Positions 1 through 64,000 of a stretch of DNA of 64,000 bases are shown piece after piece (position 1 is the stretch's first letter; every line of letters starts with the position of its first letter). The stretch covers positions 1-64,000 of the forward strand of contig NZ_JANQBA010000013.1 of NCBI RefSeq assembly GCF_025490915.1, written 5' to 3'. A model generated the notes under the pieces. That model was given only the letters and a program-made list of their open reading frames with translations. It ran no database searches and had not been told where the DNA came from. Origin of the DNA: Lacticaseibacillus parakribbianus (GTDB lineage Bacteria > Bacillota > Bacilli > Lactobacillales > Lactobacillaceae). Both the position numbers and the translations under genes were made by a program.

Positions 1-812
1 GCGTTCGCACTCAGGTCACCGGCGGCATTTACGTCACACCTGAAGACTTCTACGACAACACCAAGCCTAAGCCGCGGCTCGACGACGGGCCGCGCGTTCG
101 CACTCAGGTCACCGGCGGCATTTACGTCACACCTGAAGACTTCTACGACAACACCAAGCCTAAGCCGCAGCTCGACGACGGGCCGCGCGTTCGCACTCAG
201 GTCACCGGCGGCATTTACGTCACACCTGAAGACTTCTACGACAACACCAAGCCTAAGCCGCGGCTCGACGACGGGCCGCGCGTTCGCACCCAGGTCACCG
301 GCGGCATTTACGTCACACCTGAAGACTTCTACGACAACACCAAGCCTAAGCCGCAGCTCGACGACGGGCCACGCGTTCGCACTCAGGTCACCGGCGGCAT
401 TTACGTCACACCTGAAGACTTCTACGACAACACCAAGCCTAAGCCGCAACTCGACGACGGGCCGCGCGTTCGCACTCAGGTCACCGGCGGCATTTACGTC
501 ACACCTGAAAACTTTTACGACAACACCAAGTCGCAACCGGAGAACCCGGATTCGAATCATGTCGTCCCATCCACTGAGCAGAACCAAAATCCAGAACCGA
601 CCGTCGCCTCACTACCACTGACCGGCGGCAAAACAACCACACAGGCAGTTGTCCAACCGCTCAGCCGGACTGGGCGAGCCACACGAACTGCTGCCGCGGC
701 GCTGCCGCAAACCGGCGAACATCGCAACGGAGCTTTAGCGGCACTGGGCGTCATTCTCCTCGGTGGTCTGCTGGCCTTAGGCACAAGTCCGCGCCGGCGC
801 CACACTCGGTAA
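1..812 (+). CDS. LPXTG-anchored repeat surface protein, C-terminal part (5' end outside window)
   Basis: The codons run in one frame from the window edge to TAA at 810-812; the start lies upstream. What remains is five near-identical 31-residue repeats (consensus begins RTQVTGGIYVTPEDFYDNTK and ends LDDGPRV), a shortened sixth copy, and a Ser/Pro/Gln-rich linker. The C-terminal sorting signal is LPQTGE (702-719) with a hydrophobic stretch and a final Arg-rich tail, so sortase should anchor the protein to peptidoglycan. A second LPLTGG motif sits about 30 residues earlier and is probably part of the wall-spanning linker. The same LDDGP-type repeat occurs, diverged, in the next gene, so the two are tandem paralogues at least in their C-termini. 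The ligand is unknown. Confidence 0.9.
   Translation, partial: VRTQVTGGIYVTPEDFYDNTKPKPRLDDGPRVRTQVTGGIYVTPEDFYDNTKPKPQLDDGPRVRTQVTGGIYVTPEDFYDNTKPKPRLDDGPRVRTQVTGGIYVTPEDFYDNTKPKPQLDDGPRVRTQVTGGIYVTPEDFYDNTKPKPQLDDGPRVRTQVTGGIYVTPENFYDNTKSQPENPDSNHVVPSTEQNQNPEPTVASLPLTGGKTTTQAVVQPLSRTGRATRTAAAALPQTGEHRNGALAALGVILLGGLLALGTSPRRRHTR
3..533 (+). repeat. 93-bp in-frame tandem repeat array (5 full units plus one partial)
   Basis: Units begin at 3, 96, 189, 282, 375 and 468, a strict 93-bp period coding for 31 residues. Differences are mostly single synonymous changes (CGG/CAG at the Arg/Gln position, GCACTC/GCACCC), which points to recent homogenisation. The sixth unit diverges after FYDNTK. Confidence 0.95.
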
Positions 813-847
813 ATTTTGAAACAACGGTCGATCCAAAGGCCACTATC

Positions 848-888
848 AGCTCTTTCTGCCAGCCCCGTGCTGACGGAAAGAGCTTTTT
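848..888 (+). terminator. Intrinsic terminator after the first surface protein
   Basis: An imperfect inverted repeat (AGCTCTTTC arm paired with GAAAGAGCT) is followed directly by a T run, 35 bp after the stop codon. Confidence 0.75.
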
Positions 889-976
889 ATGTTGTGAATC
901 GTTTCATCTAACGCTTCGCACATTTAGATATTTAACCAATCATTTATTCATAACGCCCGATGTAATAAATAAAATG

Positions 977-1004
977 TTGACGCTATCATTTTACGTGGTA
1001 TTCT
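977..1004 (+). promoter_or_regulatory. Putative sigma-A promoter of the second surface protein gene
   Basis: TTGACG at 977-982 and TATTCT at 999-1004 are separated by 16 bp, in an AT-rich stretch (about 900-1010) unlike the GC-rich surroundings. A ~100-nt leader would precede the ATG at 1116. Confidence 0.55.
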
Positions 1005-1115
1005 TTTGAGCAGGGGAACGAAAGTATAGTTGACGTGTCGCACCGCTTACCATTACCGCTGATCATAACCAGCGGATTTTTGCGAAGACTCATATCATAT
1101 CTGGAGGAGAAAGAC

Positions 1116-3914
1116 ATGGGAACACAACGTTCAGGGGCCAAGAAACTGTACAAGGCCAAAAAGACCTGGGTCGCCTTCGGCCTCGCCACCGGTGCCGCCG
1201 GGCTGCTCGTGGCCGCACCCACCGCGGTCTCTGCAAGCGACCCAACTGATACACCCGCGATGACGCGCGTCGCGCCAACGGCAACGCCGGCCACCAGCAC
1301 CACCGTGTCGACCACCGACGCTTCGGCGCCCGCTAACGCCGCGACTGGTGCAACAACCGCGGCTGACCAGACCAAAGTGGCCCAACAAGTGACGACGGCG
1401 CAAGCGCCCACTGATGCGACGCCAGCCACAACATCAACCACCCCTGTCCCAGCGGCAACGGACGAAGGCACACAGCCCGTGATCTCAATCACGCCGGGGG
1501 CCAGCGGTCCCAAAGGCAGCACCACGACTGCGACCGCGATGACGAGCATCACCTTTGACTTCACGCCAGACGCCGCGTTGGCGCAAACGCTGAAGGAAGC
1601 GGGCTACAACAGCGATGCATCGCTTCACATCGTGCGTTACAACAGCATCGATGGTTCAATTGCCGCTGACGATTCCGATCACGTGGCCATCGGCGCCGTC
1701 CAGCTGCCGTACAAGTCAGGCTACGATGTGATCTGGTATTACAACCAGGACCTCCGCTCGGGTAAAAGCGAAGATCAAGTCTACCACTACTCACATGACA
1801 TCCCCGCTCACCTGATCAGCTTGGATCCCACCGATCGCAGCGCCTTGGGTATCACGGTTCACTATTTCAGAGCCACGCGCCAGGTCCCAGTGCGGCTGGT
1901 TGACACAGACGGCCACTTTATCAAACGCACCTTCGTGACCGCCAAGAACTACATGCCCCCACTGTCTTGGGTTCGCGATCAGTACAACAACCACGGCATC
2001 ACGCCGTTCGCGTACCAAACCGAAATCGAGGCGCCGATTATTGATGGGTATGCGGCGGTCAAGTCTTACCAGAAGCTGAATGCGACCACCGAGTACCTGA
2101 TGACCAACAACCTAGACGCCGACTACCCCGTCAATGGCACCACCGAGCGCGGCGCCGCCATGCTGTCTTGGGGCACCCACACGCCGACCTTCGTCTACCA
2201 GGCCCAGCACGTGACCGGCATTCATACCTACACGGACGAGGACGGCAAGACCATTTTACCAAGCACCGCCGAAACCGAGGCGCTGCCGGTGGCGCCGGGC
2301 ATCAACGGCTACGAGCTGGATCCATTCAAGTCGACCATTCAGATTCTCGCCGGCGGCAAGGAATTCTATCCGGCCAAGGCGACCGGTAAGCCGGCCTACC
2401 TGGGGGCGATTTTTCCGGCCATTCAAGACTGGTTTGTCGCCCCGAACAGTCCTGTCATCACGCTGCTGATGACCATGCCGAGCTACGTCCTGCAACACGA
2501 GCGTATTGGCGAGCTTGAGCCAACCACCGATTCAGGGCTGCTGAACCAGCTGAAAGCCGCAGCGACTCGCTTCCACTGGAACCGCACCGCAGGCAACTTC
2601 TACAACCTCGGCCTCCTTTACTACAAGGCGCTGGGCCTGACCGCAGACATGGGGGTGAGTGAGGCCCACGCCGCAGAAGTTGAGGTGATCACGCACTACG
2701 TCTACAAGGCGGTGCCGCACCAAGTGGCCAAGCCGACTGGCGTAATGGCCAAAACGGTCACCTACACCGTGAACTTCACCGGCATCGACCACGCCCCAAT
2801 CACGATCACAAAGACCTTCACGAAGACGCGCGAGGCCAACCCGCTCACCCTGTGGACCCCGGACGTCACGTTGCCGACTATCGCCGGCACCCAGCACCTC
2901 AACTTCCTGCCGGCGGCCAACATCTGGGCAGACCTGAGCCAAACCAGTTTCAGCACCACCGTCGACTACCGCGCGAGCGAGCAAACCCTGGTCGTCAGCT
3001 TTGAGGACACCGCCGGTAACCGGCTGGCAACGGATCAGGTCATTAACGGGGTCGCCGGTCAGGTCATCACCCTGCCGGCGCCACTGATTGCTGGCTACAC
3101 CCAAAACCACGGGCCGCTGACCGTAACCCTGACCGCCGCCGATCACGCAATTCAGCACGCGACGGTGACCTACACGAAGGAGCTGCCCAAAACTCGCACC
3201 CAGGTCCCAGACCCCGTCTCCGTCGCCCAGGCCGACTTCTACGACTTCACCAAGTCCCAGCTCGACGACGGGCCGCAAGTTCGTACCCAGGTCCCTAGCG
3301 CCGTCTCCGTCACCCAGGCCGACTTCTACGACTTCACCAAGTCCCAGCTCGACGACGGACCGCAAGTTCGCACCCAGGTCCCAGACCCCGTCTCCGTCGC
3401 CCAGGCCGACTTCTACGACTTCACAAAGTCCCAACTCGACGACGGACCGCAAGTTCGCTCTCAGGTCCCAGGCGCCGTCTCCGTCGCCCAGGCCGACTTC
3501 TACGACTTCACCAAGTCCCAACTCGACGACGGACCGCAAGTTCGCTCTCAGGTCCCTAGCGCCGTCTCCGTCACCCAGGCCGACTTCTACGACTTCACCA
3601 AGTCCCAACTCGACGACGGACCGCAAGTTCGCTCTCAGGTCCCAGGCGCCGTCTCCGTTTCTCGGGCCGCCTTCTACGATCACCGCAAGCCGGCCACGAC
3701 GCCGTTAACGCAACCAGCCACCACGCTCGTCACAACGCAGCCGACGACCAAGCAGCCGGCCGCGCGTGCAGAACAGTCGACCGGTGCCCAGGCCGCGACC
3801 GCGCTGCCGCAAACTGGTGACGGCCAAGAACGCGGCCTGGTGGCCCTCGGGGTTTTGGCCCTCGCCAGCCTCTTCGCTCTCGGGGCCGGCACCACCCGCC
3901 GCAAGCGGCTCTAA
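1116..3914 (+). CDS. LPXTG-anchored surface protein with KxYKxGKxW-like signal, MucBP-like domain and repeats
   Basis: The start is the ATG at 1116, preceded by GGAGGA at 1103-1108; an upstream GTG at 1035 has no such site and would add residues before the signal peptide. The 932-residue product opens with KLYKAKKTW (residues 10-18), a KxYKxGKxW-type accessory-Sec/adhesin leader with Gly replaced by Lys, then a hydrophobic core and a likely cleavage after VSA (residue 40). A Thr/Ala/Pro-rich low-complexity region follows. About residues 620-690 look like a MucBP-type domain (VSFEDTAGNRL, then LPAPLIAGYTQN). Five 29-residue repeats plus a partial copy start at residue 694. LPQTGD at 3804-3821, a hydrophobic segment and RRKRL form the sortase signal. 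Probable adhesin; the ligand is unknown. Confidence 0.9.
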   Translation: MGTQRSGAKKLYKAKKTWVAFGLATGAAGLLVAAPTAVSASDPTDTPAMTRVAPTATPATSTTVSTTDASAPANAATGATTAADQTKVAQQVTTAQAPTDATPATTSTTPVPAATDEGTQPVISITPGASGPKGSTTTATAMTSITFDFTPDAALAQTLKEAGYNSDASLHIVRYNSIDGSIAADDSDHVAIGAVQLPYKSGYDVIWYYNQDLRSGKSEDQVYHYSHDIPAHLISLDPTDRSALGITVHYFRATRQVPVRLVDTDGHFIKRTFVTAKNYMPPLSWVRDQYNNHGITPFAYQTEIEAPIIDGYAAVKSYQKLNATTEYLMTNNLDADYPVNGTTERGAAMLSWGTHTPTFVYQAQHVTGIHTYTDEDGKTILPSTAETEALPVAPGINGYELDPFKSTIQILAGGKEFYPAKATGKPAYLGAIFPAIQDWFVAPNSPVITLLMTMPSYVLQHERIGELEPTTDSGLLNQLKAAATRFHWNRTAGNFYNLGLLYYKALGLTADMGVSEAHAAEVEVITHYVYKAVPHQVAKPTGVMAKTVTYTVNFTGIDHAPITITKTFTKTREANPLTLWTPDVTLPTIAGTQHLNFLPAANIWADLSQTSFSTTVDYRASEQTLVVSFEDTAGNRLATDQVINGVAGQVITLPAPLIAGYTQNHGPLTVTLTAADHAIQHATVTYTKELPKTRTQVPDPVSVAQADFYDFTKSQLDDGPQVRTQVPSAVSVTQADFYDFTKSQLDDGPQVRTQVPDPVSVAQADFYDFTKSQLDDGPQVRSQVPGAVSVAQADFYDFTKSQLDDGPQVRSQVPSAVSVTQADFYDFTKSQLDDGPQVRSQVPGAVSVSRAAFYDHRKPATTPLTQPATTLVTTQPTTKQPAARAEQSTGAQAATALPQTGDGQERGLVALGVLALASLFALGAGTTRRKRL
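3195..3692 (+). repeat. 87-bp in-frame tandem repeat array (5 full units plus one partial)
   Basis: Units begin at 3195, 3282, 3369, 3456, 3543 and 3630 (87-bp period, 29 residues, core VSVAQADFYDFTKSQLDDGP). The sub-motif after QVP alternates between DP, SA and GA. The units are related to the 31-residue repeats of the preceding gene but two residues shorter. Confidence 0.95.
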
Positions 3915-3922
3915 CCTCACCG

Positions 3923-3977
3923 AAAAAACTACCGCGCATCGCCGCACACACTCGCGACGATGACGCGGTAGTTTTTT
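3923..3977. terminator. Bidirectional intrinsic terminator
   Basis: AAAAAACTACCGCG and CGCGGTAGTTTTTT form a perfect 14-bp stem with A/T tracts on both sides. It can end the + surface protein gene and the - strand NUDIX/nucleotidyltransferase pair. Confidence 0.85.
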
Positions 3978-4053
3978 GCCCCAATCAAGATTTTGACGTG
4001 CGTCGGTCGCCGGCCTCCTGAATTGGCCATCGCCAACGCGGGTTGCAATCGCA

Positions 4054-4914
4054 TCAGTCCGGCAATGGTGTCGCGGCCGGCGACGGTCCCCGCCTCAGTG
4101 TACGCAGCGCAAAGGTGGCGAAGGCCATCAGCCGCGAAGCAGCGAGTTTGCCGCCACCTCGGCCGCGGTAGCCGGCCAAGGCGGTGGCAATCACATCGCC
4201 CCATTCGGGCAGCGTGGCTAATCCCCACTCGCCGCCGGCCGCCTTGCCCATCACCCGGCCGGTCGCCTGAAAGGCCAGGCTGCGACACAGGTTGAGCGTC
4301 ACGTAAACCGGATCGGTAACAATGGCCGCCGAGGCGTCCTCGACATCGGCCATCACGCTGGCCCAGTAGGCCGCCACCGGCACTGGGCCAAAGGTCGCGG
4401 CAATGGCGGGGCCGCAAAGCACCTGACCGCACGCTTTCAGCACGGTCAGGTGAGCGGCCAAATCCGGATCCACGCCGTGCATCCCGGCAACGTAGGCCGC
4501 CGGGTCGCCCCGGTAAGCGGCCAGGTGCAGCGGCGAAAAGTGCAGGTCAAACGCGCAGGGGTGCGAGAAATGCCGCGTTGCCGCCAGCGTCAGGACATGA
4601 AACTCCAGCCCCTTAACCGGTGCCAGCGGCCAGGCCAGGCGCATCGTCGCCTGCATCAGCGCCAGCTTGGCGGCCTGCTTCAGCCCGTGCCGGACCACGA
4701 TAACGTAATCGAGATCGGAGACTCGCGGGTCGAAGCCGCCGAGGCACCAGGAGCCGTGCAGGTAGACGCCGACGAGCTCGCGGCCACCCCCGGCCCGGGC
4801 CGCCGTCACCACCGCCTGCAGCAGCGCCGGGCCGTTGAACGCGCCAGGCGACCGCTTGAGCGCTGTAGGCGACCGCTTTGCCGCTGCGGGCGGCCGCTTC
4901 TCAGCGCCGCTCAA
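4054..4914 (-). CDS. Aminoglycoside adenylyltransferase-like nucleotidyltransferase
   Basis: The protein matches the AadA/ANT layout. An N-terminal nucleotidyltransferase fold carries HGSWCLGGFDPRVSDLDYV (the GS...SDLD signature with the metal-binding acidic pair), and a C-terminal helical domain contains LNLCRSLAFQATG and a GYRGRGG-like segment typical of DUF4111. The start is uncertain: a TTG at 4914 would overlap the upstream NUDIX gene by 14 bp and give about 286 residues; longer frames run through the NUDIX gene and are unlikely. An RSP-rich stretch precedes the catalytic domain. The SLALGG usually seen is SWCLGG here, so resistance activity cannot be assumed. It is the second gene of a NUDIX pair. 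Confidence 0.75.
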   Translation of the reverse strand: MSGAEKRPPAAAKRSPTALKRSPGAFNGPALLQAVVTAARAGGGRELVGVYLHGSWCLGGFDPRVSDLDYVIVVRHGLKQAAKLALMQATMRLAWPLAPVKGLEFHVLTLAATRHFSHPCAFDLHFSPLHLAAYRGDPAAYVAGMHGVDPDLAAHLTVLKACGQVLCGPAIAATFGPVPVAAYWASVMADVEDASAAIVTDPVYVTLNLCRSLAFQATGRVMGKAAGGEWGLATLPEWGDVIATALAGYRGRGGGKLAASRLMAFATFALRTLRRGPSPAATPLPD

Positions 4915-5356
4915 GGTAATCCGCCACGACCTGGGCGTAGCGCGGCACCATGTTGGCCGGCAGCGCGGTCGGCTCAAACCAGGCCAGGCGCAGGCTTTCG
5001 CCGTCCGCCACCCGCGGCTTTGCGACCACGCCAGCCACCACGTAGGCGACACTGACCGCGTAGAACTGATCGCCGTTGGGTGCGACGCTCAGGTGGTCGC
5101 CGGAGTAGACGCCGAGCAGCCGCAGCGCTTGGGCCTCAAGCACCAGGCCGCACTCCTCTTGCGCCTCACGAATCAGCACCTGCTCGCTACTTTCACCAAG
5201 CTCCATCAGCCCACCGATCAGCCCCCACCGCGCGGCCGGTTCGTTGCGCTGCTGCAGCAGAATCCGGCCGTCTGGTGCCACCAGCACCCCGCAGCTGCCG
5301 CACAGAATCACCGGGCGGTGCCCGACTAGACCGCGCAAGTCCTCAACATATCCCAT
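4901..5356 (-). CDS. NUDIX hydrolase
   Basis: The ATG at 5356 follows AGGAGG at good spacing. The 151-residue protein carries a complete Nudix box: G49 LMELGE, then REAQEECG at residues 63-70 (GX5EX7REUXEEXGU), which binds Mg2+ and hydrolyses a nucleoside diphosphate linked to another moiety. The spacer around GSCGVLVAPDGRILLQQRNE is typical of the small NUDIX family. Substrate unknown. Its 3' end overlaps the nucleotidyltransferase gene, so the two are probably co-translated; a TTACACT -10-like element lies about 30 bp upstream of the start. Confidence 0.88.
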   Translation of the reverse strand: MGYVEDLRGLVGHRPVILCGSCGVLVAPDGRILLQQRNEPAARWGLIGGLMELGESSEQVLIREAQEECGLVLEAQALRLLGVYSGDHLSVAPNGDQFYAVSVAYVVAGVVAKPRVADGESLRLAWFEPTALPANMVPRYAQVVADYLERR

Positions 5357-5396
5357 GTTGCCACCTCCTGTCACTGCCAGTGTAACCCAGTTCACG

Positions 5397-5442
5397 CCAA
5401 AAAGCGCCGGTGCGAATCGGCCCCGAGGGGAAATCGCACCAG
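5397..5442 (-). terminator. Intrinsic terminator of the GNAT/antiporter/HAD operon
   Basis: On the minus strand AAGCGC..GTGCGA pairs with TCGCAC..GCGCTT, followed by TTTTT. It lies just downstream of the HAD gene stop. Confidence 0.75.
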
Positions 5443-5468
5443 CGCTTGTCCAAAAAGCAACGTGGCCG

Positions 5469-6125
5469 TCAGCCCAGTAGCTCACGCACCGCCGCCGGCA
5501 GCTCGTCGGGCCGGGCGATCACGGCGTTGGCGCCGGCATCCAGCAGCTCGGTTTCGTCGCCGAAGCCGTACAGGACGCCGAGGGTCTTGGTGCCGTTTTG
5601 CACCCCGCCTTGCATGTCGTTGTCGCGGTCGCCGATCATCAGGCTGGCCTCGGGCAACGCCTCCGCGTTTTCCAGCGCGTAGGCCAACACCGCGGCCTTG
5701 GTGCTGCGAATGCTCTCGTCGATGGTTGCGCCGTAGACGCCTGCAAAGTAGTCGCGTAGCCCGAAGTGCGGCAAAATTTTGGCCAGCATCACCTCGGGCT
5801 TGGCCGAGGCGATATTCAGCTGGTAGCCGGCTTCTTGCAGGCTCGCCAGCGCGTCCTCGACCCCGGGGTAGACCTCAAGCTCGTACAGGCCTTGGGCCAG
5901 GTAGAAGTCCTGGTAGTGGCGAATCGCGGCCTGGACGCCGGTCGGCGAAAGCGTCGGGTAGTAGCGGTGCAGGCTTTGGGTCAAGGACGGCCCGATGAAC
6001 TTCAGGTAGGTCTCTTGATCAAGCGCCGGCAGCCCGGACTTGTCCAACATGTAGACGATGCCGTCCACGATGCCCTTTTGCGAATCGGCGATGGTGCCGT
6101 CAAAATCAAAAAATAGCTGTTTCAC
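5469..6125 (-). CDS. HAD-superfamily phosphatase, phosphoglycolate phosphatase-like
   Basis: 218 residues with the HAD motif I DFDGT (nucleophile D7, D9), motif II around NIASAKPE, and motif IV GDRDNDMQGG, with an alpha-helical cap of the Gph/PGMB type in between. The start is GTG at 6125, which overlaps the TGA of the antiporter gene (GTGA), so translation is coupled. This is the last gene of a four-gene operon. Members dephosphorylate small phospho-sugars or phosphoglycolate; the substrate cannot be read from the sequence. Confidence 0.85.
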   Translation of the reverse strand: MKQLFFDFDGTIADSQKGIVDGIVYMLDKSGLPALDQETYLKFIGPSLTQSLHRYYPTLSPTGVQAAIRHYQDFYLAQGLYELEVYPGVEDALASLQEAGYQLNIASAKPEVMLAKILPHFGLRDYFAGVYGATIDESIRSTKAAVLAYALENAEALPEASLMIGDRDNDMQGGVQNGTKTLGVLYGFGDETELLDAGANAVIARPDELPAAVRELLG

Positions 6126-7291
6126 AATGCGTTCTCCTTTGGCCGCTGCCCGGTTTGCAGGGCGATTTTCAACATGAAGGGGGCAATCAGGGTGGTCAAG
6201 ATGATGACCAGAATGACCGCGGAGTAAAAGTCCCGGTGCAGCAGATGGGCGTCAAAACCAATCTGGGCGACAATCAGCGCCATCTCGCCGCGCGACACCA
6301 TGCCGGCGCCGACCACGTTGGCGTCGGCCCAGTCAAGCCCAGCAAGCTTCGCCCCGGCGCCGCAGCCCAGCCACTTGGTCAGCAGTGCCAGCAAAGTCAG
6401 CGCCAGAATGAACCAGACGTCTTGCCCGAGGCCGGCCAGGCGCATGTTCAACCCGATGGACACGAAGAACACCGGGATGAACACCGCGTAGCCAATGGCC
6501 TCCAGGCTGCGATCCACGGTCTGCCGGTACGGCGTCTGCCCGACCGCAATCCCGGCGAAAAAGGCCCCGATTACCGCCGACAGCCCGAACCAATCGGCCA
6601 GATACGACAGCCCCAGGCACAGCAGCAGGCTGGTAATCGTCACGCTGGCGGTCGGCAACAGCCGCTCGCCCAGGTGCATGACGTAAGGCGCCAGCCACCG
6701 CACGACCAGGTAAATCACCCCGAAGTACGCGACCTGCAGCAGCAAAGTCACCCACAGCGGCCAGGCGCTGACCGACTCGCCCTCGCCGAACATCGCCACG
6801 GCGACGCTCAAGACGATCACCGTCAAGATGTCATCGACCACCACGGCCCCGAGAATGGTGGCGCCGCTGCGGCCATCCAAGGCGCCGAGCTCCTTAAGCA
6901 CCTCCACGGAGATTGAAACCGACGTGGCGGCGAAGGTGATGCCAAGAAAGGTCGCGGCCACCAACGAAAAGCCCCACAGCGTCGCGAACAAGTAGATGAC
7001 CACGACCGGCACCACCACCCCGATCACCGCCACCCAAACGCCCGGACGCAGGTAGCGGCGCAGCATCGACAGGTCGGATTCAAGCCCGGCGATGAACATC
7101 AGAACAATCACGCCGATTTCGGCGAAGGTGGCGACGCTGGGCGTCGTTGACACCCAGCCCAAGGCGGCCGGCCCGAGAATCAACCCGGCGGCGAGCTGGC
7201 CAATCACCGCCGGGACGCCCAGCTTCAGGCTCAGCTGACTGAGCGCCAGCGTCACCAAGAGAATCAGCGCCAACGTGCCTATGTCTGCCAT
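6122..7291 (-). CDS. CPA2-family Na+/H+ (or K+/H+) antiporter
   Basis: 389 residues, about 12 membrane segments. Starts MADIGTLALILLVTLAL, contains the GQLAAGLILGP signature of NapA/KefB antiporters and the conserved VVDD pair (D153, D154) in the ion-binding helix. There is no C-terminal TrkA-N domain, as in NapA-type rather than KefB-type proteins. ATG at 7291 follows TAAGGAGGACGA. It lies 10 bp downstream of the GNAT gene and overlaps the HAD gene. Likely role is pH and Na+ homeostasis at the cytoplasmic membrane. Confidence 0.87.
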   Translation of the reverse strand: MADIGTLALILLVTLALSQLSLKLGVPAVIGQLAAGLILGPAALGWVSTTPSVATFAEIGVIVLMFIAGLESDLSMLRRYLRPGVWVAVIGVVVPVVVIYLFATLWGFSLVAATFLGITFAATSVSISVEVLKELGALDGRSGATILGAVVVDDILTVIVLSVAVAMFGEGESVSAWPLWVTLLLQVAYFGVIYLVVRWLAPYVMHLGERLLPTASVTITSLLLCLGLSYLADWFGLSAVIGAFFAGIAVGQTPYRQTVDRSLEAIGYAVFIPVFFVSIGLNMRLAGLGQDVWFILALTLLALLTKWLGCGAGAKLAGLDWADANVVGAGMVSRGEMALIVAQIGFDAHLLHRDFYSAVILVIILTTLIAPFMLKIALQTGQRPKENAL

Positions 7292-7301
7292 GTCGTCCTC
7301 C

Positions 7302-7784
7302 TTAGCGGTGCGGGAATTTTTCCAAGCGAATCAGGCGTTCGGCATCCGGCTCGGTGATGCCGTTCTTGAAGTCATAGCCGAACTTACGGTAAAACGGCAC
7401 GGCGGTCAGCGACGCGGGAATCTCGACGCGCGTGGCGTCTTGAAAGAACGCGTCCGCTTCCACCGCCGCCATCAACCGGCGGCCGATGCCTTGGCCCTGG
7501 GTCGCCGGGTCGACGAACACGTTGAACAGCGAATACTCGTGCGGCACATCCCAAAACGGGCCGATGGCGGCACAACCGACGATTGCACCGGTTGCGCTGG
7601 CGGCCACGTACAGGTGTCGCACCGCCGCCGAGCGAGCGAAGAAGCCAGGCGTCAGCCGCGCGATGTCGGCCTCCAGGTAGGCGGTTGCGTAATCGGCGGC
7701 GTTGCTGATGCGCAGAGTCTTTGCGACCATCGCCGCCACCGCCGCGGCATCCGCCGCCTCGAAACGCCGGATAACCGGGGTCAC
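7302..7784 (-). CDS. GNAT-family N-acetyltransferase
   Basis: 160 residues with the GNAT acetyl-CoA motif A: VFVDPATQGQGIGRRLM (Q/RxxGxG/A). The start is GTG at 7784, overlapping the TGA of the upstream GNAT gene as GTGA. Other features are a C-terminal FYRKFGYDF motif and a substrate region without recognisable specificity. It resembles YafP/ElaA-like small-molecule acetyltransferases. Second gene of the operon that continues into the antiporter. Confidence 0.85.
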   Translation of the reverse strand: MTPVIRRFEAADAAAVAAMVAKTLRISNAADYATAYLEADIARLTPGFFARSAAVRHLYVAASATGAIVGCAAIGPFWDVPHEYSLFNVFVDPATQGQGIGRRLMAAVEADAFFQDATRVEIPASLTAVPFYRKFGYDFKNGITEPDAERLIRLEKFPHR

Positions 7785-8299
7785 GGCATCACCAGCTGGT
7801 AGGCGTTGCGTTCCGGCACCGGCTCGTCGAGGTAGACGATGCCGCGAAAGGCGAAACCGTTGCCCAAGATGACGTGTTGCATGATCTGGTTTTGCGCGTG
7901 GGTGTCGATGCGAACGTCGCGGAAGCCACGGCGGTAAGCCTCGGACAGCAGGCTGGTCATGAACAGCTTGGAGAGCCTTTGGCCTCGCACCTTGGCAGAG
8001 GCGGCGAAGCGGTGAATCATCATGTAATCCGCATCCCCGACCCAGCCGGCCCCGTCGATCCGGCCGTAGAACGGATCCGGGCCGACGATCAGGCTGGCGG
8101 TGCCGACCACGGTGTCGGCCATCACCAAGACGCGGTTGGTGCCTTGGGCGATGTCGGCGGCCACGGCCGGCTGATCCGGGTAAGTCCCCTGCCACTGGTT
8201 GATGCCTTGCGCCTTCAAAAAGGCCCGGGCATCCGCGATGATGCCCATGATTGCGGGAATATCGGCCGTCGTCCCGGGACGGGTGTAAATTGCTGGCAT
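7781..8299 (-). CDS. GNAT-family N-acetyltransferase
   Basis: 172 residues, ATG at 8299 preceded by GGAGGTGGCAGT. Early residues (TRPGTTADIPAIMGIIADA) and the central HRFAASAKVRGQRLSKLF (acetyl-CoA pyrophosphate loop), followed by RIDTHAQNQIMQHVILGNGF, are typical of the GNAT fold. First gene of a four-gene operon (two GNATs, antiporter, HAD). It is paralogous to the next gene only at fold level. Substrate unknown. Confidence 0.85.
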   Translation of the reverse strand: MPAIYTRPGTTADIPAIMGIIADARAFLKAQGINQWQGTYPDQPAVAADIAQGTNRVLVMADTVVGTASLIVGPDPFYGRIDGAGWVGDADYMMIHRFAASAKVRGQRLSKLFMTSLLSEAYRRGFRDVRIDTHAQNQIMQHVILGNGFAFRGIVYLDEPVPERNAYQLVMP

Positions 8300-8382
8300 A
8301 CTGCCACCTCCATGAAAATTGTCATACACCATTTTCGCGCAAAACCCGCCAAAAGGCAACGTGGCGCCAGACCACCCACAGG

Positions 8383-8425
8383 GACAAAAACAGCGCGTCC
8401 TTTCACGCAGAAAAGACGCGCTGTC
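8383..8425 (-). terminator. Intrinsic terminator of the His-rich protein gene
   Basis: On the minus strand CAGCGCGTC and GACGCGCTG pair and are followed by TTTTT. It lies directly after the stop at 8431. Confidence 0.8.
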
Positions 8426-8430
8426 GCAAC

Positions 8431-8790
8431 TCAGCCCTCGTGGTGGTTGCCGTGGTGATGCTTGTGTGGCTTGGTCGGCAAGTCGGCGCCGGCCTGGCCC
8501 TTCGGCGCAACCGGTTGCTCGTGGTGCTGGCAGTGGCCGCCCTTGCCTGCCTCACAGTGGCCGCGGTGCAGTTCGGCGCGAAGCCGCACCTGCTTGGTGT
8601 GCTCGCGCTCGATCTTGAGGCGCTGGTGCATCAGGCAGATCTGGGTGCCGCCGACGATGGTCAAGGCGATTGGGATCACATGCACCAAGGCCAGCGGAAC
8701 CAGAATTTCCGGGTCGTTCTTGATGGTGTCGTTGAAGGCCGTCGCCGCCTGGGTCGCCGACTTGATGAATTCCTTAGAGGTTTTGAACAT
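8431..8790 (-). CDS. Small membrane protein with His-rich tail, function unknown
   Basis: About 119 residues. An amphipathic N-terminus (MFKTSKEFIKSATQAA) is followed by one hydrophobic segment (ILVPLALVHVIPIALTIVGG), a charged region, and a C-terminal tail with many histidines (HRGHCEAGKGGHCQHHEQ and KHHHGNHHEG). Two Cys lie within the His clusters. This suggests metal binding or a cytosolic metal-buffering tail, but I recognise no family. The chosen ATG at 8790 has only a weak ribosome binding site; an upstream in-frame start near 8871 would add about 27 residues. Monocistronic, with its own terminator. Confidence 0.6.
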   Translation of the reverse strand: MFKTSKEFIKSATQAATAFNDTIKNDPEILVPLALVHVIPIALTIVGGTQICLMHQRLKIEREHTKQVRLRAELHRGHCEAGKGGHCQHHEQPVAPKGQAGADLPTKPHKHHHGNHHEG

Positions 8791-8926
8791 GGCGAATACC
8801 TGAGTCACGCGGGAAGGTGGCGCGTCACGTTTCCTTTCGTATTGACCAACCTGAGACACGTGCGGCGGCACCTTCCGACTAACCGCCGCTTACCCTTCCA
8901 TCATACCAGCTTTCTGCGGCAACCGC

Positions 8927-9829
8927 TTACTTTTTGGCCGTTTTGGCCAGCCACTCGCCCAGGTGCTGGAAGTAATCCGCCGGGTTGTCCAGCATCTGGC
9001 CGTGCCCGGCCCCCGGGGTCACGTGCAGCTCGGCATCCGGGATGGTCGCGGCCATGCGCCGGGCGGCCGCCAGCGGCATCGTTTCGTGGCCGCCGAAGGT
9101 CAGGTAGGTCGGCACCGCGATTCTATGAATATCCGCGCGGCGGTCCCAGTCCTTCAAGGCGCCGACCATCACGAACTCGTTGTCGCCCTGAAAATGATTG
9201 TAAACCGGCGTCCCCATGGTGCTGATTAGGTGGCGCGGCTGCGGATCGGCCTGGTGGTGCAGGTAGTGTTCACCCAGCTCGGCCACCAGCGCCTCGTAGC
9301 GCGGTTCGGTGAAGGCGTGACGGGCCTCGACGTCCTTCATGTAGGCGACATCGGCCGGGGCGAACATCGCCTCACGAATCGCGTTGACGTTGACCAGGTA
9401 CTCGTCGAGGTTGTCGATCATCGAGCTCAGAATCAGGCCGCGCAGGTGCTGGCCGTAGCGCAGGGCGTACTCGATGGCCAAGACCCCGCCCCAGCTTTGC
9501 CCCAGCAAGAAGAAGTGGTCCAAGCCAAGCTTCTGCCGCACCTCCTCTACCTCCTGCACGTAGTAATCGATGGTCAAAAACCGCTCGCGGTTGGCGGGGT
9601 CGGTCCAGTCGGGCTGATCGGAGAACCAAGAGCCCAGCTGGTCGTAGCGGGTGACCCGGACCTGGTACGGGGCCAGCTTCTCCCCGAAGTTCTCGAACAC
9701 CTGGTTGTTGCCACCGGGGCCGCCGTGCAAAGTCATCAGGTGGATTGGGCCGCTACCGGTGGTTTGGGTCCAGAGGTGGTAGCCGTTGGCCAGGGTGACG
9801 AAGTGGGTGCCATTTGGCGCTGTTTTCAT
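8927..9829 (-). CDS. Proline iminopeptidase-like alpha/beta hydrolase
   Basis: 300 residues. HGGPGG at residues 35-40 (oxyanion hole of the prolyl aminopeptidase family) and GQSWGG with nucleophile S112 match PepI, which cuts N-terminal proline from peptides in lactobacilli. The C-terminal GAGHGQM provides the catalytic His. Where PepI usually has GxxDE the sequence reads FGGHETMP, so the usual triad Asp is not obvious. ATG at 9829 follows GGAAGTG. It is divergent from the P-type ATPase gene, sharing a ~127-bp AT-rich promoter region. Another S33 family hydrolase remains possible. Confidence 0.8.
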   Translation of the reverse strand: MKTAPNGTHFVTLANGYHLWTQTTGSGPIHLMTLHGGPGGNNQVFENFGEKLAPYQVRVTRYDQLGSWFSDQPDWTDPANRERFLTIDYYVQEVEEVRQKLGLDHFFLLGQSWGGVLAIEYALRYGQHLRGLILSSMIDNLDEYLVNVNAIREAMFAPADVAYMKDVEARHAFTEPRYEALVAELGEHYLHHQADPQPRHLISTMGTPVYNHFQGDNEFVMVGALKDWDRRADIHRIAVPTYLTFGGHETMPLAAARRMAATIPDAELHVTPGAGHGQMLDNPADYFQHLGEWLAKTAKK

Positions 9830-9956
9830 CTCAACACTTCCTTTATTGTCTTGCCCTTATCATACCGCTTATAAAGTTTGCTTAACACCGAAGCTGTTTT
9901 TTCCCATTCTCACCACCATCGCTTACAATAAGATTATCAATATCGGAGGTGTTGTC

Positions 9957-12284
9957 GTGTCACTTCAACCCACGGACCCCATTCAGGGCCTGACCGCCGC
10001 GCAAGTCCAGGCGCAGCTGGCGGCCGGCGACCATAACCAGCCCCTCAAACCGCTGACGCGAAGCGTCGGCACCATTATCGCCCAAAACACGCTCACCCTG
10101 TTCAACCTGGTGAACGTCGTGCTCGGCGCGTTCATCTTCACCACCGGCAGCTACAAAAACCTGCTGTTTTTGGGCGTGGCCATCATCAACACCGCCATCG
10201 GCACCTTCCAGGAAATTCGCAGCAAGCGGCGCATCGACGCGATGAGCATCCTCGCCGAGACACCGGTGACGGTTCGCCGCGCCGGTCAAGACGTTGAGAT
10301 TCGCCAGGAGGACTTGGTCATCGGCGACCTGCTGTTGCTGCGGCGCGGCGCCCAGGTGCCGGTCGACGGCCAGGTCGTCGCCACCAACGGCGTGGAGGCC
10401 GACGAAAGCCCCCTGACCGGCGAATCGCGTCCAATCACCAAGCAGGTGGGCGACGCGCTTTTGTCCGGCTCGTTCATCGTCGCCGGTCAGGCCACCATGC
10501 AGGTGACCGCGGTCGGCGCCGCCACCTTCGCGGCCAAGCTGGCGCTGGAGGCCAAGGCCGAAAAAAAGAGCCAAAGCCAGCTGCTGGACACGATCAACCG
10601 CATCATCCGCGTCTTAACCTACGTCCTGATTCCCCTGGGCGTCGCGCTGTTCACCGTGTCGATGATTCGGCGGGGTAACTACGACCGGGCAATTCTCAGC
10701 ACCAGCGCCGCGATGATCGGCATGATTCCCGAGGGGCTGGTGCTGTTGACCAACGTCGCCTTGGCGGTGTCGGCTCGCAACCTTGCCAACCGCCGCGTTC
10801 TGGTCCGGGCCCTGCCGGCCATCGAGGCGCTGGCGCGAGTCGACATCATCTGCCTGGACAAAACCGGCACGATCACCTCGGGCAAGCTGCGGGTCCAAGG
10901 CGCCCATCCGGTGGCCGGCACCACCAGCCAGACGCTGACCACGGCCGCGGCCGCCATCACCTACGCGCTGAACGACGACAACGAAACCGCCCTGGCGATT
11001 AAGGCCGCCTACCCGCGCCCGACTGGTTCGGCCAGCGCCACCGTCCCCTTCTCCAGCTCCCGCAAGTGGTCCGGCGCCAGCTTTGGCGAACGGCACCTGA
11101 TGATGGGGGCCCCCGAGTTCATTTTCCAGGGTGTGGTGCCGGCGGCGGCCGCCATCGCCGAGGCGACCCAGGCCGGCTTTCGCGTGATTGCCGTGGCGGA
11201 GGCGCAGGCCCTGACGCCCTTAACTAAGCCGCGCTTGTTGGGCTACCTGACCATCGCCGATGAGGTGCGGGCAACCGCCCCGGCTACCTTCCAGTTCTTC
11301 GCCAGCCAAGGCGTGGCGCTGAAGGTGATTTCAGGCGATAACCCGGTGACCGTCGCCAACGTGGCCAAGCAGGCCGAGCTGGCCGGGGCCGAGCACTACC
11401 TGGACATGGCGACCGTCGGCGAAGACGCGGATTTTGGCGCGTTGGCCGCGGCCTACACCGTCTTTGGCCGCGTCACCCCCACCCAAAAGAAGCAGCTGAT
11501 CGCCGCCATGCAGCAGGCCGGCCACACCGTTGCGATGACCGGCGACGGCGTCAACGACGTGCTGGCGCTGCGCCAGTCCGACTGTGGCATCGCCATGGCC
11601 AGCGGCGCCGAGGCCGCCAAGTCGATTGCCGACTTCGTGCTGCTGGATTCCAATTTCGACGCGATGACCGGCGTTTTGAACGAAGGCCGCCGCGTCATCA
11701 ACAACATCGAGCGCGTCGCCTCGATGTACCTGGTCAAAACGATTTTCTCGGTGATTCTCACCGCCATCTTCGTCTTCCTGCCGCTGGATTACCCGATTAC
11801 CCCGATCAACCTGACGCCGGTGTCGGCGATTGCCGTGGCGATTCCCTCGTTCTTCTTGACCCTCGAGCCCAACTTCGCGCGGGTCACCGGCCAGTTCATG
11901 CAAAAAGTGATGACGCTGGCCGCCCCGGCCGCCTTGGCCGTGGTCGCCTACACCCTTGTCCTGACCTGGTTTGAGGCGGCGTTCGGCTGGTCGTTTGCCA
12001 CCACCTCCACCTTGGTCGTCTTCATGATCGGCGTCATCGAGTACCACGTTTTGATTCTGGTCTGCCGGCCGTTCAACCGCTACAAGCTGCTGATGCTGGT
12101 GCTGATTGCCGCCGCGTTCTTCGGCACCTTCTTCGTCGCCAACTCGGTGTTCTCGCTGGCCAGCCTGTGGCGCATCGACCTGGCCCTAGTCTACCTGCCG
12201 GCCCTGGCCTCCAGCGTTCCGGTCTACTTCCTGCTTCAGGAGTTCCTGGGGCGACGGCTGCTGTCGCGCATCAACTGGCGCTGA
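9957..12284 (+). CDS. CtpE-like P-type cation-transporting ATPase
   Basis: 775 residues; GTG start at 9957 after GGAGGT (9945-9950). Motifs in order: LTGES (actuator domain), MIPEGL in the fourth membrane helix, DKTGT with phosphorylated D301, and GDGVNDVLAL in the hinge. Six C-terminal membrane helices are predicted. The PEGL motif with a short N-terminus and no heavy-metal-binding CXXC domain resembles mycobacterial CtpE and its relatives, which move Ca2+, rather than Cu/Cd exporters. Ion specificity is inferred. Divergent from the peptidase gene. Confidence 0.85.
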   Translation: MSLQPTDPIQGLTAAQVQAQLAAGDHNQPLKPLTRSVGTIIAQNTLTLFNLVNVVLGAFIFTTGSYKNLLFLGVAIINTAIGTFQEIRSKRRIDAMSILAETPVTVRRAGQDVEIRQEDLVIGDLLLLRRGAQVPVDGQVVATNGVEADESPLTGESRPITKQVGDALLSGSFIVAGQATMQVTAVGAATFAAKLALEAKAEKKSQSQLLDTINRIIRVLTYVLIPLGVALFTVSMIRRGNYDRAILSTSAAMIGMIPEGLVLLTNVALAVSARNLANRRVLVRALPAIEALARVDIICLDKTGTITSGKLRVQGAHPVAGTTSQTLTTAAAAITYALNDDNETALAIKAAYPRPTGSASATVPFSSSRKWSGASFGERHLMMGAPEFIFQGVVPAAAAIAEATQAGFRVIAVAEAQALTPLTKPRLLGYLTIADEVRATAPATFQFFASQGVALKVISGDNPVTVANVAKQAELAGAEHYLDMATVGEDADFGALAAAYTVFGRVTPTQKKQLIAAMQQAGHTVAMTGDGVNDVLALRQSDCGIAMASGAEAAKSIADFVLLDSNFDAMTGVLNEGRRVINNIERVASMYLVKTIFSVILTAIFVFLPLDYPITPINLTPVSAIAVAIPSFFLTLEPNFARVTGQFMQKVMTLAAPAALAVVAYTLVLTWFEAAFGWSFATTSTLVVFMIGVIEYHVLILVCRPFNRYKLLMLVLIAAAFFGTFFVANSVFSLASLWRIDLALVYLPALASSVPVYFLLQEFLGRRLLSRINWR

Positions 12285-12293
12285 GCCACTGCC

Positions 12294-12344
12294 AAAAAGA
12301 CGGCCCCACCACCGCGTTGCCGCGGTGGTGGGGCCGTCTTTTTG
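12294..12344. terminator. Strong bidirectional terminator
   Basis: AAAAAGACGGCCCCACCACCGCG pairs with CGCGGTGGTGGGGCCGTCTTTTT around a GTTGC loop. It closes both the + ATPase gene and the - sugar-acid operon. Confidence 0.9.
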
Positions 12345-12353
12345 GTTTTCACG

Positions 12354-13544
12354 CTACTGCGCCTGTTGGGCCTGGGGCCGCTCAGCGTAGGCATCCACCG
12401 TCTGCCGGTTCAGCAAGCCGCACAGCCGCGCGATGGTCTCGCCGACCATGTGGGCGTTGGCCCGGGTCTCGTCCAGCGCCTCTTCCAGCGTCTGTGGCCC
12501 CGCCGGCAGCGGCAACACCAGGTCGATGCCGGCCGCATAGCTTGCGGCCAGCTTGGCCGCGCGGCTGCCGACGACGGCGACCACCGGCAACCCATGGGCC
12601 TTGGCCAGCCGGGCGATGCCGACCGGTGCCTTGCCGGCCGCCGACTGGTTGTCCAGCCGGCCCTCGCCGGTCACCACTAAGGTCCCCGGCCGCAGCTTGG
12701 CCTCAAAGCCCACCAGCCGCAAGATCTCATCGATGCCAGAGGTCACCGTCGCCCGGGTGAAGGCCAAAAGCCCTGCCCCCAGGCCACCGGCCGCCCCAGC
12801 CCCGGCGCGGTTGGCGACGCCTTCGCCAAGCGCCGACTCAAGCAGCCGATCGTAATGCGCCAGCCAGCCGTCGACCGCCTGAACAAGCGCTGGGTTCAGC
12901 CCCTTTTGCGGCCCGAACACCGCCGCCGCCCCGGTGGGGCCGCACAGCGGGTTTTGGACGTCGGATAAAATGCGAATGGTCAGCCCGGCCACCTGCGGGT
13001 TGATCCCGGCGGCGTCGACTCGCGCCAGCTGCGACAGCCCCTGGGCGCCACGGGGAATCTGGTGGCCGGCCGAATCTTCAAGCCGCACCCCGATGGCCTG
13101 GGCCAACCCGGCCCCGCCATCGGTGGTAGCACTGCCACCAAGCCCCATGTAGACGGTTCGCGCCCCGAGCTCGGCGGCGGCCAAAAGCAGCTGCCCCACC
13201 CCGTAGGTCGACGCGGCCAGGGCATCGGCCGCGGTCTGGTGCGTCAGGCCCAGCCCGGCGGCCTCGGCCATCTCGATCACCGCCGTTGTGGCGTCGAGCA
13301 TGGCAAACTTGGCGGCCACCGGCTGCCCGAGCGGCCCGGTGACCTGACGGACAATCAGCTGACCCGGTCGCGCCGCCAGCAGTGCGGCCAGGGTGCCTTC
13401 GCCGCCGTCTGCTATCGGGACCACCGTGGTTTCAAGCGTTGCGTCAGCGCCGGCAATGCCTTCCTGGACCCACGTTCCGATTTCGCGACTGGTCGCACTC
13501 CCTTTGAGCGAATCAATCGCGATCACCACGCGTTTCATCGTCAT
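12354..13544 (-). CDS. Glycerate kinase (GarK/GlxK family)
   Basis: 396 residues. Starts MTMKRVVIAIDSLKGSATS, with the SFKG/SLKG motif, PIADGGEGT and GLGGSATTDGGAGLAQA characteristic of the type-I glycerate kinase family, which phosphorylates D-glycerate to 2-phosphoglycerate. ATG 13544 is preferred over 13553 because of the spacing from AAGAAAGAAGG. Last gene of a minus-strand operon with the DapA-family enzyme, transporter and two dehydrogenases; it would feed the glycerate made from sugar diacids into glycolysis. Confidence 0.9.
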   Translation of the reverse strand: MTMKRVVIAIDSLKGSATSREIGTWVQEGIAGADATLETTVVPIADGGEGTLAALLAARPGQLIVRQVTGPLGQPVAAKFAMLDATTAVIEMAEAAGLGLTHQTAADALAASTYGVGQLLLAAAELGARTVYMGLGGSATTDGGAGLAQAIGVRLEDSAGHQIPRGAQGLSQLARVDAAGINPQVAGLTIRILSDVQNPLCGPTGAAAVFGPQKGLNPALVQAVDGWLAHYDRLLESALGEGVANRAGAGAAGGLGAGLLAFTRATVTSGIDEILRLVGFEAKLRPGTLVVTGEGRLDNQSAAGKAPVGIARLAKAHGLPVVAVVGSRAAKLAASYAAGIDLVLPLPAGPQTLEEALDETRANAHMVGETIARLCGLLNRQTVDAYAERPQAQQAQ

Positions 13545-13571
13545 TGTCAACACCTTCTTTCTTCCCAGACT

Positions 13572-14474
13572 TTAGAGCAGGCCGGCCTCAATCATCGCCG
13601 CCTTCATGTCGGCCAGAATCTTCGGGTTGGCGGCCTCTGTCGGCAGCACCGAGGCACCGACGTTCAGGCCCATCAGGTTGGCCATGTCCTTGGTGGCCGC
13701 CGGGAAGCTGGCCGGGTTTTGCGACAGCCGCACCGGGTTCAGGCGGAACTGAGCCGCCCGGGAGCCGGCAACGTCGCCGGCCTCGTACAGGTCGTAGATG
13801 GACGTGACCAAATCTGGGAAAATGTTGGCGGTGGAGCAGACGGCCCCGACCGCACCCAGGCACAGCGCCGGGAAAATCACGGTGTCCTTGCCGACCAATA
13901 CTTGGAACGCGATGTCTTGCGTCCGGCGCAGCAGCTCGGAATCAAAGGTGATGTCACCGCTTGAGTCCTTGATGCCGACGATGTTGTCGACGTTGTGGGC
14001 GAGGTCCACAATCGTATCGGCCTTCACCGTGTAGCCGGTCAGCCCCGGGTTGTTGTAGATCAAGACGCGGGTGTCGGGAATCGAGTCGGCAATCGCCTTG
14101 TAGTGGTGGTACAGCGCCTCATCGGTCGGGTGGATGAACATCGGCTGCAGCACGGAAATCGCGTCGACGCCGAGCTTGACCGCGGCCTGGGCCAGCCGAA
14201 TCACGTGCTTCGTGCGAATCTGACCGATGCCGAAGAACACCGGCACCCGCCCGGCCGCGGTTTTGACAATCACGTCGGCCGCGTGAAGCAGCTCGTCGTC
14301 GTCGAACATGTAGAACTCACTGTTGCTGCCGAAGGCCAAAATGCCGTCGACACCGTGGTCGATCACGTGGTTGACCTGCTTGGCCAGCTTCTCGTCGTCG
14401 ATGTTCTCGTCGGCGTCAACCGGCGTCAAAAGCGGGACAATGATGCCCTTGATATCACTTGGATCTAAAGTCAT
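13572..14474 (-). CDS. DapA-family lyase (sugar-acid aldolase or dehydratase)
   Basis: 300 residues of the dihydrodipicolinate synthase/N-acetylneuraminate lyase TIM-barrel family. GIIVPLLTPVDADENID is the N-terminal signature, YNNPGLTGY holds the catalytic Tyr, and VGIKDSSGD the Schiff-base Lys. In this operon (glucarate dehydratase, reductases, glycerate kinase) it most likely acts on 5-keto-4-deoxyglucarate. Two outcomes are possible: aldol cleavage to pyruvate and tartronate semialdehyde (fits glycerate kinase), or KdgD-type dehydration/decarboxylation to 2-oxoglutarate semialdehyde. ATG 14474 is chosen because GGAAAGG sits 9 bp upstream. Confidence 0.85.
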   Translation of the reverse strand: MTLDPSDIKGIIVPLLTPVDADENIDDEKLAKQVNHVIDHGVDGILAFGSNSEFYMFDDDELLHAADVIVKTAAGRVPVFFGIGQIRTKHVIRLAQAAVKLGVDAISVLQPMFIHPTDEALYHHYKAIADSIPDTRVLIYNNPGLTGYTVKADTIVDLAHNVDNIVGIKDSSGDITFDSELLRRTQDIAFQVLVGKDTVIFPALCLGAVGAVCSTANIFPDLVTSIYDLYEAGDVAGSRAAQFRLNPVRLSQNPASFPAATKDMANLMGLNVGASVLPTEAANPKILADMKAAMIEAGLL

Positions 14475-14513
14475 GGTAGTCATCCTTTCCAAATCAGCAC
14501 CGAGTGCGGCAGC

Positions 14514-14549
14514 AGGAGCCGGCGGATGCGAGAACCATCCGCGGCTCCT
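14514..14549 (-). other. Intercistronic hairpin within the sugar-acid operon
   Basis: AGGAGCCG(C)GGATG and CATCC(GC)CGGCTCCT form a long stem on the transcript between the transporter and DapA-family genes. No U run follows, so it is more likely a processing or stability element than a terminator. Confidence 0.6.
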
Positions 14550-14574
14550 GACTGCGACAAGGTTAAGTTAGCGG

Positions 14575-15864
14575 TTAAAGAAAGCCCTTGAACACCGTTA
14601 CCAGCGCCAGAATCGTGGTGGCACCCAGCACAATGTTTTCAAACCAGTTGTTCCGCCGTGCGGTGCCCAGGAACTTCTTGCTGTTCGTCACGTAAAGGAC
14701 GCCCAGCGCAATGATCGGCACAATCACAACGTTCAGGGAGTTCCCAAACAAGGTCAGGAACACTTGACCAGGCATGTGCGGCAGAGACCAGATGAACGCG
14801 GAGGCAAGCATCAGGCCAAGGAAAATCGGGTAAATCTTGTCGTTTTGAATCTTGTCGTACTTGCCCTTGCGCGATGGAATCAGCTCGTTCAGGTTGGCGA
14901 TGGCCAGCTTCGTGAAGCCAATGGCGTTACCCGCAGTGGAGGTGAACAGCGCCCCGAACACGCCCAGGTAGAAGATCTTGGAGCCGGTGGTGCCCAGGTA
15001 CATCTCAAGCGCCTTGCCGATATCGGACAAAGACTTGACCTGAATGCCGTTAGGACGAAGAATTTCGGCGCCGACAATCCACACGCACAACACCAGCAGG
15101 GCGCCCATGATGACGGAGAACAACAGGCTCTTGGTCTGGCTCTTCATGGTCTTAGGGTCACGCACCCCGCCTTCGGACAGGTTGATGCCGTGGAACAGGT
15201 TGCCCAGTGAACCGGCAGTTGCTCCGACCAAGCCCATGATGACCAGCATCACGTCGTAGGCCCCATCGTCGTTAGGAATCTGGAACAAGAAGGCGCCTTG
15301 CGCAATCTGGCCGACATCCGGCTTCACGTAGATTGCGAGGATAATGAACACGGAGACCAGAACGGCCATCAGAATCTTGAAAATTGACTCGACCTTGCCG
15401 AACAGGCTGCGGCCGAGAAGCAGGAATGCGATAACCCCGATGACGGCCGCCCAAAGCGTTTCGGCCGGAACATTGATCAACCAGCCAAAGCACTGCGCCG
15501 CCCCTTTGAGAATGTAGCCGACGGTCAGGTTACCCATGATGACCGAGGCAATGAACAGGAACAGGGGGAAGATCTTGGTGATTTCGGCGAAGGTCGCGAC
15601 CATCGACTTGCCGTCCTTGTTCATCAGCTCGTAGCGCGTCATCGTGTTGACGATGACGAAGCGAATCAGGTTTGAGAGGATCAGGACCCACATCAGAGCG
15701 TAGCCGTAGCTGGCGCCTGACACCGCTGAGTTGATGATGTCCCCAGCACCGAGCCAGGAGAACACGGTGATGACGGCGGGGCCGATGTTTCTCAGGAATG
15801 TTTTAACCTTGGTACCGGTAGTACTTTGCTTGTTTTCAGTTGGTGTGACGGTGTTTTGCATCAT
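14575..15864 (-). CDS. Nramp-fold transporter lacking the metal-binding motifs
   Basis: 429 residues, about 11 membrane segments. The overall pattern is that of the Nramp family (NIGPAVITVF at the start of helix 1, C-terminal ALGVLYVTNSKKFLG), but helix 1 reads SWLGAGDIIN where metal transporters have DPGN, and the helix-6 MPH motif is replaced by GSLGNLFHG. The residues that coordinate Mn2+/Fe2+ are therefore missing. It sits between a D-2-hydroxyacid dehydrogenase and a DapA-family enzyme, 13 bp from the former, so it is probably the uptake system for the sugar acid. ATG 15864 follows AAAGGATGG. Annotation as a Mn2+ transporter would be unsafe. Confidence 0.8.
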   Translation of the reverse strand: MMQNTVTPTENKQSTTGTKVKTFLRNIGPAVITVFSWLGAGDIINSAVSGASYGYALMWVLILSNLIRFVIVNTMTRYELMNKDGKSMVATFAEITKIFPLFLFIASVIMGNLTVGYILKGAAQCFGWLINVPAETLWAAVIGVIAFLLLGRSLFGKVESIFKILMAVLVSVFIILAIYVKPDVGQIAQGAFLFQIPNDDGAYDVMLVIMGLVGATAGSLGNLFHGINLSEGGVRDPKTMKSQTKSLLFSVIMGALLVLCVWIVGAEILRPNGIQVKSLSDIGKALEMYLGTTGSKIFYLGVFGALFTSTAGNAIGFTKLAIANLNELIPSRKGKYDKIQNDKIYPIFLGLMLASAFIWSLPHMPGQVFLTLFGNSLNVVIVPIIALGVLYVTNSKKFLGTARRNNWFENIVLGATTILALVTVFKGFL

Positions 15865-15877
15865 GCACCCATCCTTT

Positions 15878-16825
15878 CTAGACAATACGATTGATCAGCA
15901 AGTCGCCATTTGTTACGAATTGAGCAAGATTGGGCAAAAAAATTTCATTCAATAAGTGCGTCTTGAACTTCGGTGTCATGCCGGCCACGTGTGGGCTCAG
16001 CACGACGTTTGGCAGCTGCCAGAGCGGGTCATCCGCCGGCAGCGGCTCGGTTTCGTAAACATCCAGGTAAACGTTGCTCAACTTGCCAGCCTTCAAGGCC
16101 CGAATCACGGCCTGGGTGTCCATCGAGGTGCCGCGCCCGACGTTGACGAACTTGGCCCCCGGGCGAACCTGAGCGAAGAACGCGTCGTCGTAAAAGTGCG
16201 TGGTCTCAGGTGTCAGCGGCAGCGTGTTGACGATGAAATCCGCCGTCGGCAGAATTTCGGGCAACCGGTCGAGCGGTACGACCTCGCTGAAGCCGTCGTG
16301 GGGCTTGGGGAACTTGTCGACCCCCACCACGTTGAGCTTGAAGGCGGCGGCGAGCTGCCCCACCCGGGCGCCGACGCGGCCGACGCCGAGAATCAGCATG
16401 GTCTGACCAGCTAGCGGCCGTTGCACCACGGTGTCGCGGCCCCACTCGTGCTTGGCCTGAAGCGTCAAGATCTGACGCAGGTCGCGAACGTCGAGCAGCA
16501 GCATTCCCATCACGTGCTCGGCAATGGCGTCGCCGTGCAACCCGGCGGCATTGCTCAGCATCACCCCGGCCGCCTTGAGCTTCGCGAGGTCCCAGAAGTC
16601 GACCCCGGCCGAGCGTCCTTGAATCCACTTCAAGCGGTTATTCGGCACGGCCATGATGGCGTCGGAGTCGTTGCCCTTGCCGCCGAGAATAATCTCGACG
16701 TCTGCTTTGCGTTCAGCCGGCAAGCCTTGCCACGCGGTGTAAACATCGTACTGCGGGTAATCAACGGCCAGTGCCTGAACCTGATCCTCGTGCAGCGGCT
16801 GGATGACGTAAAGAACTGGTTTCAT
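15878..16825 (-). CDS. D-2-hydroxyacid dehydrogenase (GhrA-type)
   Basis: 315 residues. Rossmann motif GVGRVGARVGQLA with Asp after strand 2 (VGVDKF) suggests NAD. Catalytic residues: Arg in NVGRGTS, Glu in DVYETEPLP, His in SPHVAGM. The short catalytic domain (VIQPLHEDQVQAL) resembles glyoxylate/hydroxypyruvate reductases. Its partner downstream of 16921 is a clear paralogue. In this operon the pair may reduce hydroxypyruvate or tartronate semialdehyde to glycerate for glycerate kinase (inference). Starts at ATG 16825 after AAGGAGAAGC. Confidence 0.87.
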   Translation of the reverse strand: MKPVLYVIQPLHEDQVQALAVDYPQYDVYTAWQGLPAERKADVEIILGGKGNDSDAIMAVPNNRLKWIQGRSAGVDFWDLAKLKAAGVMLSNAAGLHGDAIAEHVMGMLLLDVRDLRQILTLQAKHEWGRDTVVQRPLAGQTMLILGVGRVGARVGQLAAAFKLNVVGVDKFPKPHDGFSEVVPLDRLPEILPTADFIVNTLPLTPETTHFYDDAFFAQVRPGAKFVNVGRGTSMDTQAVIRALKAGKLSNVYLDVYETEPLPADDPLWQLPNVVLSPHVAGMTPKFKTHLLNEIFLPNLAQFVTNGDLLINRIV

Positions 16826-16920
16826 ACGCTTCTCCTTTTCACTTCAATCCCGTAGGCGCAGCTTGGGCAGCCGCCCAGGATTGGGCGGTTCAACAAGCCG
16901 CACCTGCGCGGCTTCAGCGG

Positions 16921-17883
16921 CTAAAAGCCGTTGGCGTAATTGATCTGATTGCGAGCCAAGGTCCCGTCCTTCAGGAATGCGGCGAGGTTCTCGGTGTAAA
17001 TCGCCGTGGCCTTGGTCTTGAAGTGCGGCACCTGCCCGGCGATATGAGCGGTGATTAAAGTGTTCTTCAACGTCCACAGCGGACTGTCGGCCGGCAGCGG
17101 CTCGGTTTCGAACACGTCGAGGCAGGCGTAGCCGATCTGCCCGGAAGTGATGGCGTCGATCAGATCCGCGGTCACAACGGTCGGGCCGCGACCGCAACTG
17201 ATGAAGGTCGCACCGGGTTCCAGCTTGGCGAAGAAGTCGTCATTGCAGAAGTGCTTAGTCGCCGCGGTCAGCGGCAGAATGTTGACCACGATGTCCTTAC
17301 CCGGCAGCACCTGATCCAGCTGGTCCATCAAGACCACCGAGTCGAAGTACGGAATCGGCTTGCCTTCCAGGTTGACGCCCGTGACCTTGATGCCAAAGGC
17401 CGAGGCCAGCTTGGCAATTTCCGAACCGACACGGCCGGCCCCGAGAATCAGCATCGACTTGGCATCCAAATCGTCGTAGTCGACCACCCGGTTCCAAGTC
17501 TTAGTCCCTTGGTTGAGAATCGATTCGCGAATCGCGCGGGTCTTGGCCAGCAGCACCGCAATCACATGTTCGGCGATTGGCCGCCCGTGAAGGCCTGAGG
17601 TGTTGCTGAGCAGGATGCCCTCGGCCTGCAGGCGCGGCAGGTCGAGATAATCGATCCCGGCGGAGTGAACCTGCACCCACTTGAGGCAGTGCCCCGGCGT
17701 GTCCAGCACCCGGTTGGTGAACGGGCCGTTGCCGCCGATGATGATTTCGATGTCCTTGAGCCGCTCAGGCGCGATGTCCGTCTCCCAGGCGCAAATCACC
17801 TCGTGGTCCGGCGCCAGCACCGCGATGGCCGCGACGTTCTCCGGCTTCAAGGGTTGAATGATGTAAATTACTTTTTTGGTCAC
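16921..17883 (-). CDS. D-2-hydroxyacid dehydrogenase paralogue
   Basis: 320 residues, paralogue of the next gene in the operon. Rossmann loop GAGRVGSEIAKLA; catalytic Arg in SCGRGPT, Glu in DVFETEPLP, His in TAHIAGQ. After strand 2 it has Asn (VTGVNLEGKP) rather than the Asp of its paralogue, so cofactor preference may differ. I choose GTG 17883 (TKKVIYIIQPL aligns with KPVLYVIQPL of the paralogue, and GGGG lies 9 bp upstream); GTG 17892 is the alternative. First gene of the five-gene operon. Confidence 0.85.
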   Translation of the reverse strand: MTKKVIYIIQPLKPENVAAIAVLAPDHEVICAWETDIAPERLKDIEIIIGGNGPFTNRVLDTPGHCLKWVQVHSAGIDYLDLPRLQAEGILLSNTSGLHGRPIAEHVIAVLLAKTRAIRESILNQGTKTWNRVVDYDDLDAKSMLILGAGRVGSEIAKLASAFGIKVTGVNLEGKPIPYFDSVVLMDQLDQVLPGKDIVVNILPLTAATKHFCNDDFFAKLEPGATFISCGRGPTVVTADLIDAITSGQIGYACLDVFETEPLPADSPLWTLKNTLITAHIAGQVPHFKTKATAIYTENLAAFLKDGTLARNQINYANGF

Positions 17884-17952
17884 GTGTGTCACCCCTTAGA
17901 CGTGCAATTAATCACAATTACCGGCGGCCGCTACGTTCATGGTTCGAACGCC

Positions 17953-17995
17953 TGTCAACCGCTTACAAGAAAAGAGTATACGTGAGAACATTCAC
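17953..17995 (-). promoter_or_regulatory. Possible operator sites upstream of the dehydrogenase-led operon
   Basis: Two candidate sites lie between the glucarate dehydratase terminator and the operon start: a cre-like inverted repeat (TGTCAACCGCTTACA, 17953-17967, one base off the 14-bp consensus) and GTGAGAACATTCAC (17982-17995, GTGA-N6-TCAC dyad). A TATACT -10-like hexamer on the minus strand adjoins the second. No consensus -35 was found. Confidence 0.35.
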
Positions 17996-18076
17996 ATTGC
18001 CCATGTTACGCAGACCAAGTTCGCCAAGAATTTTCGGCGATTTCGTGTTCGCCAGGCCTAATCACGTGAGGCAAGC

Positions 18077-18106
18077 AAAAACGCCCGGTCAGCGGCCAGG
18101 CGTCTT
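18077..18106 (-). terminator. Terminator after glucarate dehydratase
   Basis: On the minus strand ACGCCTGGC and a pairing CGGGCGT arm are followed by TTTTT, just downstream of the stop at 18122. It splits gudD from the following five-gene operon. Confidence 0.75.
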
Positions 18107-18121
18107 TCTATCAGAGTTCAG

Positions 18122-19462
18122 TTAGTGGCACATCACCGGCCGCTTGGGATCGAACCGCCAGCCCGGAATGATTGGCTGCATCGCGACCTCGTCGTGGCGG
18201 TCGCGGATGTTAACCGGCAACGCCAAGTACCGCGCGTGGGCCGCCTGCAGCTTGGCCATATTCAGCGTGATGCCAAGGCCCGGGCGGTTCGGTAGCACAA
18301 TTTCACCGTTTTGAATGCTTGGCATGTCGTTGCACAGCTGCTGGCCGTCCTGCCAGATGAAGTGGGTGTCCACCGGGGTGATGTGACCCGGAGCGGCGGC
18401 CGCGACCTGCGCGTAGGTCATCAAGGTGATATCGAAGTGGTTGTTGGAGTGCGATCCCCAGGTCAGACCCCAGTCGTTGAGCACCTGGGCCATGCGAATC
18501 GAGCCGGCGAGGCCCCAGAAGTGCGGATCAGCCAACACGATGTCGACGGCGTGTTGCACCACCGCGTGATGGAACTGCGGCCAGTTGGTCGCGATCATGT
18601 TGGTGGCTACCGGGCACCCCGTGGCCTGGCGGAAGGCCGCCATGGTCTCGCGGCCGGAGAACCCGCGCTCGGCTCCGCAGGGATCCTCCATGTAGGTGAT
18701 CGCGTCGCGGTACTGGTTGGTCAGGCGAATCGCTGTCGCCAGCGGCCAGGAGCCGTTGGGGTCGAGGTTGATGTGGGCCTTGGGGAAGGCCTCGTGCAGC
18801 GCTTGGACCGTCGCCATCTCAACCTCCGGCGCCAGCACCCCACCCTTGAGCTTGAAGTTTTTGAAGCCGTACCGGGCGTAAGCAGCCTTGGCCTTTTCCA
18901 CCACGGCCTCCGGCGTCATCGCCGGCAGCCGCCGCACCCGCTCCCAATCGTCGCCGGTCGGGTCACCGGTCACGTAGGGCAGACCGGTCCGGGCCGCGTC
19001 TTGGACGTAGAACATGTAGCCCAGAAACTCGACGCGATCGCGCTGTTGACCGTCGCCCAAAAGCGCGGCCAGCGGCAGGTCGAGGTACTGGCCCAGCAGG
19101 TCAAGCAAGGCGCATTCCACCGCAGTTTCGGATTGCACCACGTACTTAAGCTGATCGATGTCCAGCGACTGAATGCCCTCGCCGTTGTCGTCGGCCGCCT
19201 GGCGATTGCCTTGGCGCAGCTGCCGCAAGATATCGCGGTAATGCGTGACCTCCTGCCCGACCACCCCGGGAATGTAGCTTTCCAGCTGGTGACAGGTGTA
19301 CTCCCCGCCGTGGATCTCGCCGATGCCAACGTGGCCCAGCGAATCCTTGAGCACGACGATGTTGCGCGTGAAGTAAGGCGCATGCGCCCCGGAAAGGGAC
19401 AGCAGCATGCTGTCGAACCCCGCGATTGGATAAACCTGCATTTCAGTGACTTTTGGTCCCAT
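18122..19462 (-). CDS. gudD: Glucarate dehydratase
   Basis: 446 residues, the same length as E. coli GudD as I recall it. Enolase-superfamily barrel motifs are clear: NFKLKGG (acid/base Lys), NLDPNGSW, EDPCGAERGFSGRE, ATNMIATNW, LADPHFWG and GSHSNNHFDI (catalytic His), with C-terminal IPGWRFDPKRPV. It dehydrates D-glucarate (or L-idarate) to 5-keto-4-deoxyglucarate. ATG 19462 has GGAGG at ideal spacing. Located between the CdaR-type regulator gene and the rest of the pathway, with its own terminator. Confidence 0.93.
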   Translation of the reverse strand: MGPKVTEMQVYPIAGFDSMLLSLSGAHAPYFTRNIVVLKDSLGHVGIGEIHGGEYTCHQLESYIPGVVGQEVTHYRDILRQLRQGNRQAADDNGEGIQSLDIDQLKYVVQSETAVECALLDLLGQYLDLPLAALLGDGQQRDRVEFLGYMFYVQDAARTGLPYVTGDPTGDDWERVRRLPAMTPEAVVEKAKAAYARYGFKNFKLKGGVLAPEVEMATVQALHEAFPKAHINLDPNGSWPLATAIRLTNQYRDAITYMEDPCGAERGFSGRETMAAFRQATGCPVATNMIATNWPQFHHAVVQHAVDIVLADPHFWGLAGSIRMAQVLNDWGLTWGSHSNNHFDITLMTYAQVAAAAPGHITPVDTHFIWQDGQQLCNDMPSIQNGEIVLPNRPGLGITLNMAKLQAAHARYLALPVNIRDRHDEVAMQPIIPGWRFDPKRPVMCH

Positions 19463-19585
19463 GATTGCCTCCGCTTGTGTTCCGTTAGTTTCGCCATTCA
19501 TTGTACGTAATTTCACAAGACCTAGAAAAGGGTTTCCAGAACATGTGCGACCGTGAAAAACGGGCCTTAGGTGGTCTGGCGACCA

Positions 19586-20713
19586 TCAGGCCTTGTGGGT
19601 CAGAAACGCAAGGTAGTCACGTAGTTTGAAGGCCATGCTCAACGCCGTGTAGTCGCGGAGGTCCCGCGGATTGTACCCAGTCTTTGCCGCCAGCTGATTG
19701 AGTCGGTTTTGAAAGGTATTTTTGTGCATGAACAGATCGGCCGAGGCTGAGGCCAGGCGTCCGTTCATCGCGGTGTACTCATCAAACACCTGCTGGTACT
19801 TGACCAGCTCCGCCGGCGTCAGCTTGCCCAGCACCTTGTTGACCACCTGCTGCGCCTCCTCGTCCGAAATCGCGGTGTAGACCAAGGCCGTATCGAGGTC
19901 GCAAAAGTGCTGAACCGGTACCCGTTCGAACTGGCCCCACTTGGCCGCCAGCATCGCCTGCTGGACGCTGTCGGACAGGCCGCCCTCGACCGCGGAATCG
20001 CCGATGCCAAAGCTTTGGATCGGTCGACCGCAGCCGGCGAGGTCAGTGCCAATCTGATGCAAAAGCAGCGCCAAGTCCGGGCATTCGCTGTCGGCTACCA
20101 GCAGCCGCAGCTCCTGATTGGTCAGCGCGTAGACGGTGTTGGGGGTGACCGCCAGGCGCATCGTCAGCACGTGATCCAGCTCATCGGGCCGCACCGCGCT
20201 TGGGCCGCTGAGGTCGAAGCGGCCGACCACCGCCCGACGCTGAAGGCCCAGGTCGACGTTCAAAACCGCCGCCAGGTAGTGAACGTAGGAGAGATCCGGG
20301 TGGCGCGACAAGAACAGCTCGAAGAACTCCTGGTAGTTCTTCTGGCGGTTGAAGCGGTAGGTCTGCTCCCAATTCTCCCGCAGTAGCACCTCGGTCATGC
20401 GCCGAATGACGTTCCCGAACGGCAGCACCGCCTGCAGGTCACCGGTGATGCCGATCACGGCCACCACGAGGTCATCAAAGACGATCGGCATGTTGGTCCC
20501 GGTTTTGGAGCCCGGGAACGGGTGGGTCGCATCGACGTTGACGCTGCGGTTCTCCCGCGCCGCAATCAGCGCCGCCTGGTGGCTGGTGCCGATGCGTTGC
20601 TTGTCGGTGGAGGCCACAATCTCCCCGTGCGTGTCAAACAGGTTGATTTCGTAATTGATGATGCTCTTGAGGCTGGTGACGATTTCCTCGGCAATTTTTG
20701 GGTCAAGTTCCAT
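19586..20713 (-). CDS. CdaR-family sugar diacid transcriptional regulator
   Basis: 375 residues. The N-terminal putative sugar-diacid recognition domain includes IVASTDKQRIGTSH and NMPIVFDDLVVAVIGITGD. The C-terminus carries the PucR/CdaR helix-turn-helix: ADLFMHKNTFQNRLNQLAAKTGYNPRD. CdaR activates glucarate/galactarate/glycerate genes in E. coli, and this gene precedes gudD. ATG 20713 is preceded by GGAGGA at 8 bp. A near-consensus cre site lies about 70 bp upstream, so carbon catabolite repression is likely. Confidence 0.9.
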   Translation of the reverse strand: MELDPKIAEEIVTSLKSIINYEINLFDTHGEIVASTDKQRIGTSHQAALIAARENRSVNVDATHPFPGSKTGTNMPIVFDDLVVAVIGITGDLQAVLPFGNVIRRMTEVLLRENWEQTYRFNRQKNYQEFFELFLSRHPDLSYVHYLAAVLNVDLGLQRRAVVGRFDLSGPSAVRPDELDHVLTMRLAVTPNTVYALTNQELRLLVADSECPDLALLLHQIGTDLAGCGRPIQSFGIGDSAVEGGLSDSVQQAMLAAKWGQFERVPVQHFCDLDTALVYTAISDEEAQQVVNKVLGKLTPAELVKYQQVFDEYTAMNGRLASASADLFMHKNTFQNRLNQLAAKTGYNPRDLRDYTALSMAFKLRDYLAFLTHKA

Positions 20714-20779
20714 GGTTGGTTTCCTCCAAAATGTTCGCTGGAACAATCTGGCTCCATTATTACCGAAAACGGTACCAAT

Positions 20780-20793
20780 TGAAAGCGCTTTGT
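20780..20793. promoter_or_regulatory. CcpA cre site upstream of the cdaR-type gene
   Basis: TGAAAGCGCTTTGT matches the TGNAANCGNTNNCA consensus except in the last two bases, and it has a palindromic AAAGCGCTTT core. It sits in the promoter region of the regulator gene. Confidence 0.7.
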
Positions 20794-20820
20794 GAATTTT
20801 TTATTTAACCCGAGCCGCAA

Positions 20821-20852
20821 CAAAAAGGCGCCCCCTCAACGGTAGGCGCCTT
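20821..20852 (-). terminator. Terminator of the small gene at 20921-21268
   Basis: On the minus strand AAGGCGCC and GGCGCCTTTTT form stem and U tract. Confidence 0.75.
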
Positions 20853-20920
20853 CTCGCGTCAATCTGCACTTGGTTGCGGCAGTCGGCCGCGCCGGCGACC
20901 ATGTTCGCTAGACCAACTGC

Positions 20921-21268
20921 CTAGTAGTACCGCGAGCGGTTGAAGAAGTTCAGATGCGCGACAATCGTGTTCGGGTCGCACTGGGCGGCCGGCAGGATCC
21001 ACAGACCGATGGAATCCAGGTCCTTGAGGATGAAGTTCTTCACGGCGATCTCGGCCTCGGCCGGGTCGATGTCAAAACCCGCGGCCTTAGCGATGGCCAT
21101 CGCCTGCTCCAGGTCGATGGTGATGGTGTCGACAAAGTGCGTCTTCAGCTGCTCGTAGGTCGCCTCGACCTGCGCGTTGACGTAAGCTTCGACGGCCTTG
21201 AAGACTTTGCCGTTCTTAGCCTGCAGGTCGTAGTAACGCGTCATCAGGTGGTTGTTATCAATTTCCAA
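20921..21268 (-). CDS. Small cytosolic protein of unknown function
   Basis: 115 residues from TTG 21268, which has GGAGG 7 bp upstream; an in-frame ATG at 21295 has no ribosome binding site. The sequence is hydrophilic with no membrane segment (EIDNNHLMTRYYDLQAKNGK; C-terminal HLNFFNRSRYY) and Ala/Asp/Ile-rich helices. It has no motif I recognise. Its own promoter region and terminator indicate a monocistronic unit. Confidence 0.65.
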   Translation of the reverse strand: MEIDNNHLMTRYYDLQAKNGKVFKAVEAYVNAQVEATYEQLKTHFVDTITIDLEQAMAIAKAAGFDIDPAEAEIAVKNFILKDLDSIGLWILPAAQCDPNTIVAHLNFFNRSRYY

Positions 21269-21441
21269 GTTATAACCTCCGATTTTTTGAAGCATTCGGT
21301 ATAACTATAATTCTAAAGGTTGTCGGTGGTGATGAAAAGGGCAAATAACTTCCAATGAGAATCGCGTTAAAAAGCTCGCGAACAAAAAGTAAGTCGGGTA
21401 TAATTTAATGGACGCTTTTTCACGCAAGGGAGACGATTGAC

Positions 21442-22227
21442 ATGAAGAAATTCGCACTCACATTACTCACCGCTGCGCTTGCCGTGGGCTTGGCCGCCTG
21501 CAGCAGCAAGACCAGCACCAGCAAATCCGACCTCAAACTGGTCACGGCAAACACCCTGACCATCGGCCTAGAAGGCACCTATCAGCCGTACAGCTACCAC
21601 GAAGATGGTAAGCTCAAGGGCTTTGAGGTCGAGCTCGGCCAGCAGATTGCAAAGCAGCTCAAGCTCAAGCCCAAGTTCGTCGAAACCAAGTGGGACTCGC
21701 TGATCGCGGGGCTCGACGTCAACAAGTACGACCTGATTTTGAACAACGTGGCCAAGACCCCGGAGCGGGCGCAAAAGTACATTTTCACCAGCGCCTACAC
21801 CTCCGGTAAGTCGCAGCTAGCCGTCAAGAAGGACAACAAGACCATCAAGTCGATTCAAGACATCAAAGGCAAGAAAATGGCACAAAGCGTCACGTCCAAC
21901 AACGCGGCCAACGTCAAGAAGCTCGGCGGCGTCATCGTGCCGGTCGACGGTTTCGCCCAGTCCGTCACGCTGATCGAGCAGGGCAGAGTCGACGGCACCG
22001 TCAACGACGCCGCGTCCTTCGCCGCCTACCTGAAGCAAAAGCCCAACGCCGACATCAAGCTGATGTCCGTCGGTGACGCCATCACGCCGGTGCCGGCACG
22101 CGGCCTCCTGCGCAAGGACGAAAAGCCGCTTCAAAAGAAGGTCACCAAGGCCATCGAGACGCTGCGGGCCAATGGCACGTTGAAGAAGCTCGCCACCAAG
22201 TACTTCGGCGGCGACATCACAGAATAA
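21442..22227 (+). CDS. Amino-acid ABC transporter substrate-binding lipoprotein
   Basis: 261 residues. Signal peptide with lipobox LAAC (Cys at about residue 20), then the type-3 periplasmic-binding fold: GLEGTYQPYSYHEDGKLKGF, WDSLIAGLDVNKYDLILNNV, SYTSG-like SAYTSGKSQLAV. It resembles the TcyA/YtmK cystine and polar amino-acid binders. ATG 21442 follows GGGAGA. It forms an importer with the permease and ATPase that follow. The 130-bp gap to the permease contains GC hairpins and a TACACT -10-like element, so the latter genes may also have a separate promoter. Confidence 0.9.
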   Translation: MKKFALTLLTAALAVGLAACSSKTSTSKSDLKLVTANTLTIGLEGTYQPYSYHEDGKLKGFEVELGQQIAKQLKLKPKFVETKWDSLIAGLDVNKYDLILNNVAKTPERAQKYIFTSAYTSGKSQLAVKKDNKTIKSIQDIKGKKMAQSVTSNNAANVKKLGGVIVPVDGFAQSVTLIEQGRVDGTVNDAASFAAYLKQKPNADIKLMSVGDAITPVPARGLLRKDEKPLQKKVTKAIETLRANGTLKKLATKYFGGDITE

Positions 22228-22356
22228 TTAACACCGGCTTCGGCCGGCTACATACGCCGGACCTGCCGGCGACACTGCGACGGCCGCCTCACCGCCGCGC
22301 GTGACCGAGCCTGCGGTTGCGCGTGAATTGGGTACACTAAACATTGGAGGTGCCTC

Positions 22357-23064
22357 ATGTCTGCTTGGCACATTGTCATCAAGTCGCTGCCGTCTCTTCT
22401 GGCGGCGATGCTCAAATACACGATTCCAATCACCCTGGTGTCCTTTGCCCTCGGCCTGATTCTGGCCGTCTTGGTCGCCTTGGTGCGAATCTCGACCGCC
22501 AAGAACTGGGGCATGCGCCTGCTGAAGGGGCTGGCCTGGTTTTACGTCTGGATCTTCCGCGGCACCCCGCTTCTGGTTCAGCTGTTCATCGTCTTCTTCG
22601 GCCTGCCCTACCTGAAGGTCAACGGCCACGCCTTGATCGAGCTCAACGCCTGGACCGCCGGCATCCTGACCTTTTCGTTGAACACTGGGGCCTACGCGTC
22701 GGAGACCATCCGCGCGGCCATCGCCTCGATTCCCCAGGCTCAGTGGGAGGCGGCCTACGCGCTGGGCATGAGTAAGCCTTTGATGCTGCGCCGCATCATC
22801 CTGCCGCAGGCGACGCGCATCGCGCTGCCGCCGCTGTCCAACAGCTTCATCAGCTTGATCAAAGACACCAGCCTGGCCTCGGGCATCACCATCATCGAGA
22901 TGTTTCAGGTCAGCCAGCAGTTCGCCGCGCTGTACTACAATCCGTTGGTCTCCTACTCGCTGGTCGCGGTGCTGTACCTGGCGCTGACCACGCTGCTGTC
23001 GGGGCTTCAGACCTGGCTTGAGCGTCGCACCAGCCGCTACGTCCAGGTCGGTCAGCAATTCTAG
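22357..23064 (+). CDS. Amino-acid ABC transporter permease (HisM/GlnP type)
   Basis: 235 residues with about five membrane segments. The EAA loop reads EAAYALGMSKPLMLRRIILPQA, typical of polar amino-acid permeases; FRGTPLLVQLF is the N-terminal family motif. ATG 22357 has GGAGGTG upstream. It is followed at 9 bp by the ATPase. Confidence 0.92.
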   Translation: MSAWHIVIKSLPSLLAAMLKYTIPITLVSFALGLILAVLVALVRISTAKNWGMRLLKGLAWFYVWIFRGTPLLVQLFIVFFGLPYLKVNGHALIELNAWTAGILTFSLNTGAYASETIRAAIASIPQAQWEAAYALGMSKPLMLRRIILPQATRIALPPLSNSFISLIKDTSLASGITIIEMFQVSQQFAALYYNPLVSYSLVAVLYLALTTLLSGLQTWLERRTSRYVQVGQQF

Positions 23065-23073
23065 GAGGGTGCC

Positions 23074-23820
23074 ATGCTTACCATTGAGAATCTCAACAAG
23101 GACTTCGGCCAGGGCCACGGCCTGAAAAACGTCAGCGTCACCTTCCCGGAGCATCAGACCACCGTCATCGTCGGCCCCAGCGGCTCGGGCAAGACCACGC
23201 TGCTGCGGCACCTGGATTTTCTGGAAACCGCGGATTCCGGACGGTACCGCTTCGGCGACCAAGACCTAGATCTGAGCAAGCCGGTGACCCGCCAGGACGT
23301 CTTGGCCGCCCGGCGCAAGCTCGGCATCGTGTTCCAAAGCTACAACCTGTTCCCCCACCTCAGCGTTTTGGCCAACATCATCGAGGCCCCGGTGCATGTG
23401 CTGGGGCAGGCCAAGGCGGCAGCCACGGCGACCGCCGAGCGGCTGCTGACCCAGGTCGGCCTGGCCGACAAAGCCCAGGCCTTCCCCGCCCAGCTGTCTG
23501 GTGGCCAGCAGCAGCGCGTGGCGATTGCCCGAATGATTGCGATGCAGCCGCAGTACATGTTGTTCGACGAGCCGACCTCGGCGCTTGATCCAGAGCTTGA
23601 AGTCGAGGTGCTCAAGGTGATTCAGCAGCTCGCGGCGGCCAAGAATTCGCTCATCATCGTCACCCACAACATGGCCTTCGCCCAGGGTGTCGCCGACAAA
23701 ATCGTCTTCGTGGAGGACGGTGAAATTGCCTACGACGGCGATCCCGACCAGTTCTTCAACCACCCGAACGACCGCATCGCCAAGTTCCTGGCGGCCGGCA
23801 CCTTCCAGGCGGAAAAATAA
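23074..23820 (+). CDS. Amino-acid ABC transporter ATP-binding protein (GlnQ type)
   Basis: 248 residues with Walker [10 protein letters not shown]-loop [10 protein letters not shown], signature LSGGQQQR, Walker [12 protein letters not shown] and H-loop VTHNM. ATG 23074 follows AGGAGGGTGCC. It is the last gene of the importer operon, which ends at a strong terminator. The specificity (cystine or glutamine-like) follows only from the binding protein. Confidence 0.93.
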
Positions 23821-23831
23821 CGCCCGACACC

Positions 23832-23877
23832 AAAAAGAGAAAACCGGCCCCGCAAAATGCGGAGCCGGTTCTCTTTG
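23832..23877. terminator. Terminator of the ABC importer operon (bidirectional)
   Basis: AAAGAGAA(A)ACCGGC pairs with GCCGGTTCTCTTT. It sits between two convergent genes. Confidence 0.85.
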
Positions 23878-23888
23878 CGTTGGACCGC

Positions 23889-24251
23889 TCACAGCGGCTT
23901 GCCCCCGAGTCGAGACTCGAGCGTCGCGATTGCCCGGCGGACCCGCCGCGGCGAAAGCGCGGCGACCCGCTTGTCACTTTTGGCGGCGACGACGTCTAGC
24001 CGCCCGCAGCCCAGCACCTGCGCCAGGGCCGCATCGTCGAGGCCAAGCCGCGCGGCCAGCTGCCACAGGTAGTTGATCGCGCTGCGCCACCGCCTGGTCT
24101 GCCACCACTCCAGCGCCCAGGCGCCGACGGTCACCACCCAGATCAGGGACGGCGCCCAAGGCCCCAGGTTGTAGCTTCCGGTCAGCACCATCAAAAAGAA
24201 CCAGTAGGCGGCTAGCCCTAAAACCGCCAAAAACCACTTCAGAATTGCCAT
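23889..24251 (-). CDS. Small two-helix membrane protein, unknown function
   Basis: 120 residues. Two N-terminal membrane helices (WFLAVLGLAAYWFFLMVLTG and LIWVVTVGAWALEWW) are followed by a basic cytosolic region rich in Arg and Ala. ATG 24251 follows GGGAGGAG. It lies downstream of nrdD, separated by a terminator, so the two are not necessarily linked. Confidence 0.65.
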   Translation of the reverse strand: MAILKWFLAVLGLAAYWFFLMVLTGSYNLGPWAPSLIWVVTVGAWALEWWQTRRWRSAINYLWQLAARLGLDDAALAQVLGCGRLDVVAAKSDKRVAALSPRRVRRAIATLESRLGGKPL

Positions 24252-24295
24252 GTTGCCTCTCCTCCCGCGTTGCCCCATCAGTCTAGCACCGGGCC

Positions 24296-24332
24296 AAAAT
24301 AAATACGACCCGTCTCGGGTCGTATTTATTTT
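24296..24332. terminator. Terminator of nrdD
   Basis: AAAATAAATACGACCCG and CGGGTCGTATTTATTTT form a perfect 17-bp stem with terminal A/T tracts. Confidence 0.88.
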
Positions 24333-24338
24333 GGCTGC

Positions 24339-26525
24339 CTAAGCCTGCCCTGCTAGGTCGTCATTGCCCAGCACCAGGTGCTTCTTGCGGTGAATGATCT
24401 CTTCTTGGCGGCCGTGAACCATCGGCCGCTTGTTCGGGTTGCCGAGGTAGCCGCACAGCCGCTTGACCACGTCGCACTGCGCCGGGTCGTGGTTGCCGCA
24501 TTCGGGGCATTCATAGCCCTTCTCCGTGGCCTTGAACTCGCCCTTGAAGCCGCAGGCGAAGCACTGGTCGATCGGCGTGTTGGTGCCGAGGTAACCGATG
24601 CGGTCGTAGGCGTAGTCCCAGACGGCCTCGAGGGCCTTCGGGTTTTGCTTGAGGTTCGGGTACTCACAGTAGTGGATGAAGCCGCCGGAGCAGTACTGCG
24701 GGTAATCCTTTTCAAAGTCCAGCTTCTCGAACGGCGTCGGCGCCTTGCGCACGTCGTAGTGGAAGGAGTTGGTGTAGTAGTCCTTATCGGTGATGTCCTT
24801 GACGACGCCGAAGCGCTTCTTGTCCAGCCGGGCGAAGGTGTCGGTCAAAGACTCGGAAGGCGTGGAGTAGACGGAGAAGTGGTAACCGTACTCCTTTTCC
24901 CAGGCGACACAGTGGTCATACAGGTCCTTCACGACGTCCAGGCTGAACTGTTTGGCCTCCGGGTTGGTCTCCCAGGCGTGACCGTAAAACACGGTGCCGA
25001 CCTCGTACAGGCCGATGTAGCCCAGGCTGACGGTGGCGCGGCCGTTCTTGAACAGCTCGTCGACCTTCTGATCGTCGGCCAGGCGCTTGCCGAACGCACC
25101 GTACTTGTAGAGGATCGGCGCAGATTCCGGCGTCGCCTCCTTGGTGCGTTCCACCTTGTAGACCAGCCCCTGCTTGCAGATGGCCAGGCGCTGCTCCAGA
25201 ATGTCCCAGAACTTCTTCTTGTCGCCCTTGGATTCCATGGCGATGCGCGGCAGGTTCAGCGTGATCACGCCGAGGTTCATGCGGCCGGCGTTGACCTCCT
25301 TGCCGGTTTCCGGATCCTTCCAGCCCTGCAGGAAGCTGCGGCAGCCCATCGGCGCCTTGAAGCTGCCGGTGAGGTCAATGATTTTGTCGTACGACAAAAC
25401 ATCCGGGTACATCCGCTTGGTTGCACACTCGATGGCCAGCTGCTTGATGTCGTAGTTCGGGTCGGTCGGCGCTAGGTTCAGGCCGCGGCGCAGCGTGAAG
25501 ACGAGCTTCGGGAAAATCGCGGTGCGCCGTTCCTTGCCCAGGCCCTTGATGCGAATCTTCAGAATGTCTTGCTGAATCTCGCGTTCAATCCAGCTGGTGC
25601 CAAGGCCGAAGCCGACGGTCACGAACGGGGTTTGCCCCTGCGTGGAGTACAGCGTGTTGACCTGGTACTCCAGCGTCTGCAGCGCATCGTAAATGTCCTT
25701 GCGGGTGCGGCGCTTGGCGTAGGCGTCGGCGGTGTCAGCGTCTTGGGTCAGCTCCTTGGCCTCTTCCAGGTGTTTCTCGTAGTTTTTCTGGGCGAACGGC
25801 GCCAGCACTTCATCGGTCCGGTCGCTGGAGCAGCCACCGTACTGGGAGCTGGCGACGTTAGCGATGATCTGGGTCATCTGGGTGACCGCGACCTGAATGG
25901 AGTGGGCCGGCTCAACCTCGGCGTTGCCGATGCAAAAACCGTGCGTCAGCATCTCCTTGAAGTCGATCAAGCAACAGTTGGTCTCGGCCATGTAAGGGGT
26001 GTAGTCCAGATCGTGCCAGTGAATGTCGCCGCGCAGGTTCGCGTTGGCCACGGCCGGCGGGAGCATTTTGAGCCCGATGGCCTTGGCCACGGCGCCGGCG
26101 GTCAGGTCGCGCTGGGTGGAAAACACCCGCGAGTCCTTGTTCGCGTTCTCGTGAACAACGGTGGAGTCGCGGTTCAACAGCTTCTCGACGTTGTAGTTCA
26201 CATCCGCCTTCTTGGCGCGTTCGATGTCACGCTGCACCCGGTAGTCGGTGTAGGCCTTGCCCCAGTCGTACTGGTGGGCGTTGAGCAGCGCCTCCTCGAC
26301 GATGCTTTGGACCTCCGGAATGCGGACGTCCTTGTCGAAGCGCTCGGTAATCGTCGCCACGGCGTCGTCGGCAATCGCCTCGATCTGCGCGTAGTCGGTC
26401 GGTGACAGCTCACCGTCGACGGCCTTGGCCGCCTTCTCGATTGCCCGTGTGATTTTGGCCTGGTCGAACGCAACCTTGCGCCCGTCACGCTTCTTGACGT
26501 TGATGTGAACCTTGATGTCGATCAT
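24339..26525 (-). CDS. nrdD: Anaerobic ribonucleoside-triphosphate reductase (class III)
   Basis: 728 residues. N-terminal ATP-cone (KKRDGRKVAFDQAKITRAIEK), the conserved CSSDRTD and MGCRSFLQG regions, and a C-terminal zinc ribbon (CFACG ... CPECG). The glycyl-radical region RLCGYLG is followed by a GRQ motif. It reduces NTPs to dNTPs without oxygen. It needs the NrdG activase, which is normally adjacent; none is found in this window. ATG 26525 follows GGGGGGAG. A stem-loop with ACGGCCAA/TTGGCCGT lies in the leader at about 26551-26572. Confidence 0.95.
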   Translation of the reverse strand: MIDIKVHINVKKRDGRKVAFDQAKITRAIEKAAKAVDGELSPTDYAQIEAIADDAVATITERFDKDVRIPEVQSIVEEALLNAHQYDWGKAYTDYRVQRDIERAKKADVNYNVEKLLNRDSTVVHENANKDSRVFSTQRDLTAGAVAKAIGLKMLPPAVANANLRGDIHWHDLDYTPYMAETNCCLIDFKEMLTHGFCIGNAEVEPAHSIQVAVTQMTQIIANVASSQYGGCSSDRTDEVLAPFAQKNYEKHLEEAKELTQDADTADAYAKRRTRKDIYDALQTLEYQVNTLYSTQGQTPFVTVGFGLGTSWIEREIQQDILKIRIKGLGKERRTAIFPKLVFTLRRGLNLAPTDPNYDIKQLAIECATKRMYPDVLSYDKIIDLTGSFKAPMGCRSFLQGWKDPETGKEVNAGRMNLGVITLNLPRIAMESKGDKKKFWDILEQRLAICKQGLVYKVERTKEATPESAPILYKYGAFGKRLADDQKVDELFKNGRATVSLGYIGLYEVGTVFYGHAWETNPEAKQFSLDVVKDLYDHCVAWEKEYGYHFSVYSTPSESLTDTFARLDKKRFGVVKDITDKDYYTNSFHYDVRKAPTPFEKLDFEKDYPQYCSGGFIHYCEYPNLKQNPKALEAVWDYAYDRIGYLGTNTPIDQCFACGFKGEFKATEKGYECPECGNHDPAQCDVVKRLCGYLGNPNKRPMVHGRQEEIIHRKKHLVLGNDDLAGQA

Positions 26526-26782
26526 GTTGTCTCCCCCCTATGCAAATACAAACGGCCAAGTCACTTTTGGCCGTAAGTACAGTCTAGCACACCCCCAAGA
26601 TATTGCGTATCTTTTTGTCTGTGACTTGTTTTTTTCTATATCTGGTGGGTCCAATCAAATCGGTGTTTCACGCGCAAGCGCCCGGCTCACGGGTGTTTCT
26701 CAGCCCAACGGCGGATTGGCTGACCGCCGCCATCCTGCTACAATGAGGTTAAAAGGGCCACCACCCTGCAAGGAGGTTCAAT

Positions 26783-26953
26783 ATGAATACACAACAGCTC
26801 AAACAACTCGGAATCATCATTGCGATCATCGTCATCGCCGCCATCCTGCTGCCTTTCATCACCGGCCTGATCAGCCTGCTGATCAAGCTCGTGCTGTTCG
26901 CCGCGATCGTCTTTGGCCTGTACTGGGTTTACCAGACCTACCTGAAGAAATAA
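26783..26953 (+). CDS. 56-residue hydrophobic membrane peptide
   Basis: ATG 26783 is preceded by AAGGAGG at ideal spacing, and the frame ends at TAA 26951-26953. The product starts MNTQQLKQLG, then has one or two hydrophobic stretches (IIIAIIVIAAILLPFITGLI and KLVLFAAIVFGLYWVYQ), ending in LKK. Its own terminator follows. It resembles the many small membrane peptides of lactobacilli without assigned function. Confidence 0.7.
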   Translation: MNTQQLKQLGIIIAIIVIAAILLPFITGLISLLIKLVLFAAIVFGLYWVYQTYLKK

Positions 26954-26965
26954 GGCACGACGCAA

Positions 26966-27000
26966 TGAGGCCAGCCCGGCCACGTTCCCGGGCTGGCCTT
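26966..27000 (+). terminator. Terminator of the small membrane peptide gene
   Basis: AGGCCAGCCCGG and CCGGGCTGGCCTTTC form a perfect stem. Confidence 0.8.
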
Positions 27001-27070
27001 TCGTGTCCCCGGACGCGGAAAAAAAGGCTTTACAGCCTACGGGAATATGGTAAGATTATATTTGTGTTTT

Positions 27071-27143
27071 GGGTCCGTAGCTCAGCTGGGAGAGCGCTGC
27101 CTTCGCATGGCAGAGGTCGAGAGTTCGAATCTCTTCGGATCCA
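27071..27143 (+). tRNA. tRNA-Ala (anticodon CGC)
   Basis: 73 nt with complete cloverleaf. The acceptor arm GGGTCCG/CGGATCC includes the alanine identity pair G3:U70. D arm is GCTCAGCTGGGAGAGC, anticodon stem CTGCC/GGCAG around TTCGCAT, and T arm GAGAGTTCGAATCTC. CCA is not encoded. Confidence 0.93.
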
Positions 27144-27172
27144 TTTGCACCACCATATAGGCAACAACTTTT

Positions 27173-27245
<73 letters not shown>

Positions 27246-27262
27246 TTCCTTGTCCCAAGTGA

Positions 27263-27290
27263 CGCCGCGACGCGTTCGCGGTGTTTTTTT
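27263..27290 (+). terminator. Terminator of the tRNA pair
   Basis: CGCCGCGA-CGCG-TTCGCGGTG followed by seven T. Confidence 0.8.
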
Positions 27291-27351
27291 GTGTCGCGTC
27301 TGACATAAGGTTTCACGCGTGAACTAATTCGAACCGACTGGACCGAAAAAG

Positions 27352-27386
27352 GGCAAACAAAAAGACCGCTACGGGCATAGCGGCCT
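27352..27386 (-). terminator. Terminator of the MFS transporter transcript
   Basis: On the minus strand GGCCGCTA-TGCCCG-TAGCGGTC is followed by TTTTTG. It lies about 190 bp beyond the MFS stop. Confidence 0.7.
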
Positions 27387-27450
27387 GAGGAGTAAGGGGT
27401 TGCCTGGCAACGGGCATTGCCATGGCGATTTCTACTTTGGAGGAGTAAAA

Positions 27451-27600
27451 ATGAAAAAGTTGATATGGGTATCAAGCGAGCGGGCAACTCATCTTGATGG
27501 GTACATCATAACGCCTAATTGTGAAGAAACTGTGAATTTTGAACCGAAATATTATGAAGTTCATCAGTTATTTATTTCACAAGTTTGGCTCGCCAGCTGA
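27451..27600 (+). CDS. Candidate 49-residue ORF in an AT-rich patch, possibly a remnant
   Basis: ATG 27451 follows GGAGGAG and gives MKKLIWVSSERATHLDGYII..., ending QVWLAS. The stretch is clearly AT-rich against its surroundings and lies next to tRNA genes. The last 29 bp overlap the convergent MFS gene. No family is recognised, and it may be the front end of a lost gene or a chance ORF with a good ribosome binding site. Confidence 0.35.
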   Translation: MKKLIWVSSERATHLDGYIITPNCEETVNFEPKYYEVHQLFISQVWLAS

Positions 27601-28729
27601 AAATCGCAATGGCGACGAACAAGATGACGGCCAGCATGGCAAACAAGATGTGGTAGGACAAGGACTCAATCAAGAGGGCCCCGACCAGCGGCCCCACCGC
27701 CCGGCCGGCCGACGCGAACATCTGCACGTAACCCTGGAAGCGCCCCTTCTCGGCGAGCTCGGTGTGCATGTCCACGTACGTTGAGACGCTCGGCAGCGCC
27801 AAGATCTCGCCGAGGGTCAAGACCCCCATCGCCAGCATGAAGACCCAGTACTGACGCGCCGCAATCAGAATTAAAAAGGCGGTGCCAAACAGCGTAAAGC
27901 CGACGCCCAGGCGCAGCCGCAGGTGGTGGGTCAGCCAGTCGTCAAAATGCGTCAGGATGGGCTGCCCCAGGACAATCAACACGGCGTTGAAGGTCCACAG
28001 GAAGCTGTAATCCCGCACGGTCATCCCCAGGCTGAGCATGAAGGTCGAGATGTTGCTTTGCCACTGCTCGTAGGCGACCCAGGTCAAAAACAGCGTGACC
28101 AAAAGCAGCACGATCGGCAGCTGGTACGGCGTCGCGCGACGGGCCCCCGCCGCCGCGGCCCTGCCGGCGTGGTGCGGCCGCTCCACGTTGAAGTGCAGCA
28201 AGGCGACGACGAAAAACAGGCTAAACAGCGCAAAGGCCAACGCGAAAATGTACTGAATGCCCAGCGGCAGCACGTAGCCGACAATCAGGGTCCCAATCAC
28301 CAGCCCCAGGTTGGACATGAAGTACAGCACGTTGAAGACGTAGCTGGCCCGGTGGCTGGTGGCCAAAGTCGCGTAGGAGTTGACCGCCGTGCCGACCACC
28401 CCGTTGCCAAAGCCCATGACGATCAGAAACAGCGGGTAGGCCGGCCAGCCGTGCCAGACGATTAGGCAACCGGACGCGATGACATCCAGCGCAATGCCCG
28501 AAAGAATCGTGTGGTACGGCTTCCAGCCGTCGAAGAGCCGACCGCCGACGTAATTGCCCAGCATCATCGCCACGGAGTTGAAGAACAAGACGATGCCGGA
28601 CACCGTCAAGGTCTCGCCGAGGTACTCGTGCATGTAGATGGTGGTCAAAGGCCAGATGAAGCTGATCCCAGTGTTGGTAATCAAAGAGCCCAGGAACAGC
28701 CATTTGAGTGTGAGTGTTTTGCGTCCCAT
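27572..28729 (-). CDS. MFS transporter (drug-efflux-like)
   Basis: 385 residues, 12 membrane segments. The loop 2-3 motif is NYVGGRLFDGWKPYHT, a variant of GxxxDRxGRR. N-terminus TLTLKWLFLGSLITNTG. It resembles the MdtG/YitG group of multidrug MFS proteins, but the substrate is unknown. ATG 28729 follows GGGAGG. Monocistronic, transcribed toward the tRNA genes. Confidence 0.85.
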   Translation of the reverse strand: MGRKTLTLKWLFLGSLITNTGISFIWPLTTIYMHEYLGETLTVSGIVLFFNSVAMMLGNYVGGRLFDGWKPYHTILSGIALDVIASGCLIVWHGWPAYPLFLIVMGFGNGVVGTAVNSYATLATSHRASYVFNVLYFMSNLGLVIGTLIVGYVLPLGIQYIFALAFALFSLFFVVALLHFNVERPHHAGRAAAAGARRATPYQLPIVLLLVTLFLTWVAYEQWQSNISTFMLSLGMTVRDYSFLWTFNAVLIVLGQPILTHFDDWLTHHLRLRLGVGFTLFGTAFLILIAARQYWVFMLAMGVLTLGEILALPSVSTYVDMHTELAEKGRFQGYVQMFASAGRAVGPLVGALLIESLSYHILFAMLAVILFVAIAIFSWRAKLVK

Positions 28730-28948
28730 TGCGTCCTCCCGAAACAAAGTCTTTTTCCATTCTAGCGGACGACTCAGCCAATGTGCGGAAAAATGGGCAC
28801 TTTCTCATCGAGCAGCGGCCGGTTTTCACCGAATGCTTATTAGAGTTAGGTAAATTTTCAGTTTTTCCGCCGCGTTCACGGTGTCGCAAAGCGCGGCGTT
28901 GGGGTAAACTGAAGGTATTATCATTAACCACTACTGAGAGGTCAATCC

Positions 28949-29785
28949 ATGACAATTCAATCAAGCCTGAACTACCAGCAAAAATTTTTCGGCGCGTTCG
29001 CAGAGGCGTGGGACGCCAAGTCGACGTACCGCCTGTACAAGGGCATCGACGCCACCGCCGACAACCTACGCCTGGCACTGTCCGAAACCCCCGGCTACAT
29101 TCTGGCCTACGACAAAGCCGCCCAAGACGAGCTGCACGATTTTTTGCAGCGCGACCTGATCGCCTTTTTGCGCCAGCACGTGCCGTTTTTCGTCGTCGCC
29201 GATGACGGTGCCGTCTTCTTCGGCGACTGGTACCACCGCCGCCAATTCGGCCACATCGACGTGATTGCCCGGACCATCACCCAAGCGACGGCCGAAGAGC
29301 AGGCCATTTTGCCGCAGCTTCACGCCTTCGCCGAGGACCCCGACCACTTCTTGGACCACCAGCTCGAGGACATGCGCCGCGCCACCTACCAAGAGGTCGA
29401 CACGCTGCACAACCAGCTCGAGGCCGCCACGGCCGAAAGCGTCACCGAGCCGACCCGCAGTGCCGGCAGCGGGTTCCGCGGATTGCTGAAGAACTTCATC
29501 GACCCAGACGAGCAGACCCCAACCAGTACCCCACAGCGCCGCAGCCCGGCCGCCGGCAGCGCGGATAAGCTGCGCCTGCGCTTTGACGCGGCCAAGGCCG
29601 AGGCCGACCAAGCCTTCGACGCCCACAAGCGCGAGCTGCAGGTCGCCGCGGCCATCACCCGCTACGAGTACCAGGCGGTCATGGCCACCTACAGCTCGGT
29701 CGAGCAGTTCGAGAACATTTTGACCAACCTGCAGGCAGACTTCATGCGGGCACTGGAACTGAAGGAGGAGCAGCCGGATGCTTAA
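28949..29785 (+). CDS. Conserved-looking cytosolic protein with coiled coil, unknown function
   Basis: 278 residues, ATG 28949 after GAGAGGTC. An N-terminal alpha/beta domain (FGAFAEAWDAKSTYRLYKGID; FFVVADDGAVFFGDWYHRRQ) leads into an acidic helical region, a Pro/Ser/Thr linker (residues ~175-205) and a C-terminal coiled coil with many Ala, Glu and Lys. There is no signal peptide or membrane helix. The 3' end overlaps the next gene by 8 bp, so the two products are coupled and probably partners. No family recognised. Confidence 0.75.
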   Translation: MTIQSSLNYQQKFFGAFAEAWDAKSTYRLYKGIDATADNLRLALSETPGYILAYDKAAQDELHDFLQRDLIAFLRQHVPFFVVADDGAVFFGDWYHRRQFGHIDVIARTITQATAEEQAILPQLHAFAEDPDHFLDHQLEDMRRATYQEVDTLHNQLEAATAESVTEPTRSAGSGFRGLLKNFIDPDEQTPTSTPQRRSPAAGSADKLRLRFDAAKAEADQAFDAHKRELQVAAAITRYEYQAVMATYSSVEQFENILTNLQADFMRALELKEEQPDA

Positions 29786-30827
29786 CTTGGAAGACCAATC
29801 GCTTCAAAAACTCGTCACCACCACGATGGACGCCAAGGCGGCGCGGCAGGCCGTGACCAAGGCCTACAAGGCGCGGATTCACGCCATGCGCAACGATTCG
29901 CTGTGGCAGGCCAACCTGCCGGCGATGGAGGCGGTGACCCGCAGCTACACCACGCTGTTGGCCGAGAAGCTGCTCGCCGCGCTGCGGGCCGATTCACACC
30001 TCGACAAGACCTTCGCCGCCCGGCTGTGGTTCGACGCGACGGTCGGTGATGCGGATCACAGCACGATTACGCTGTACCTCGCGGGTCCCGACAGCAACCA
30101 GGAGCTGCTCGCCATCGACGGGCCCTTCACCCAAGACGCCAAGCTCAAGGCCAAGAACCTGCCGACGCTTTTGCAGGTCACGGCCGAAGACCCGACGCTC
30201 GATTACACGGACGCCGAGGTCACCGCGCTGATCGCCTTGATCAAGTGCCTGTACACCGCCGATTTTGCCTTCACCACCATCGACGAAACCGTGCTGCAGC
30301 CGGTCGCCGGCCTGAGCTTCAAGACCCGCTACACCAACGTGCGAACCCTCAACGTGACCAAGACGGTCGCTAACCACACCGCCACGCTGACGGTGCCGTT
30401 GACCAACGCGTCGGTCACCGCCTTCAGCGTGCTGGACGATCACAAGCACGACTGGGCCGACGCCGGCGCGGCCAACCAAGACGCCCAGGCCTTCGCCTGG
30501 ACCGGGGCCGACCTACCGGAGGAGCTCGAGGGGCAAAACCTCAAGCTGGTGGCGCAGGTTCGCACCGGCGAGAACTCCCCTGCCTTGGATGAGCTGTTCG
30601 TCATCGCCAGTGCCAACGCGATTTTGATGCGGCAGGGGCAGCCGGGCGACTACAGCCTGGATCTGCCGAACCACGCGCAGCTGAGCATCCAGGTCGATCC
30701 GGACTCCGACGCCTTGACCCTGCAGTACCCGGAGCCGACGCGCCAGCTGATCGAGCTCAATCACACCTACCCGTTCATCGGCGAGTGGCTCAAGGCAATT
30801 CTGCCGTCGCGCCGCGCGTTCAACTGA
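29778..30827 (+). CDS. Partner protein of the preceding gene, unknown function
   Basis: 349 residues, ATG 29778 after GGAGGAG within the upstream gene. N-terminal helical domain (KAARQAVTKAYKARIHAMRN), then beta-rich segments with acidic character (TITLYLAGPDSNQELLAID; TYTNVRTL-like region). A single Cys, no signal peptide, no membrane segment. The product probably acts with its upstream neighbour. The operon ends at a good terminator. No family recognised. Confidence 0.75.
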   Translation: MLNLEDQSLQKLVTTTMDAKAARQAVTKAYKARIHAMRNDSLWQANLPAMEAVTRSYTTLLAEKLLAALRADSHLDKTFAARLWFDATVGDADHSTITLYLAGPDSNQELLAIDGPFTQDAKLKAKNLPTLLQVTAEDPTLDYTDAEVTALIALIKCLYTADFAFTTIDETVLQPVAGLSFKTRYTNVRTLNVTKTVANHTATLTVPLTNASVTAFSVLDDHKHDWADAGAANQDAQAFAWTGADLPEELEGQNLKLVAQVRTGENSPALDELFVIASANAILMRQGQPGDYSLDLPNHAQLSIQVDPDSDALTLQYPEPTRQLIELNHTYPFIGEWLKAILPSRRAFN

Positions 30828-30835
30828 GCGCGGTC

Positions 30836-30870
30836 ACGCCGCTGCCTCCTTGCGAGGTGGCGGCGTTTTT
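30836..30870 (+). terminator. Terminator of the unknown two-gene operon
   Basis: ACGCCGCTGCCTC and GAGGTGGCGGCG pair and are followed by TTTTT. Confidence 0.85.
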
Positions 30871-31022
30871 GAATTGGCGGTGCGGTGAGTTTCCATACGT
30901 TCGCGACACCCCTGCCGCTGATTCACCCTGGTGTGACGAAGATTCAACCGAGCTTTTCTGTAAATGATTGTTTTTTGCGTGAAAAAACGTTACGATGGTC
31001 GCAACACAAAGGGGGATACAAC

Positions 31023-31844
31023 ATGGCCAATGAATTTCCACAAGTTCTGACTATCGCGGGGGTTGACAGCGACGGCTCGGCCGGCGCCCAGGCGGATCTG
31101 CACAGCTTCTTCATGCGCGGCACTTACGGCACCTTGATTCTGACCGCCGCGGTCGCCGGTAACTCCTACGGCATTCACGATGCCGCCCTGATGACCAACA
31201 CCTTCATCGATCACCAATTCGACGCCTTGGCCGCCGATCTCAAGATTCGCGCCTGCAAAACCGGCATGCTGGCCAACGCCGCGATGATCTCAGACGTCGC
31301 GCGGAACCTGACCAAGTACGACTTCGGACCGCTGGTGCTCGATCCGGTGATTTCGACCAAGCACGGCAACCTGCTGATGGAAAGCGACGCCTTCGAGACG
31401 CTCAAAAAGGAGCTGATCCCGCTGGCGACGGTGATTACCCCGAATTTCTACGAGGCGGAACACCTGACCGGCATGACGCTGGACACCCCGGAGCAGATTG
31501 TCGAAGCCGCCCAGGCCATCCGCGCGATGGGGGCCAAGAACGTGGTGCTCAAAGGGCGCCACGACAGCGACCAGCAGACCGAGGTTCGCGATTACGTGAT
31601 GCTTGAAAGCGGCCGCGCCTTTTGGCTGACCGGCCCCTACTTCGCCACCGACCGCAAGAACGGCACCGGCGACTCGCTGTCTGCGGTCATCACCGCGGAG
31701 CTTGGCAAGGGCAACAGCGTTGAGGACGCGATCCGCATCGCCAAGCGCTTCGTCGACACCGCCATCCAAAACGAGATCGCCGTCGGCCACCAGTTCGGCC
31801 CAATCAACCACTGGGCGAATCCGCTGGTCCATCCCAGGGCGTAG
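31023..31844 (+). CDS. ThiD/PdxK-type kinase (hydroxymethylpyrimidine or pyridoxine kinase)
   Basis: 273 residues of the ribokinase-like ThiD/PdxK family: TIAGVDSDGSAGAQADLHSF near the N-terminus, the VLDPVISTKHG segment, KGRHDSD, and NGTGDSLSAVI with the catalytic Asp. Cys and HMP-type residues do not decide between HMP(-P) kinase and pyridoxal kinase; Lactobacillaceae often have one enzyme for pyridoxine. ATG 31023 after AAAGGGGGATA. The final codons and the TAG stop lie inside the first unit of the downstream repeat array, so the C-terminus (HPRA) was set by the repeat. Confidence 0.87.
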   Translation: MANEFPQVLTIAGVDSDGSAGAQADLHSFFMRGTYGTLILTAAVAGNSYGIHDAALMTNTFIDHQFDALAADLKIRACKTGMLANAAMISDVARNLTKYDFGPLVLDPVISTKHGNLLMESDAFETLKKELIPLATVITPNFYEAEHLTGMTLDTPEQIVEAAQAIRAMGAKNVVLKGRHDSDQQTEVRDYVMLESGRAFWLTGPYFATDRKNGTGDSLSAVITAELGKGNSVEDAIRIAKRFVDTAIQNEIAVGHQFGPINHWANPLVHPRA

Positions 31845-32142
31845 TGCCGCGCTTTTAGCGGGACGCTTAGCTTAGCCGTGGCGCTTGGGCCCGATCCTGG
31901 CCCGAGTGACGCGGCGTAGCTAAACGCTCCCGCGTTGCGGCATGAAGCCCGACGACCCAGGGCGTAACGCCGCGCTTTTAGCGGGACGCTTAGCCTAGCC
32001 GTGGTGCTTGGGCCCGACCCTGGCCCGAGTGACGCGGCGCAGCTAAACGCTCCCGCGTTGCGGCGTGAAGCCCGACGACCCAGGGCGTAACGCCGCGCTT
32101 TTAGCGGGACGGTTAGCTTAGCCGTGACGCTTGGGCCCGACC
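31833..32142. repeat. Structured intergenic repeat array, locus 1 (2 full and 1 partial 123-bp unit)
   Basis: Units start at 31833, 31956 and 32079 (period 123 bp); the third stops inside the element. Each opens CCCAGGGCG and closes AGCCCGACGA. Between them nested inverted repeats fold into one long hairpin: GGGC/GCCC, then a 7-bp stem (GTGCCGC/GCGGCAT in unit 1, ACGCCGC/GCGGCGT in unit 2), then AGCGGGACGCTTAGC with GCTAAACGCTCCCGC and an apical GGGCC/GGCCC stem. The changes in the 7-bp stem are compensatory. It belongs to the same family as the array at 54252-54930. Confidence 0.93.
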
Positions 32143-32163
32143 GATCAGACTTCAAGCAAAACT

Positions 32164-32204
32164 AAAAACGGCAGTCCCCGCGAGGTTTTGGGAACTGCCG
32201 TTTT
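32164..32204 (-). terminator. Terminator of the DUF308 gene
   Basis: On the minus strand AAAACGGCAGTTCCC pairs with GGGGACTGCCGTTTTT. Confidence 0.8.
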
Positions 32205-32215
32205 GATGTCTTGAT

Positions 32216-32743
32216 TCACTTGGCCCGCCAGGCCGTGACGCACTCGGCCACCGCCATCACGATCAGGGTGATGCCCAGCACCCGCAGCATCAGCAAGATG
32301 GTGTGGAACGGGTTGAACAGCAGGAACACCCCGGCCGCCACGACGATGATGCCGTAGACGGTACACGGCCACGTCGCGCTGTTGACGTACTGCTGGCGCT
32401 GCTTGGCCCCGGCGATACGCTGCACCCCGTACAGGACCAGCATCAGCCCGACCAGCGCTGGCAAGAGGCTGACGGCCGTTTGCAAAAGCACCAGCACCAG
32501 CAAAGCAGCGATGGCGTAACCCGCCGCGCGGCCCCAGGCCAGTCCGGTGGCCTCACCGCGACTGCGCCGGCGCAAAGCGCCGATGGCGGCCGCACCGGCC
32601 ATCGCCAGCAGACCAAGCGTGATCAGGTACTTCACGACGGCAAAGGCCGCGGCCGGCGCAAGCACCAGCCACACCCCCAGCGCGATGAACACGACGGCGC
32701 GAAGCGCGGTGGTGCGGCGCAGGTTTGTGATTACATTTTGCAT
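32216..32743 (-). CDS. DUF308/HdeD-like membrane protein
   Basis: 175 residues in five or six membrane helices with the DUF308 two-repeat layout (ALRAVVFIALGVWLVLAP; TVYGIIVVAAGVFLLFNP). E. coli HdeD of this family protects against acid; the role here is not known. ATG 32743 is preceded by GGAAGG. Its own terminator. Confidence 0.8.
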   Translation of the reverse strand: MQNVITNLRRTTALRAVVFIALGVWLVLAPAAAFAVVKYLITLGLLAMAGAAAIGALRRRSRGEATGLAWGRAAGYAIAALLVLVLLQTAVSLLPALVGLMLVLYGVQRIAGAKQRQQYVNSATWPCTVYGIIVVAAGVFLLFNPFHTILLMLRVLGITLIVMAVAECVTAWRAK

Positions 32744-32819
32744 AGTGTCACCTTCCATTAATTCAATGCCTTTAGCTTACCATCGCGGCAAGGGCGGCGC
32801 ATCCGCCGCTGGGCTGAAC

Positions 32820-33002
32820 TCACCACCCCCGATGGTCCCAAAGCCGGCCGTCGAGCTCGCCTTGGGCCTGCTCAAGTCGCCTTGACTGAGCCTCGGCAAA
32901 GGCGGCCAGCTCGGCGTAAAAGGCTTGGTCGGGGTAGCTCACCGCCTGGTGTTGAAGTGCTTGGGCCTGCCCAATCAGCCACTCGGTTTCGGCTTCATCC
33001 AA
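32820..33002 (-). CDS. 60-residue helical protein, last gene of the mutY operon
   Basis: TTG 33002 has GGAGG 8 bp upstream, inside the end of the flavodoxin-fold gene, so the two overlap by 8 bp. The product (MDEAETEWLIGQAQALQHQA ... LWDHRGW) is acidic and helical, with no membrane segment and no recognised family. Position suggests translational coupling to the oxidoreductase. Confidence 0.55.
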   Translation of the reverse strand: MDEAETEWLIGQAQALQHQAVSYPDQAFYAELAAFAEAQSRRLEQAQGELDGRLWDHRGW

Positions 33003-33669
33003 GGGTTGTCCCTCCTTCCAGATCGGCCAGCGCGTCTTGCAGGTTAGCCAAGGCGTCCTGGCGCGTCGCCAGCGTATCGGCCACCAAGCGCAACCGCGCC
33101 GCAAGCGCCGGCTCGGTCGCCTGCTGGCCGGCTCGCCGACGCAACTGGGTCTGCCACCACGCCGCCACCTGGGCGAAGCTGGTGGGGTCTTGAAGGCTCA
33201 GATACTGCTGGTAGCGAACCAACAGCGCCTGATGCGCGGCCTCGCTTTGGTAAGCGAACTGAGCGACGACCAGCTTGGGCAGCAGGTGCATGCCGAGCTT
33301 GTTGGCCAAGGCGACGTACGGCGCAAGCAGCGCGTCGAGCGTCACGCCGACGCGGCCGCCGGCTTGAAAGGCGGCCTCGGGTTGGCCACAGGCGACCACC
33401 AGGCCCAGCGTTTTGCCCGCAAGCGCCGCGGTGGCCCCGGGTTGGGCCAGCGTCTGCGTCAGCCAGGTGCCGACAAGCGCCGGGGCCTGGTACCAGTACA
33501 GGGGAAACTGCAGCACCAGTCGCTGGCAGGCGGCGAGCTGGGCAACCGGCGTGGCGGCCGGCAGCTCGTGCCAGCTGGCGCCTGAAACCGGTGCGGCCGC
33601 GGCCTTGAGAAACTGCTGGGTGGTGGATTCGGCCACGGCGGGGTGGCCGACAATGATCAGCGTCTTCAT
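32995..33669 (-). CDS. NAD(P)H-dependent oxidoreductase, flavodoxin-like fold (KefG/YwrO type)
   Basis: 224 residues. LIIVGHPAVAESTTQQFL is the FMN-phosphate loop of the quinone-reductase-like family, followed by RLVLQFPLYWYQAPALVGTWL, the signature of KefG/MdaB/YwrO. The C-terminal third is an unusual Ala/Leu-rich helical extension. ATG 33669 overlaps the mutY stop (ATGA), so it is coupled to mutY. Likely a FMN-dependent quinone or small-molecule reductase. Confidence 0.8.
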   Translation of the reverse strand: MKTLIIVGHPAVAESTTQQFLKAAAAPVSGASWHELPAATPVAQLAACQRLVLQFPLYWYQAPALVGTWLTQTLAQPGATAALAGKTLGLVVACGQPEAAFQAGGRVGVTLDALLAPYVALANKLGMHLLPKLVVAQFAYQSEAAHQALLVRYQQYLSLQDPTSFAQVAAWWQTQLRRRAGQQATEPALAARLRLVADTLATRQDALANLQDALADLEGGTTLG

Positions 33670-34742
33670 GCCAGCCGCCCCGCTTTGCTCAACGCACTCA
33701 GCAGCTTTTTTTGCACCGTCGGCAGCGCCTTGCCGTCAAAATCCGCGACCCAGGCCGCACCGGCCGGATCAAACGCCGCGGTGTCGGCCGCAAGCAGCGT
33801 CATCTGCCACTTCTGGTGCGTGAAGGTGTGGGTCACCACCGGGCAAGGCGCCGGCGTGAGCCGCACCTCGTGGCCGGTGGCGGCGGCAAACCACGCAGCG
33901 GCCGCCTCCGGGGTCGCCTCCGGTAGCGCCGCGACCTCAACCAGCGGAAACAGCCACAGCCGCGCCAGCATCCCCTTGGCCGGCCGCTGCTGCATCAGCC
34001 AGCCGGCCGGGCTGCGAACCGCTAGGGCGTAGTATTCGATTGGCCGCGGCCGGGCCTTGGGGGTGCGAACCGGAAAATCCGCCACCCGGTTGGTTTTCAG
34101 GCTCTCGTCGAATCGGGCCACCGGCGAATGCGCCGGATCCGAGTCCTTGGCGGTCATGTAGCTCGCGCCGAGGTCCATGATCGCCTGGTTGAAGTCGCCG
34201 GGGCGCTTGGGGTCGATCACCTGCTGAATCAACGTCTCGAACACCTGTCGCGTCTTGGGCTTGGTGATGTCGTCGGGAATGCAAAACAGCCGGGCGAACA
34301 CGCGAAAGGCGTTGCCGTCGACCGCCGGGGTCACCTCGCCAAACGCGATGCTGGCCACCGCGCCGGCGGTGTAGGGCCCAACGCCCTGAAGCTGCCGCAG
34401 CTCGGCGGCGGTGGTCGGCCACCTGCCATTGCGGTCGCTGGCCACTTGCTGCGCCGCTTTTTGCAGGTTGCGGGCCCTTGAGTAATACCCCAGCCCCTCC
34501 CAGGTCTTCAGCACCGCGGCCTCCGGGGCCTGGGCCAGCGCCGCGACCGTCGGGAACTGCGCGATGAAGTTCAGGTAGTAGGGAATCACGGTCTGCACCT
34601 GCGTCTGCTGCAGCATGGTCTCAGACAGCAGCACGTGGTACGGCTCGTGGTCCCGCCGCCACGGCAGGTCGCGCCCCTCGCGGTCGTACCAGGCCAGAAG
34701 CGTCTGGCGAAAGTCGTTAATCTTAGCTTGTGACCAATTCAA
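33666..34742 (-). CDS. mutY: Adenine DNA glycosylase MutY, iron-sulfur-cluster-less form
   Basis: 358 residues. LSETMLQQTQVQTVIPYY holds the catalytic Glu of MutY; LQGVGPYTAGAVASIAFG is the helix-hairpin-helix, and VTPAVDGNAFRVFARL carries the catalytic Asp. A C-terminal NUDIX-like domain that reads 8-oxoG follows (VTHTFTHQKWQM). It removes A opposite 8-oxoG. The C-X6-C-X2-C-X5-C [4Fe-4S] motif expected after MDLGA is absent: the stretch reads SYMTAKDSDPAHSPVARFDES with no cysteine. Clusterless MutY is known in some lactobacilli. TTG 34742 follows GGAGGTGG. Confidence 0.9.
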   Translation of the reverse strand: MNWSQAKINDFRQTLLAWYDREGRDLPWRRDHEPYHVLLSETMLQQTQVQTVIPYYLNFIAQFPTVAALAQAPEAAVLKTWEGLGYYSRARNLQKAAQQVASDRNGRWPTTAAELRQLQGVGPYTAGAVASIAFGEVTPAVDGNAFRVFARLFCIPDDITKPKTRQVFETLIQQVIDPKRPGDFNQAIMDLGASYMTAKDSDPAHSPVARFDESLKTNRVADFPVRTPKARPRPIEYYALAVRSPAGWLMQQRPAKGMLARLWLFPLVEVAALPEATPEAAAAWFAAATGHEVRLTPAPCPVVTHTFTHQKWQMTLLAADTAAFDPAGAAWVADFDGKALPTVQKKLLSALSKAGRLA

Positions 34743-34841
34743 TGTTGTGCCACCTCCAGAGCCTCATTATACGAAAAGGTGCCGCCCTTTACCACCCGCA
34801 TCCCGCAAGCCGTTGGGTTCGCGCAGTTCGTCACGCCGGCA

Positions 34842-34872
34842 ACAAAAAACCGCCGGGGCTCCCCGACGGTTG
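34842..34872 (-). terminator. Terminator of the small gene at 34875-35054
   Basis: On the minus strand ACCGTCGGGG-AGC-CCCGGCGGT is followed by TTTTTTG. Confidence 0.82.
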
Positions 34873-34874
34873 GC

Positions 34875-35054
34875 TCAGTCTTGACCGACAGCGGCCAGGC
34901 GGCTGGTCATCGCGCGTTTCAAGGCGCAATCGCGCATGGCGCGAACATGGCCCCGGGCCGCCTGGATGTGGTACACGGCGCGGGTCTGCTCGGCCAGCGC
35001 AACGGCGTTCAAAATGCTCAGGTCGCGTTCGATCTGCGTGGACAAATTACTCAT
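34875..35054 (-). CDS. 59-residue basic helical protein, unknown function
   Basis: ATG 35054 is preceded by AAGGAGGG, the stop is TGA at 34875-34877, and a terminator follows directly. The product starts MSNLSTQIERDLSILNAVA, is helical and rich in Ala and Arg, with one Cys. It does not resemble a toxin or a known DNA-binding fold. A downstream GC-rich stem (CGCAGGGC/GCCCTGCG within GGCGAA/TTCGCC, about 35151-35203) lies upstream of it without clear role. Confidence 0.6.
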   Translation of the reverse strand: MSNLSTQIERDLSILNAVALAEQTRAVYHIQAARGHVRAMRDCALKRAMTSRLAAVGQD

Positions 35055-35227
35055 AGGCCCTCCTTCTGGTTGCGGCTGCGGTATACCCTAACTGTACCGG
35101 GTTACCCCACCGGATGTAAAAGAATCTGCCTGGCCCAGACCGTCAATGGCGAACGGCCGCTCGCCGCAGGGCGTCGCCAGGCCCTGCGATTCGCCAACGC
35201 CACGGCGCAGCGGTCGCTTTGACGCAA

Positions 35228-35258
35228 AAAAAAACGGCCACCCTTAGCGGTGGTCGCA
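35228..35258 (-). terminator. Terminator of the small gene at 35272-35418
   Basis: On the minus strand CCACC-GCTAAG-GGTGG followed by CCG and nine T. Confidence 0.78.
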
Positions 35259-35271
35259 ACAGACAGTCAGG

Positions 35272-35418
35272 TTAGTTTTCACTTTCCAGCTTCTCGGCAT
35301 CCTTGTCGATTGTGGCAAACCCTGACTCGGTCTTCTTAACTGGGTGCTCAGCACGCTTCTTCTCAACTTCCTGAATCAGCGCCTTGCGTTCTTGCTTACT
35401 GAGTTTTCCTGCCATCAT
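35272..35418 (-). CDS. 48-residue Lys/Glu-rich protein, unknown function
   Basis: From ATG 35418 (AGAGG upstream; a second ATG follows at once) to TAA at 35272-35274. Sequence MMAGKLSKQERKALIQEV..., ending EKLESEN: very hydrophilic, alternating Lys and Glu, a likely single helix. Its own terminator. Similar small highly charged proteins occur widely in lactobacilli without known roles. Confidence 0.6.
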   Translation of the reverse strand: MMAGKLSKQERKALIQEVEKKRAEHPVKKTESGFATIDKDAEKLESEN

Positions 35419-35528
35419 TCTCGCCTCTTATTCCTTGAATTAGAGTTGAGTGTAAGATCGCGCTCTCGACAGTTCTGTTATACCACTTTTTTTGGCAGTT
35501 GGCACATTTAATTGCTAATTCGGTCGAA

Positions 35529-38500
35529 TCAGGCGCCGTGCCGCTCCCGAATGTGGCTCTCACCGCTGCCGGTTGGGATGACCTGCAGCTGATCCGGAAT
35601 GCCTTCGCGCAACGTCTCGACGTGGCTGATGATGCCAATCATGCGCGACTGGCCCTCTAGGCTTTCAAGCGCCTGCATCGCCGTGCTGAGGCTGGCGGCG
35701 TCCAGCGACCCGAAGCCCTCGTCGATGAACAGCGCATCAATGGCCACGCCCCCGGCGACCTGCCCGATCACCTCGCCCAAGGCCAGCGCCAGGCTCAAGG
35801 CGGCGATGAAGCTCTCACCGCCCGACAGCGTGTGAACCGAGCGGAGCTGGCCAATTTGATCGTCGTAAATGTCGATTTCAAGCCCCGAGTCGTTGCGGTA
35901 GCTGCCCGGATCGGTGTGCAAGGCGAACTGGTACCGCCCGGCGGTCAGTTGCGTCAGGCGGCCGTTGGCAACCTGCAACACCCGGTCGAGGTAGGCACGC
36001 AGCACGTACCGTTCCAGCCCGAGCTTCTGCGGATTGTTGCCGTTGACCACCGCGGCGAGGTTGGCCACCACGGCAGCGTCGTCCAGCGCCCGGCGATTTT
36101 TGGCGTAGGCCTTGGCGATTTCGTCGCGCAACGTGCGGTTTTGCGTCAGCACCTGCGCCGTCTGCGCCTGATGCGCCTGGGCCTGGGCCAAAACCGCCGC
36201 GGCTTCATCGCGCCGGCTGGTCAGCGCCGCGAGGTCGGGTGCGTCGCGGTCGCCAATCTGTTGTTGCGCCTGCGCGAGCAGCGCCTTTTGGGCGGCCTGG
36301 GCCTGGGCGGCTTCGCTCAGCTGTGCCTCAAGTGTCGCCGCCTCCCCACTCGCAGCGGCCAGGGCCGCAAACTGAGTCGCGGCGTCGGCACCGAGCTTGG
36401 CGGTCAACGCCGCGTCAAAGGCCTGCCGCGCTTGCTCGAGGTCGGCCTGCTGGCGGGCCAACTGCGTTTTTTGGGCGGCAATCGCCGCGTCCAGCCCCGT
36501 CAAGGCGTCTTGCGCCTGCTGGCGGGTGGTCGTGGCGGCCGTGGTCGCCGCGAGGTGTTGCTGGTGCTTGGCCTGTAAGTCGGCAATCTGCTCTCGCAAC
36601 GCCGCTGGGGTCGGCGCCGCCTCCGGTAGCTGGGCGGCGGCCGTTTCGGCCACGCCTTGGGCCCGGGCGGCGGTCGTTTCGGCGTTGGCCACCGCCGACT
36701 GCCCGGCGGCCACGGCCGCCGCGGCCGAATTCGTTGCCGCCGTTTGGGCCGCAAGGGTCTGGGTCAGGCGGGTGCGTTCGGCCGCCTCGCTCGCCACCGC
36801 CGCCTCAAGGGCGGTCACGTCGCGCTGGGTATCGGTTTTCAACCGCCGGACCGCCGCTTCAGCCGCGTCCGGTGCGGTGCTGGCCGCAATGCCGGTCAGC
36901 GCTGCGGCCTGTTGGGCTTGCGCCAGCGCCAGTGTCTGGACTCTGGTCACCTGCGCTGCCACGGTTGTGTTCAAGGCAGCTAGCGCCTGGCTGGTGGCCA
37001 GGCGCTTAGACTCGGCCTCGGCCAGCGCCGCGTCGCTGACCGGGGCCGTGTCGGTGACCGCCGGCTGCGGGTGTTCCAGACTGCCGCAAACCGGGCAGGG
37101 TTGCCCAGGGCTCAGCTGGGCCGCAAGTACCGCAATCTGCTGGGTCAATCGCGCATCGCGCAGCGTCACGTAGGCCGCGGCCGCAGTCTGGGCCGCCGCG
37201 ACGGCGGCCCTTTGCGCCGCCTGCTGCGCGGTCAGCTGCTTTTGCAGCGCCGAAAGCTCCGTCGCCTGCTCCTGCCACCGCGCAAGCTGTGGCTGCAGGC
37301 CGGCCCAAGTCGTCTGCGCGGCCGCAAGCGCCGGTTGGTGGTCGGCCACCGCCGCAAGCGCGGTCTGGGTCGCGGCCGCCGTGTCCTGGCTTTGCACCAG
37401 GCGCTCAGTCGCGGCCGCCGCTTCCTGCCGGGCCGCGGTCAGCTTACGCTGGGCGGTTGCGGCCTGGGCGGTCGCCGCCTCCGCCTGTTCCAAAAGCGGC
37501 TGCAGCCGCTTCAGCGTCTGAACCCGCTCAACCCGGTCGGCGTCCTCAGGGGCGGCCTGAGTCAGCGTTGCCAGTCGCGCCGTCGCCGAAGCCAGCGCCG
37601 CCGCGGCGGCCGGCCGCTTGGCCTGATCTTTGGCAAGCGCCGCCTGCTGCGAGGCTTGCGCCTGCGCCGTCCTGTTCAGCTGCGCCTGCTGCGGCAGCTG
37701 GGCCTGGGCCCATTGCAGCAGCGCCAGCCGCGAGCTTGCGGCGGCGCGTTCTGGCGCCGCCGCCTGCAGTTCGGCCAGGGCCGCGGTCGCCGCCGCCTTG
37801 GTCGCAAAGGCCGCGGCGAGGCGCTGGCCGAGACTCAGGGCCTCGGTGCTGGCGCCAGCCGCCTGCTGGGCCGCCTCAAGCGCCGCCTGGGCCTGGTCGT
37901 TGGCGGCGGCCAGCGTCGCCACGCCGGCCGTCATCGCCGCCAGCTTGTCGGCCATCGGGGCGGCCGCATCCGGCGCCGCCTCCGGGTAGGCGAAGCGCGA
38001 GGCCAGGGTGTCCAGGCGATCGGCTTCCTTGGCCACCGCGGCGCCGGTGGTTTTGGCGGCCTGGCGCAGGGCCTGTTGCCAGCGGTCGTACAAGCCGGTG
38101 CCAAACAGGCGACGCAGCAGGGCCTCCTTGTCGTCGCTTTTGGCGTCTAGGAACTGGCGGAACTTGCCCTGCGGCAGCAGCACCATCTGGCGGAACTGAT
38201 CGGCATCCAGGTGCAACATGGCCGCCAGACGCGGCCGAATGTCGCGCAGCTTGGTCCACTGGTTGCGCTCGCTTGTGCCGTCGTACTCGGTCAGGCTCTG
38301 GTTCCCCTTGCTGGTGGTGGTGCCGCTGCCCCGTTTTTTGGCCATCACCTGCTCGGGTTCGCGCCAGATCTGATAGTGCCGGCCGCCGTGGCTGAAGCTC
38401 AGCGTGACGCGGGTGACCGCGTCGGTGGCGGCAAAGGCCGACCGCATCTCCGCGCCGCTGCGGTCGTCGCCGGCCGTGGTGCCGTACAAGGCGTAAACCA

Positions 38501-38639
38501 GCGCATCGAAAATCGTGGTCTTGCCGCTGCCGGTTTTGCCGCTGATCAAGAACACAGGGGTCTGGGCGAAATGGGTGAAGTCGACCCGCTCGTCGCGGTA
38601 CGGACCGAAGTTTTGGATGTGAAGCTGCTCAAGCTGCAT
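35529..38639 (-). CDS. sbcC: DNA repair exonuclease subunit SbcC
   Basis: 1036 residues. N-terminal Walker A GKTGSGKTTIFDALVYALYG, a long coiled coil with the zinc-hook CPVCG near residue 515, and C-terminal LSGGESFIAALSLALALGEV signature and Walker B FIDEGFGSLD. The coiled coil is extremely rich in Ala and Gln. With SbcD it forms the Rad50/Mre11-type nuclease that opens hairpins and processes palindromes. ATG 38639 overlaps the sbcD stop (TGATG). Confidence 0.95.
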   Translation of the reverse strand: MQLEQLHIQNFGPYRDERVDFTHFAQTPVFLISGKTGSGKTTIFDALVYALYGTTAGDDRSGAEMRSAFAATDAVTRVTLSFSHGGRHYQIWREPEQVMAKKRGSGTTTSKGNQSLTEYDGTSERNQWTKLRDIRPRLAAMLHLDADQFRQMVLLPQGKFRQFLDAKSDDKEALLRRLFGTGLYDRWQQALRQAAKTTGAAVAKEADRLDTLASRFAYPEAAPDAAAPMADKLAAMTAGVATLAAANDQAQAALEAAQQAAGASTEALSLGQRLAAAFATKAAATAALAELQAAAPERAAASSRLALLQWAQAQLPQQAQLNRTAQAQASQQAALAKDQAKRPAAAAALASATARLATLTQAAPEDADRVERVQTLKRLQPLLEQAEAATAQAATAQRKLTAARQEAAAATERLVQSQDTAAATQTALAAVADHQPALAAAQTTWAGLQPQLARWQEQATELSALQKQLTAQQAAQRAAVAAAQTAAAAYVTLRDARLTQQIAVLAAQLSPGQPCPVCGSLEHPQPAVTDTAPVSDAALAEAESKRLATSQALAALNTTVAAQVTRVQTLALAQAQQAAALTGIAASTAPDAAEAAVRRLKTDTQRDVTALEAAVASEAAERTRLTQTLAAQTAATNSAAAAVAAGQSAVANAETTAARAQGVAETAAAQLPEAAPTPAALREQIADLQAKHQQHLAATTAATTTRQQAQDALTGLDAAIAAQKTQLARQQADLEQARQAFDAALTAKLGADAATQFAALAAASGEAATLEAQLSEAAQAQAAQKALLAQAQQQIGDRDAPDLAALTSRRDEAAAVLAQAQAHQAQTAQVLTQNRTLRDEIAKAYAKNRRALDDAAVVANLAAVVNGNNPQKLGLERYVLRAYLDRVLQVANGRLTQLTAGRYQFALHTDPGSYRNDSGLEIDIYDDQIGQLRSVHTLSGGESFIAALSLALALGEVIGQVAGGVAIDALFIDEGFGSLDAASLSTAMQALESLEGQSRMIGIISHVETLREGIPDQLQVIPTGSGESHIRERHGA

Positions 38640-39754
38640 CAGTTACCCTCCTGTTTGGCCGCGTCAAGCGCCGCCTTGGCGACCGCCAATTGCGCGTCGT
38701 CGAGCAAGTCGCCGGTCACCTGCTGGTAAAAATCGCCGAGCAAGGGCAGCGGTCCGAGGCTTGGATCCGCCGCCGTCGCCCGGTCAAGCGCCACGGCCTG
38801 CTGCCGATCGAGCCCGGTCACCCGCGGAAACACCTGCCGAAGCGCCGTCATCACGTTGGGAATCACCGCCATGTCCGTCAGCGTGACGGCCGTGTAGGCG
38901 TCGCGGTCGTAGGCGTCACCGGCACTTGGCGCGGTTAAGTCGGCGAAGCTCGCCGTCAGGTGCTGAAACTCGTGCAGCGGCTTCAGCGCGACGAAACGCC
39001 GCGTCATCGTGTCGGTGTCCAAGATGTAGACGCCTTTTTCCTGCGCGACTTCGGAGGTCGAAAACTTCAAAAGCGAGCCGGCGTACTGAACCCGCGGCGC
39101 AGACAGCGCGTTGCGGTTGTGCAGGTGGCCGAGCCCCACGTAGTCGAAGGCGGCAAGATCCGCCACGTCGACGGCGTCCAGCCCCCCGACCGCGACTTGG
39201 GTCTCCGAATCCGAGCGGGTGCTGTTAGCCGCAAAAAAGTGGGCGAACAGCACGTGCTTTTTGGTCGGGTCAAAGGCCGCCTGAAGCGCTGCGCTGACCC
39301 GGTGCATCGCCTGGTTGATGGTGATCAGGCTGTCGTCTTCAAAGTATTGCCGGGCCGCGACCGGCTCGAAGTACGGCAGCAGGAAAAACTGCACGTCGCC
39401 CATGGTCACCGGGGTGAAGGCCTCGGCCAGCTCGGTGTTCAGGTGCAGCCCGGTGGCGTCGAACCACTGCCGCCCGGTACCCAGCCGCACCGCCGAGTCA
39501 TGGTTGCCGGCGATGGCCAGCACCGGGTAGTGCAGCTCGCGGTTCAGCCGGTACAGCATCCGGTTGACCTGCGCGACCGCGTCCTCGTTGGCCAGCGCCC
39601 GGTCGTAAAGGTCACCGGCGATTGCGATGGCGTCGACCTGCTCGCGCTTGGCGCAGGCGACCAGCTGCTCGAACACAAAGTCCTGGTCGGCCTGCAGGTC
39701 AAAGCCCGCAAGCTTCTTGCCGATGTGCCAGTCGGCCGTGTGTAAAATGCGCAT
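38639..39754 (-). CDS. sbcD: DNA repair exonuclease subunit SbcD
   Basis: 371 residues of the calcineurin-like phosphoesterase family: ILHTADWHIGK, AIAGDLYDR, AIAGNHDSAVRL and HFFAAN, GLGHLHNR supply the metal-binding His/Asp. Mre11-like nuclease partner of SbcC. ATG 39754 has GGAGGCATTAGG. First gene of the sbcDC operon; in this genome the pair faces abundant long-hairpin repeats, which are SbcCD substrates. Confidence 0.95.
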   Translation of the reverse strand: MRILHTADWHIGKKLAGFDLQADQDFVFEQLVACAKREQVDAIAIAGDLYDRALANEDAVAQVNRMLYRLNRELHYPVLAIAGNHDSAVRLGTGRQWFDATGLHLNTELAEAFTPVTMGDVQFFLLPYFEPVAARQYFEDDSLITINQAMHRVSAALQAAFDPTKKHVLFAHFFAANSTRSDSETQVAVGGLDAVDVADLAAFDYVGLGHLHNRNALSAPRVQYAGSLLKFSTSEVAQEKGVYILDTDTMTRRFVALKPLHEFQHLTASFADLTAPSAGDAYDRDAYTAVTLTDMAVIPNVMTALRQVFPRVTGLDRQQAVALDRATAADPSLGPLPLLGDFYQQVTGDLLDDAQLAVAKAALDAAKQEGN

Positions 39755-39987
39755 CCTAATGCCTCCATTGTGCGTGATTGTGTGCGTGATTGCGTTGGAC
39801 GCCGCGCCGAACCAGTGGCGTGATTCTGGTTTGGCCCGAGTCCGCGCAGCGGCCTGGCGTCAGCCTGCCCCTGCCCGACCGCGTGTTGCGGAATCCGTTC
39901 CTGCACCTATCCAAACACACGTTCAGGTTCCTGTCAACTCCCGCTTCTGCTACACTGAGGGTATCCGATTCGCGAAAGGAATTGAGC

Positions 39988-40602
39988 ATGACTACTCTGA
40001 TTTTTGACATCGATGGCACCCTGATCGACTCGGTCGCGATGTACCTGCGCGGCCTGCAGCAGACCATGCGTCGCTACAACCGCACTTACAGCATCACCGA
40101 CCTGCGCTTTTCCAACGGCATTCCGTCCAGCGCCACCGCCGAGCGGCTGGGGTTCACCGGCGAAGCCGCAACGGCAATGGTCGCCCAGTGGACCCAAGAC
40201 TCGCAGGCCTTCGCCGACACCGTCGCCTGGTTTCCCGGGCTCGAGGCCGCCTTGGCCGAGCTGACCCACCGCAACGTCGCCATGGGCCTGGTCACCTCTA
40301 AAAACACCGCGCAGTACGACGTAGACGCCCAGCGCTTCGGCTTCTCGCGCTTCTTTCAAACCGTGGTGCGGGCCCACGACGCGCCGCGCAGCAAGCCCTT
40401 CGGCGACCCGATCGAGCTGGCGATGAGCCGCCTGAACGCGACGCCCCAAGACGCAGTGTACATCGGCGACACCGAAACCGACGCCCAGGCGGCCCAGGCG
40501 GCCGGCGTTCCCTTCGCCTTGTGTACCTGGACCACGCCCGCGGTTGAAGCACCGGTTGCCCATTACCTGAAGGCGCCGGCCGACCTGCTGACGCTGGCCT
40601 GA
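39988..40602 (+). CDS. HAD-superfamily phosphatase, phosphoglycolate/PGMB-like
   Basis: 204 residues. Motif I FDIDGTLIDS (nucleophile D8 region), motif II LVTSKN, motif III Lys in RSKPFGDP, motif IV YIGDTETDAQAA. Small helical cap. The start is ATG 39988 after AAAGGA, with a TACACT -10-like element about 35 bp upstream. It is divergent from sbcDC. Substrate unknown. Confidence 0.85.
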   Translation: MTTLIFDIDGTLIDSVAMYLRGLQQTMRRYNRTYSITDLRFSNGIPSSATAERLGFTGEAATAMVAQWTQDSQAFADTVAWFPGLEAALAELTHRNVAMGLVTSKNTAQYDVDAQRFGFSRFFQTVVRAHDAPRSKPFGDPIELAMSRLNATPQDAVYIGDTETDAQAAQAAGVPFALCTWTTPAVEAPVAHYLKAPADLLTLA

Positions 40603-40643
40603 GCCGGCCGTTCGCGCCGAGCTCAAAGGCGTGAGCTTAATAG

Positions 40644-40672
40644 TTGACGACTAAAATAACAGGGCTTACACT
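40644..40672 (+). promoter_or_regulatory. Near-consensus promoter of the candidate ncRNA
   Basis: TTGACG (40644-40649) and TACACT (40667-40672) with an exact 17-bp spacer, in an AT-rich patch after the HAD gene. Transcription should begin near 40680. No ORF with a ribosome binding site follows. Confidence 0.75.
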
Positions 40673-40679
40673 GGTTTCA

Positions 40680-41078
40680 GATGATTATCTTAGGACGGGG
40701 TGGCGGCTTTGATCACAGCCGCAGCACGGCCACCGTCTATGGGGAACGGTCCGGGACATAAGCATTCCCAGTACCCCACTCATGCCATGCCGAACCAGGC
40801 AACAACGCCGACGTTTTCGCGCAACGGTCCCCTCCGATTGGGACCGACCACCAGGGTGTGGACCACCACCCACCGATTGCTTATTGTCCCGCCTACTCGC
40901 ACTGCGAGGTAGCTGCGGCGGGGCATTGACCGGTGGCTTGTACCAAGCAGCCGCGACTCGGCCTCGTACCGACGCGCGACCACCGAAGGATTGCAACCAG
41001 CAAGCATCAGGCCAAGGCCACCGAGCGGTACGCTGCCCGGTGGCTTCGGCGACCCCACCGTTTTGCGGTGGGGTTTTT
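40680..41078 (+). ncRNA. Candidate structured non-coding RNA (~400 nt), family not recognised
   Basis: The region lies between a strong promoter and a classical terminator and contains no convincing gene: the frames lack ribosome binding sites. Visible hairpins: GCGGCT-TTGATC-ACAGCCGC, GGGG...CCCC around 40741-40775, GGTCCC-CTCCGATT-GGGACC at about 40827-40846, CTCGCA-C-TGCGAG near 40895-40910. I looked for RNase P RNA (no GAGGAAAGTC core, no ACAGAA 3' motif), tmRNA (no tRNA-like ends or tag), SRP RNA (no GGAAGG tetraloop domain) and a T-box (the downstream gene is on the other strand) and found none. Confidence 0.65.
41053..41078 (+). terminator. Terminator of the candidate ncRNA
   Basis: CCCCACCG-TTTTG-CGGTGGGG followed by TTTTT. 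Confidence 0.88.
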
Positions 41079-41095
41079 CGTGTTCCCAGCAGCCG

Positions 41096-41129
41096 AAAAA
41101 AGGCCCTGCCCGTTGTGGCAGTGCCTTTC
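41096..41129 (-). terminator. Terminator of the ABC-F gene
   Basis: On the minus strand AAGGCACTGCC-ACAAC-GGGCAGGGCC is followed by TTTTTT, about 130 bp past the stop. A second perfect dyad (CCGGGACA/TGTCCGGG at 41230-41251) without U tract lies closer to the gene. Confidence 0.7.
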
Positions 41130-41261
41130 GTGGTGTGGCTGGTGATGACCTGTGCCGGGCGCTACTCCCCCGAATCGCGGCCGGCACAGCACTTGCGCTG
41201 AGGCAAGTACTGGCCTATTCTACCATTCGCCCGGGACACATAATGTCCGGGCAGCGTGGGA

Positions 41262-42884
<1,623 letters not shown>

Positions 42885-42998
42885 AGGTGATTTTTCCTCC
42901 TTGATTGGGTACGCATATTGGCCCCATCGTATCAGAAAAAGCGCCGGTGGGCAATATATAGGAAGAACTTTCGGGCCGCCGCGCCGGGTTTCACGCGG

Positions 42999-43565
42999 TC
43001 ACCCCTGCGCGGGCTCGGCCGCCTTGGCCCACTCGCTTTGAAGCAGCGACCACTCGTGGACGTCGTGGAAGCCATCCGCAAGCCGCTCGCCCTGCCGCAG
43101 GGTGCCGTCCAGGTGAAAGCCCGCCTTGGCCGCCACGGCGTTGCTGGCCGGGTTGTCCACCGCCGCGCGAATCACCACGCGGTTGCGCCCGTACTCGGTG
43201 AAGGCCAGGTCGCACATCGCGGCCACCGCCCGGTGCATGATGCCCTTGCCGCGAAAGGCGGCCCCCAGCCAGTAGCCGAGATCGGTGCTGGCGCCGGCGT
43301 CATCGAAGCCGTTGAAGCTGATGGTCCCGGCTGGCTGCCCTCGGTAGTAAATCACCAAGTTGACCGACTGCCCGGTGCCAAAATGCGCCAGCGTCATGGT
43401 CAAGAAGGCCTGCTCCCCGGCCGCGTCCTTGGTCTCAAGCGCCCAGGGCAAAAACCGCCCGATTGCAGCGCGGTCGGCGGCAATCAGCGCAAACAGCGCC
43501 GGCGCGTCAACCGCCGGCCGCGGCAGGGCCAGCGCTAGCTCGTCATCGATTGGATACATAAACAT
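42999..43565 (-). CDS. RimJ/RimL-type GNAT acetyltransferase
   Basis: 188 residues from ATG 43565 (GAGGAG upstream). DLGYWLGAAFRGKGIMHRAVAA is the GNAT acetyl-CoA motif; VVIRAAVDNPASNAVAAKAGF is the C-terminal motif typical of the RimL family, which acetylates N-termini of ribosomal proteins or free amino groups. Substrate unknown. Monocistronic. Confidence 0.85.
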   Translation of the reverse strand: MFMYPIDDELALALPRPAVDAPALFALIAADRAAIGRFLPWALETKDAAGEQAFLTMTLAHFGTGQSVNLVIYYRGQPAGTISFNGFDDAGASTDLGYWLGAAFRGKGIMHRAVAAMCDLAFTEYGRNRVVIRAAVDNPASNAVAAKAGFHLDGTLRQGERLADGFHDVHEWSLLQSEWAKAAEPAQG

Positions 43566-43879
43566 GGTGTCATCTCCTCGTTGCTCACAGTCTACGCTTG
43601 CCGCCCGGGCCGGGCAAGGCCGTTCGGCGCCGCTCAACCGTGCCGCTGCCTGCCGCCGGCTGTCACCGGCGCGTGGTTGAGGCCGACCACCCACCTGGTC
43701 GCCGGCAGAGTCAGATCGGGCGGTGCCGCTTCGGCTTCGTCGAGCGCCAACCGGCAACGCGGGAGCGCCTAGCTCGGACCGGCACTCGCGGCCAGGTTCG
43801 GGCCGCAATCACCACCCCTACGCTACCCGCCCCGCTCAATTCGCCGGCCGCCGCTCTGGCTCAAAAATCAGTCTCAGGG
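43566..43879. other. ~310 bp GC-rich intergenic stretch with no gene
   Basis: No ORF with a ribosome binding site. Several inverted repeats are visible, for example CTCAACC at 43634-43640 with GGTTGAG at 43676-43682 around a GCCGG/CCGGC core. Sequence composition is GC-rich like the coding regions, so it may be decayed coding sequence. No match to the structured repeat family seen elsewhere. Confidence 0.5.
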
Positions 43880-43934
43880 ACTACTTCACCTGTCGGGGTA
43901 ATCGTGCTATGATTACTCCGACAGACGAAGTAGT
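43880..43934 (+). promoter_or_regulatory. Promoter embedded in a 55-bp palindrome upstream of padR
   Basis: ACTACTTC..TGTCGG.GTAATC is mirrored by GATTAC.CCGACA..GAAGTAGT, three paired blocks around a 7-bp centre. TTCACC (43885-43890) and TATGAT (43908-43913), spaced 17 bp, lie inside the left arm and centre. A dimeric repressor binding here, most plausibly the PadR protein itself, would block the promoter. Confidence 0.75.
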
Positions 43935-43945
43935 GAGGTGAGCGC

Positions 43946-44275
43946 ATGATTTCAAGCGACGGCATCCGCGGCTACAACGACGCCATTATTCTGACCGTCC
44001 TGCAAGACGGCGATTCATACGGCTACCGGATTGCCCAACGCATCACGCAACGCACCGCTGGCGCCTACGAAATTCGCGAGACCACCCTGTACTCGGCCTT
44101 CACGCGACTGACCAAGGCCGGCTACATCACGGCGTATCCGGGCGAGATCTCGTACGGCCGGCCCCGGACGTACTACCACCTGACCGCAGCGGGCGCCGCC
44201 TTTTTGGCCGGTAAAAAAACCGAGTGGGTCCAGGTGCAGCGGGTTGTCAATCAGTTTTTAGCGGAGGAGCAGTGA
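43946..44275 (+). CDS. PadR-family transcriptional regulator
   Basis: 109 residues. Winged helix: ILTVLQDGDSYGYRIAQRI, then TTLYSAFTRLTKAGYITAYPGE, then RPRTYYHLTAAGAAFL, the typical PadR short form. Starts at ATG 43946 after GTGAGGTGAGCG. One base separates its stop from the next gene's ATG. Probably autoregulated through the palindrome directly upstream and controls the membrane protein encoded next. Confidence 0.9.
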   Translation: MISSDGIRGYNDAIILTVLQDGDSYGYRIAQRITQRTAGAYEIRETTLYSAFTRLTKAGYITAYPGEISYGRPRTYYHLTAAGAAFLAGKKTEWVQVQRVVNQFLAEEQ

Positions 44276-44276
44276 C

Positions 44277-45305
44277 ATGGAGACTTTACAGACATACCTA
44301 GACGGGTTGTTCAAGGCGGTGCCGGACACGCCGAAGACCAGAAAGGCCAAGCAGGACCTCTTGGACCTGATGACCGACCACTACCACGCGGAGCTCGCCT
44401 CGGGCAAGGGGCCGGCCGAGGCGCTGGGGCTTGTGATCAGCGAGTTCGGCGATGTGGACGAGGTGATGGACGCGCTGGAGGTCGATCAACCGCTGACCGG
44501 CGCCCCAACCGCCGACCAGGCCTCGCACGGCGGCGCGATTGCGCTTAACGAAGACGCGGCGGAAGGCTTTTGGGCCGGCACGGACCGCTTCGCCAAGTTG
44601 TTGAGCCTCGGCATCGCGCTGATCATCGCGGGGCTTGGCTTCACCGCGCTGCTGTCGACCCAGGGCGGCCCCCTCGCCGCCGTGGCCTTTCTGGTCTGCA
44701 CCGGCCTGGGCGTTGGCCTGATCATCGCCGCCAGCATGGGCTACCGCGACATCAGCCGGCCGGTGCGACACGCGCCGGTGACCGCGGCCACTCAGGCGCT
44801 GGCGCAAAGTCAAGCCAACGCCTACAACCGGCCGCACAGCATCGGCCTGGTCGGCGGCATCCTGATGTGCATCGGCTCGCTGGTTCCGCCGATTCTCAGC
44901 AACTACGGTGACTTCACCGGTGACGAGGCCGGCGCCGCCTTCTTCCTGTTCGTCGCCATCGGCGTCTACTTCCTGGTTTACACCGGCATCGTGGCCAGCG
45001 GCTTCAGTCGCCTGGCTCGCGCCAAAGTCGCCGCCGCAAGCGTAGACGCCCCCGCAGACGACTGGACCGAAGACGGTGAAGCGACGGCCGCAACCGCCCG
45101 TGACCGGCAGACGGCAACCTTCGCCGCGCCGCGCCACGGCGGGGTCTTGCCCCACGACCTGGCCGGCTTGCAGCCCTTTTACTGGCCGGTGTTGACCACC
45201 GCCTTCCTGTTCTTCGGCTTTATCGCCGAGACCTGGTCACTGGCCATCTTCATCCTGATTGTCGGCAGCCTTTTTGAAAAACCACTGTTCGGCAAGCGCA
45301 AATAA
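44277..45305 (+). CDS. Permease-prefix-domain membrane protein, partner of PadR
   Basis: 342 residues. Residues 1-75 form the permease prefix domain found in PadR-linked membrane proteins (KAVPDTPKTRKAKQDLLDLM; ALGLVISEFGDVDEVMDAL). About six membrane helices follow in two groups, separated by a hydrophilic linker near residue 250. There is no ABC domain. Transported substrate or sensing role unknown. ATG 44277 directly follows padR. Confidence 0.8.
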   Translation: METLQTYLDGLFKAVPDTPKTRKAKQDLLDLMTDHYHAELASGKGPAEALGLVISEFGDVDEVMDALEVDQPLTGAPTADQASHGGAIALNEDAAEGFWAGTDRFAKLLSLGIALIIAGLGFTALLSTQGGPLAAVAFLVCTGLGVGLIIAASMGYRDISRPVRHAPVTAATQALAQSQANAYNRPHSIGLVGGILMCIGSLVPPILSNYGDFTGDEAGAAFFLFVAIGVYFLVYTGIVASGFSRLARAKVAAASVDAPADDWTEDGEATAATARDRQTATFAAPRHGGVLPHDLAGLQPFYWPVLTTAFLFFGFIAETWSLAIFILIVGSLFEKPLFGKRK

Positions 45306-45314
45306 CCGTAATCC

Positions 45315-45345
45315 CGCGCCTTTCCTAGGAAAGGCGCCTTTTTTA
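45315..45345 (+). terminator. Terminator of the padR operon
   Basis: GCGCCTTTCC-TA-GGAAAGGCGC followed by CTTTTTT. Confidence 0.9.
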
Positions 45346-45418
45346 GCGGCCGGGGTGCCTTGACTTATGCCGATCACACTATCAAAATATAAGTATTACG
45401 TTAAAAGTGAGGTCTAAC

Positions 45419-47161
45419 ATGCTACTTGAACAAATCGATTCACCCAAGGACCTGAAAAAGCTGAGCGTGGCCCAACTGCCCCAGCTCGCCCAGGAAATTC
45501 GCCACGCCCTGCTGAACAAGGTCTCCCAAACCGGCGGCCACGTCGGGCCCAACCTCGGCGACGTGGAGTTGACCATCGCTTTTCACTACGTCTTCGACTC
45601 CCCGACCGACAAGGTGGTCTGGGACGTCTCACACCAAAGCTACACCCACAAGATTCTGACCGGCCGTAAGCAGGCTTGGCTGGACCCGGCCCATTTTGAC
45701 GATGTCTCCGGCTTCACCGCCCCCGAGGAAAGCCCCCACGACTTCTTCACCATCGGCCACACATCGACTTCCATCGGCCTGGCGACCGGCATGGCGATCG
45801 CGCGGGATCACAAGCACGAGCCCGGCAACATCGTCGCGGTGATCGGCGACGGCTCGCTGTCCGGTGGCCTGGCCTACGAGGCGCTGAACAACGCCGCGGT
45901 GCTGGCCGGCCAGCTGATCATCGTGGTCAACGACAACGAGATGAGCATCGCCGAGAACCACGGCGGTATCTACCAGAACCTGAAGTTGCTGCGGGAAACC
46001 GACGGCAAGGCCGAGCGCAACCTCTTCAAGGCGATTGGTTTGGACTACCGCTACGAGCCCAACGGCAATGACGTCGCGGCGATGATCGCCGCCTTCCAGG
46101 CGGTCGCTAACCTCGACCACCCGATTGTGCTGCACGTTCACACCGACAAGGGGCTGGGTTACGCCCCGGCCGAGATCGACAAGGAACACTGGCACTGGCA
46201 CGTTCCCTTCGACCTGACCACCGGCGTCGCCCTGCACCAGGGTGCGAGCGTGTCCTACAACAGCCTGATTCTGGACCGGCTGGAAAAGCACATCCAAGAA
46301 GACGCGGCGCCGATCTACGCGCTGAACGCCGCCATCCCCGGCTCGTTTGGCCTCAAGCGCTTCGCCGCCGACTACCCCAAGCGCTACATCGACGTCGGCA
46401 TCGCCGAGCAGGTGTCCATCACCCTGGCGGCCGGCCTGGCGCAGCAAGGCATGCGGCCGGTGGTGTTCCACTCCGGCACCTTCTTGCAACGCGCCTACGA
46501 CCAGCTCTCCCACGACCTGGGCATCAACGCGCTACCGGCCGTCTTGATTCTCAACGGTGGGGCGGTCTCCGGCGGCGACCCGACGCACCAGGGAACCTTC
46601 GACATCGCGATGCTGGCCAACATCCCCAACCTGACCTACCTGGCCCCGACCACCGCAGAGGAGCTCTTGGCCCAGCTGGACTGGGCGCTGAGCCAAACCG
46701 CCGGCCCCGTCGCGATCCGGGTGCCGGCCCATGGCGTCCACAACGCCCCGCTTGATCCGGACTTCGCGCCGACGCGGCTGCACATCCAGCACCGCGGCAG
46801 CCAAGTGGCGCTCTTGGGGCTGGGTTCGGCCATGCCGACCGCCCAGGCGGTGGCCAAACAGTTGGCCGCACACGACATCGATGCCACGTTGGCCGACCCG
46901 CGCAGCACCAACGCCGTGACCGCAGCGGACCTCGACCAGCTGGCCGACCACCAGCTGGTGGTCACGATCGAGGAAGGCAGCCTAGACGGCGGCTTCGGTC
47001 AAAAGGTCGCGGCCCACTTCGGCCCGACCGCCACGCGGGTGTTGACCATCGGCGCCAAGCGCCAGTTCAACGACCGCGAAAGCACGGCCGAGCTGCTGCA
47101 GCGCGATCACCTGACCCCGGAGCTGATTACCGCGGACATTCTCAAGGTGCTGGCCGACTAG
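45419..47161 (+). CDS. DXS-like thiamine-diphosphate enzyme
   Basis: 580 residues of the 1-deoxy-D-xylulose-5-phosphate synthase/transketolase family. WDVSHQSYTHKILTGR and FTIGHTSTSIGLATG hold the DXS-type His residues; IGDGSLSGGLAYEALNNAA ... NDNEMSI is the ThDP-Mg motif; AEQVSITLAAGLA is the Glu activating ThDP. It differs from true DXS: the DRAG segment is LNGGAVSGGD and the RGN segment is PAHGVHN, so two arginines that bind the substrate phosphate (R420 and R478 in E. coli as I recall) are lost. ATG 45419 (GAGG upstream) is preferred to GTG 45407. Substrate therefore open. Confidence 0.8.
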   Translation: MLLEQIDSPKDLKKLSVAQLPQLAQEIRHALLNKVSQTGGHVGPNLGDVELTIAFHYVFDSPTDKVVWDVSHQSYTHKILTGRKQAWLDPAHFDDVSGFTAPEESPHDFFTIGHTSTSIGLATGMAIARDHKHEPGNIVAVIGDGSLSGGLAYEALNNAAVLAGQLIIVVNDNEMSIAENHGGIYQNLKLLRETDGKAERNLFKAIGLDYRYEPNGNDVAAMIAAFQAVANLDHPIVLHVHTDKGLGYAPAEIDKEHWHWHVPFDLTTGVALHQGASVSYNSLILDRLEKHIQEDAAPIYALNAAIPGSFGLKRFAADYPKRYIDVGIAEQVSITLAAGLAQQGMRPVVFHSGTFLQRAYDQLSHDLGINALPAVLILNGGAVSGGDPTHQGTFDIAMLANIPNLTYLAPTTAEELLAQLDWALSQTAGPVAIRVPAHGVHNAPLDPDFAPTRLHIQHRGSQVALLGLGSAMPTAQAVAKQLAAHDIDATLADPRSTNAVTAADLDQLADHQLVVTIEEGSLDGGFGQKVAAHFGPTATRVLTIGAKRQFNDRESTAELLQRDHLTPELITADILKVLAD

Positions 47162-47167
47162 CTGGCC

Positions 47168-47204
47168 CAGGCGCTGTCGCCACGTGCGGCGGCGCCTTTT
47201 TGGT
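47168..47204 (+). terminator. Terminator of the DXS-like gene
   Basis: AGGCGCTGTCGCC-ACGTGC-GGCGGCGCCT followed by TTTT. Confidence 0.78.
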
Positions 47205-47212
47205 GGCGACTA

Positions 47213-47283
47213 TTTAGACAAAATTCGAAATTGTGATTGCCTTCCCCATGCGACGGCCGTATAATTTAGACAAAATTCGAAAT
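47213..47283 (+). promoter_or_regulatory. Promoter of the SdpRI/ABC operon flanked by 19-bp direct repeats
   Basis: TTTAGACAAAATTCGAAAT occurs twice, at 47213-47231 and 47265-47283, exactly 52 bp apart (about five helical turns). Between them are TTGCCT (47237-47242) and TATAAT (47260-47265) with a 17-bp spacer. The second repeat abuts the -10 and the start site. The repeats are good candidates for the binding site of the ArsR/SdpR-type regulator coded in the operon. Confidence 0.8.
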
Positions 47284-47296
47284 AGGAGGTCAACTC

Positions 47297-47497
47297 ATGA
47301 CCGCTTTGAAAGACAACCTGCCCCTCCTGCTGCCGCTGGTCGCCATCGACTTGGGCCTGTTGATCACGGCGCTGGTGTCGATTCTGCGCCACCACCACTT
47401 CCGCTACGGCAACAAGGTGATCTGGCTGATCGCGATTTTTGCCATCCACCCCTTCGGCGCCATCGCCTATCTGCTGTTCGGCCGGGAGGTGCAGTGA
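47297..47497 (+). CDS. PLDc_N-type small membrane protein
   Basis: 66 residues from ATG 47297 after AGGAGGT. Two hydrophobic segments (LPLLLPLVAIDLGLLITALV and KVIWLIAIFAIHPFGAIAYLL) ending in FGREVQ; this is the short 'phospholipase D nuclease N-terminal' family often found next to ABC immunity genes. Stop and next ATG overlap (TGATG). First gene of a five-gene operon. Confidence 0.8.
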   Translation: MTALKDNLPLLLPLVAIDLGLLITALVSILRHHHFRYGNKVIWLIAIFAIHPFGAIAYLLFGREVQ

Positions 47498-48450
47498 TGG
47501 CCCTGGTTGAGCTGCAGCACGTGAGCAAGGCCTTCAAGGACCAGCCGGTGTTGACCGACCTGTCCCTGGCCGTCCCGGAGGGCAGCATCTACGGCTTCGT
47601 CGGTGAGAACGGCGCCGGCAAAACCACGACGATGAAGCTGATTTTGGGACTGCTGCAGCGCGATGCCGGCACCATCACCGTCGCCGGCCGCCCCGTGGTC
47701 TACGGCGGCGCGGCCGTGGCGGCCGGCATCGGCTACCTGCCGGATGTCCCCGAGTTTTACGACGAGCTGACCCCCAGCGAGTACCTGAGCCTGTGCGGTC
47801 GACTGACCGGCATCGACGGCCGCGAGCTGCCGCAGCGCATCGCCGCGATGCTCAAGACGGTCGGCCTGCCGCAAAACCGCCGGCGCATCCGCGGCTTCTC
47901 CCGCGGCATGAAGCAGCGCCTCGGGGTGGCCCAGGCGCTGCTGGCCAGACCGCGGCTGCTGATTGCAGACGAGCCGACCTCGGCGCTTGACCCCACCGGC
48001 CGCCGCGAGTTTTTGGACCTGCTGGCCAGCCTGCGCGGCGAAACCACCATCCTGTTGTCCAGCCACATCCTCGGCGACGTCGAGCGCATCTGCGACCACG
48101 TCGGCATCCTGCACGGTGGCCGCCTTCAGGCTCAGGGGCCGCTGAAGGCACTGCTCGCCGCTCACGCCCAGGCCAAGGTGGCGCTGGGTTTTGCGGACGC
48201 CGCGACCACGCAACAGGCGGCGGCCGTGCTTCACGTCGCGGCGGCCGCAAAGCCGGTGGCAGCCGGTGCGGCCCCGCAACCGGACGCCACCGCAGTGACT
48301 GCGACCACCCTGCTGCTGCCGGCCGCCCAAGGCCTAACCCAGGCGCTGCAGCCGGCGCTGGCCGCCTTGCTGGCCCAGGGGCTGGTGCCGGTTCGCGTCA
48401 GCCCGGTGCAGCCGAGCCTGGAGGATCTGTTCATGGAGGTGACACGATGA
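47497..48450 (+). CDS. ABC transporter ATP-binding protein
   Basis: 317 residues. Walker A GENGAGKTTTMKLILG, signature FSRGMKQRLGVAQAL, Walker [13 protein letters not shown], with a C-terminal non-catalytic extension of about 100 residues. This BcrA/CcmA-like type is common in peptide-antibiotic self-protection systems. Overlaps the permease gene by 4 bp (ATGA). Confidence 0.9.
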   Translation: MALVELQHVSKAFKDQPVLTDLSLAVPEGSIYGFVGENGAGKTTTMKLILGLLQRDAGTITVAGRPVVYGGAAVAAGIGYLPDVPEFYDELTPSEYLSLCGRLTGIDGRELPQRIAAMLKTVGLPQNRRRIRGFSRGMKQRLGVAQALLARPRLLIADEPTSALDPTGRREFLDLLASLRGETTILLSSHILGDVERICDHVGILHGGRLQAQGPLKALLAAHAQAKVALGFADAATTQQAAAVLHVAAAAKPVAAGAAPQPDATAVTATTLLLPAAQGLTQALQPALAALLAQGLVPVRVSPVQPSLEDLFMEVTR

Positions 48451-49208
48451 AGGCGACCTGGTTTTTCCTGCGCAAGGAGGGGCTGGTGCATTGGCGCCGC
48501 GGCCGCTTCCTGCTGATTGGGCTGGTGTTTTTGCTGTTTGCCCTCGAGAGCCCCTTGGTGGCGCGGCTGACCCCGCAGCTACTCAAGAGCATGGGCAACG
48601 GCATTCAGATCACGCTGCCGGCGCCGACCAGCGTCGATTCTTGGACCCAGTTTTACAAAAACATCGACCAGCTCGGCATCTTCCTCTTCGCCATCGTCTG
48701 GTCCGGCAGCATCGCCGCCGAGGTCAAAAGCGGCACCTTGGTGAACCTCGTGACCAAGGGCCTGCCGCGTTACGCGGTGGTGCTGGCCAAGTTCGCGCTG
48801 GCCGCGGCCACCTGGCTTTTGGCCCTGCTCGGCAGTTTTCTCGTCACCTGGGCCTACACCACTTACTACTTCAAGGACGCGCTGACCCCGCACGTCTGGC
48901 AGGGGCTGTGGCCGCTGGCCCTGTACGGCCTGATGGTCATCGCCATCACCCTGCTGGGGTCGGCCGCCACCCAAAGCAGCTTTGCCGGCTTCATCGCCGT
49001 GGCGGCCAGCGTCGTGGTGATGGGACTGGGCGACATGTGGCGACCCCTGCGGCGGTTCAACCCGCTGAGCCTGACCACCAACGCGCTGCCCTGGGTTCGC
49101 GGCACCAAGACGCTGACCAGCGTCGCCCCGGCCTTCGCCCTGACGGTGCTGATCACCGGCGGCTGCCTGGCCCTGGCCATCGTCGCGCTGAACCGGCGGC
49201 GGCTGTGA
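48447..49208 (+). CDS. ABC-2-type permease
   Basis: 253 residues, six membrane helices. A luminal/outer loop of about 50 residues follows helix 1 (LLKSMGNGIQITLPAPTSVD). Partner of the upstream ATPase. Family members confer bacteriocin or lantibiotic immunity, or export small peptides; substrate unknown. Confidence 0.85.
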   Translation: MKATWFFLRKEGLVHWRRGRFLLIGLVFLLFALESPLVARLTPQLLKSMGNGIQITLPAPTSVDSWTQFYKNIDQLGIFLFAIVWSGSIAAEVKSGTLVNLVTKGLPRYAVVLAKFALAAATWLLALLGSFLVTWAYTTYYFKDALTPHVWQGLWPLALYGLMVIAITLLGSAATQSSFAGFIAVAASVVVMGLGDMWRPLRRFNPLSLTTNALPWVRGTKTLTSVAPAFALTVLITGGCLALAIVALNRRRL

Positions 49209-49256
49209 GGCGGCGAGCCGGCCGCCGCAATGCACCCACGCTCACAAGGAGGTCAC

Positions 49257-49532
49257 ATGGCACTCACTGATACCCTCAAGGCCATCAACGACCCGGTGCG
49301 GCGCCAGATTCTGGAGCTGCTCAAAAAAGGCGACCAATCCGCCGGCGACATCGCCGCGCAGTTCGACCTGTCACAGGCCACGGTGTCCTACCACCTGAAG
49401 CTGCTGCGCCAGGCCGGGCTGGTCGATTTGAACAAAGACAAAAATTTCATCTATTACAGCCTGAACCTGAGCGTGTTCGAGGAGCTTTTGGGCTGGATCT
49501 ACGACCTGGGAGGCCACCACGATGAATCCTAA
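49257..49532 (+). CDS. sdpR: ArsR-family autorepressor, SdpR type
   Basis: 91 residues, ATG 49257 after AAGGAGG. Winged helix with DPVRRQILELLKKGDQSAGDIAAQFDLSQATVSYHLKLLRQAGLV; no metal-binding ELCVCDL motif, so not a metal sensor. This matches SdpR of Bacillus, which represses the sdpRI operon until SdpI captures the toxin. It overlaps the next gene by 11 bp. Confidence 0.85.
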   Translation: MALTDTLKAINDPVRRQILELLKKGDQSAGDIAAQFDLSQATVSYHLKLLRQAGLVDLNKDKNFIYYSLNLSVFEELLGWIYDLGGHHDES

Positions 49533-50109
49533 ACGCATGCTTGCCGTCACCGTTCCCGTCATTCTCGCCCCAATCCTGTACGGCCTGGCGGTGTATAACC
49601 GGCTGCCGGCGACGATGGCCATTCACTGGGGCATCGACAGCCAACCCAACGGCTGGGCGCCGCGGCCTCTGGTGGTCTTCGGGCTGCCGGTGCTGATGGC
49701 CGTGTTCCAGGCCGTCGTGCTGCTGGTGCCGCGCGGCAAGCAGGCCGCCCCGCGCTTCGAGCGGGTGGTCGACTGGCTGATGCCGCTTCTCACCGTCATT
49801 TTGTACATCACCACCATCCAGATCGGCCTGGGCCAGCGGCTCGATGTCTGGCGCATCGCGACGCTTCTGATCGCCGTGATGTTTCTGGCGATGGGCAACT
49901 ACCTGCCGACGGTACCGGCCGACTACAGCCGCCGCGTGTTGCAGCCGCGGCGGCCGCTGCCCAAACCCGCCCTGCGCTGGCTGGGCCGCGCGATGGTACT
50001 CAGCGGGTTGCTGCTCTTGGTCAGCCTGTTCTTGCACCCCCTGGTCTCCGTCGCCGTCTTGGCCGCCACGGTTTTGGCGCTGCTGGTGCTGCCGCTAATC
50101 ATCAAGTGA
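49522..50109 (+). CDS. SdpI-family immunity membrane protein
   Basis: 195 residues, six membrane helices. Residues ~25-50, RLPATMAIHWGIDSQPNGWAPR, are the DUF1648 motif of the SdpI family; a YLPTVPADYSRRV loop and the last helices fit SdpI as well. In Bacillus, SdpI protects against the SdpC toxin and sequesters SdpR. No sdpABC toxin genes are seen in this window, so it may protect against a foreign peptide. Last gene of the operon. Confidence 0.87.
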   Translation: MNPKRMLAVTVPVILAPILYGLAVYNRLPATMAIHWGIDSQPNGWAPRPLVVFGLPVLMAVFQAVVLLVPRGKQAAPRFERVVDWLMPLLTVILYITTIQIGLGQRLDVWRIATLLIAVMFLAMGNYLPTVPADYSRRVLQPRRPLPKPALRWLGRAMVLSGLLLLVSLFLHPLVSVAVLAATVLALLVLPLIIK

Positions 50110-50114
50110 CGCCG

Positions 50115-50154
50115 AAAATGGGCCACACCCGATTGCCTGGGTGTGGCCCATTTT
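50115..50154. terminator. Bidirectional terminator of the SdpRI operon
   Basis: AAAATGGGCCACACCC and GGGTGTGGCCCATTTT form a 16-bp perfect stem. Confidence 0.9.
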
Positions 50155-50171
50155 GCGTTGCCGACGCCGCT

Positions 50172-51059
50172 TTAATTAGGAAACAGCCGCGCCACGATGG
50201 CCGCCACCGGCTCGACGCGAGTCAGCTTGCCGGCAATCTGGCCGGCCATCAAGGTGCCGTGGTCGACGTCGCCAGCGATTGCCCGAGTCAGGCTGCCGGT
50301 GGTCATCGCCTGCAGCGAGTCGGCGTCGGCCCCGGCGGCCTCGGCCTCCAGGTAGGCGGCGGTCAGCGGGTTCTTGAGGCTTCGCACCGCGTCGTGCAGC
50401 GCCCGGCCAGTGACCACCGTGTCGGTGTCCGTGGCCGCGATCACCGCGTCCTTGTAGGCCGCGGCGATCGGGGTTTCACTCGCCACCAAAAAGGCGGTGC
50501 CGACCTGAACGCCGCTGGCGCCCAGCGCCTGGGCCGCGGCGACGCCGGCCGCATCGGCGATGCCGCCGGCAGCAAACACCGGCAGGGCGACCGCGGCCGC
50601 CACCTGCTGCACCAGGCTGAAGGTGGTCTCCGTGCCGATGTGGCCGCCGGACTCCATGCCTTCGGCGACCAGGGCGTCGACGCCCAGCGCCGCCATTTTG
50701 ACCGCGACCTTCACGCTTGGAATCACCGCAACCACCTTGGTCCCCACCGCCTGGATCGCCTGGCAAAAGGCCTTGGGGGTGCCGGCGCTGGTGGTGACCA
50801 CCGGCACCGGATGCGCGATCAGGTAAGGCACGATTTCGGCCATGTTGGGTTGTTGCAGCATCAGGTTGACCCCGAACGGCTGGTCGGTCGCCGCGCGAAC
50901 CGCCGCGATGGCCGCCGCAAGCTCTGCGACCGTCATGTTGGTGGTGGTCAAAACCCCCAGTCCTCCGGCGTTGCTGACCGCCGCCACCAGCGGCGGCAGC
51001 GAGATTTGCGCCAAGGCGCCTTGAATCAAGGGGTAACGGGTGCCGAGAATTGTCGTCAT
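50172..51059 (-). CDS. FabK/nitronate monooxygenase-family flavoprotein
   Basis: 295 residues. The FMN-dependent TIM barrel matches FabK enoyl-ACP reductase II and 2-nitropropane dioxygenases: YPLIQGALAQIS, SNAGGLGVLTTTNM, PFGVNLML, AEGMESGGHIG, VFAAGGIADAAGVAAAQALGASGVQVGTAFL, and a C-terminal MAGQIAGKL. Closest in layout to FabK, but it stands outside a fab gene cluster, so NMO or an ancillary enoyl reductase are both possible. ATG 51059 after AAGGAAG. Confidence 0.82.
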   Translation of the reverse strand: MTTILGTRYPLIQGALAQISLPPLVAAVSNAGGLGVLTTTNMTVAELAAAIAAVRAATDQPFGVNLMLQQPNMAEIVPYLIAHPVPVVTTSAGTPKAFCQAIQAVGTKVVAVIPSVKVAVKMAALGVDALVAEGMESGGHIGTETTFSLVQQVAAAVALPVFAAGGIADAAGVAAAQALGASGVQVGTAFLVASETPIAAAYKDAVIAATDTDTVVTGRALHDAVRSLKNPLTAAYLEAEAAGADADSLQAMTTGSLTRAIAGDVDHGTLMAGQIAGKLTRVEPVAAIVARLFPN

Positions 51060-51164
51060 GATGTAAACTTCCTTTCGCAATCGGTGCGACCACTGGCCGC
51101 GATACGCACAGCCTACGCCAAAGCCCGGCACAATGCCTTCACAGGTTGGCGCTTTTGCCCAAAA

Positions 51165-51872
51165 TCAGTTGCTGCTCTTGTCCGGCAGGAACGGCTGCAC
51201 CAGCCCGGCCAGCGCCTCGACGTTGCGGGTCTGAATGTAGACGCGGCCGGAGCCCGAGAAGTGGTTGACCAGCCCCTCGCCGGTGGTGAAGCCAAAGGCG
51301 CCGCTAGCCGCCTCGATGCGGTAATCCAGGGTGCTGGCCCAGGCGACCACGTGGTTGTTGTCGACCACGTAATCGTCGGCCGCCGCCAGGTCCAGCGCCA
51401 GCAGGTCACCGTATGCGCTGACCAGCATCGTGCCGTGGCCGTGCGTCGCCATCACGAACAGGCCGCCGGTGCCGCCGAACAGCGCCCGACCGACGCTTTG
51501 GCGCTCCATCTTGTAGCCCGTGGTCGCATCCGCGGCCAAAAAGGCGCCGGTGTTCAGCCGCCACTGGTGGTCATCATCAACCGTCAGCTCGCGAATCGCC
51601 CCGGGGTTGCCCGGCGCCACGGCCAGCTCGCCGGCAGCCGCCGTCGCCGTCGCCGTGGTGATGAAAAAGGACTCACCGGAGGTCATGCTGCGGCCGATCG
51701 CACTCATCAAGCCGCCCAGGCCCCCTTTGCCGTTGCTGTTCATCCGCCCCTCAAGCGCCACGCGGCCGTTGTGGTAAATCATCGCGCCGGATTCGATCTG
51801 AACCGCCTGCCCCTGATCCAGGTGAACCACCGCGATGGGAAACGTGTCGCTGCCCTGCAATTGATAATCCAT
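51165..51872 (-). CDS. AIM24/TIGR00266 family protein
   Basis: 235 residues of beta-rich repeat structure: QLQGSDTFPIAVVHLDQGQ, SGAMIYHNGRV, GGLFVMATHGHGTM and GFGFTTGEGLVNHFSGSG-like motifs are typical of the AIM24 family, whose biochemical role is unclear. ATG 51872 after AAGGAGGCGC. The FabK-like gene follows after about 105 bp. Confidence 0.82.
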   Translation of the reverse strand: MDYQLQGSDTFPIAVVHLDQGQAVQIESGAMIYHNGRVALEGRMNSNGKGGLGGLMSAIGRSMTSGESFFITTATATAAAGELAVAPGNPGAIRELTVDDDHQWRLNTGAFLAADATTGYKMERQSVGRALFGGTGGLFVMATHGHGTMLVSAYGDLLALDLAAADDYVVDNNHVVAWASTLDYRIEAASGAFGFTTGEGLVNHFSGSGRVYIQTRNVEALAGLVQPFLPDKSSN

Positions 51873-52173
51873 GTTGCGCCTCCTTGGCGTCGCTACGCCG
51901 CGAACAAAGTTAATGATTTCACTAGCTCAGTGTATCATGCACCACGGGCGAGCGGTAGCCCCGGTTCACCGCGCCACCGCTGGGCCAGACGCCGCCGTAT
52001 TTTGAAGGCTGGTGCCGACCGCCGCCCGGCACCGCGGCCGGCATCCCGCGGCGGGGACCAACCGCGCCGCTGAGACCGGACACCGCCTACCATCTGTCCG
52101 TTGGCGGCACCGACCGCGACGGCTACACTGGTGGCTGTTAATGATCATCACTTCACATTACCGGAGGTTTCCC
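51873..52173. other. Divergent intergenic region with Fe-ADH promoter
   Basis: About 300 bp without a gene. TTGGCG (52101-52106) and TACACT (52124-52129), 17 bp apart, face the + strand Fe-ADH gene; a ribosome binding site GGAGG follows at 52162. The rest is GC-rich with short inverted repeats and no ORF I would trust. Confidence 0.6.
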
Positions 52174-53343
52174 ATGAAGACAAACTTTGATTTTCTGATG
52201 CCAAGCGTCAACTTCTTTGGCCCCGGCGTCATCGCCAAAATCGGTGAGCGAGCCCAGATGCTGAACATGCACCACCCCTTGATTGTCACCGACAAGTTCC
52301 TGCAGGGCGTTGCCAACGGCCCGGTTGCCCAGACCCTCGCCTCGCTGGACGCGGCCGGCATTACCTACGCCGTCTACAACGCGGTCGAGCCCAACCCCAA
52401 GGTTCGCAACATTCAGGCGGCCAAGGCGCTGTACCTGGCCGAACACTGCGACAGCATCATCACCGTCGGCGGCGGCTCGGCTCACGACACCGGCAAGGGG
52501 ACCGGCATCATTTTGACCAACGGCGACGACATAACCGCCTTGGCCGGCATCGAGACCCTGACGGCGGCGCTGCCACCGCTGATGGCCGTCAACACCACCG
52601 CCGGCACCGGCTCCGAGCTGACGCGCCACTGCGTCATCACCAACGAGGCCACGCACCTGAAGTTCGTGGTGGTGTCTTGGCGCAACATCCCGCTGGTGTC
52701 CTTCAACGACCCGGCCCTGCAGCTGGACGTGCCGGCCAAGCTGACCGCCGCCACCGGCATGGACGCCTACGTGCAGGCCATCGAGCCCTACGTGTCGCTC
52801 AACCGCAACCCGATCACCGACGCCCAGTGCCTGCAGGCGATTCGCCTGATTGAAAAGCACCTGCGGCCGGCCGTTGCCAACGGCCACGACCTGGTGGCTC
52901 GCACCGGTATGGTCGAGGCCGAGATGCTGGCCGGCATGGCCTTCAACAACGCCGACCTGGGCTACGTCCATGCGATGGCCCATCAGCTGGGCGGCCAGTA
53001 CGACGCGCCGCACGGGGTCTGCTGCGCCTTGCTGCTGCCAATTGTCGAGCAGTACAACCTGCTGGCCTGCCCGGATCGGTTTGCTTCGCTGGCCTTGGCC
53101 ATGGGTGAAAACACTGCGGGGTTGACCACGCGCGAGGCCGCGGAGCTGGCGATCCGCCACATGCGGCAGATGGCCCAAGACGTCGGCATTCCCGCTTCCA
53201 TCAAGGCCTTAGGGGCCAAGCCGGTGGACTTTCCACTGATGGCCGAGAACGCCTTGAAGGACGGCAACGCCTTCTCCAATCCGCGCAAAGGCACCAAGGA
53301 AGAGCTGATCGCGCTATTTCAGGCGGCCTACGACGCCGAATAA
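52174..53343 (+). CDS. Iron-containing alcohol dehydrogenase
   Basis: 389 residues, group III (FucO/DhaT) type. NAD-binding VGGGSAHDTGKG, AVNTTAGTGSELT, ATGMDAYVQAIE (metal Asp), and MAHQLGGQYDAPHG (metal His ligands). Reduces an aldehyde, such as lactaldehyde or 3-hydroxypropanal, with NADH. ATG 52174 after CCGGAGG. An aldo/keto reductase gene follows after 65 bp, and fucosidase lies downstream, which makes lactaldehyde from fucose a tempting but unproven substrate. Confidence 0.9.
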   Translation: MKTNFDFLMPSVNFFGPGVIAKIGERAQMLNMHHPLIVTDKFLQGVANGPVAQTLASLDAAGITYAVYNAVEPNPKVRNIQAAKALYLAEHCDSIITVGGGSAHDTGKGTGIILTNGDDITALAGIETLTAALPPLMAVNTTAGTGSELTRHCVITNEATHLKFVVVSWRNIPLVSFNDPALQLDVPAKLTAATGMDAYVQAIEPYVSLNRNPITDAQCLQAIRLIEKHLRPAVANGHDLVARTGMVEAEMLAGMAFNNADLGYVHAMAHQLGGQYDAPHGVCCALLLPIVEQYNLLACPDRFASLALAMGENTAGLTTREAAELAIRHMRQMAQDVGIPASIKALGAKPVDFPLMAENALKDGNAFSNPRKGTKEELIALFQAAYDAE

Positions 53344-53408
53344 TGTTCGCCAGGCCCTCCCACGCGAGGGCCGTTTTGGCTACAATCATCTCGAAGGGAG
53401 TGTGTGTG

Positions 53409-54251
53409 ATGAAAAATACGCAGTTAGCCGGCCGGAAGGTGCCGGCGATGGGCATCGGCACCTGGTACCTCGGCGAAGGCAGCCCGGCGCAAACCGAGCA
53501 GGAAATCGCGAGCCTGAGATGCGGCCTCGACCACGGTCTGTCCGTGATCGACACCGCCGAGATGTACGGCGACGGCGCCGCGGAAACCCTAGTCGGTGAC
53601 GCGATTCGCGGCTACAATCGCGACGACCTGGTCGTCGTCTCCAAGTTTTACCCCTGGCATGCGACCGCGGCCAAGATGAAGGTCGCCCTGGCCGGCAGCT
53701 TGCACCGCCTCGGCCTCGATTACCTCGACTTGTACCTGCTGCACTGGCGCGGCTCAACGCCGCTGCGCGAAACGCTTGCCGGGATGCAGGCACTGCAGCA
53801 GGCCGGCCTCATCCGGGCGTTCGGCGTCTCCAATCTCGATGTCGCAGACCTCAAGGAGCTGGCGGCCCTGCCCGGCGGCGATCAGATTCAGGCCAACGAG
53901 GTCCTTTACAACCTGCAGTCGCGCGGCATTGAGTACGACCTGATGCCTTACCAGGCCAAGCGCGGCATCGGCCTGATCGGCTACTCACCATTCGGCTCCG
54001 GGGCCGGTCGCTCGATTCGCCTGCCGCGCCAGGTTCAAGAAATCGCTCGGGCCAAGCACCTGAGCGACCACCAGCTGGTGCTGGCTTGGACCATGCGCGA
54101 CCACGTGCTGAGCATCCCCAAGGCGGCGACCCCGGCTCACATGACAGAAAACCTCGCCGCCCGAGACGTCACCTTCACCCCAGACGAATTGGCCAGCATC
54201 GACCGCGCCTTCCGCCGGCCAACCCACAAACAGCCGCTGGAGATGATATAA
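53409..54251 (+). CDS. Aldo/keto reductase
   Basis: 280 residues. VPAMGIGTWYLGEGSPAQ, SVIDTAEMYGDGAAE (catalytic Asp and Tyr), VVSKFYPWHA (Lys), DLYLLHWRGS (His), and the C-terminal IPKAATPAHMTENLA NADP-binding segment. AKR family, probably reducing sugar or keto-aldehyde substrates with NADPH. ATG 53409 after AAGGGAG. The stop codon abuts the repeat array directly. Confidence 0.9.
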   Translation: MKNTQLAGRKVPAMGIGTWYLGEGSPAQTEQEIASLRCGLDHGLSVIDTAEMYGDGAAETLVGDAIRGYNRDDLVVVSKFYPWHATAAKMKVALAGSLHRLGLDYLDLYLLHWRGSTPLRETLAGMQALQQAGLIRAFGVSNLDVADLKELAALPGGDQIQANEVLYNLQSRGIEYDLMPYQAKRGIGLIGYSPFGSGAGRSIRLPRQVQEIARAKHLSDHQLVLAWTMRDHVLSIPKAATPAHMTENLAARDVTFTPDELASIDRAFRRPTHKQPLEMI

Positions 54252-54930
54252 CCAGGGCGAAGCGGGGCGCTTAGGCGACCGGCTAGCGTGAGGCTGGCAG
54301 CTGAGCCGCACTTGGCCCAGGTGACGGCCTGAGCTAGCCGCGTCGCCGATGCCCCGCGTGGCCCGACGAGAACCAGGGCGAAGCCAGGCGCCTTTAGCGG
54401 GACGGGTAGCCTAGCCGTGGTGCTTGGGGCCCGGGCTTGGCCCCGAGTGCCGCGGCGTCGCTACCCGCTCCCGCGTTGCCTGGTGTAGCCCGACGAACCA
54501 GGGCGAAGCGGGGCGCTTAGGCGACCGGCTAGCGTGAGGCTGGCAGCTGGGCCGCACTTGGCCCAGGTGACGGCCTGAGCTAGACGCGTCGCCGATGCCC
54601 CGCGTAGCCCGACGAGGACCAGGGCGAAGCCAGGCGCCTTTAGCGGGACGGGTAGCCTAGCCGTGGTGCTTGGGGCCCGGGCTTGGCCCCGAGTGCCGCG
54701 GCGTCGCTACCCGCTCCCGCGTTGCCTGGCGTAGCCCGACGAACCAGGGCGAAGTGCCGCGCAGTTAGCCAGTCGGCCAACACAAGGCTAGACATTGGGC
54801 CGCACTTGGCCCAGTGGCTGGCCTTAGCTGGACGCACTGGCGTTGCGGCACGTAGCCCGACGAACCAGGGCGAAGCCGGACGCTTAGGCGACCGGCTAGC
54901 GTGAGGCTGGCGGCGGCGCGGCGCCTGGCC
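54252..54930. repeat. Structured intergenic repeat array, locus 2 (A-B-A-B-C-A' units)
   Basis: Units start at 54251 (A1, 121 bp), 54372 (B1, 125 bp), 54497 (A2, 121), 54618 (B2, 125), 54743 (C, 121) and 54864 (A', partial, to about 54930). All begin ACCAGGGCGAAG and full units end TAGCCCGACGA (A1 TGGCCCGACGA). Between these ends A, B and C differ strongly in sequence but keep the same nested stem: GGGC/GCCC, then a 7-bp stem (A: GCGGGGC/GCCCCGC; B2: GCCAGGC/GCCTGGC; C: GTGCCGC/GCGGCAC), then further pairing blocks up to a GGCC/GGCC apex. No ORF. Same family as 31833-32142. Confidence 0.95.
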
Positions 54931-54944
54931 CAAAAATGTCCCGT

Positions 54945-54971
54945 GCCCGAAACCGTTTTCTCTGGTACACT
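54945..54971 (+). promoter_or_regulatory. Fucosidase promoter with overlapping cre site
   Basis: A -10 hexamer TACACT (54966-54971) follows a cre-like CGAAACCGTTTTCT (54948-54961), which misses the TGNAANCGNTNNCW consensus only at the first base. CcpA binding would cover the promoter spacer, as expected for carbon catabolite repression. Confidence 0.6.
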
Positions 54972-54990
54972 GGTCGCGGAGGCGAAACTA

Positions 54991-56013
54991 ATGACTGACA
55001 ATGTATCTTGGTTCAAGCAGGCGAAGTACGGCATGATGATTCACTGGGGACTCTACTCGCTGTTGGGTGGGGCCTACCGCGGTCAGGCGGCCAGCGCCTA
55101 CGCGGAGTGGATTCAGTCCAAGCTCCAGATTCCGATTGCCAACTACGCGCAGCTGGCCAAGGGCTTCAACCCGCTGTGCTTCGACGCCGACCGCATCGTC
55201 GCGCTGGCGCAGGACTGTGGCATGTCTTACCTCGTGGTCACCGCCAAGCACCACGACGGCTTTGCGATGTACGACTCGGCCGTGTCCGACTACAACGTCG
55301 TGGCGCAAACGCCGTTTCACCGCGACGTGATCGGTGAGCTCGCCGCGGCCTGCCGCCGCGCCGGGCTGCGCTTTGGCTTGTACTACTCGCAGGACCTCGA
55401 CTGGCACGAGCCCAACGGCGGCGGTTACCTGAGCAACGACGTGGGCAACTCCGGCACCACCTGGGACAACAGCTGGGACTTTCCCGACACGCGGCGCAAG
55501 GATTTTGCCCAGTGCTTTTCCGCCAAAATTCTGCCGCAGGTCACGGAGCTGATGCAAAACTACGGCGACATCGCCACCGCCTGGTTCGACGTGCCGATGA
55601 CGCTGAGCAAGGCCCAAAGCCAGGCCCTGTACGACACGGTCAAGCGCCTGCAGCCCGACTGCCTGATCAACTCGCGGTTGGGCAACGGCCAGTACGACTA
55701 CGTGGTGCTCGGCGACAACGAGATTCCCCAGGCGATCGACCCGGCCGCCACCACCAACGTGGATTACAACGACATCGGTGGCTTCAAGCCGTCGCCGCTG
55801 GGGCTGTACGAATCCGCCGGCACGATGAACGACTCCTGGGGCTTCTCCTACCAGGACCACAACTGGAAAACGCCGCAGCAGCTGGCGACCACGCTGCAAC
55901 ACCTGAACGGCCTGGGCATCAACTACCTGCTTAACGTTGGCCTGGATCCCCTCGGTCGCGTGCCGCTTGAGGCCGAGTCTCGGCTGCGGGAGGCCGCGGC
56001 CCTGACGCGCTGA
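54991..56013 (+). CDS. GH29 alpha-L-fucosidase
   Basis: 340 residues, without signal peptide, so cytosolic. WFKQAKYGMMIHWGLYS, TAKHHDGFAMYDS (substrate-binding His pair) and AWFDVPM (nucleophile Asp) are GH29 landmarks; the C-terminal barrel end reads GINYLLNVGLDPLGRVP. It releases L-fucose from short glycans. At 340 residues it lacks the C-terminal beta domain of many GH29 enzymes. ATG 54991 after GGAGGCGAAAC. Confidence 0.9.
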   Translation: MTDNVSWFKQAKYGMMIHWGLYSLLGGAYRGQAASAYAEWIQSKLQIPIANYAQLAKGFNPLCFDADRIVALAQDCGMSYLVVTAKHHDGFAMYDSAVSDYNVVAQTPFHRDVIGELAAACRRAGLRFGLYYSQDLDWHEPNGGGYLSNDVGNSGTTWDNSWDFPDTRRKDFAQCFSAKILPQVTELMQNYGDIATAWFDVPMTLSKAQSQALYDTVKRLQPDCLINSRLGNGQYDYVVLGDNEIPQAIDPAATTNVDYNDIGGFKPSPLGLYESAGTMNDSWGFSYQDHNWKTPQQLATTLQHLNGLGINYLLNVGLDPLGRVPLEAESRLREAAALTR

Positions 56014-56022
56014 TGGCACCAC

Positions 56023-56073
56023 AAAGGCGCCGGTCCTGCTCGATTCTAGTCGAGCAAGCCGGCGCCTTTTTGG
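56023..56073. terminator. Bidirectional terminator between fucosidase and ABC genes
   Basis: AAAGGCGCCGG..TGCTCGA pairs with TCGAGCA..CCGGCGCCTTTTT. Confidence 0.88.
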
Positions 56074-56081
56074 TGCCGCTG

Positions 56082-58685
56082 CTACTCGGTGGCCTTGAGG
56101 GCCCCGATCATGTCGATGTGGCGCAGCTTGCGGTGCGTGACCGCCATCACGATGGCGGCAAAGCCAATCATCAGCGCCGTCGAGGCTGCAACCCCCGGCC
56201 AGTGAATGATCACCGGGAAAATGATCTGGGCGGTCGCCGCCTGGTGCAGGATGAAGGCCAACAGCCCCCAGCCGACGCCGTAGCCGGCCACGATGCCGAC
56301 CAGGGTCAACACGATGTTCTCGCGCATGATGTACATCGTCACCTCGCCGTCGTAAAAGCCCAGCACCTTGATGGTCGACAGTTCGCGGATGCGCTCGGAG
56401 ACGTTGATGTTGGTCAGGTTGTACAGCACGACGAAGGACAAGACCCCGGACAGCAGGATGAAAATGATCACCACCGGCACCATGGTCTGGGTCATGGTCT
56501 CAACGCTTGTCACCTGGTCGCTTGAGAAGCTGGTGCCAAGCGCCGCGTTGGCCGCCAGCAGCTGATGGGCCAGGCGATTTTGCTGCTTGGCGGTCGGCTT
56601 GGCCAGCCGCACGGCCAGCGTCGTGGTCACCGGCGCCTTGCCGAACGCCGCGCGGTAGGCCTTAGGGCTGAGGTAGGCGAAAACGCCCATGTAGTTTTGC
56701 GTCACCCCGGCGACCTTCAGTTTGGCCTGGTCGCCATCTGCGGTGGTGAAGGTCAGGTGGTCGCCGGCCTCAACCCCGAGGCCCGTGGCGATTTTTTGGC
56801 TAATCACCACGCCCTTGGCCGGCAGCTTGCGGCTCAGCGTGACGTAGCGGCCAAAACCCGCCGGGTCAAGCGGCGTGAACAAGTTGACCTCAGTTAGCAC
56901 CGTCGAATGGGCCTTGACCTTGCCGACCTGGGTGTTCAAGGCCGCGGCGCTTTGAAAGGCTGGGCTTTGGGCCAACACGCGCCGGGCCGCGGTCGCCTTG
57001 CCGGTGTGTTTCAGCGCCACCAAGGCATCGTAGTGGAACACGCCGCCGTACTGCGCGGTTGCGGTGCCGCCGATCGAGTCGCTGAGGCCAAAGCCGGTCA
57101 GCAAAAGCGCCGTGCCGCCGGCGATGCCGATGATCGTCATCACCATGCGGCTCTTGTAGCGAAACAAGTTGCGGTAGCTGACCTTCTGGTTGAAGCTCAG
57201 GCGCCGCCACAGCGGCCGAATGCGCTCAAGCCAGATGCGCTTGGCGGATTTCGGGGCCCGGGGCCGCATCAGGGCGGCCGGCTTCTCCTGCAGCTCGCGC
57301 GACACCACGACCACCGCGGCGCCGACCGTCGCCAGCAGCGAAAAGCCCAGTGCCAAGGCCCCGCTGCCCCACAGGACCGGCACGGTGACCACCATCGGGA
57401 TGCTGTTGTGGTAAAGCGAAATCACCAGCCGCGGCAGGCTCCAGTTGCCGATGACGGACCCTAGCACTGCGCCGATGGTACCGGCCATCAAGGCGTAGGT
57501 CACGTAATTCTTGGCAATCGCCCAGCGCGAGTAACCCAGCGCCTTGAACGTGCCGATCTGTCCCCGCGCCTCCTCGACCATCCGCGTGACGGTGGTGAAG
57601 GTGATTAAGGCGGCGATCAGGAAGAAGAACACCGGAAACACGTTGGCAATCGCCGCGATGCGATCCGAGGAGTCGGCGAAGGCGGCAAAGCCGGACAGAT
57701 CGGCTCGCGTCTGCCAAGTGTAGGTGGTGTGAATGCTGGCGGTGAGCTTGGCGCGGGCCGCCGTCAGCTTGGCCTGCGCCGCCTTCAGCTGCTTCTCCTG
57801 GGCGGTGAGCTCAGGCGTGGTGGTCAAGGTGCCGCGACTTTGGGTCACCACCTGCTGCTTAGCCGCCTTCAGCTTGGCTTGCGCCGCCTTCAGCGCCGAC
57901 TGCTTTTGCTCAAGCGGCGCGGCCGCCTGCTTGATTAGCGCCGCGTCGCGCTTGGGGGCTCGCTTGGCGAAAACCGCCTTGAGTTGCCGCAGCTTGGCGG
58001 CCACCTGCGTTTTGTACGGCTTACTGTAGGTGTTGTGGTCTTGAAGCCCCGCGAACCGCACATTCAGCAAGGTCGCCACGGCGAGCTTCAGCTGGGCCTC
58101 CGGCAGGTAGGCGAAGTAACGCACCGTGCCGTCGCCGATGTTGGCGGCGCCGCGGCTGGTGTTGTCGATGTAGGCCGGCGAATCGGCGAAGCCGACCACC
58201 TTGTAGGTGCGGCGGCGCAGCTTGGCGCTGGCCGGGAAGCGGTAGGTACCCCCCAGCTTAAAGTCGTACTCGGTTCGGGCGCGTTGATCCAGCACAATCT
58301 GGTCGGCCGCCCGAGGCAGGTGCCCCGCTCGCAGCGTCAGCTGGTTTTGGCTCAGGCCTTGGCGGTACCCGTACAAGGCGACCACGTTGTCGCCTTCTCC
58401 GATCGCGAACTTGAACTTCAGCGCCTCGGCGGTCGCGCCGCTCACCCGCTTAGCCGTGGCCACATCGGCCTTGGTGAAGCCGGTGGTCGACAGCAGCTGC
58501 ACATCGCTCAGCTTGGCATCTTGGACGGTCGCGCTCATCGAGTCGTTGAGCCCGGGGCCGGCCGCCTTCACGCCGACGAAAATCAACGTGCCGAGCAAAA
58601 TGATCAGGATGATGGCGATGAAGCGGCCACGGTTGGCGCGAATCTCGCGCCACATGTTCTTAGTCATCGGACGCATCGCAGTCAC
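56082..58685 (-). CDS. FtsX-type ABC transporter permease with large extracellular domain
   Basis: About 867 residues from GTG 58685, which overlaps the upstream ATPase stop (GTGA); ATG 58676 and 58667 are alternatives. One N-terminal helix (GRFIAIILIILLGTLIFVG), a long extracytoplasmic domain including a Lys/Ala/Gln coiled coil (residues ~250-310), three helices, a second extracytoplasmic domain, then three more helices with two FtsX signatures. MacB/BceB-like family exporting peptides or lipids, or acting in resistance. Paired with the ATPase; divergent TetR gene is the likely regulator. Confidence 0.88.
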   Translation of the reverse strand: MTAMRPMTKNMWREIRANRGRFIAIILIILLGTLIFVGVKAAGPGLNDSMSATVQDAKLSDVQLLSTTGFTKADVATAKRVSGATAEALKFKFAIGEGDNVVALYGYRQGLSQNQLTLRAGHLPRAADQIVLDQRARTEYDFKLGGTYRFPASAKLRRRTYKVVGFADSPAYIDNTSRGAANIGDGTVRYFAYLPEAQLKLAVATLLNVRFAGLQDHNTYSKPYKTQVAAKLRQLKAVFAKRAPKRDAALIKQAAAPLEQKQSALKAAQAKLKAAKQQVVTQSRGTLTTTPELTAQEKQLKAAQAKLTAARAKLTASIHTTYTWQTRADLSGFAAFADSSDRIAAIANVFPVFFFLIAALITFTTVTRMVEEARGQIGTFKALGYSRWAIAKNYVTYALMAGTIGAVLGSVIGNWSLPRLVISLYHNSIPMVVTVPVLWGSGALALGFSLLATVGAAVVVVSRELQEKPAALMRPRAPKSAKRIWLERIRPLWRRLSFNQKVSYRNLFRYKSRMVMTIIGIAGGTALLLTGFGLSDSIGGTATAQYGGVFHYDALVALKHTGKATAARRVLAQSPAFQSAAALNTQVGKVKAHSTVLTEVNLFTPLDPAGFGRYVTLSRKLPAKGVVISQKIATGLGVEAGDHLTFTTADGDQAKLKVAGVTQNYMGVFAYLSPKAYRAAFGKAPVTTTLAVRLAKPTAKQQNRLAHQLLAANAALGTSFSSDQVTSVETMTQTMVPVVIIFILLSGVLSFVVLYNLTNINVSERIRELSTIKVLGFYDGEVTMYIMRENIVLTLVGIVAGYGVGWGLLAFILHQAATAQIIFPVIIHWPGVAASTALMIGFAAIVMAVTHRKLRHIDMIGALKATE

Positions 58686-59383
58686 CACGCAATCTCTTCA
58701 ACCGGCGTCGGGTGGGGGTTGTCGATCACCTCGCGAACCCGGGCGTCGTTGATGTGAATCACGCGGTCGGCCATCTTGGCCAGGGCCGCGTTGTGGGTGA
58801 TGATCAGAACCGTTTTGCCGTCCTTGCGGCTGGCCGCCTGCAACAGCCCCAGCACCTGCTTGCCGGTTTCGTAATCCAGGGCCCCGGTCGGCTCATCGCA
58901 CAACAGCAGCTTGGGGTTCTTGGCCAAGGCCCGGGCGATGGCCACGCGCTGCTGCTCACCACCGGACAGCTGCGAGGGAAAATTATCCAGCCGGTTGCCC
59001 AGCCCGACTTCCCGCAGCGTGGTCTCGGCGTCCAAGGCGTCTTTGACGATCGAGTTGGCCATCTCCACGTTTTCCTTGGTCGTGAGGTTGGGAATCAGGT
59101 TGTAGAACTGAAAGACAAAGCCGACCTGCTCGCGGCGGTAGGTGGTCAGCTGGCGGTCGTTGAACCGGGCAATGTCGACCCCGTCGATCACGACCTGGCC
59201 GGACGTCGGGGTGTCCATGCCGCCCAGAATGTTCAAGACGGTCGACTTACCGGCGCCGCTGGGGCCGAGAATGACCGTCAGCTGCCCCGCCTCGCAGTTG
59301 AACGACAGGTCGTGGTTGGCGATGATCTCGGTTTCACCCATCTGGTACCGCTTGAATTCGTTACGTACTTCGATATAACTCAC
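58682..59383 (-). CDS. ABC transporter ATP-binding protein (LolD/MacB type)
   Basis: 233 residues. Walker [11 protein letters not shown]-loop [12 protein letters not shown], signature [15 protein letters not shown], Walker [16 protein letters not shown] 59383 follows GGAGGCTAATC. First gene of the exporter operon. Confidence 0.93.
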
Positions 59384-59416
59384 GATTAGCCTCCATTAAC
59401 CAGACACATTGTTGGT

Positions 59417-59429
59417 ATAATGACATTAT
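59417..59429. promoter_or_regulatory. Putative TetR operator between divergent genes
   Basis: ATAATGACATTAT is a perfect 13-bp palindrome overlapping a TATAAT hexamer (59416-59421) in the 160-bp gap between the TetR and ABC genes. It is placed to control both directions. Confidence 0.65.
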
Positions 59430-59545
59430 GCAAGACTGGCCGGCCGGGTACAACCAGCAATTCCGGCCGCCGTGTCATGAATTGAACACACTACACCCAA
59501 TCTGTCTGTTTCGGCGGCACCGCCGCCACCCCAAGGAGGCGTCTC

Positions 59546-60082
59546 ATGGTCGGCACCAAAAACAATCGCCGCACTCAATACACCAAGCAGCGGCTGCGCG
59601 ACGCCATGGTGTCACTGTTGGCCACCCAGCCGTTGGCCAAAATCACGGTCACCCAGCTTTGCGCCGTGGCCGACGTGAACCGCGGCACGTTTTACGCGCA
59701 TTACCAAGATCCTACTGACTTGTTCCACGCCATCGAGGCCGACCTGATTGCCACCATCCGTCCCCTCTTGAGTGACCGACCGCTGCCGGACTGGCTGCCG
59801 CAGGTGCTGGCGGTAATCGCCAAGGAAGAGGCGGCGACGCAGATCATCATCCGCAACCTCGACGACTCGCCGCTTTTGCAGGCCATCCTGGCCCCGATTC
59901 GCCAACGCACCCTGGCGGAGTACCAGCACCTGTTTCACGAGGACGACCCGGCGGTGCTCAACTACTACTTCGAGTTTTGCCTCAGCGGCGCGGTGCGGGT
60001 GATCACCAGCTGGCTGCGCGGTGGCGCCAAAGAGACGCCGGCGCAGATTGCCGCGGTGATTGGCAACCTGTCGCCGCTGTGA
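59546..60082 (+). CDS. TetR-family regulator of the divergent ABC exporter
   Basis: 178 residues. HTH: RRTQYTKQRLRDAMVSLLAT...ITVTQLCAVADVNRGTFYAHYQDPTDL. The C-terminal ligand domain resembles the TetR_C_7/DhaS group. ATG 59546 after CAAGGAGG. Likely represses the ABC operon and itself through the palindrome at 59417. Confidence 0.88.
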   Translation: MVGTKNNRRTQYTKQRLRDAMVSLLATQPLAKITVTQLCAVADVNRGTFYAHYQDPTDLFHAIEADLIATIRPLLSDRPLPDWLPQVLAVIAKEEAATQIIIRNLDDSPLLQAILAPIRQRTLAEYQHLFHEDDPAVLNYYFEFCLSGAVRVITSWLRGGAKETPAQIAAVIGNLSPL

Positions 60083-60164
60083 GCGTCTGACTCGCGCCGA
60101 CCACGACCAAGCGGGTACAATAAAGAAGATTGGACCCCTCACCCACGGAAAGGAGCACCGCGTC

Positions 60165-60713
60165 ATGCTAACAACTGTTGGAATCATCGTCGGCAGCCTG
60201 CGCCGCGACTCGTACACCCGCAAGGTCGCGACGGCCTTTGCTGCCTTGCTGCCCGAACACGTCACCGTGAAGTGGCTGCAGATTGCCGACCTGCCGCTTT
60301 ACAACGAGGACCTCGAAACCACCCCGCCGCCCGAGGCTTGGACCGTGCTGCGCCGGGCGGCGGCCGACTGCGACGGCGTGCTGTTTTTCACCCCCGAGTA
60401 CAACCGCTCGGTGCCCGCCGCGTTGAAAAACGCGCTGGACGTCGGCTCACGCCCGTACGGCGAGAACGTCTGGGCCCACAAGCCGGCGCTTGTCGTCAGC
60501 GTCTCGCCCGGCGCCATCGGCGGCTTCGGCGCCAACCACCACCTGCGCCAGTCGCTGACCTTCCTGGACATGCCGACGCTGCAGCAGCCCGAAGCCTACA
60601 TCGGCAACGTCACCAAGCTGATGGACGGCACGGATCAATTCGTGCCGGCCACCAGTGACTACTTCAAGCAGATTCTCAGCCAGTACCTGAGCTTCGCCGC
60701 AAAGCTCAGCTGA
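60165..60713 (+). CDS. NAD(P)H-dependent FMN reductase
   Basis: 182 residues. GIIVGSLRRDSYTRKVA is the FMN phosphate loop, FFTPEYNRSVPAALKNALD the isoalloxazine-binding motif, and PGAIGGFGANHHLRQ follows, as in YhdA/azoreductase-like NADPH:FMN reductases. ATG 60165 after GGAAAGGAG. Monocistronic. Confidence 0.92.
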   Translation: MLTTVGIIVGSLRRDSYTRKVATAFAALLPEHVTVKWLQIADLPLYNEDLETTPPPEAWTVLRRAAADCDGVLFFTPEYNRSVPAALKNALDVGSRPYGENVWAHKPALVVSVSPGAIGGFGANHHLRQSLTFLDMPTLQQPEAYIGNVTKLMDGTDQFVPATSDYFKQILSQYLSFAAKLS

Positions 60714-60720
60714 CCTGCAC

Positions 60721-60775
60721 AAAACACGGCACCGCCACCGCACTCATTGCGTGAGTGCGGGGCGGTGCCGTGTTT
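60721..60775 (+). terminator. Terminator of the FMN reductase gene
   Basis: AAAACACGGCACCGCC..CGCACTCA pairs with TGAGTGCG..GGCGGTGCCGTGTTT. Confidence 0.85.
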
Positions 60776-60920
60776 GCTTGTGGCCGGCCGACGCTTGGCG
60801 TTGGCGAGCCTCGAAGCGCAATGCGGAAGCGGCCAGCGCCGCACCGCGAGTGGACTAAAGCCCAGACCCAGCACCGTTGCGGCGCTACCCGCTAAGATCG
60901 CCGGCCTGCGCTCTGGGCAC

Positions 60921-60946
60921 AAAAAAACCGCCATCACTGGCGGTTT
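60921..60946 (-). terminator. Terminator of the cold shock gene
   Basis: On the minus strand AAACCGCC-AGTGAT-GGCGGTTTTTTT. Confidence 0.88.
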
Positions 60947-60954
60947 CCTTTGTC

Positions 60955-61155
60955 TTACAGCTTGTTGACGTTAGCCGCCTGTGGGCCGCGGTCGGACTGT
61001 TCAACGTCGAAGCTTACGGCTTGGCCTTCGTCGAGGGTCTTGTAGCCGTCACCCTGGATAGCGGAGAAGTGAACGAAAACGTCCTTGCCGTCTTCACCAG
61101 TGATGAAGCCGTAACCCTTGTCAGCGTTGAACCATTTAACTGTACCTTGTTGCAT
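60955..61155 (-). CDS. Cold shock protein
   Basis: 66 residues. RNP1 KGYGFI and RNP2 DVFVHFSAI; start [13 protein letters not shown]. Single-stranded RNA chaperone. ATG 61155 after AAGGAGATTC. A -10 TATACT at 61271-61276 (minus) would give a leader of about 110 nt, as usual for csp genes whose 5'UTR is cold-responsive. Confidence 0.95.
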
Positions 61156-61276
61156 TGTATGAATCTCCTTCATATTAAACCTAATAGTGACAAACAGCCG
61201 GTAATCAATGAAAGAAATCCATTATGCTCAGAAACATCACAGCTCTCAATTCATCTATCACGGTACCTAAAGTATA
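61156..61276 (-). promoter_or_regulatory. Cold shock gene promoter and long 5' leader
   Basis: TATACT on the minus strand at 61271-61276 and an AT-rich leader of about 110 nt (with GGAAACCA-like and ATGATAG segments) before the ribosome binding site. No consensus -35. Secondary structure was not computed. Confidence 0.5.
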
Positions 61277-61426
61277 ACACGTCCGCGAAAAAAAACCTAA
61301 TCATTTGTGCGAGCATCGGCGCAAGCCCGGTCGAAATGGAAGCGTCACCAGCACAAACGCCGCGCCGGCGGGGCTGCGCTGAAAAAAACACCGGTCACCT
61401 TACGGCTAGTAAATTTTCTTACCAAC

Positions 61427-62860
61427 TCACTCACGACGGCTCAGCGTCGAGTGGCGAATCCCGTAGGCCAGGTAGACGACCAGCCCCACCACGAACCAGA
61501 CGCCCGAGTAGAGTTTGGCCTGAATGTCCAGCCCCATGAACACGATCAATGCGCCGATGAAGGCCAGGGCCGGCATCACCGGGTACCACGGCATTTTGAA
61601 CGCCGGGTTGGCGATGTCCTTACCCTCCCGCGGCCGCAGCTTGTAGATGCCCAGCGCCACGAACATGAAGGCGATTAGGGTGCCGGCCGAGATCAGCTGG
61701 GCCAGGAACTTGAACGGGAAGAACGCCCCGATCAACACCCCGATTACGGACAGCACCGCCAACGCGTGGTTCGGCAGACCGCTTGGGGTCAGCTTGCCCA
61801 GAAACTTCGGCAGCATCCCATCGCGCCCGAAGCTGTACAGCAGCCGCGACCCGGCCATCATCATGCCGATCAAGGCGGTGAACATCCCCACCACCGCCAC
61901 GGCCTCGATCACCGTGGCGGCGCCGGTGAAGCCGGCGTGGCGCAGGGCCCAGCCGACCGGATCGGCGACGTCGTGGTAATTGGTGTACTTGAACATCCCC
62001 ACCAACACCAGCGACACCGCCATGAACAGCGTCACGGCGATGATCAGGCTGCCGATGATGCCCCGCGGCATGGTGCGTTCCGGGTCCTTGGCCTCCGCCG
62101 AATTGGCGGCGATGGAGTCAAAGCCGATGTAGGCGAGAAAAATCATCGAGACCCCGGCGTAAATGCCGCGCCAGCCGCCAAAGGCCGTGCCATCGGCGGC
62201 GACTTGGGGCTTGGGAATGAACGGGACGAAGTTTTTCAGGTCCAGGCGCGTCAGGCCGATGCCGATGAAGGCCAGAATCGCGATCACCTTCAGCACCACC
62301 AGCACGTTTTCAACCCGGGCGGCCTCGTGAACCCCGCGGGACAAAATCACCGCGACAATCACGATCACCCCGACGGCGACCAAGTCGACGATGCCGCCGT
62401 CGGTGCCGAAGGGATTGCTCAACGCCGCCGGCAGCGTCTGGCCGAACGAGGTCAACAGCCCCCGGAAGTTGGCGGACAGCCCCGAGGCGACGAAGGCCAC
62501 GGCGATGAAGTACTCGGCCAAAAGCGCCCAGCCGGCGATCCAGCCGAACACCTCGCCGAACACCACGTTGATCCAGGAGTATGCGGAGCCGGCGAACGGC
62601 ATGGCCGCGGCCATCTCCGCGTAGGCGAAGGCGACCAGCCCCGCCACCACCGCCGCCAGCAGGCAGGAAATCGCCACCGCCGGCCCGGCGTGATCGGCGG
62701 CGACGACGCCCGGCAGCGTGAAGATCGTGGTCGACACGATGGTCCCGACCCCCAGCGCCAGAAAATCCTTCACCGTCAGCACCCGTGGCAGGTGGGCGTC
62801 CTTGTCTGAATACACCCCGGGGTCCTCCCGCAGGCTCATTCGCTTCCATAATCCGCGCAA
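61427..62860 (-). CDS. APC-family amino acid permease (CAT/YfnA type)
   Basis: 477 residues, 12 membrane helices. LGVGTIVSTTIFTLPGVVAA is the first-helix substrate motif (variant of GxGIGxGIF); AGSAYSWINVVFGEVFGWIAGWAL and ANSAEAKDPERTMPRGI are typical of cationic/bulky amino-acid transporters. I choose TTG 62860, which has GGAGG 7 bp upstream; the in-frame ATG at 62878 would place this GGAGG inside the coding region. Confidence 0.87.
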   Translation of the reverse strand: MRGLWKRMSLREDPGVYSDKDAHLPRVLTVKDFLALGVGTIVSTTIFTLPGVVAADHAGPAVAISCLLAAVVAGLVAFAYAEMAAAMPFAGSAYSWINVVFGEVFGWIAGWALLAEYFIAVAFVASGLSANFRGLLTSFGQTLPAALSNPFGTDGGIVDLVAVGVIVIVAVILSRGVHEAARVENVLVVLKVIAILAFIGIGLTRLDLKNFVPFIPKPQVAADGTAFGGWRGIYAGVSMIFLAYIGFDSIAANSAEAKDPERTMPRGIIGSLIIAVTLFMAVSLVLVGMFKYTNYHDVADPVGWALRHAGFTGAATVIEAVAVVGMFTALIGMMMAGSRLLYSFGRDGMLPKFLGKLTPSGLPNHALAVLSVIGVLIGAFFPFKFLAQLISAGTLIAFMFVALGIYKLRPREGKDIANPAFKMPWYPVMPALAFIGALIVFMGLDIQAKLYSGVWFVVGLVVYLAYGIRHSTLSRRE

Positions 62861-62970
62861 GTTGTGGCCTCCATTCATCGAAAAAATTGTTTCCTCTTAG
62901 TGTCGCTTTTCTAAGTGGCGATGTCAATCGCAAAATACCTAATTGATTGGCCCCCTGAACTGTCACGACG

Positions 62971-63010
62971 CAAAAACGCCGGTGTCGCCACAAAGCGGCA
63001 CCGGCGTTGA
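62971..63010 (-). terminator. Terminator of the SstT-like gene
   Basis: On the minus strand ACGCCGGTGCCGC and the pairing GTGGCGACACCGGCGT arm are followed by TTTTTG. Confidence 0.85.
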
Positions 63011-63027
63011 GACGGCAAGACCCGGCG

Positions 63028-64000
63028 TCAGGCGTCTTGCACCGCCTTGGCGGCTCGCAGCGCGTGACCCGGCTTGCCGGCGGCCTGGGCCACGGCCGCC
63101 TTGATGTCGACCGGGTGGCCGCTCTTCAGCGCGTCATGGTACTCGGCCGTCGCCGTGAACAGGAGGTCTGAAGCCGAGTTCACCGCCGTTTCGACCGAGT
63201 CCTGAATCACGCCGATGATGAAGCCGATGCCGACCACCTGCATTGCGATGTCGTTATCGATGCCAAAGAGGCTGGCGGCCATCGGGATGATCAACAGCGA
63301 ACCACCGGCGATGCCCGATGCCCCGGTGGCGGCCAGCGCCGTCAGGACGCAGAGAATCAGGGCCAGCGGGAAGGAGACGTGGATGCCCAAGGTCGCGCAG
63401 GCGGCCAGCGTCATCACCGACACCGTAATTGCGGCGCCGCCGGAGTTGGCCGAGCCACCCAGGGGAATCGAGACGGCATACGACGCCTTGTTCAGCCCCA
63501 GCGCCTCACAGGCCTTGAGGTTGATCGGAATGTTGACCGCGGAGCTGCGGGTGAAAAAGGCGGGAATGCCGGACACCCGCAGCGTCCAAAACGTCAGCGG
63601 GTACGGGTTTTGGCGGGTCATCGCCCAGACCATGGCCGGGTAGACGACCAGGTAGACGAAGGCCATGGTGCCGACCAGAAGCGCGACCAGCTGACCGTAC
63701 TTGGCCACGCCGGCAAACCCGGTTTCGCGAATCGTGGTGTAGATCAAGCCGGCGATGCCAAACGGCGCGAACTCAATGATCAGCTGCGCCACCTGCGTCA
63801 AGGCCCCGGACAGCTCGCTGATCACCTTGCGCGTCTCCTTGGAGGCCAGCCGCAGGGCAAAGCCGATCATCAGGGCCCAAAACAGGATGGCGAGGTAATC
63901 GGCGTTGACCACGGCGGCCAGCGGGTTGGCCACCGCGTTGGTCAACAGGTCCTCAAGCACCTTGGCCAGGCTCTGCGGGGCCCCGCCGGCCACCTTGGCG
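63028..64000 (-). CDS. SstT-like Na+/serine-threonine symporter, N-terminus outside window
   Basis: The gene runs off the window end; about 324 residues are visible. The GIPAFFTRSSAVNIPINLKACEALG and SIPLGGSANSGGAAITVSVMTLAAC regions correspond to the Na+- and substrate-binding hairpins (re-entrant loops) of the dicarboxylate/amino acid:cation symporter family, and SSAVNIPIN to SstT in particular. Sodium-driven serine/threonine uptake is likely. Terminator directly follows the stop. Confidence 0.88.
   Translation of the reverse strand, partial: AKVAGGAPQSLAKVLEDLLTNAVANPLAAVVNADYLAILFWALMIGFALRLASKETRKVISELSGALTQVAQLIIEFAPFGIAGLIYTTIRETGFAGVAKYGQLVALLVGTMAFVYLVVYPAMVWAMTRQNPYPLTFWTLRVSGIPAFFTRSSAVNIPINLKACEALGLNKASYAVSIPLGGSANSGGAAITVSVMTLAACATLGIHVSFPLALILCVLTALAATGASGIAGGSLLIIPMAASLFGIDNDIAMQVVGIGFIIGVIQDSVETAVNSASDLLFTATAEYHDALKSGHPVDIKAAVAQAAGKPGHALRAAKAVQDA

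Follow-up and report, generated by a model that had tools for sequence, protein, structure and literature searches.

Probably Mobile Hairpin Repeats with Interchangeable Interiors in Lacticaseibacillus parakribbianus and Its Relatives

Directly behind an aldo/keto reductase gene of Lacticaseibacillus parakribbianus lies a tandem array of hairpin units, and we favour the view that these are non-autonomous, strand-specific mobile repeats, which are recognised by their structure, carry interchangeable cassettes and spread and turn over in Lacticaseibacillus and its relatives. At the level of sequence, the comparisons demonstrated occupied and empty sites, arrays whose 5′ ends lie flush with the edges of genes or transcription units, and differences in unit number. 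They likewise demonstrated differing cassettes between matching ends and flanks, and a fold that is conserved on one strand along with its internal loops and one G-U pair. A unit consists of two modules, namely its outer ends (a head and a tail of about 12 nt each with a closing stem of 4 bp) and a hairpin cassette of ~98 nt.

Hairpin Units in the Window

The window, that is the whole stretch of 64 kb that was analysed, contains the following units and adjoining gene.

53343..54251 (+): gene for an aldo/keto reductase (name based on sequence), the stop codon of which abuts the array; the relative G006 has a three-unit array there
54251..54369 (+): unit A1, full hairpin, starting at the TAA stop codon of the aldo/keto reductase gene
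54372..54496 (+): unit B1
54497..54615 (+): unit A2
54618..54742 (+): unit B2
54743..54863 (+): unit C
54864..about 54932 (+): truncated unit A′, which consists of just the head and the 5′ arm and closes the array at its 3′ end
31833..31955 (+): unit D1, which provides TAG (31842-31844) as stop codon for the gene that ends at 31844; no unit at this site in G006
31956..32078 (+): unit D2
32079..32142 (+): truncated unit D3; an ordinary hairpin resembling a terminator comes next at ~32165-32205 (by eye)
43737..43860 (−): single unit; a truncated unit at the same place in G006 (by eye)
60801..60917 (−): decayed single unit, directly after the T-run of a terminator; two intact units at the site in G006

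The order A-B-A-B-C-A′ of six units, proposed in the original prediction, was borne out between 54251 and about 54932 with the sixth unit truncated, and the stem sequences given there were correct, including ACGCCGC/GCGGCGT for stem 2 of D2. As a correction to the ends ascribed to the units, the first unit ends TGGCCCGACGA. The locus at 31.8 kb does carry the variant stem, and its real content was found to be two full units and a truncated third. The decayed unit at 60801-60917 is adjoined by a match to the Rfam cspA thermoregulator (60919-61326, −).

Conservation of the Fold

Each of the seven full window units was predicted to form one hairpin of ~120 nt with z values of −5.75 to −7.73 in comparison to its own shuffles; the two truncated units, A′ and D3, folded no better than shuffles (z of 0.20 and 0.19). 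From the outside inward, a unit comprises unpaired tails, a predicted 4-bp stem 1, a loop of three by three, and an 8-bp stem 2 whose closing G-U is invariant. Next come a loop that is asymmetric, with C, 0-2 nt and UUA opposite 2 nt, then the 6-bp stem 3 and finally inner arms that pair well and vary freely in their letters.

Changes on both sides were present in 15 of 38 predicted pairs of the seven full window units. Two larger alignments were analysed, both of them fitted to a covariance model so that the pair counts lean towards the structure. The first (A3) contained 132 units of the own genome with E ≤ 1e−8, a set not identical to the list of 147 units described below (a few extra, some absent). 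Here, standard pairing was found in 92.8% of cells versus 79.3% in shuffles, 22 of 30 pairs had changed on both sides, and the covariation score of 0.394 (0.155 when shuffled) was reached by none of 500 shuffles and dropped to 0.034-0.112 when the partner was slid. For 42 units of several species, the respective values were 93.4% versus 74.6% paired, 25 of 30 pairs changed on both sides and a covariation of 0.535 versus 0.179. These 42 units also served for the broader covariance model R2; as stem 3 of two divergent units was misplaced in the MAFFT alignment (A5), the model-fitted alignment A6 was used for R2. Under a tree-based null, for which evolution was simulated along a FastTree tree (60 simulations), 8 of 30 pairs were significant at E < 0.05 for 131 distinct own-genome units and 9 of 30 for the 42 units. 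Among the other column pairs, 12 of 7110 and 2 of 6991 passed, respectively, and six of those 12 join the 5′ tail to the 3′ tail. The claim that the fold and not the sequence is kept is strongly supported by this covariation above shuffles, slid controls and the tree-based null.

The G-U of stem 2 was retained in 129 of 131 own-genome units and in all 42 units of several species. As it would be C-A on the opposite strand, one strand (+) is the folded one. The earlier suggestion of RNA or a DNA cruciform is consequently narrowed: the kept G-U speaks against a cruciform, and a single-stranded form of the + strand, either RNA or ssDNA, is the better reading.

Complementarity might also be maintained without selection, by template switching during replication that copies one arm onto the other. 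Such correction of long palindromes is known, and the well-paired, freely varying innermost arms are what it would leave. Nevertheless, it would erase the asymmetric loops and the G-U, and interiors that resemble each other turn up in arrays whose ends differ (see below); we consider this explanation very unlikely.

Separate Behaviour of Ends and Interiors

Two end types were distinguished, type I (NCCAG...CGACGA) and type II (NAGAG...CGTTTA), with tails of the form NCCA or NAGA at the 5′ end and GACGN or GTTTN at the 3′ end; 5′ and 3′ tails go together. None of 30 arrays mixed the two types, units of unclear end type being omitted. Dropping pairs of more than 92% identity as recent duplicates, and in the three-genome comparison also A3 units shorter than 112 nt, we found the ends in the own genome to be 0.90 alike within the same array versus 0.67 between arrays, whereas the interiors were 0.70 alike in both cases. 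The same contrast was obtained in G006 and G020, with a permutation p < 0.0002 for the ends and interior values of p = 0.28 (own genome), 0.28 (G006) and 0.90 (G020). Resolved along the unit, tails, stem 1 and the first loop were 0.86-0.99 alike within an array versus 0.53-0.75 between arrays, and from stem 2 inward the similarity was nearly independent of the array (inner part 0.63 versus 0.62; 61 same-array pairs). Interiors up to 91% alike were found with ends only 48-57% alike.

Recent duplication of whole units was evident in 16 of 88 same-array pairs with more than 95% identity, A-B-A-B being one case. A simple account is duplication of a unit and replacement of its hairpin cassette, and arrays of the proposed mobile repeats may grow in this order. 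During copying or exchange, a trans-acting enzyme would recognise the folded + strand as ssDNA or RNA, and the fold would then be kept by paired changes whichever its orientation to transcription. However, tandem duplication, gene conversion and selection together could mimic cassette exchange.

Miniature units consisting of tails and stem 1 only (e.g., AGAGGGCGGAGCCCGT), some in tandem, were observed in the downstream flank of locus L284, and also in the upstream flanks of the own-genome clusters C23:37325 and C29:20343. They are likely hairpin deletions.

Abundance and Distribution

According to the original prediction, many covarying copies elsewhere in the genome would support a selected fold. 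Searching the own genome with a covariance model built from the seven window units (R1) yielded at least 147 units (150 of 1637 candidates were scored), which is the opposite of a genome holding no other copies. The units form 73 clusters, 30 of them single and 43 with two to seven units; splitting by strand and by a 400-nt gap gives the 75 clusters used below. Spacing within arrays is mostly 116-126 nt and unit length mostly 118-126 nt. A sequence pattern catching 89 of the 132 aligned units occurred 129 times in the own genome, with nine occurrences of the reversed control, so the true number of units is probably not many times larger.

The distribution is uneven. The 437-kb contig C1 contains one array and C2 to C4 none, in both the covariance-model and the pattern lists, and C23, C27, C28 and C29 are rich in arrays; this may follow how far a contig lies from the replication origin. 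By itself, the head motif of 12 bases has two exact occurrences in C1 and one in C4.

The named relatives of the reductase gene, the first of them with 60% identity, point to Lacticaseibacillus as the probable genus. Within the genus, R2 matched 29 of 30 genomes at E ≤ 0.001, including G025 with a single weak match (E = 6.7e−4). At least 118 matches were obtained in each of five genomes and dozens to at least 118 in many; nearly none were found in G011 (0), G025 (1), G009 (2) and G019 (2). Only a limited number of candidates was scored in each genome (118 in the genus, 87 in the family and class and 12 in the order scans, the last three with strict filters), so these counts are minimum values. 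At E ≤ 1e−6, 11 of 295 genomes of the order sample matched (6 of 74 genera, some of which belong to two other families). The family sample gave 7 of 41 genomes and 6 of 40 genera, and both samples together eight genera of Lactobacillales besides Lacticaseibacillus. The own genome was the sole match in the class sample of 41 genomes, with none in the 38 genomes from other orders of Bacilli.

A unit of G027 was matched in 15 plasmid records, L. rhamnosus, L. paracasei, Pediococcus acidilactici and P. inopinatus among them; the gene table, itself incomplete, lists no annotated feature under any of the 15 matches. One G027 unit had no match in phages, and the L250 unit none in plasmids. On the L. 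rhamnosus plasmid L256, a TPP riboswitch match (2345-2436, +) lies 64 nt before the unit at 2501.

Rfam searches over the window units and nine loci of relatives returned nothing above the gathering threshold, the best sub-threshold E value in 54100-55050 being 0.31, and no description of the hairpin family was found in the literature searched, in which subscription papers were mostly missing. The proposal of an unrecognised RNA class fits these results.

Positions of the Arrays

The 5′ ends of the arrays keep a constant phase, located at the hairpin base, and the 3′ ends do not. A significant partial unit follows the last unit in 53 of 75 clusters; 43 of these 53 partial units begin within 6 nt of the unit head, and 41 of the 43 are 20 to 94 nt long. 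Upstream, a match was found in only five of 75 clusters, representing three whole unlisted units, one tail of a miniature unit and one relic of an internal deletion. The first unit outscores the last in 25 of 42 arrays (p = 0.035), and decay towards the 3′ end of the array as in CRISPR is thus weak only.

The 5′ ends are flush with three kinds of sequence. In 22 of 75 clusters the array starts at a same-strand stop codon (−12 to +2 nt) compared to 2.37 expected (p = 1e−15), a background that counts positions inside gene ends too and rests on genes called by a simple codon-usage script, with some starts wrong and some genes missed. Some units provide the stop codon themselves, D1 at 31842-31844 being an example. 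Likewise, 15 of 75 start just after a T-run (1.45 expected) and 13 of 75 just after an anti-Shine-Dalgarno sequence, antisense and upstream of a gene (1.68 expected). The classes were defined by regular expressions, and two clusters count in two of them; a flush start of any class was obtained for 48 of 75 clusters and of none for 27, about eight of which merely follow another whole or miniature unit (by eye). In G006, 13 of 25 clusters start after a T-run (0.42 expected). The raw count for G027, G020 and plasmids was 7 of 25, G027 and G020 being represented by ten stretches each, picked from the best-scoring matches. Inspection by eye revealed no constant target tetranucleotide at the 5′ junction. 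Arrays in loci L083, L082, L077 and L101 start right after TGTCAA-like (reverse −35) or TATAATG sequences (by eye), and promoter edges may be a further landing place.

Between same-strand genes, 28 arrays lie in sense and 19 in antisense orientation (p = 0.24). A strand-specific fold combined with an overall orientation that shows no clear preference suggests a constraint in the life cycle of the element, not in the host mRNA. The two end types nevertheless differ, type I favouring sense (28:11) and type II antisense positions (11:23; p = 0.001), which cuts against this suggestion and would not be predicted for an orientation-blind mobile element.

Here, a different explanation has to be weighed, in which the hairpins are host RNA elements acting in transcripts at gene borders, with the fold kept for RNA function. 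They would shield 3′ ends, stop read-through or exonucleases, or determine the level at which the following gene is expressed. Conserved internal loops and an invariant G-U are typical of RNA, the excess of starts at stop codons and the sense preference of type I are in line with it, and mRNA stabilisation by Ype/Efa and REP hairpins has been preliminarily claimed, according to the part of PMC1590033 drawn on here. The balance of 28 sense to 19 antisense arrays argues against it, as do the many arrays beyond a T-run or antisense beside ribosome sites. A role as transcript end, in the form originally put forward, is not supported: the arrays often come after a terminator that is already in place, or run antisense to the adjacent gene. 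A role in read-through RNA is nevertheless possible.

Occupied and Empty Sites

Read in reverse, the sequence of the relative G006 is colinear with the window, and its identity amounts to 82-83% around the reductase gene and to 70-90% by aligned piece. Only this genome has units at 31.8 kb, where the gene end in G006 is intact and lacks a unit, and only G006 has units at 8.4, 34.8 and 51.1 kb, sites that are plain spacer here. These three G006 arrays adjoin a terminator, gene end or Shine-Dalgarno sequence common to both genomes, and the site at 40.6 kb resembles them less clearly (all by eye). Since a spacer of similar length persists on the 3′ side of the array at 34.8 and 51.1 kb (by eye), deletion is disfavoured as the cause of the flush starts at these two sites. 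No target-site duplication was noticed in the occupied/empty pairs, and the order of events suggested for them comes from comparison without an outgroup. In the G006 gap corresponding to the two tRNA genes at 27071-27245 (+), two units are present as well.

Where both genomes are occupied, the contents may differ. At the reductase stop codon, five units here face three in G006, and the ends of the two arrays are 0.88-0.92 alike, with interiors at 0.64-0.73 against a background of 0.68. The decayed unit at 60.8 kb is no closer to the units of G006 than background, its ends being only 0.67 alike. At the 75.5-kb site, ends are of type I here and of type II in G006, so that this site was probably filled twice.

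A recent exchange between closely matching flanks is suggested by the plasmids L258 and L268, whose flanks are 99.4% (795 nt) and 99.8% (460 nt) identical around units with ends 0.96 alike and interiors 0.75 alike; the P. inopinatus plasmid L272 has the L268 unit. Another site, of L. paracasei plasmids, holds two units and a relic, one unit, or the relic only, with constant junctions in the three plasmids. The Lb. plantarum copy of the L258/L268 site has only a 14-nt tail left, and this "empty" site therefore indicates loss, not a virgin site.

For a host RNA element, it is a point in favour that the reductase stop codon has an array here and in G006 despite differing interiors. On the other hand, sites differ between close relatives and G011, G025, G009 and G019 are nearly free of matches, and on balance we regard this explanation as unlikely. 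In the mobile-repeat reading, which we prefer, a benefit to the host from insulating or stabilising RNA would be secondary.

Known Systems and Candidate Enzymes

REP and BIME elements resemble the units as high-copy extragenic palindromes with unpaired tails that lie mostly downstream of coding regions, as far as they are described in the portions of PMC3733652 used here, to which the following statements on REPs also refer. Type I units, when read as their reverse complement, carry CGTC ahead of the stem, as in the CGTC super-family of REPs, for which the transposase is not known (PMC3733652). However, REPs measure 20-40 bp, whereas the units are about 120 nt long with several stems and set internal loops. 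CGTC REPs have stems of 8-9 bp and a CCA tail at the far end, and the tail order is opposite here. CGTC REPs form head-to-head dimers with negligible head-to-tail arrangement (PMC3733652), in contrast to the head-to-tail arrays of the units. Measured against the REP definition (20-40 bp and a GTAG or CGTC tag; for CGTC also an 8-9 bp stem, a CCA tail and head-to-head dimers), the units fall outside it. The word Lactobacillus is absent from the text of PMC3733652, which describes the GTAG and CGTC super-families.

The idea that the units are REP elements moved by a RAYT (Y1 HUH) transposase, raised in the original prediction, accounts for a high-copy extragenic hairpin with conserved unpaired tails. 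With Y1_Tnp (PF01797), no match was detected in the own genome, and the control matched in 5 of 14 genomes. This result, the head-to-tail tandem arrangement of units of about 120 nt and tails unlike those of REP descriptions (PMC3733652, in part) argue against a RAYT target in the own genome, and we consider it extremely improbable.

EFAR of Enterococcus faecalis, termed a MITE, and Efa-1 are likewise larger palindromic intergenic repeats of Lactobacillales, found preferentially near gene 3′ ends (PMC2267715, PMC1590033). Compared by description, Efa-1 is 163 nt long with two adjacent hairpins predicted (PMC1590033), and the units form one hairpin. The available portions of both reports mention neither tandem arrays nor array-specific ends nor swappable interiors, all of which the units have; the sole Lactobacillus therein is L. 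johnsonii, whose family Lac-1 lies in genes.

As to a comparison with MITEs, the unit is one palindrome, and no recurrent transposase-like gene was seen by eye beside the arrays in the 14 largest clusters obtained when the 299 proteins called in 55 loci were compared all against all. The largest of these clusters (12 proteins) comprised ABC-type ATPases as judged by eye, followed by two clusters of three and the rest of two, and several represent one gene from overlapping loci. The IS110 DEDD transposase (PF01548), which matches in 14 of 30 genus genomes, was not found in the own genome or G027, and an IS110-borne element was rejected.

A resemblance only is seen to CRISPR, in that an array-specific repeat (tail and head, about 24 nt) alternates with variable inserts of near-constant length; unlike CRISPR, the inserts are structured hairpins alike genome-wide, in about 75 small arrays per genome. 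In integron attC sites, structure is conserved with free sequence, and cassettes are arranged in arrays. The units share these features, again as a resemblance only, but contain no cassette genes and have an outer stem of 4 bp.

RNA copies inserted behind intrinsic terminators, in the manner of a retroelement or group IIC intron, would explain arrays starting right behind T-runs. Copies made from a + strand RNA by target priming are cut short at the 5′ end, whereas the arrays are truncated at the 3′ end, and many array starts lie away from T-runs. RVT_1 matched in 11 of 30 genus genomes and not in the own genome, G001, G006 or G027; the richest genomes thus differ from hosts of group IIC introns by having no reverse-transcriptase match, and membership in group II introns was rejected on this ground. 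Landing behind terminator hairpins is a known habit of group IIC introns (PMC4424553, in the part drawn on), and in locus L252 of the relative G145 (1785-2534, −, and 1235-1322, −) group II intron matches start ~160 nt upstream of a unit, with a BsrC sRNA match downstream. We rate retro-insertion as highly improbable.

Conclusions

The best reading is that of a family akin to REP and MITE repeats but of distinct design. It is possible, though in our judgement doubtful, that the units represent a new bacterial repeat system in which the ends belong to the site and the cassettes move around between genome and plasmids. A putative enzyme would swap these cassettes in the form of folded single strands, and the arrays would be placed at the outer borders of transcription units.

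Copies of the family are plentiful throughout a genus of food bacteria, including plasmids of L. paracasei and L. rhamnosus, and the covariance model allows annotators to label a family that has so far gone unmarked. Two questions are raised, namely how a palindrome of about 100 nt gets replaced in place with its ends and flanks staying, and why the starts of arrays seek the edges of transcription units. If a folded strand is indeed the substrate of the exchange, an enzyme that reads structure would await discovery.
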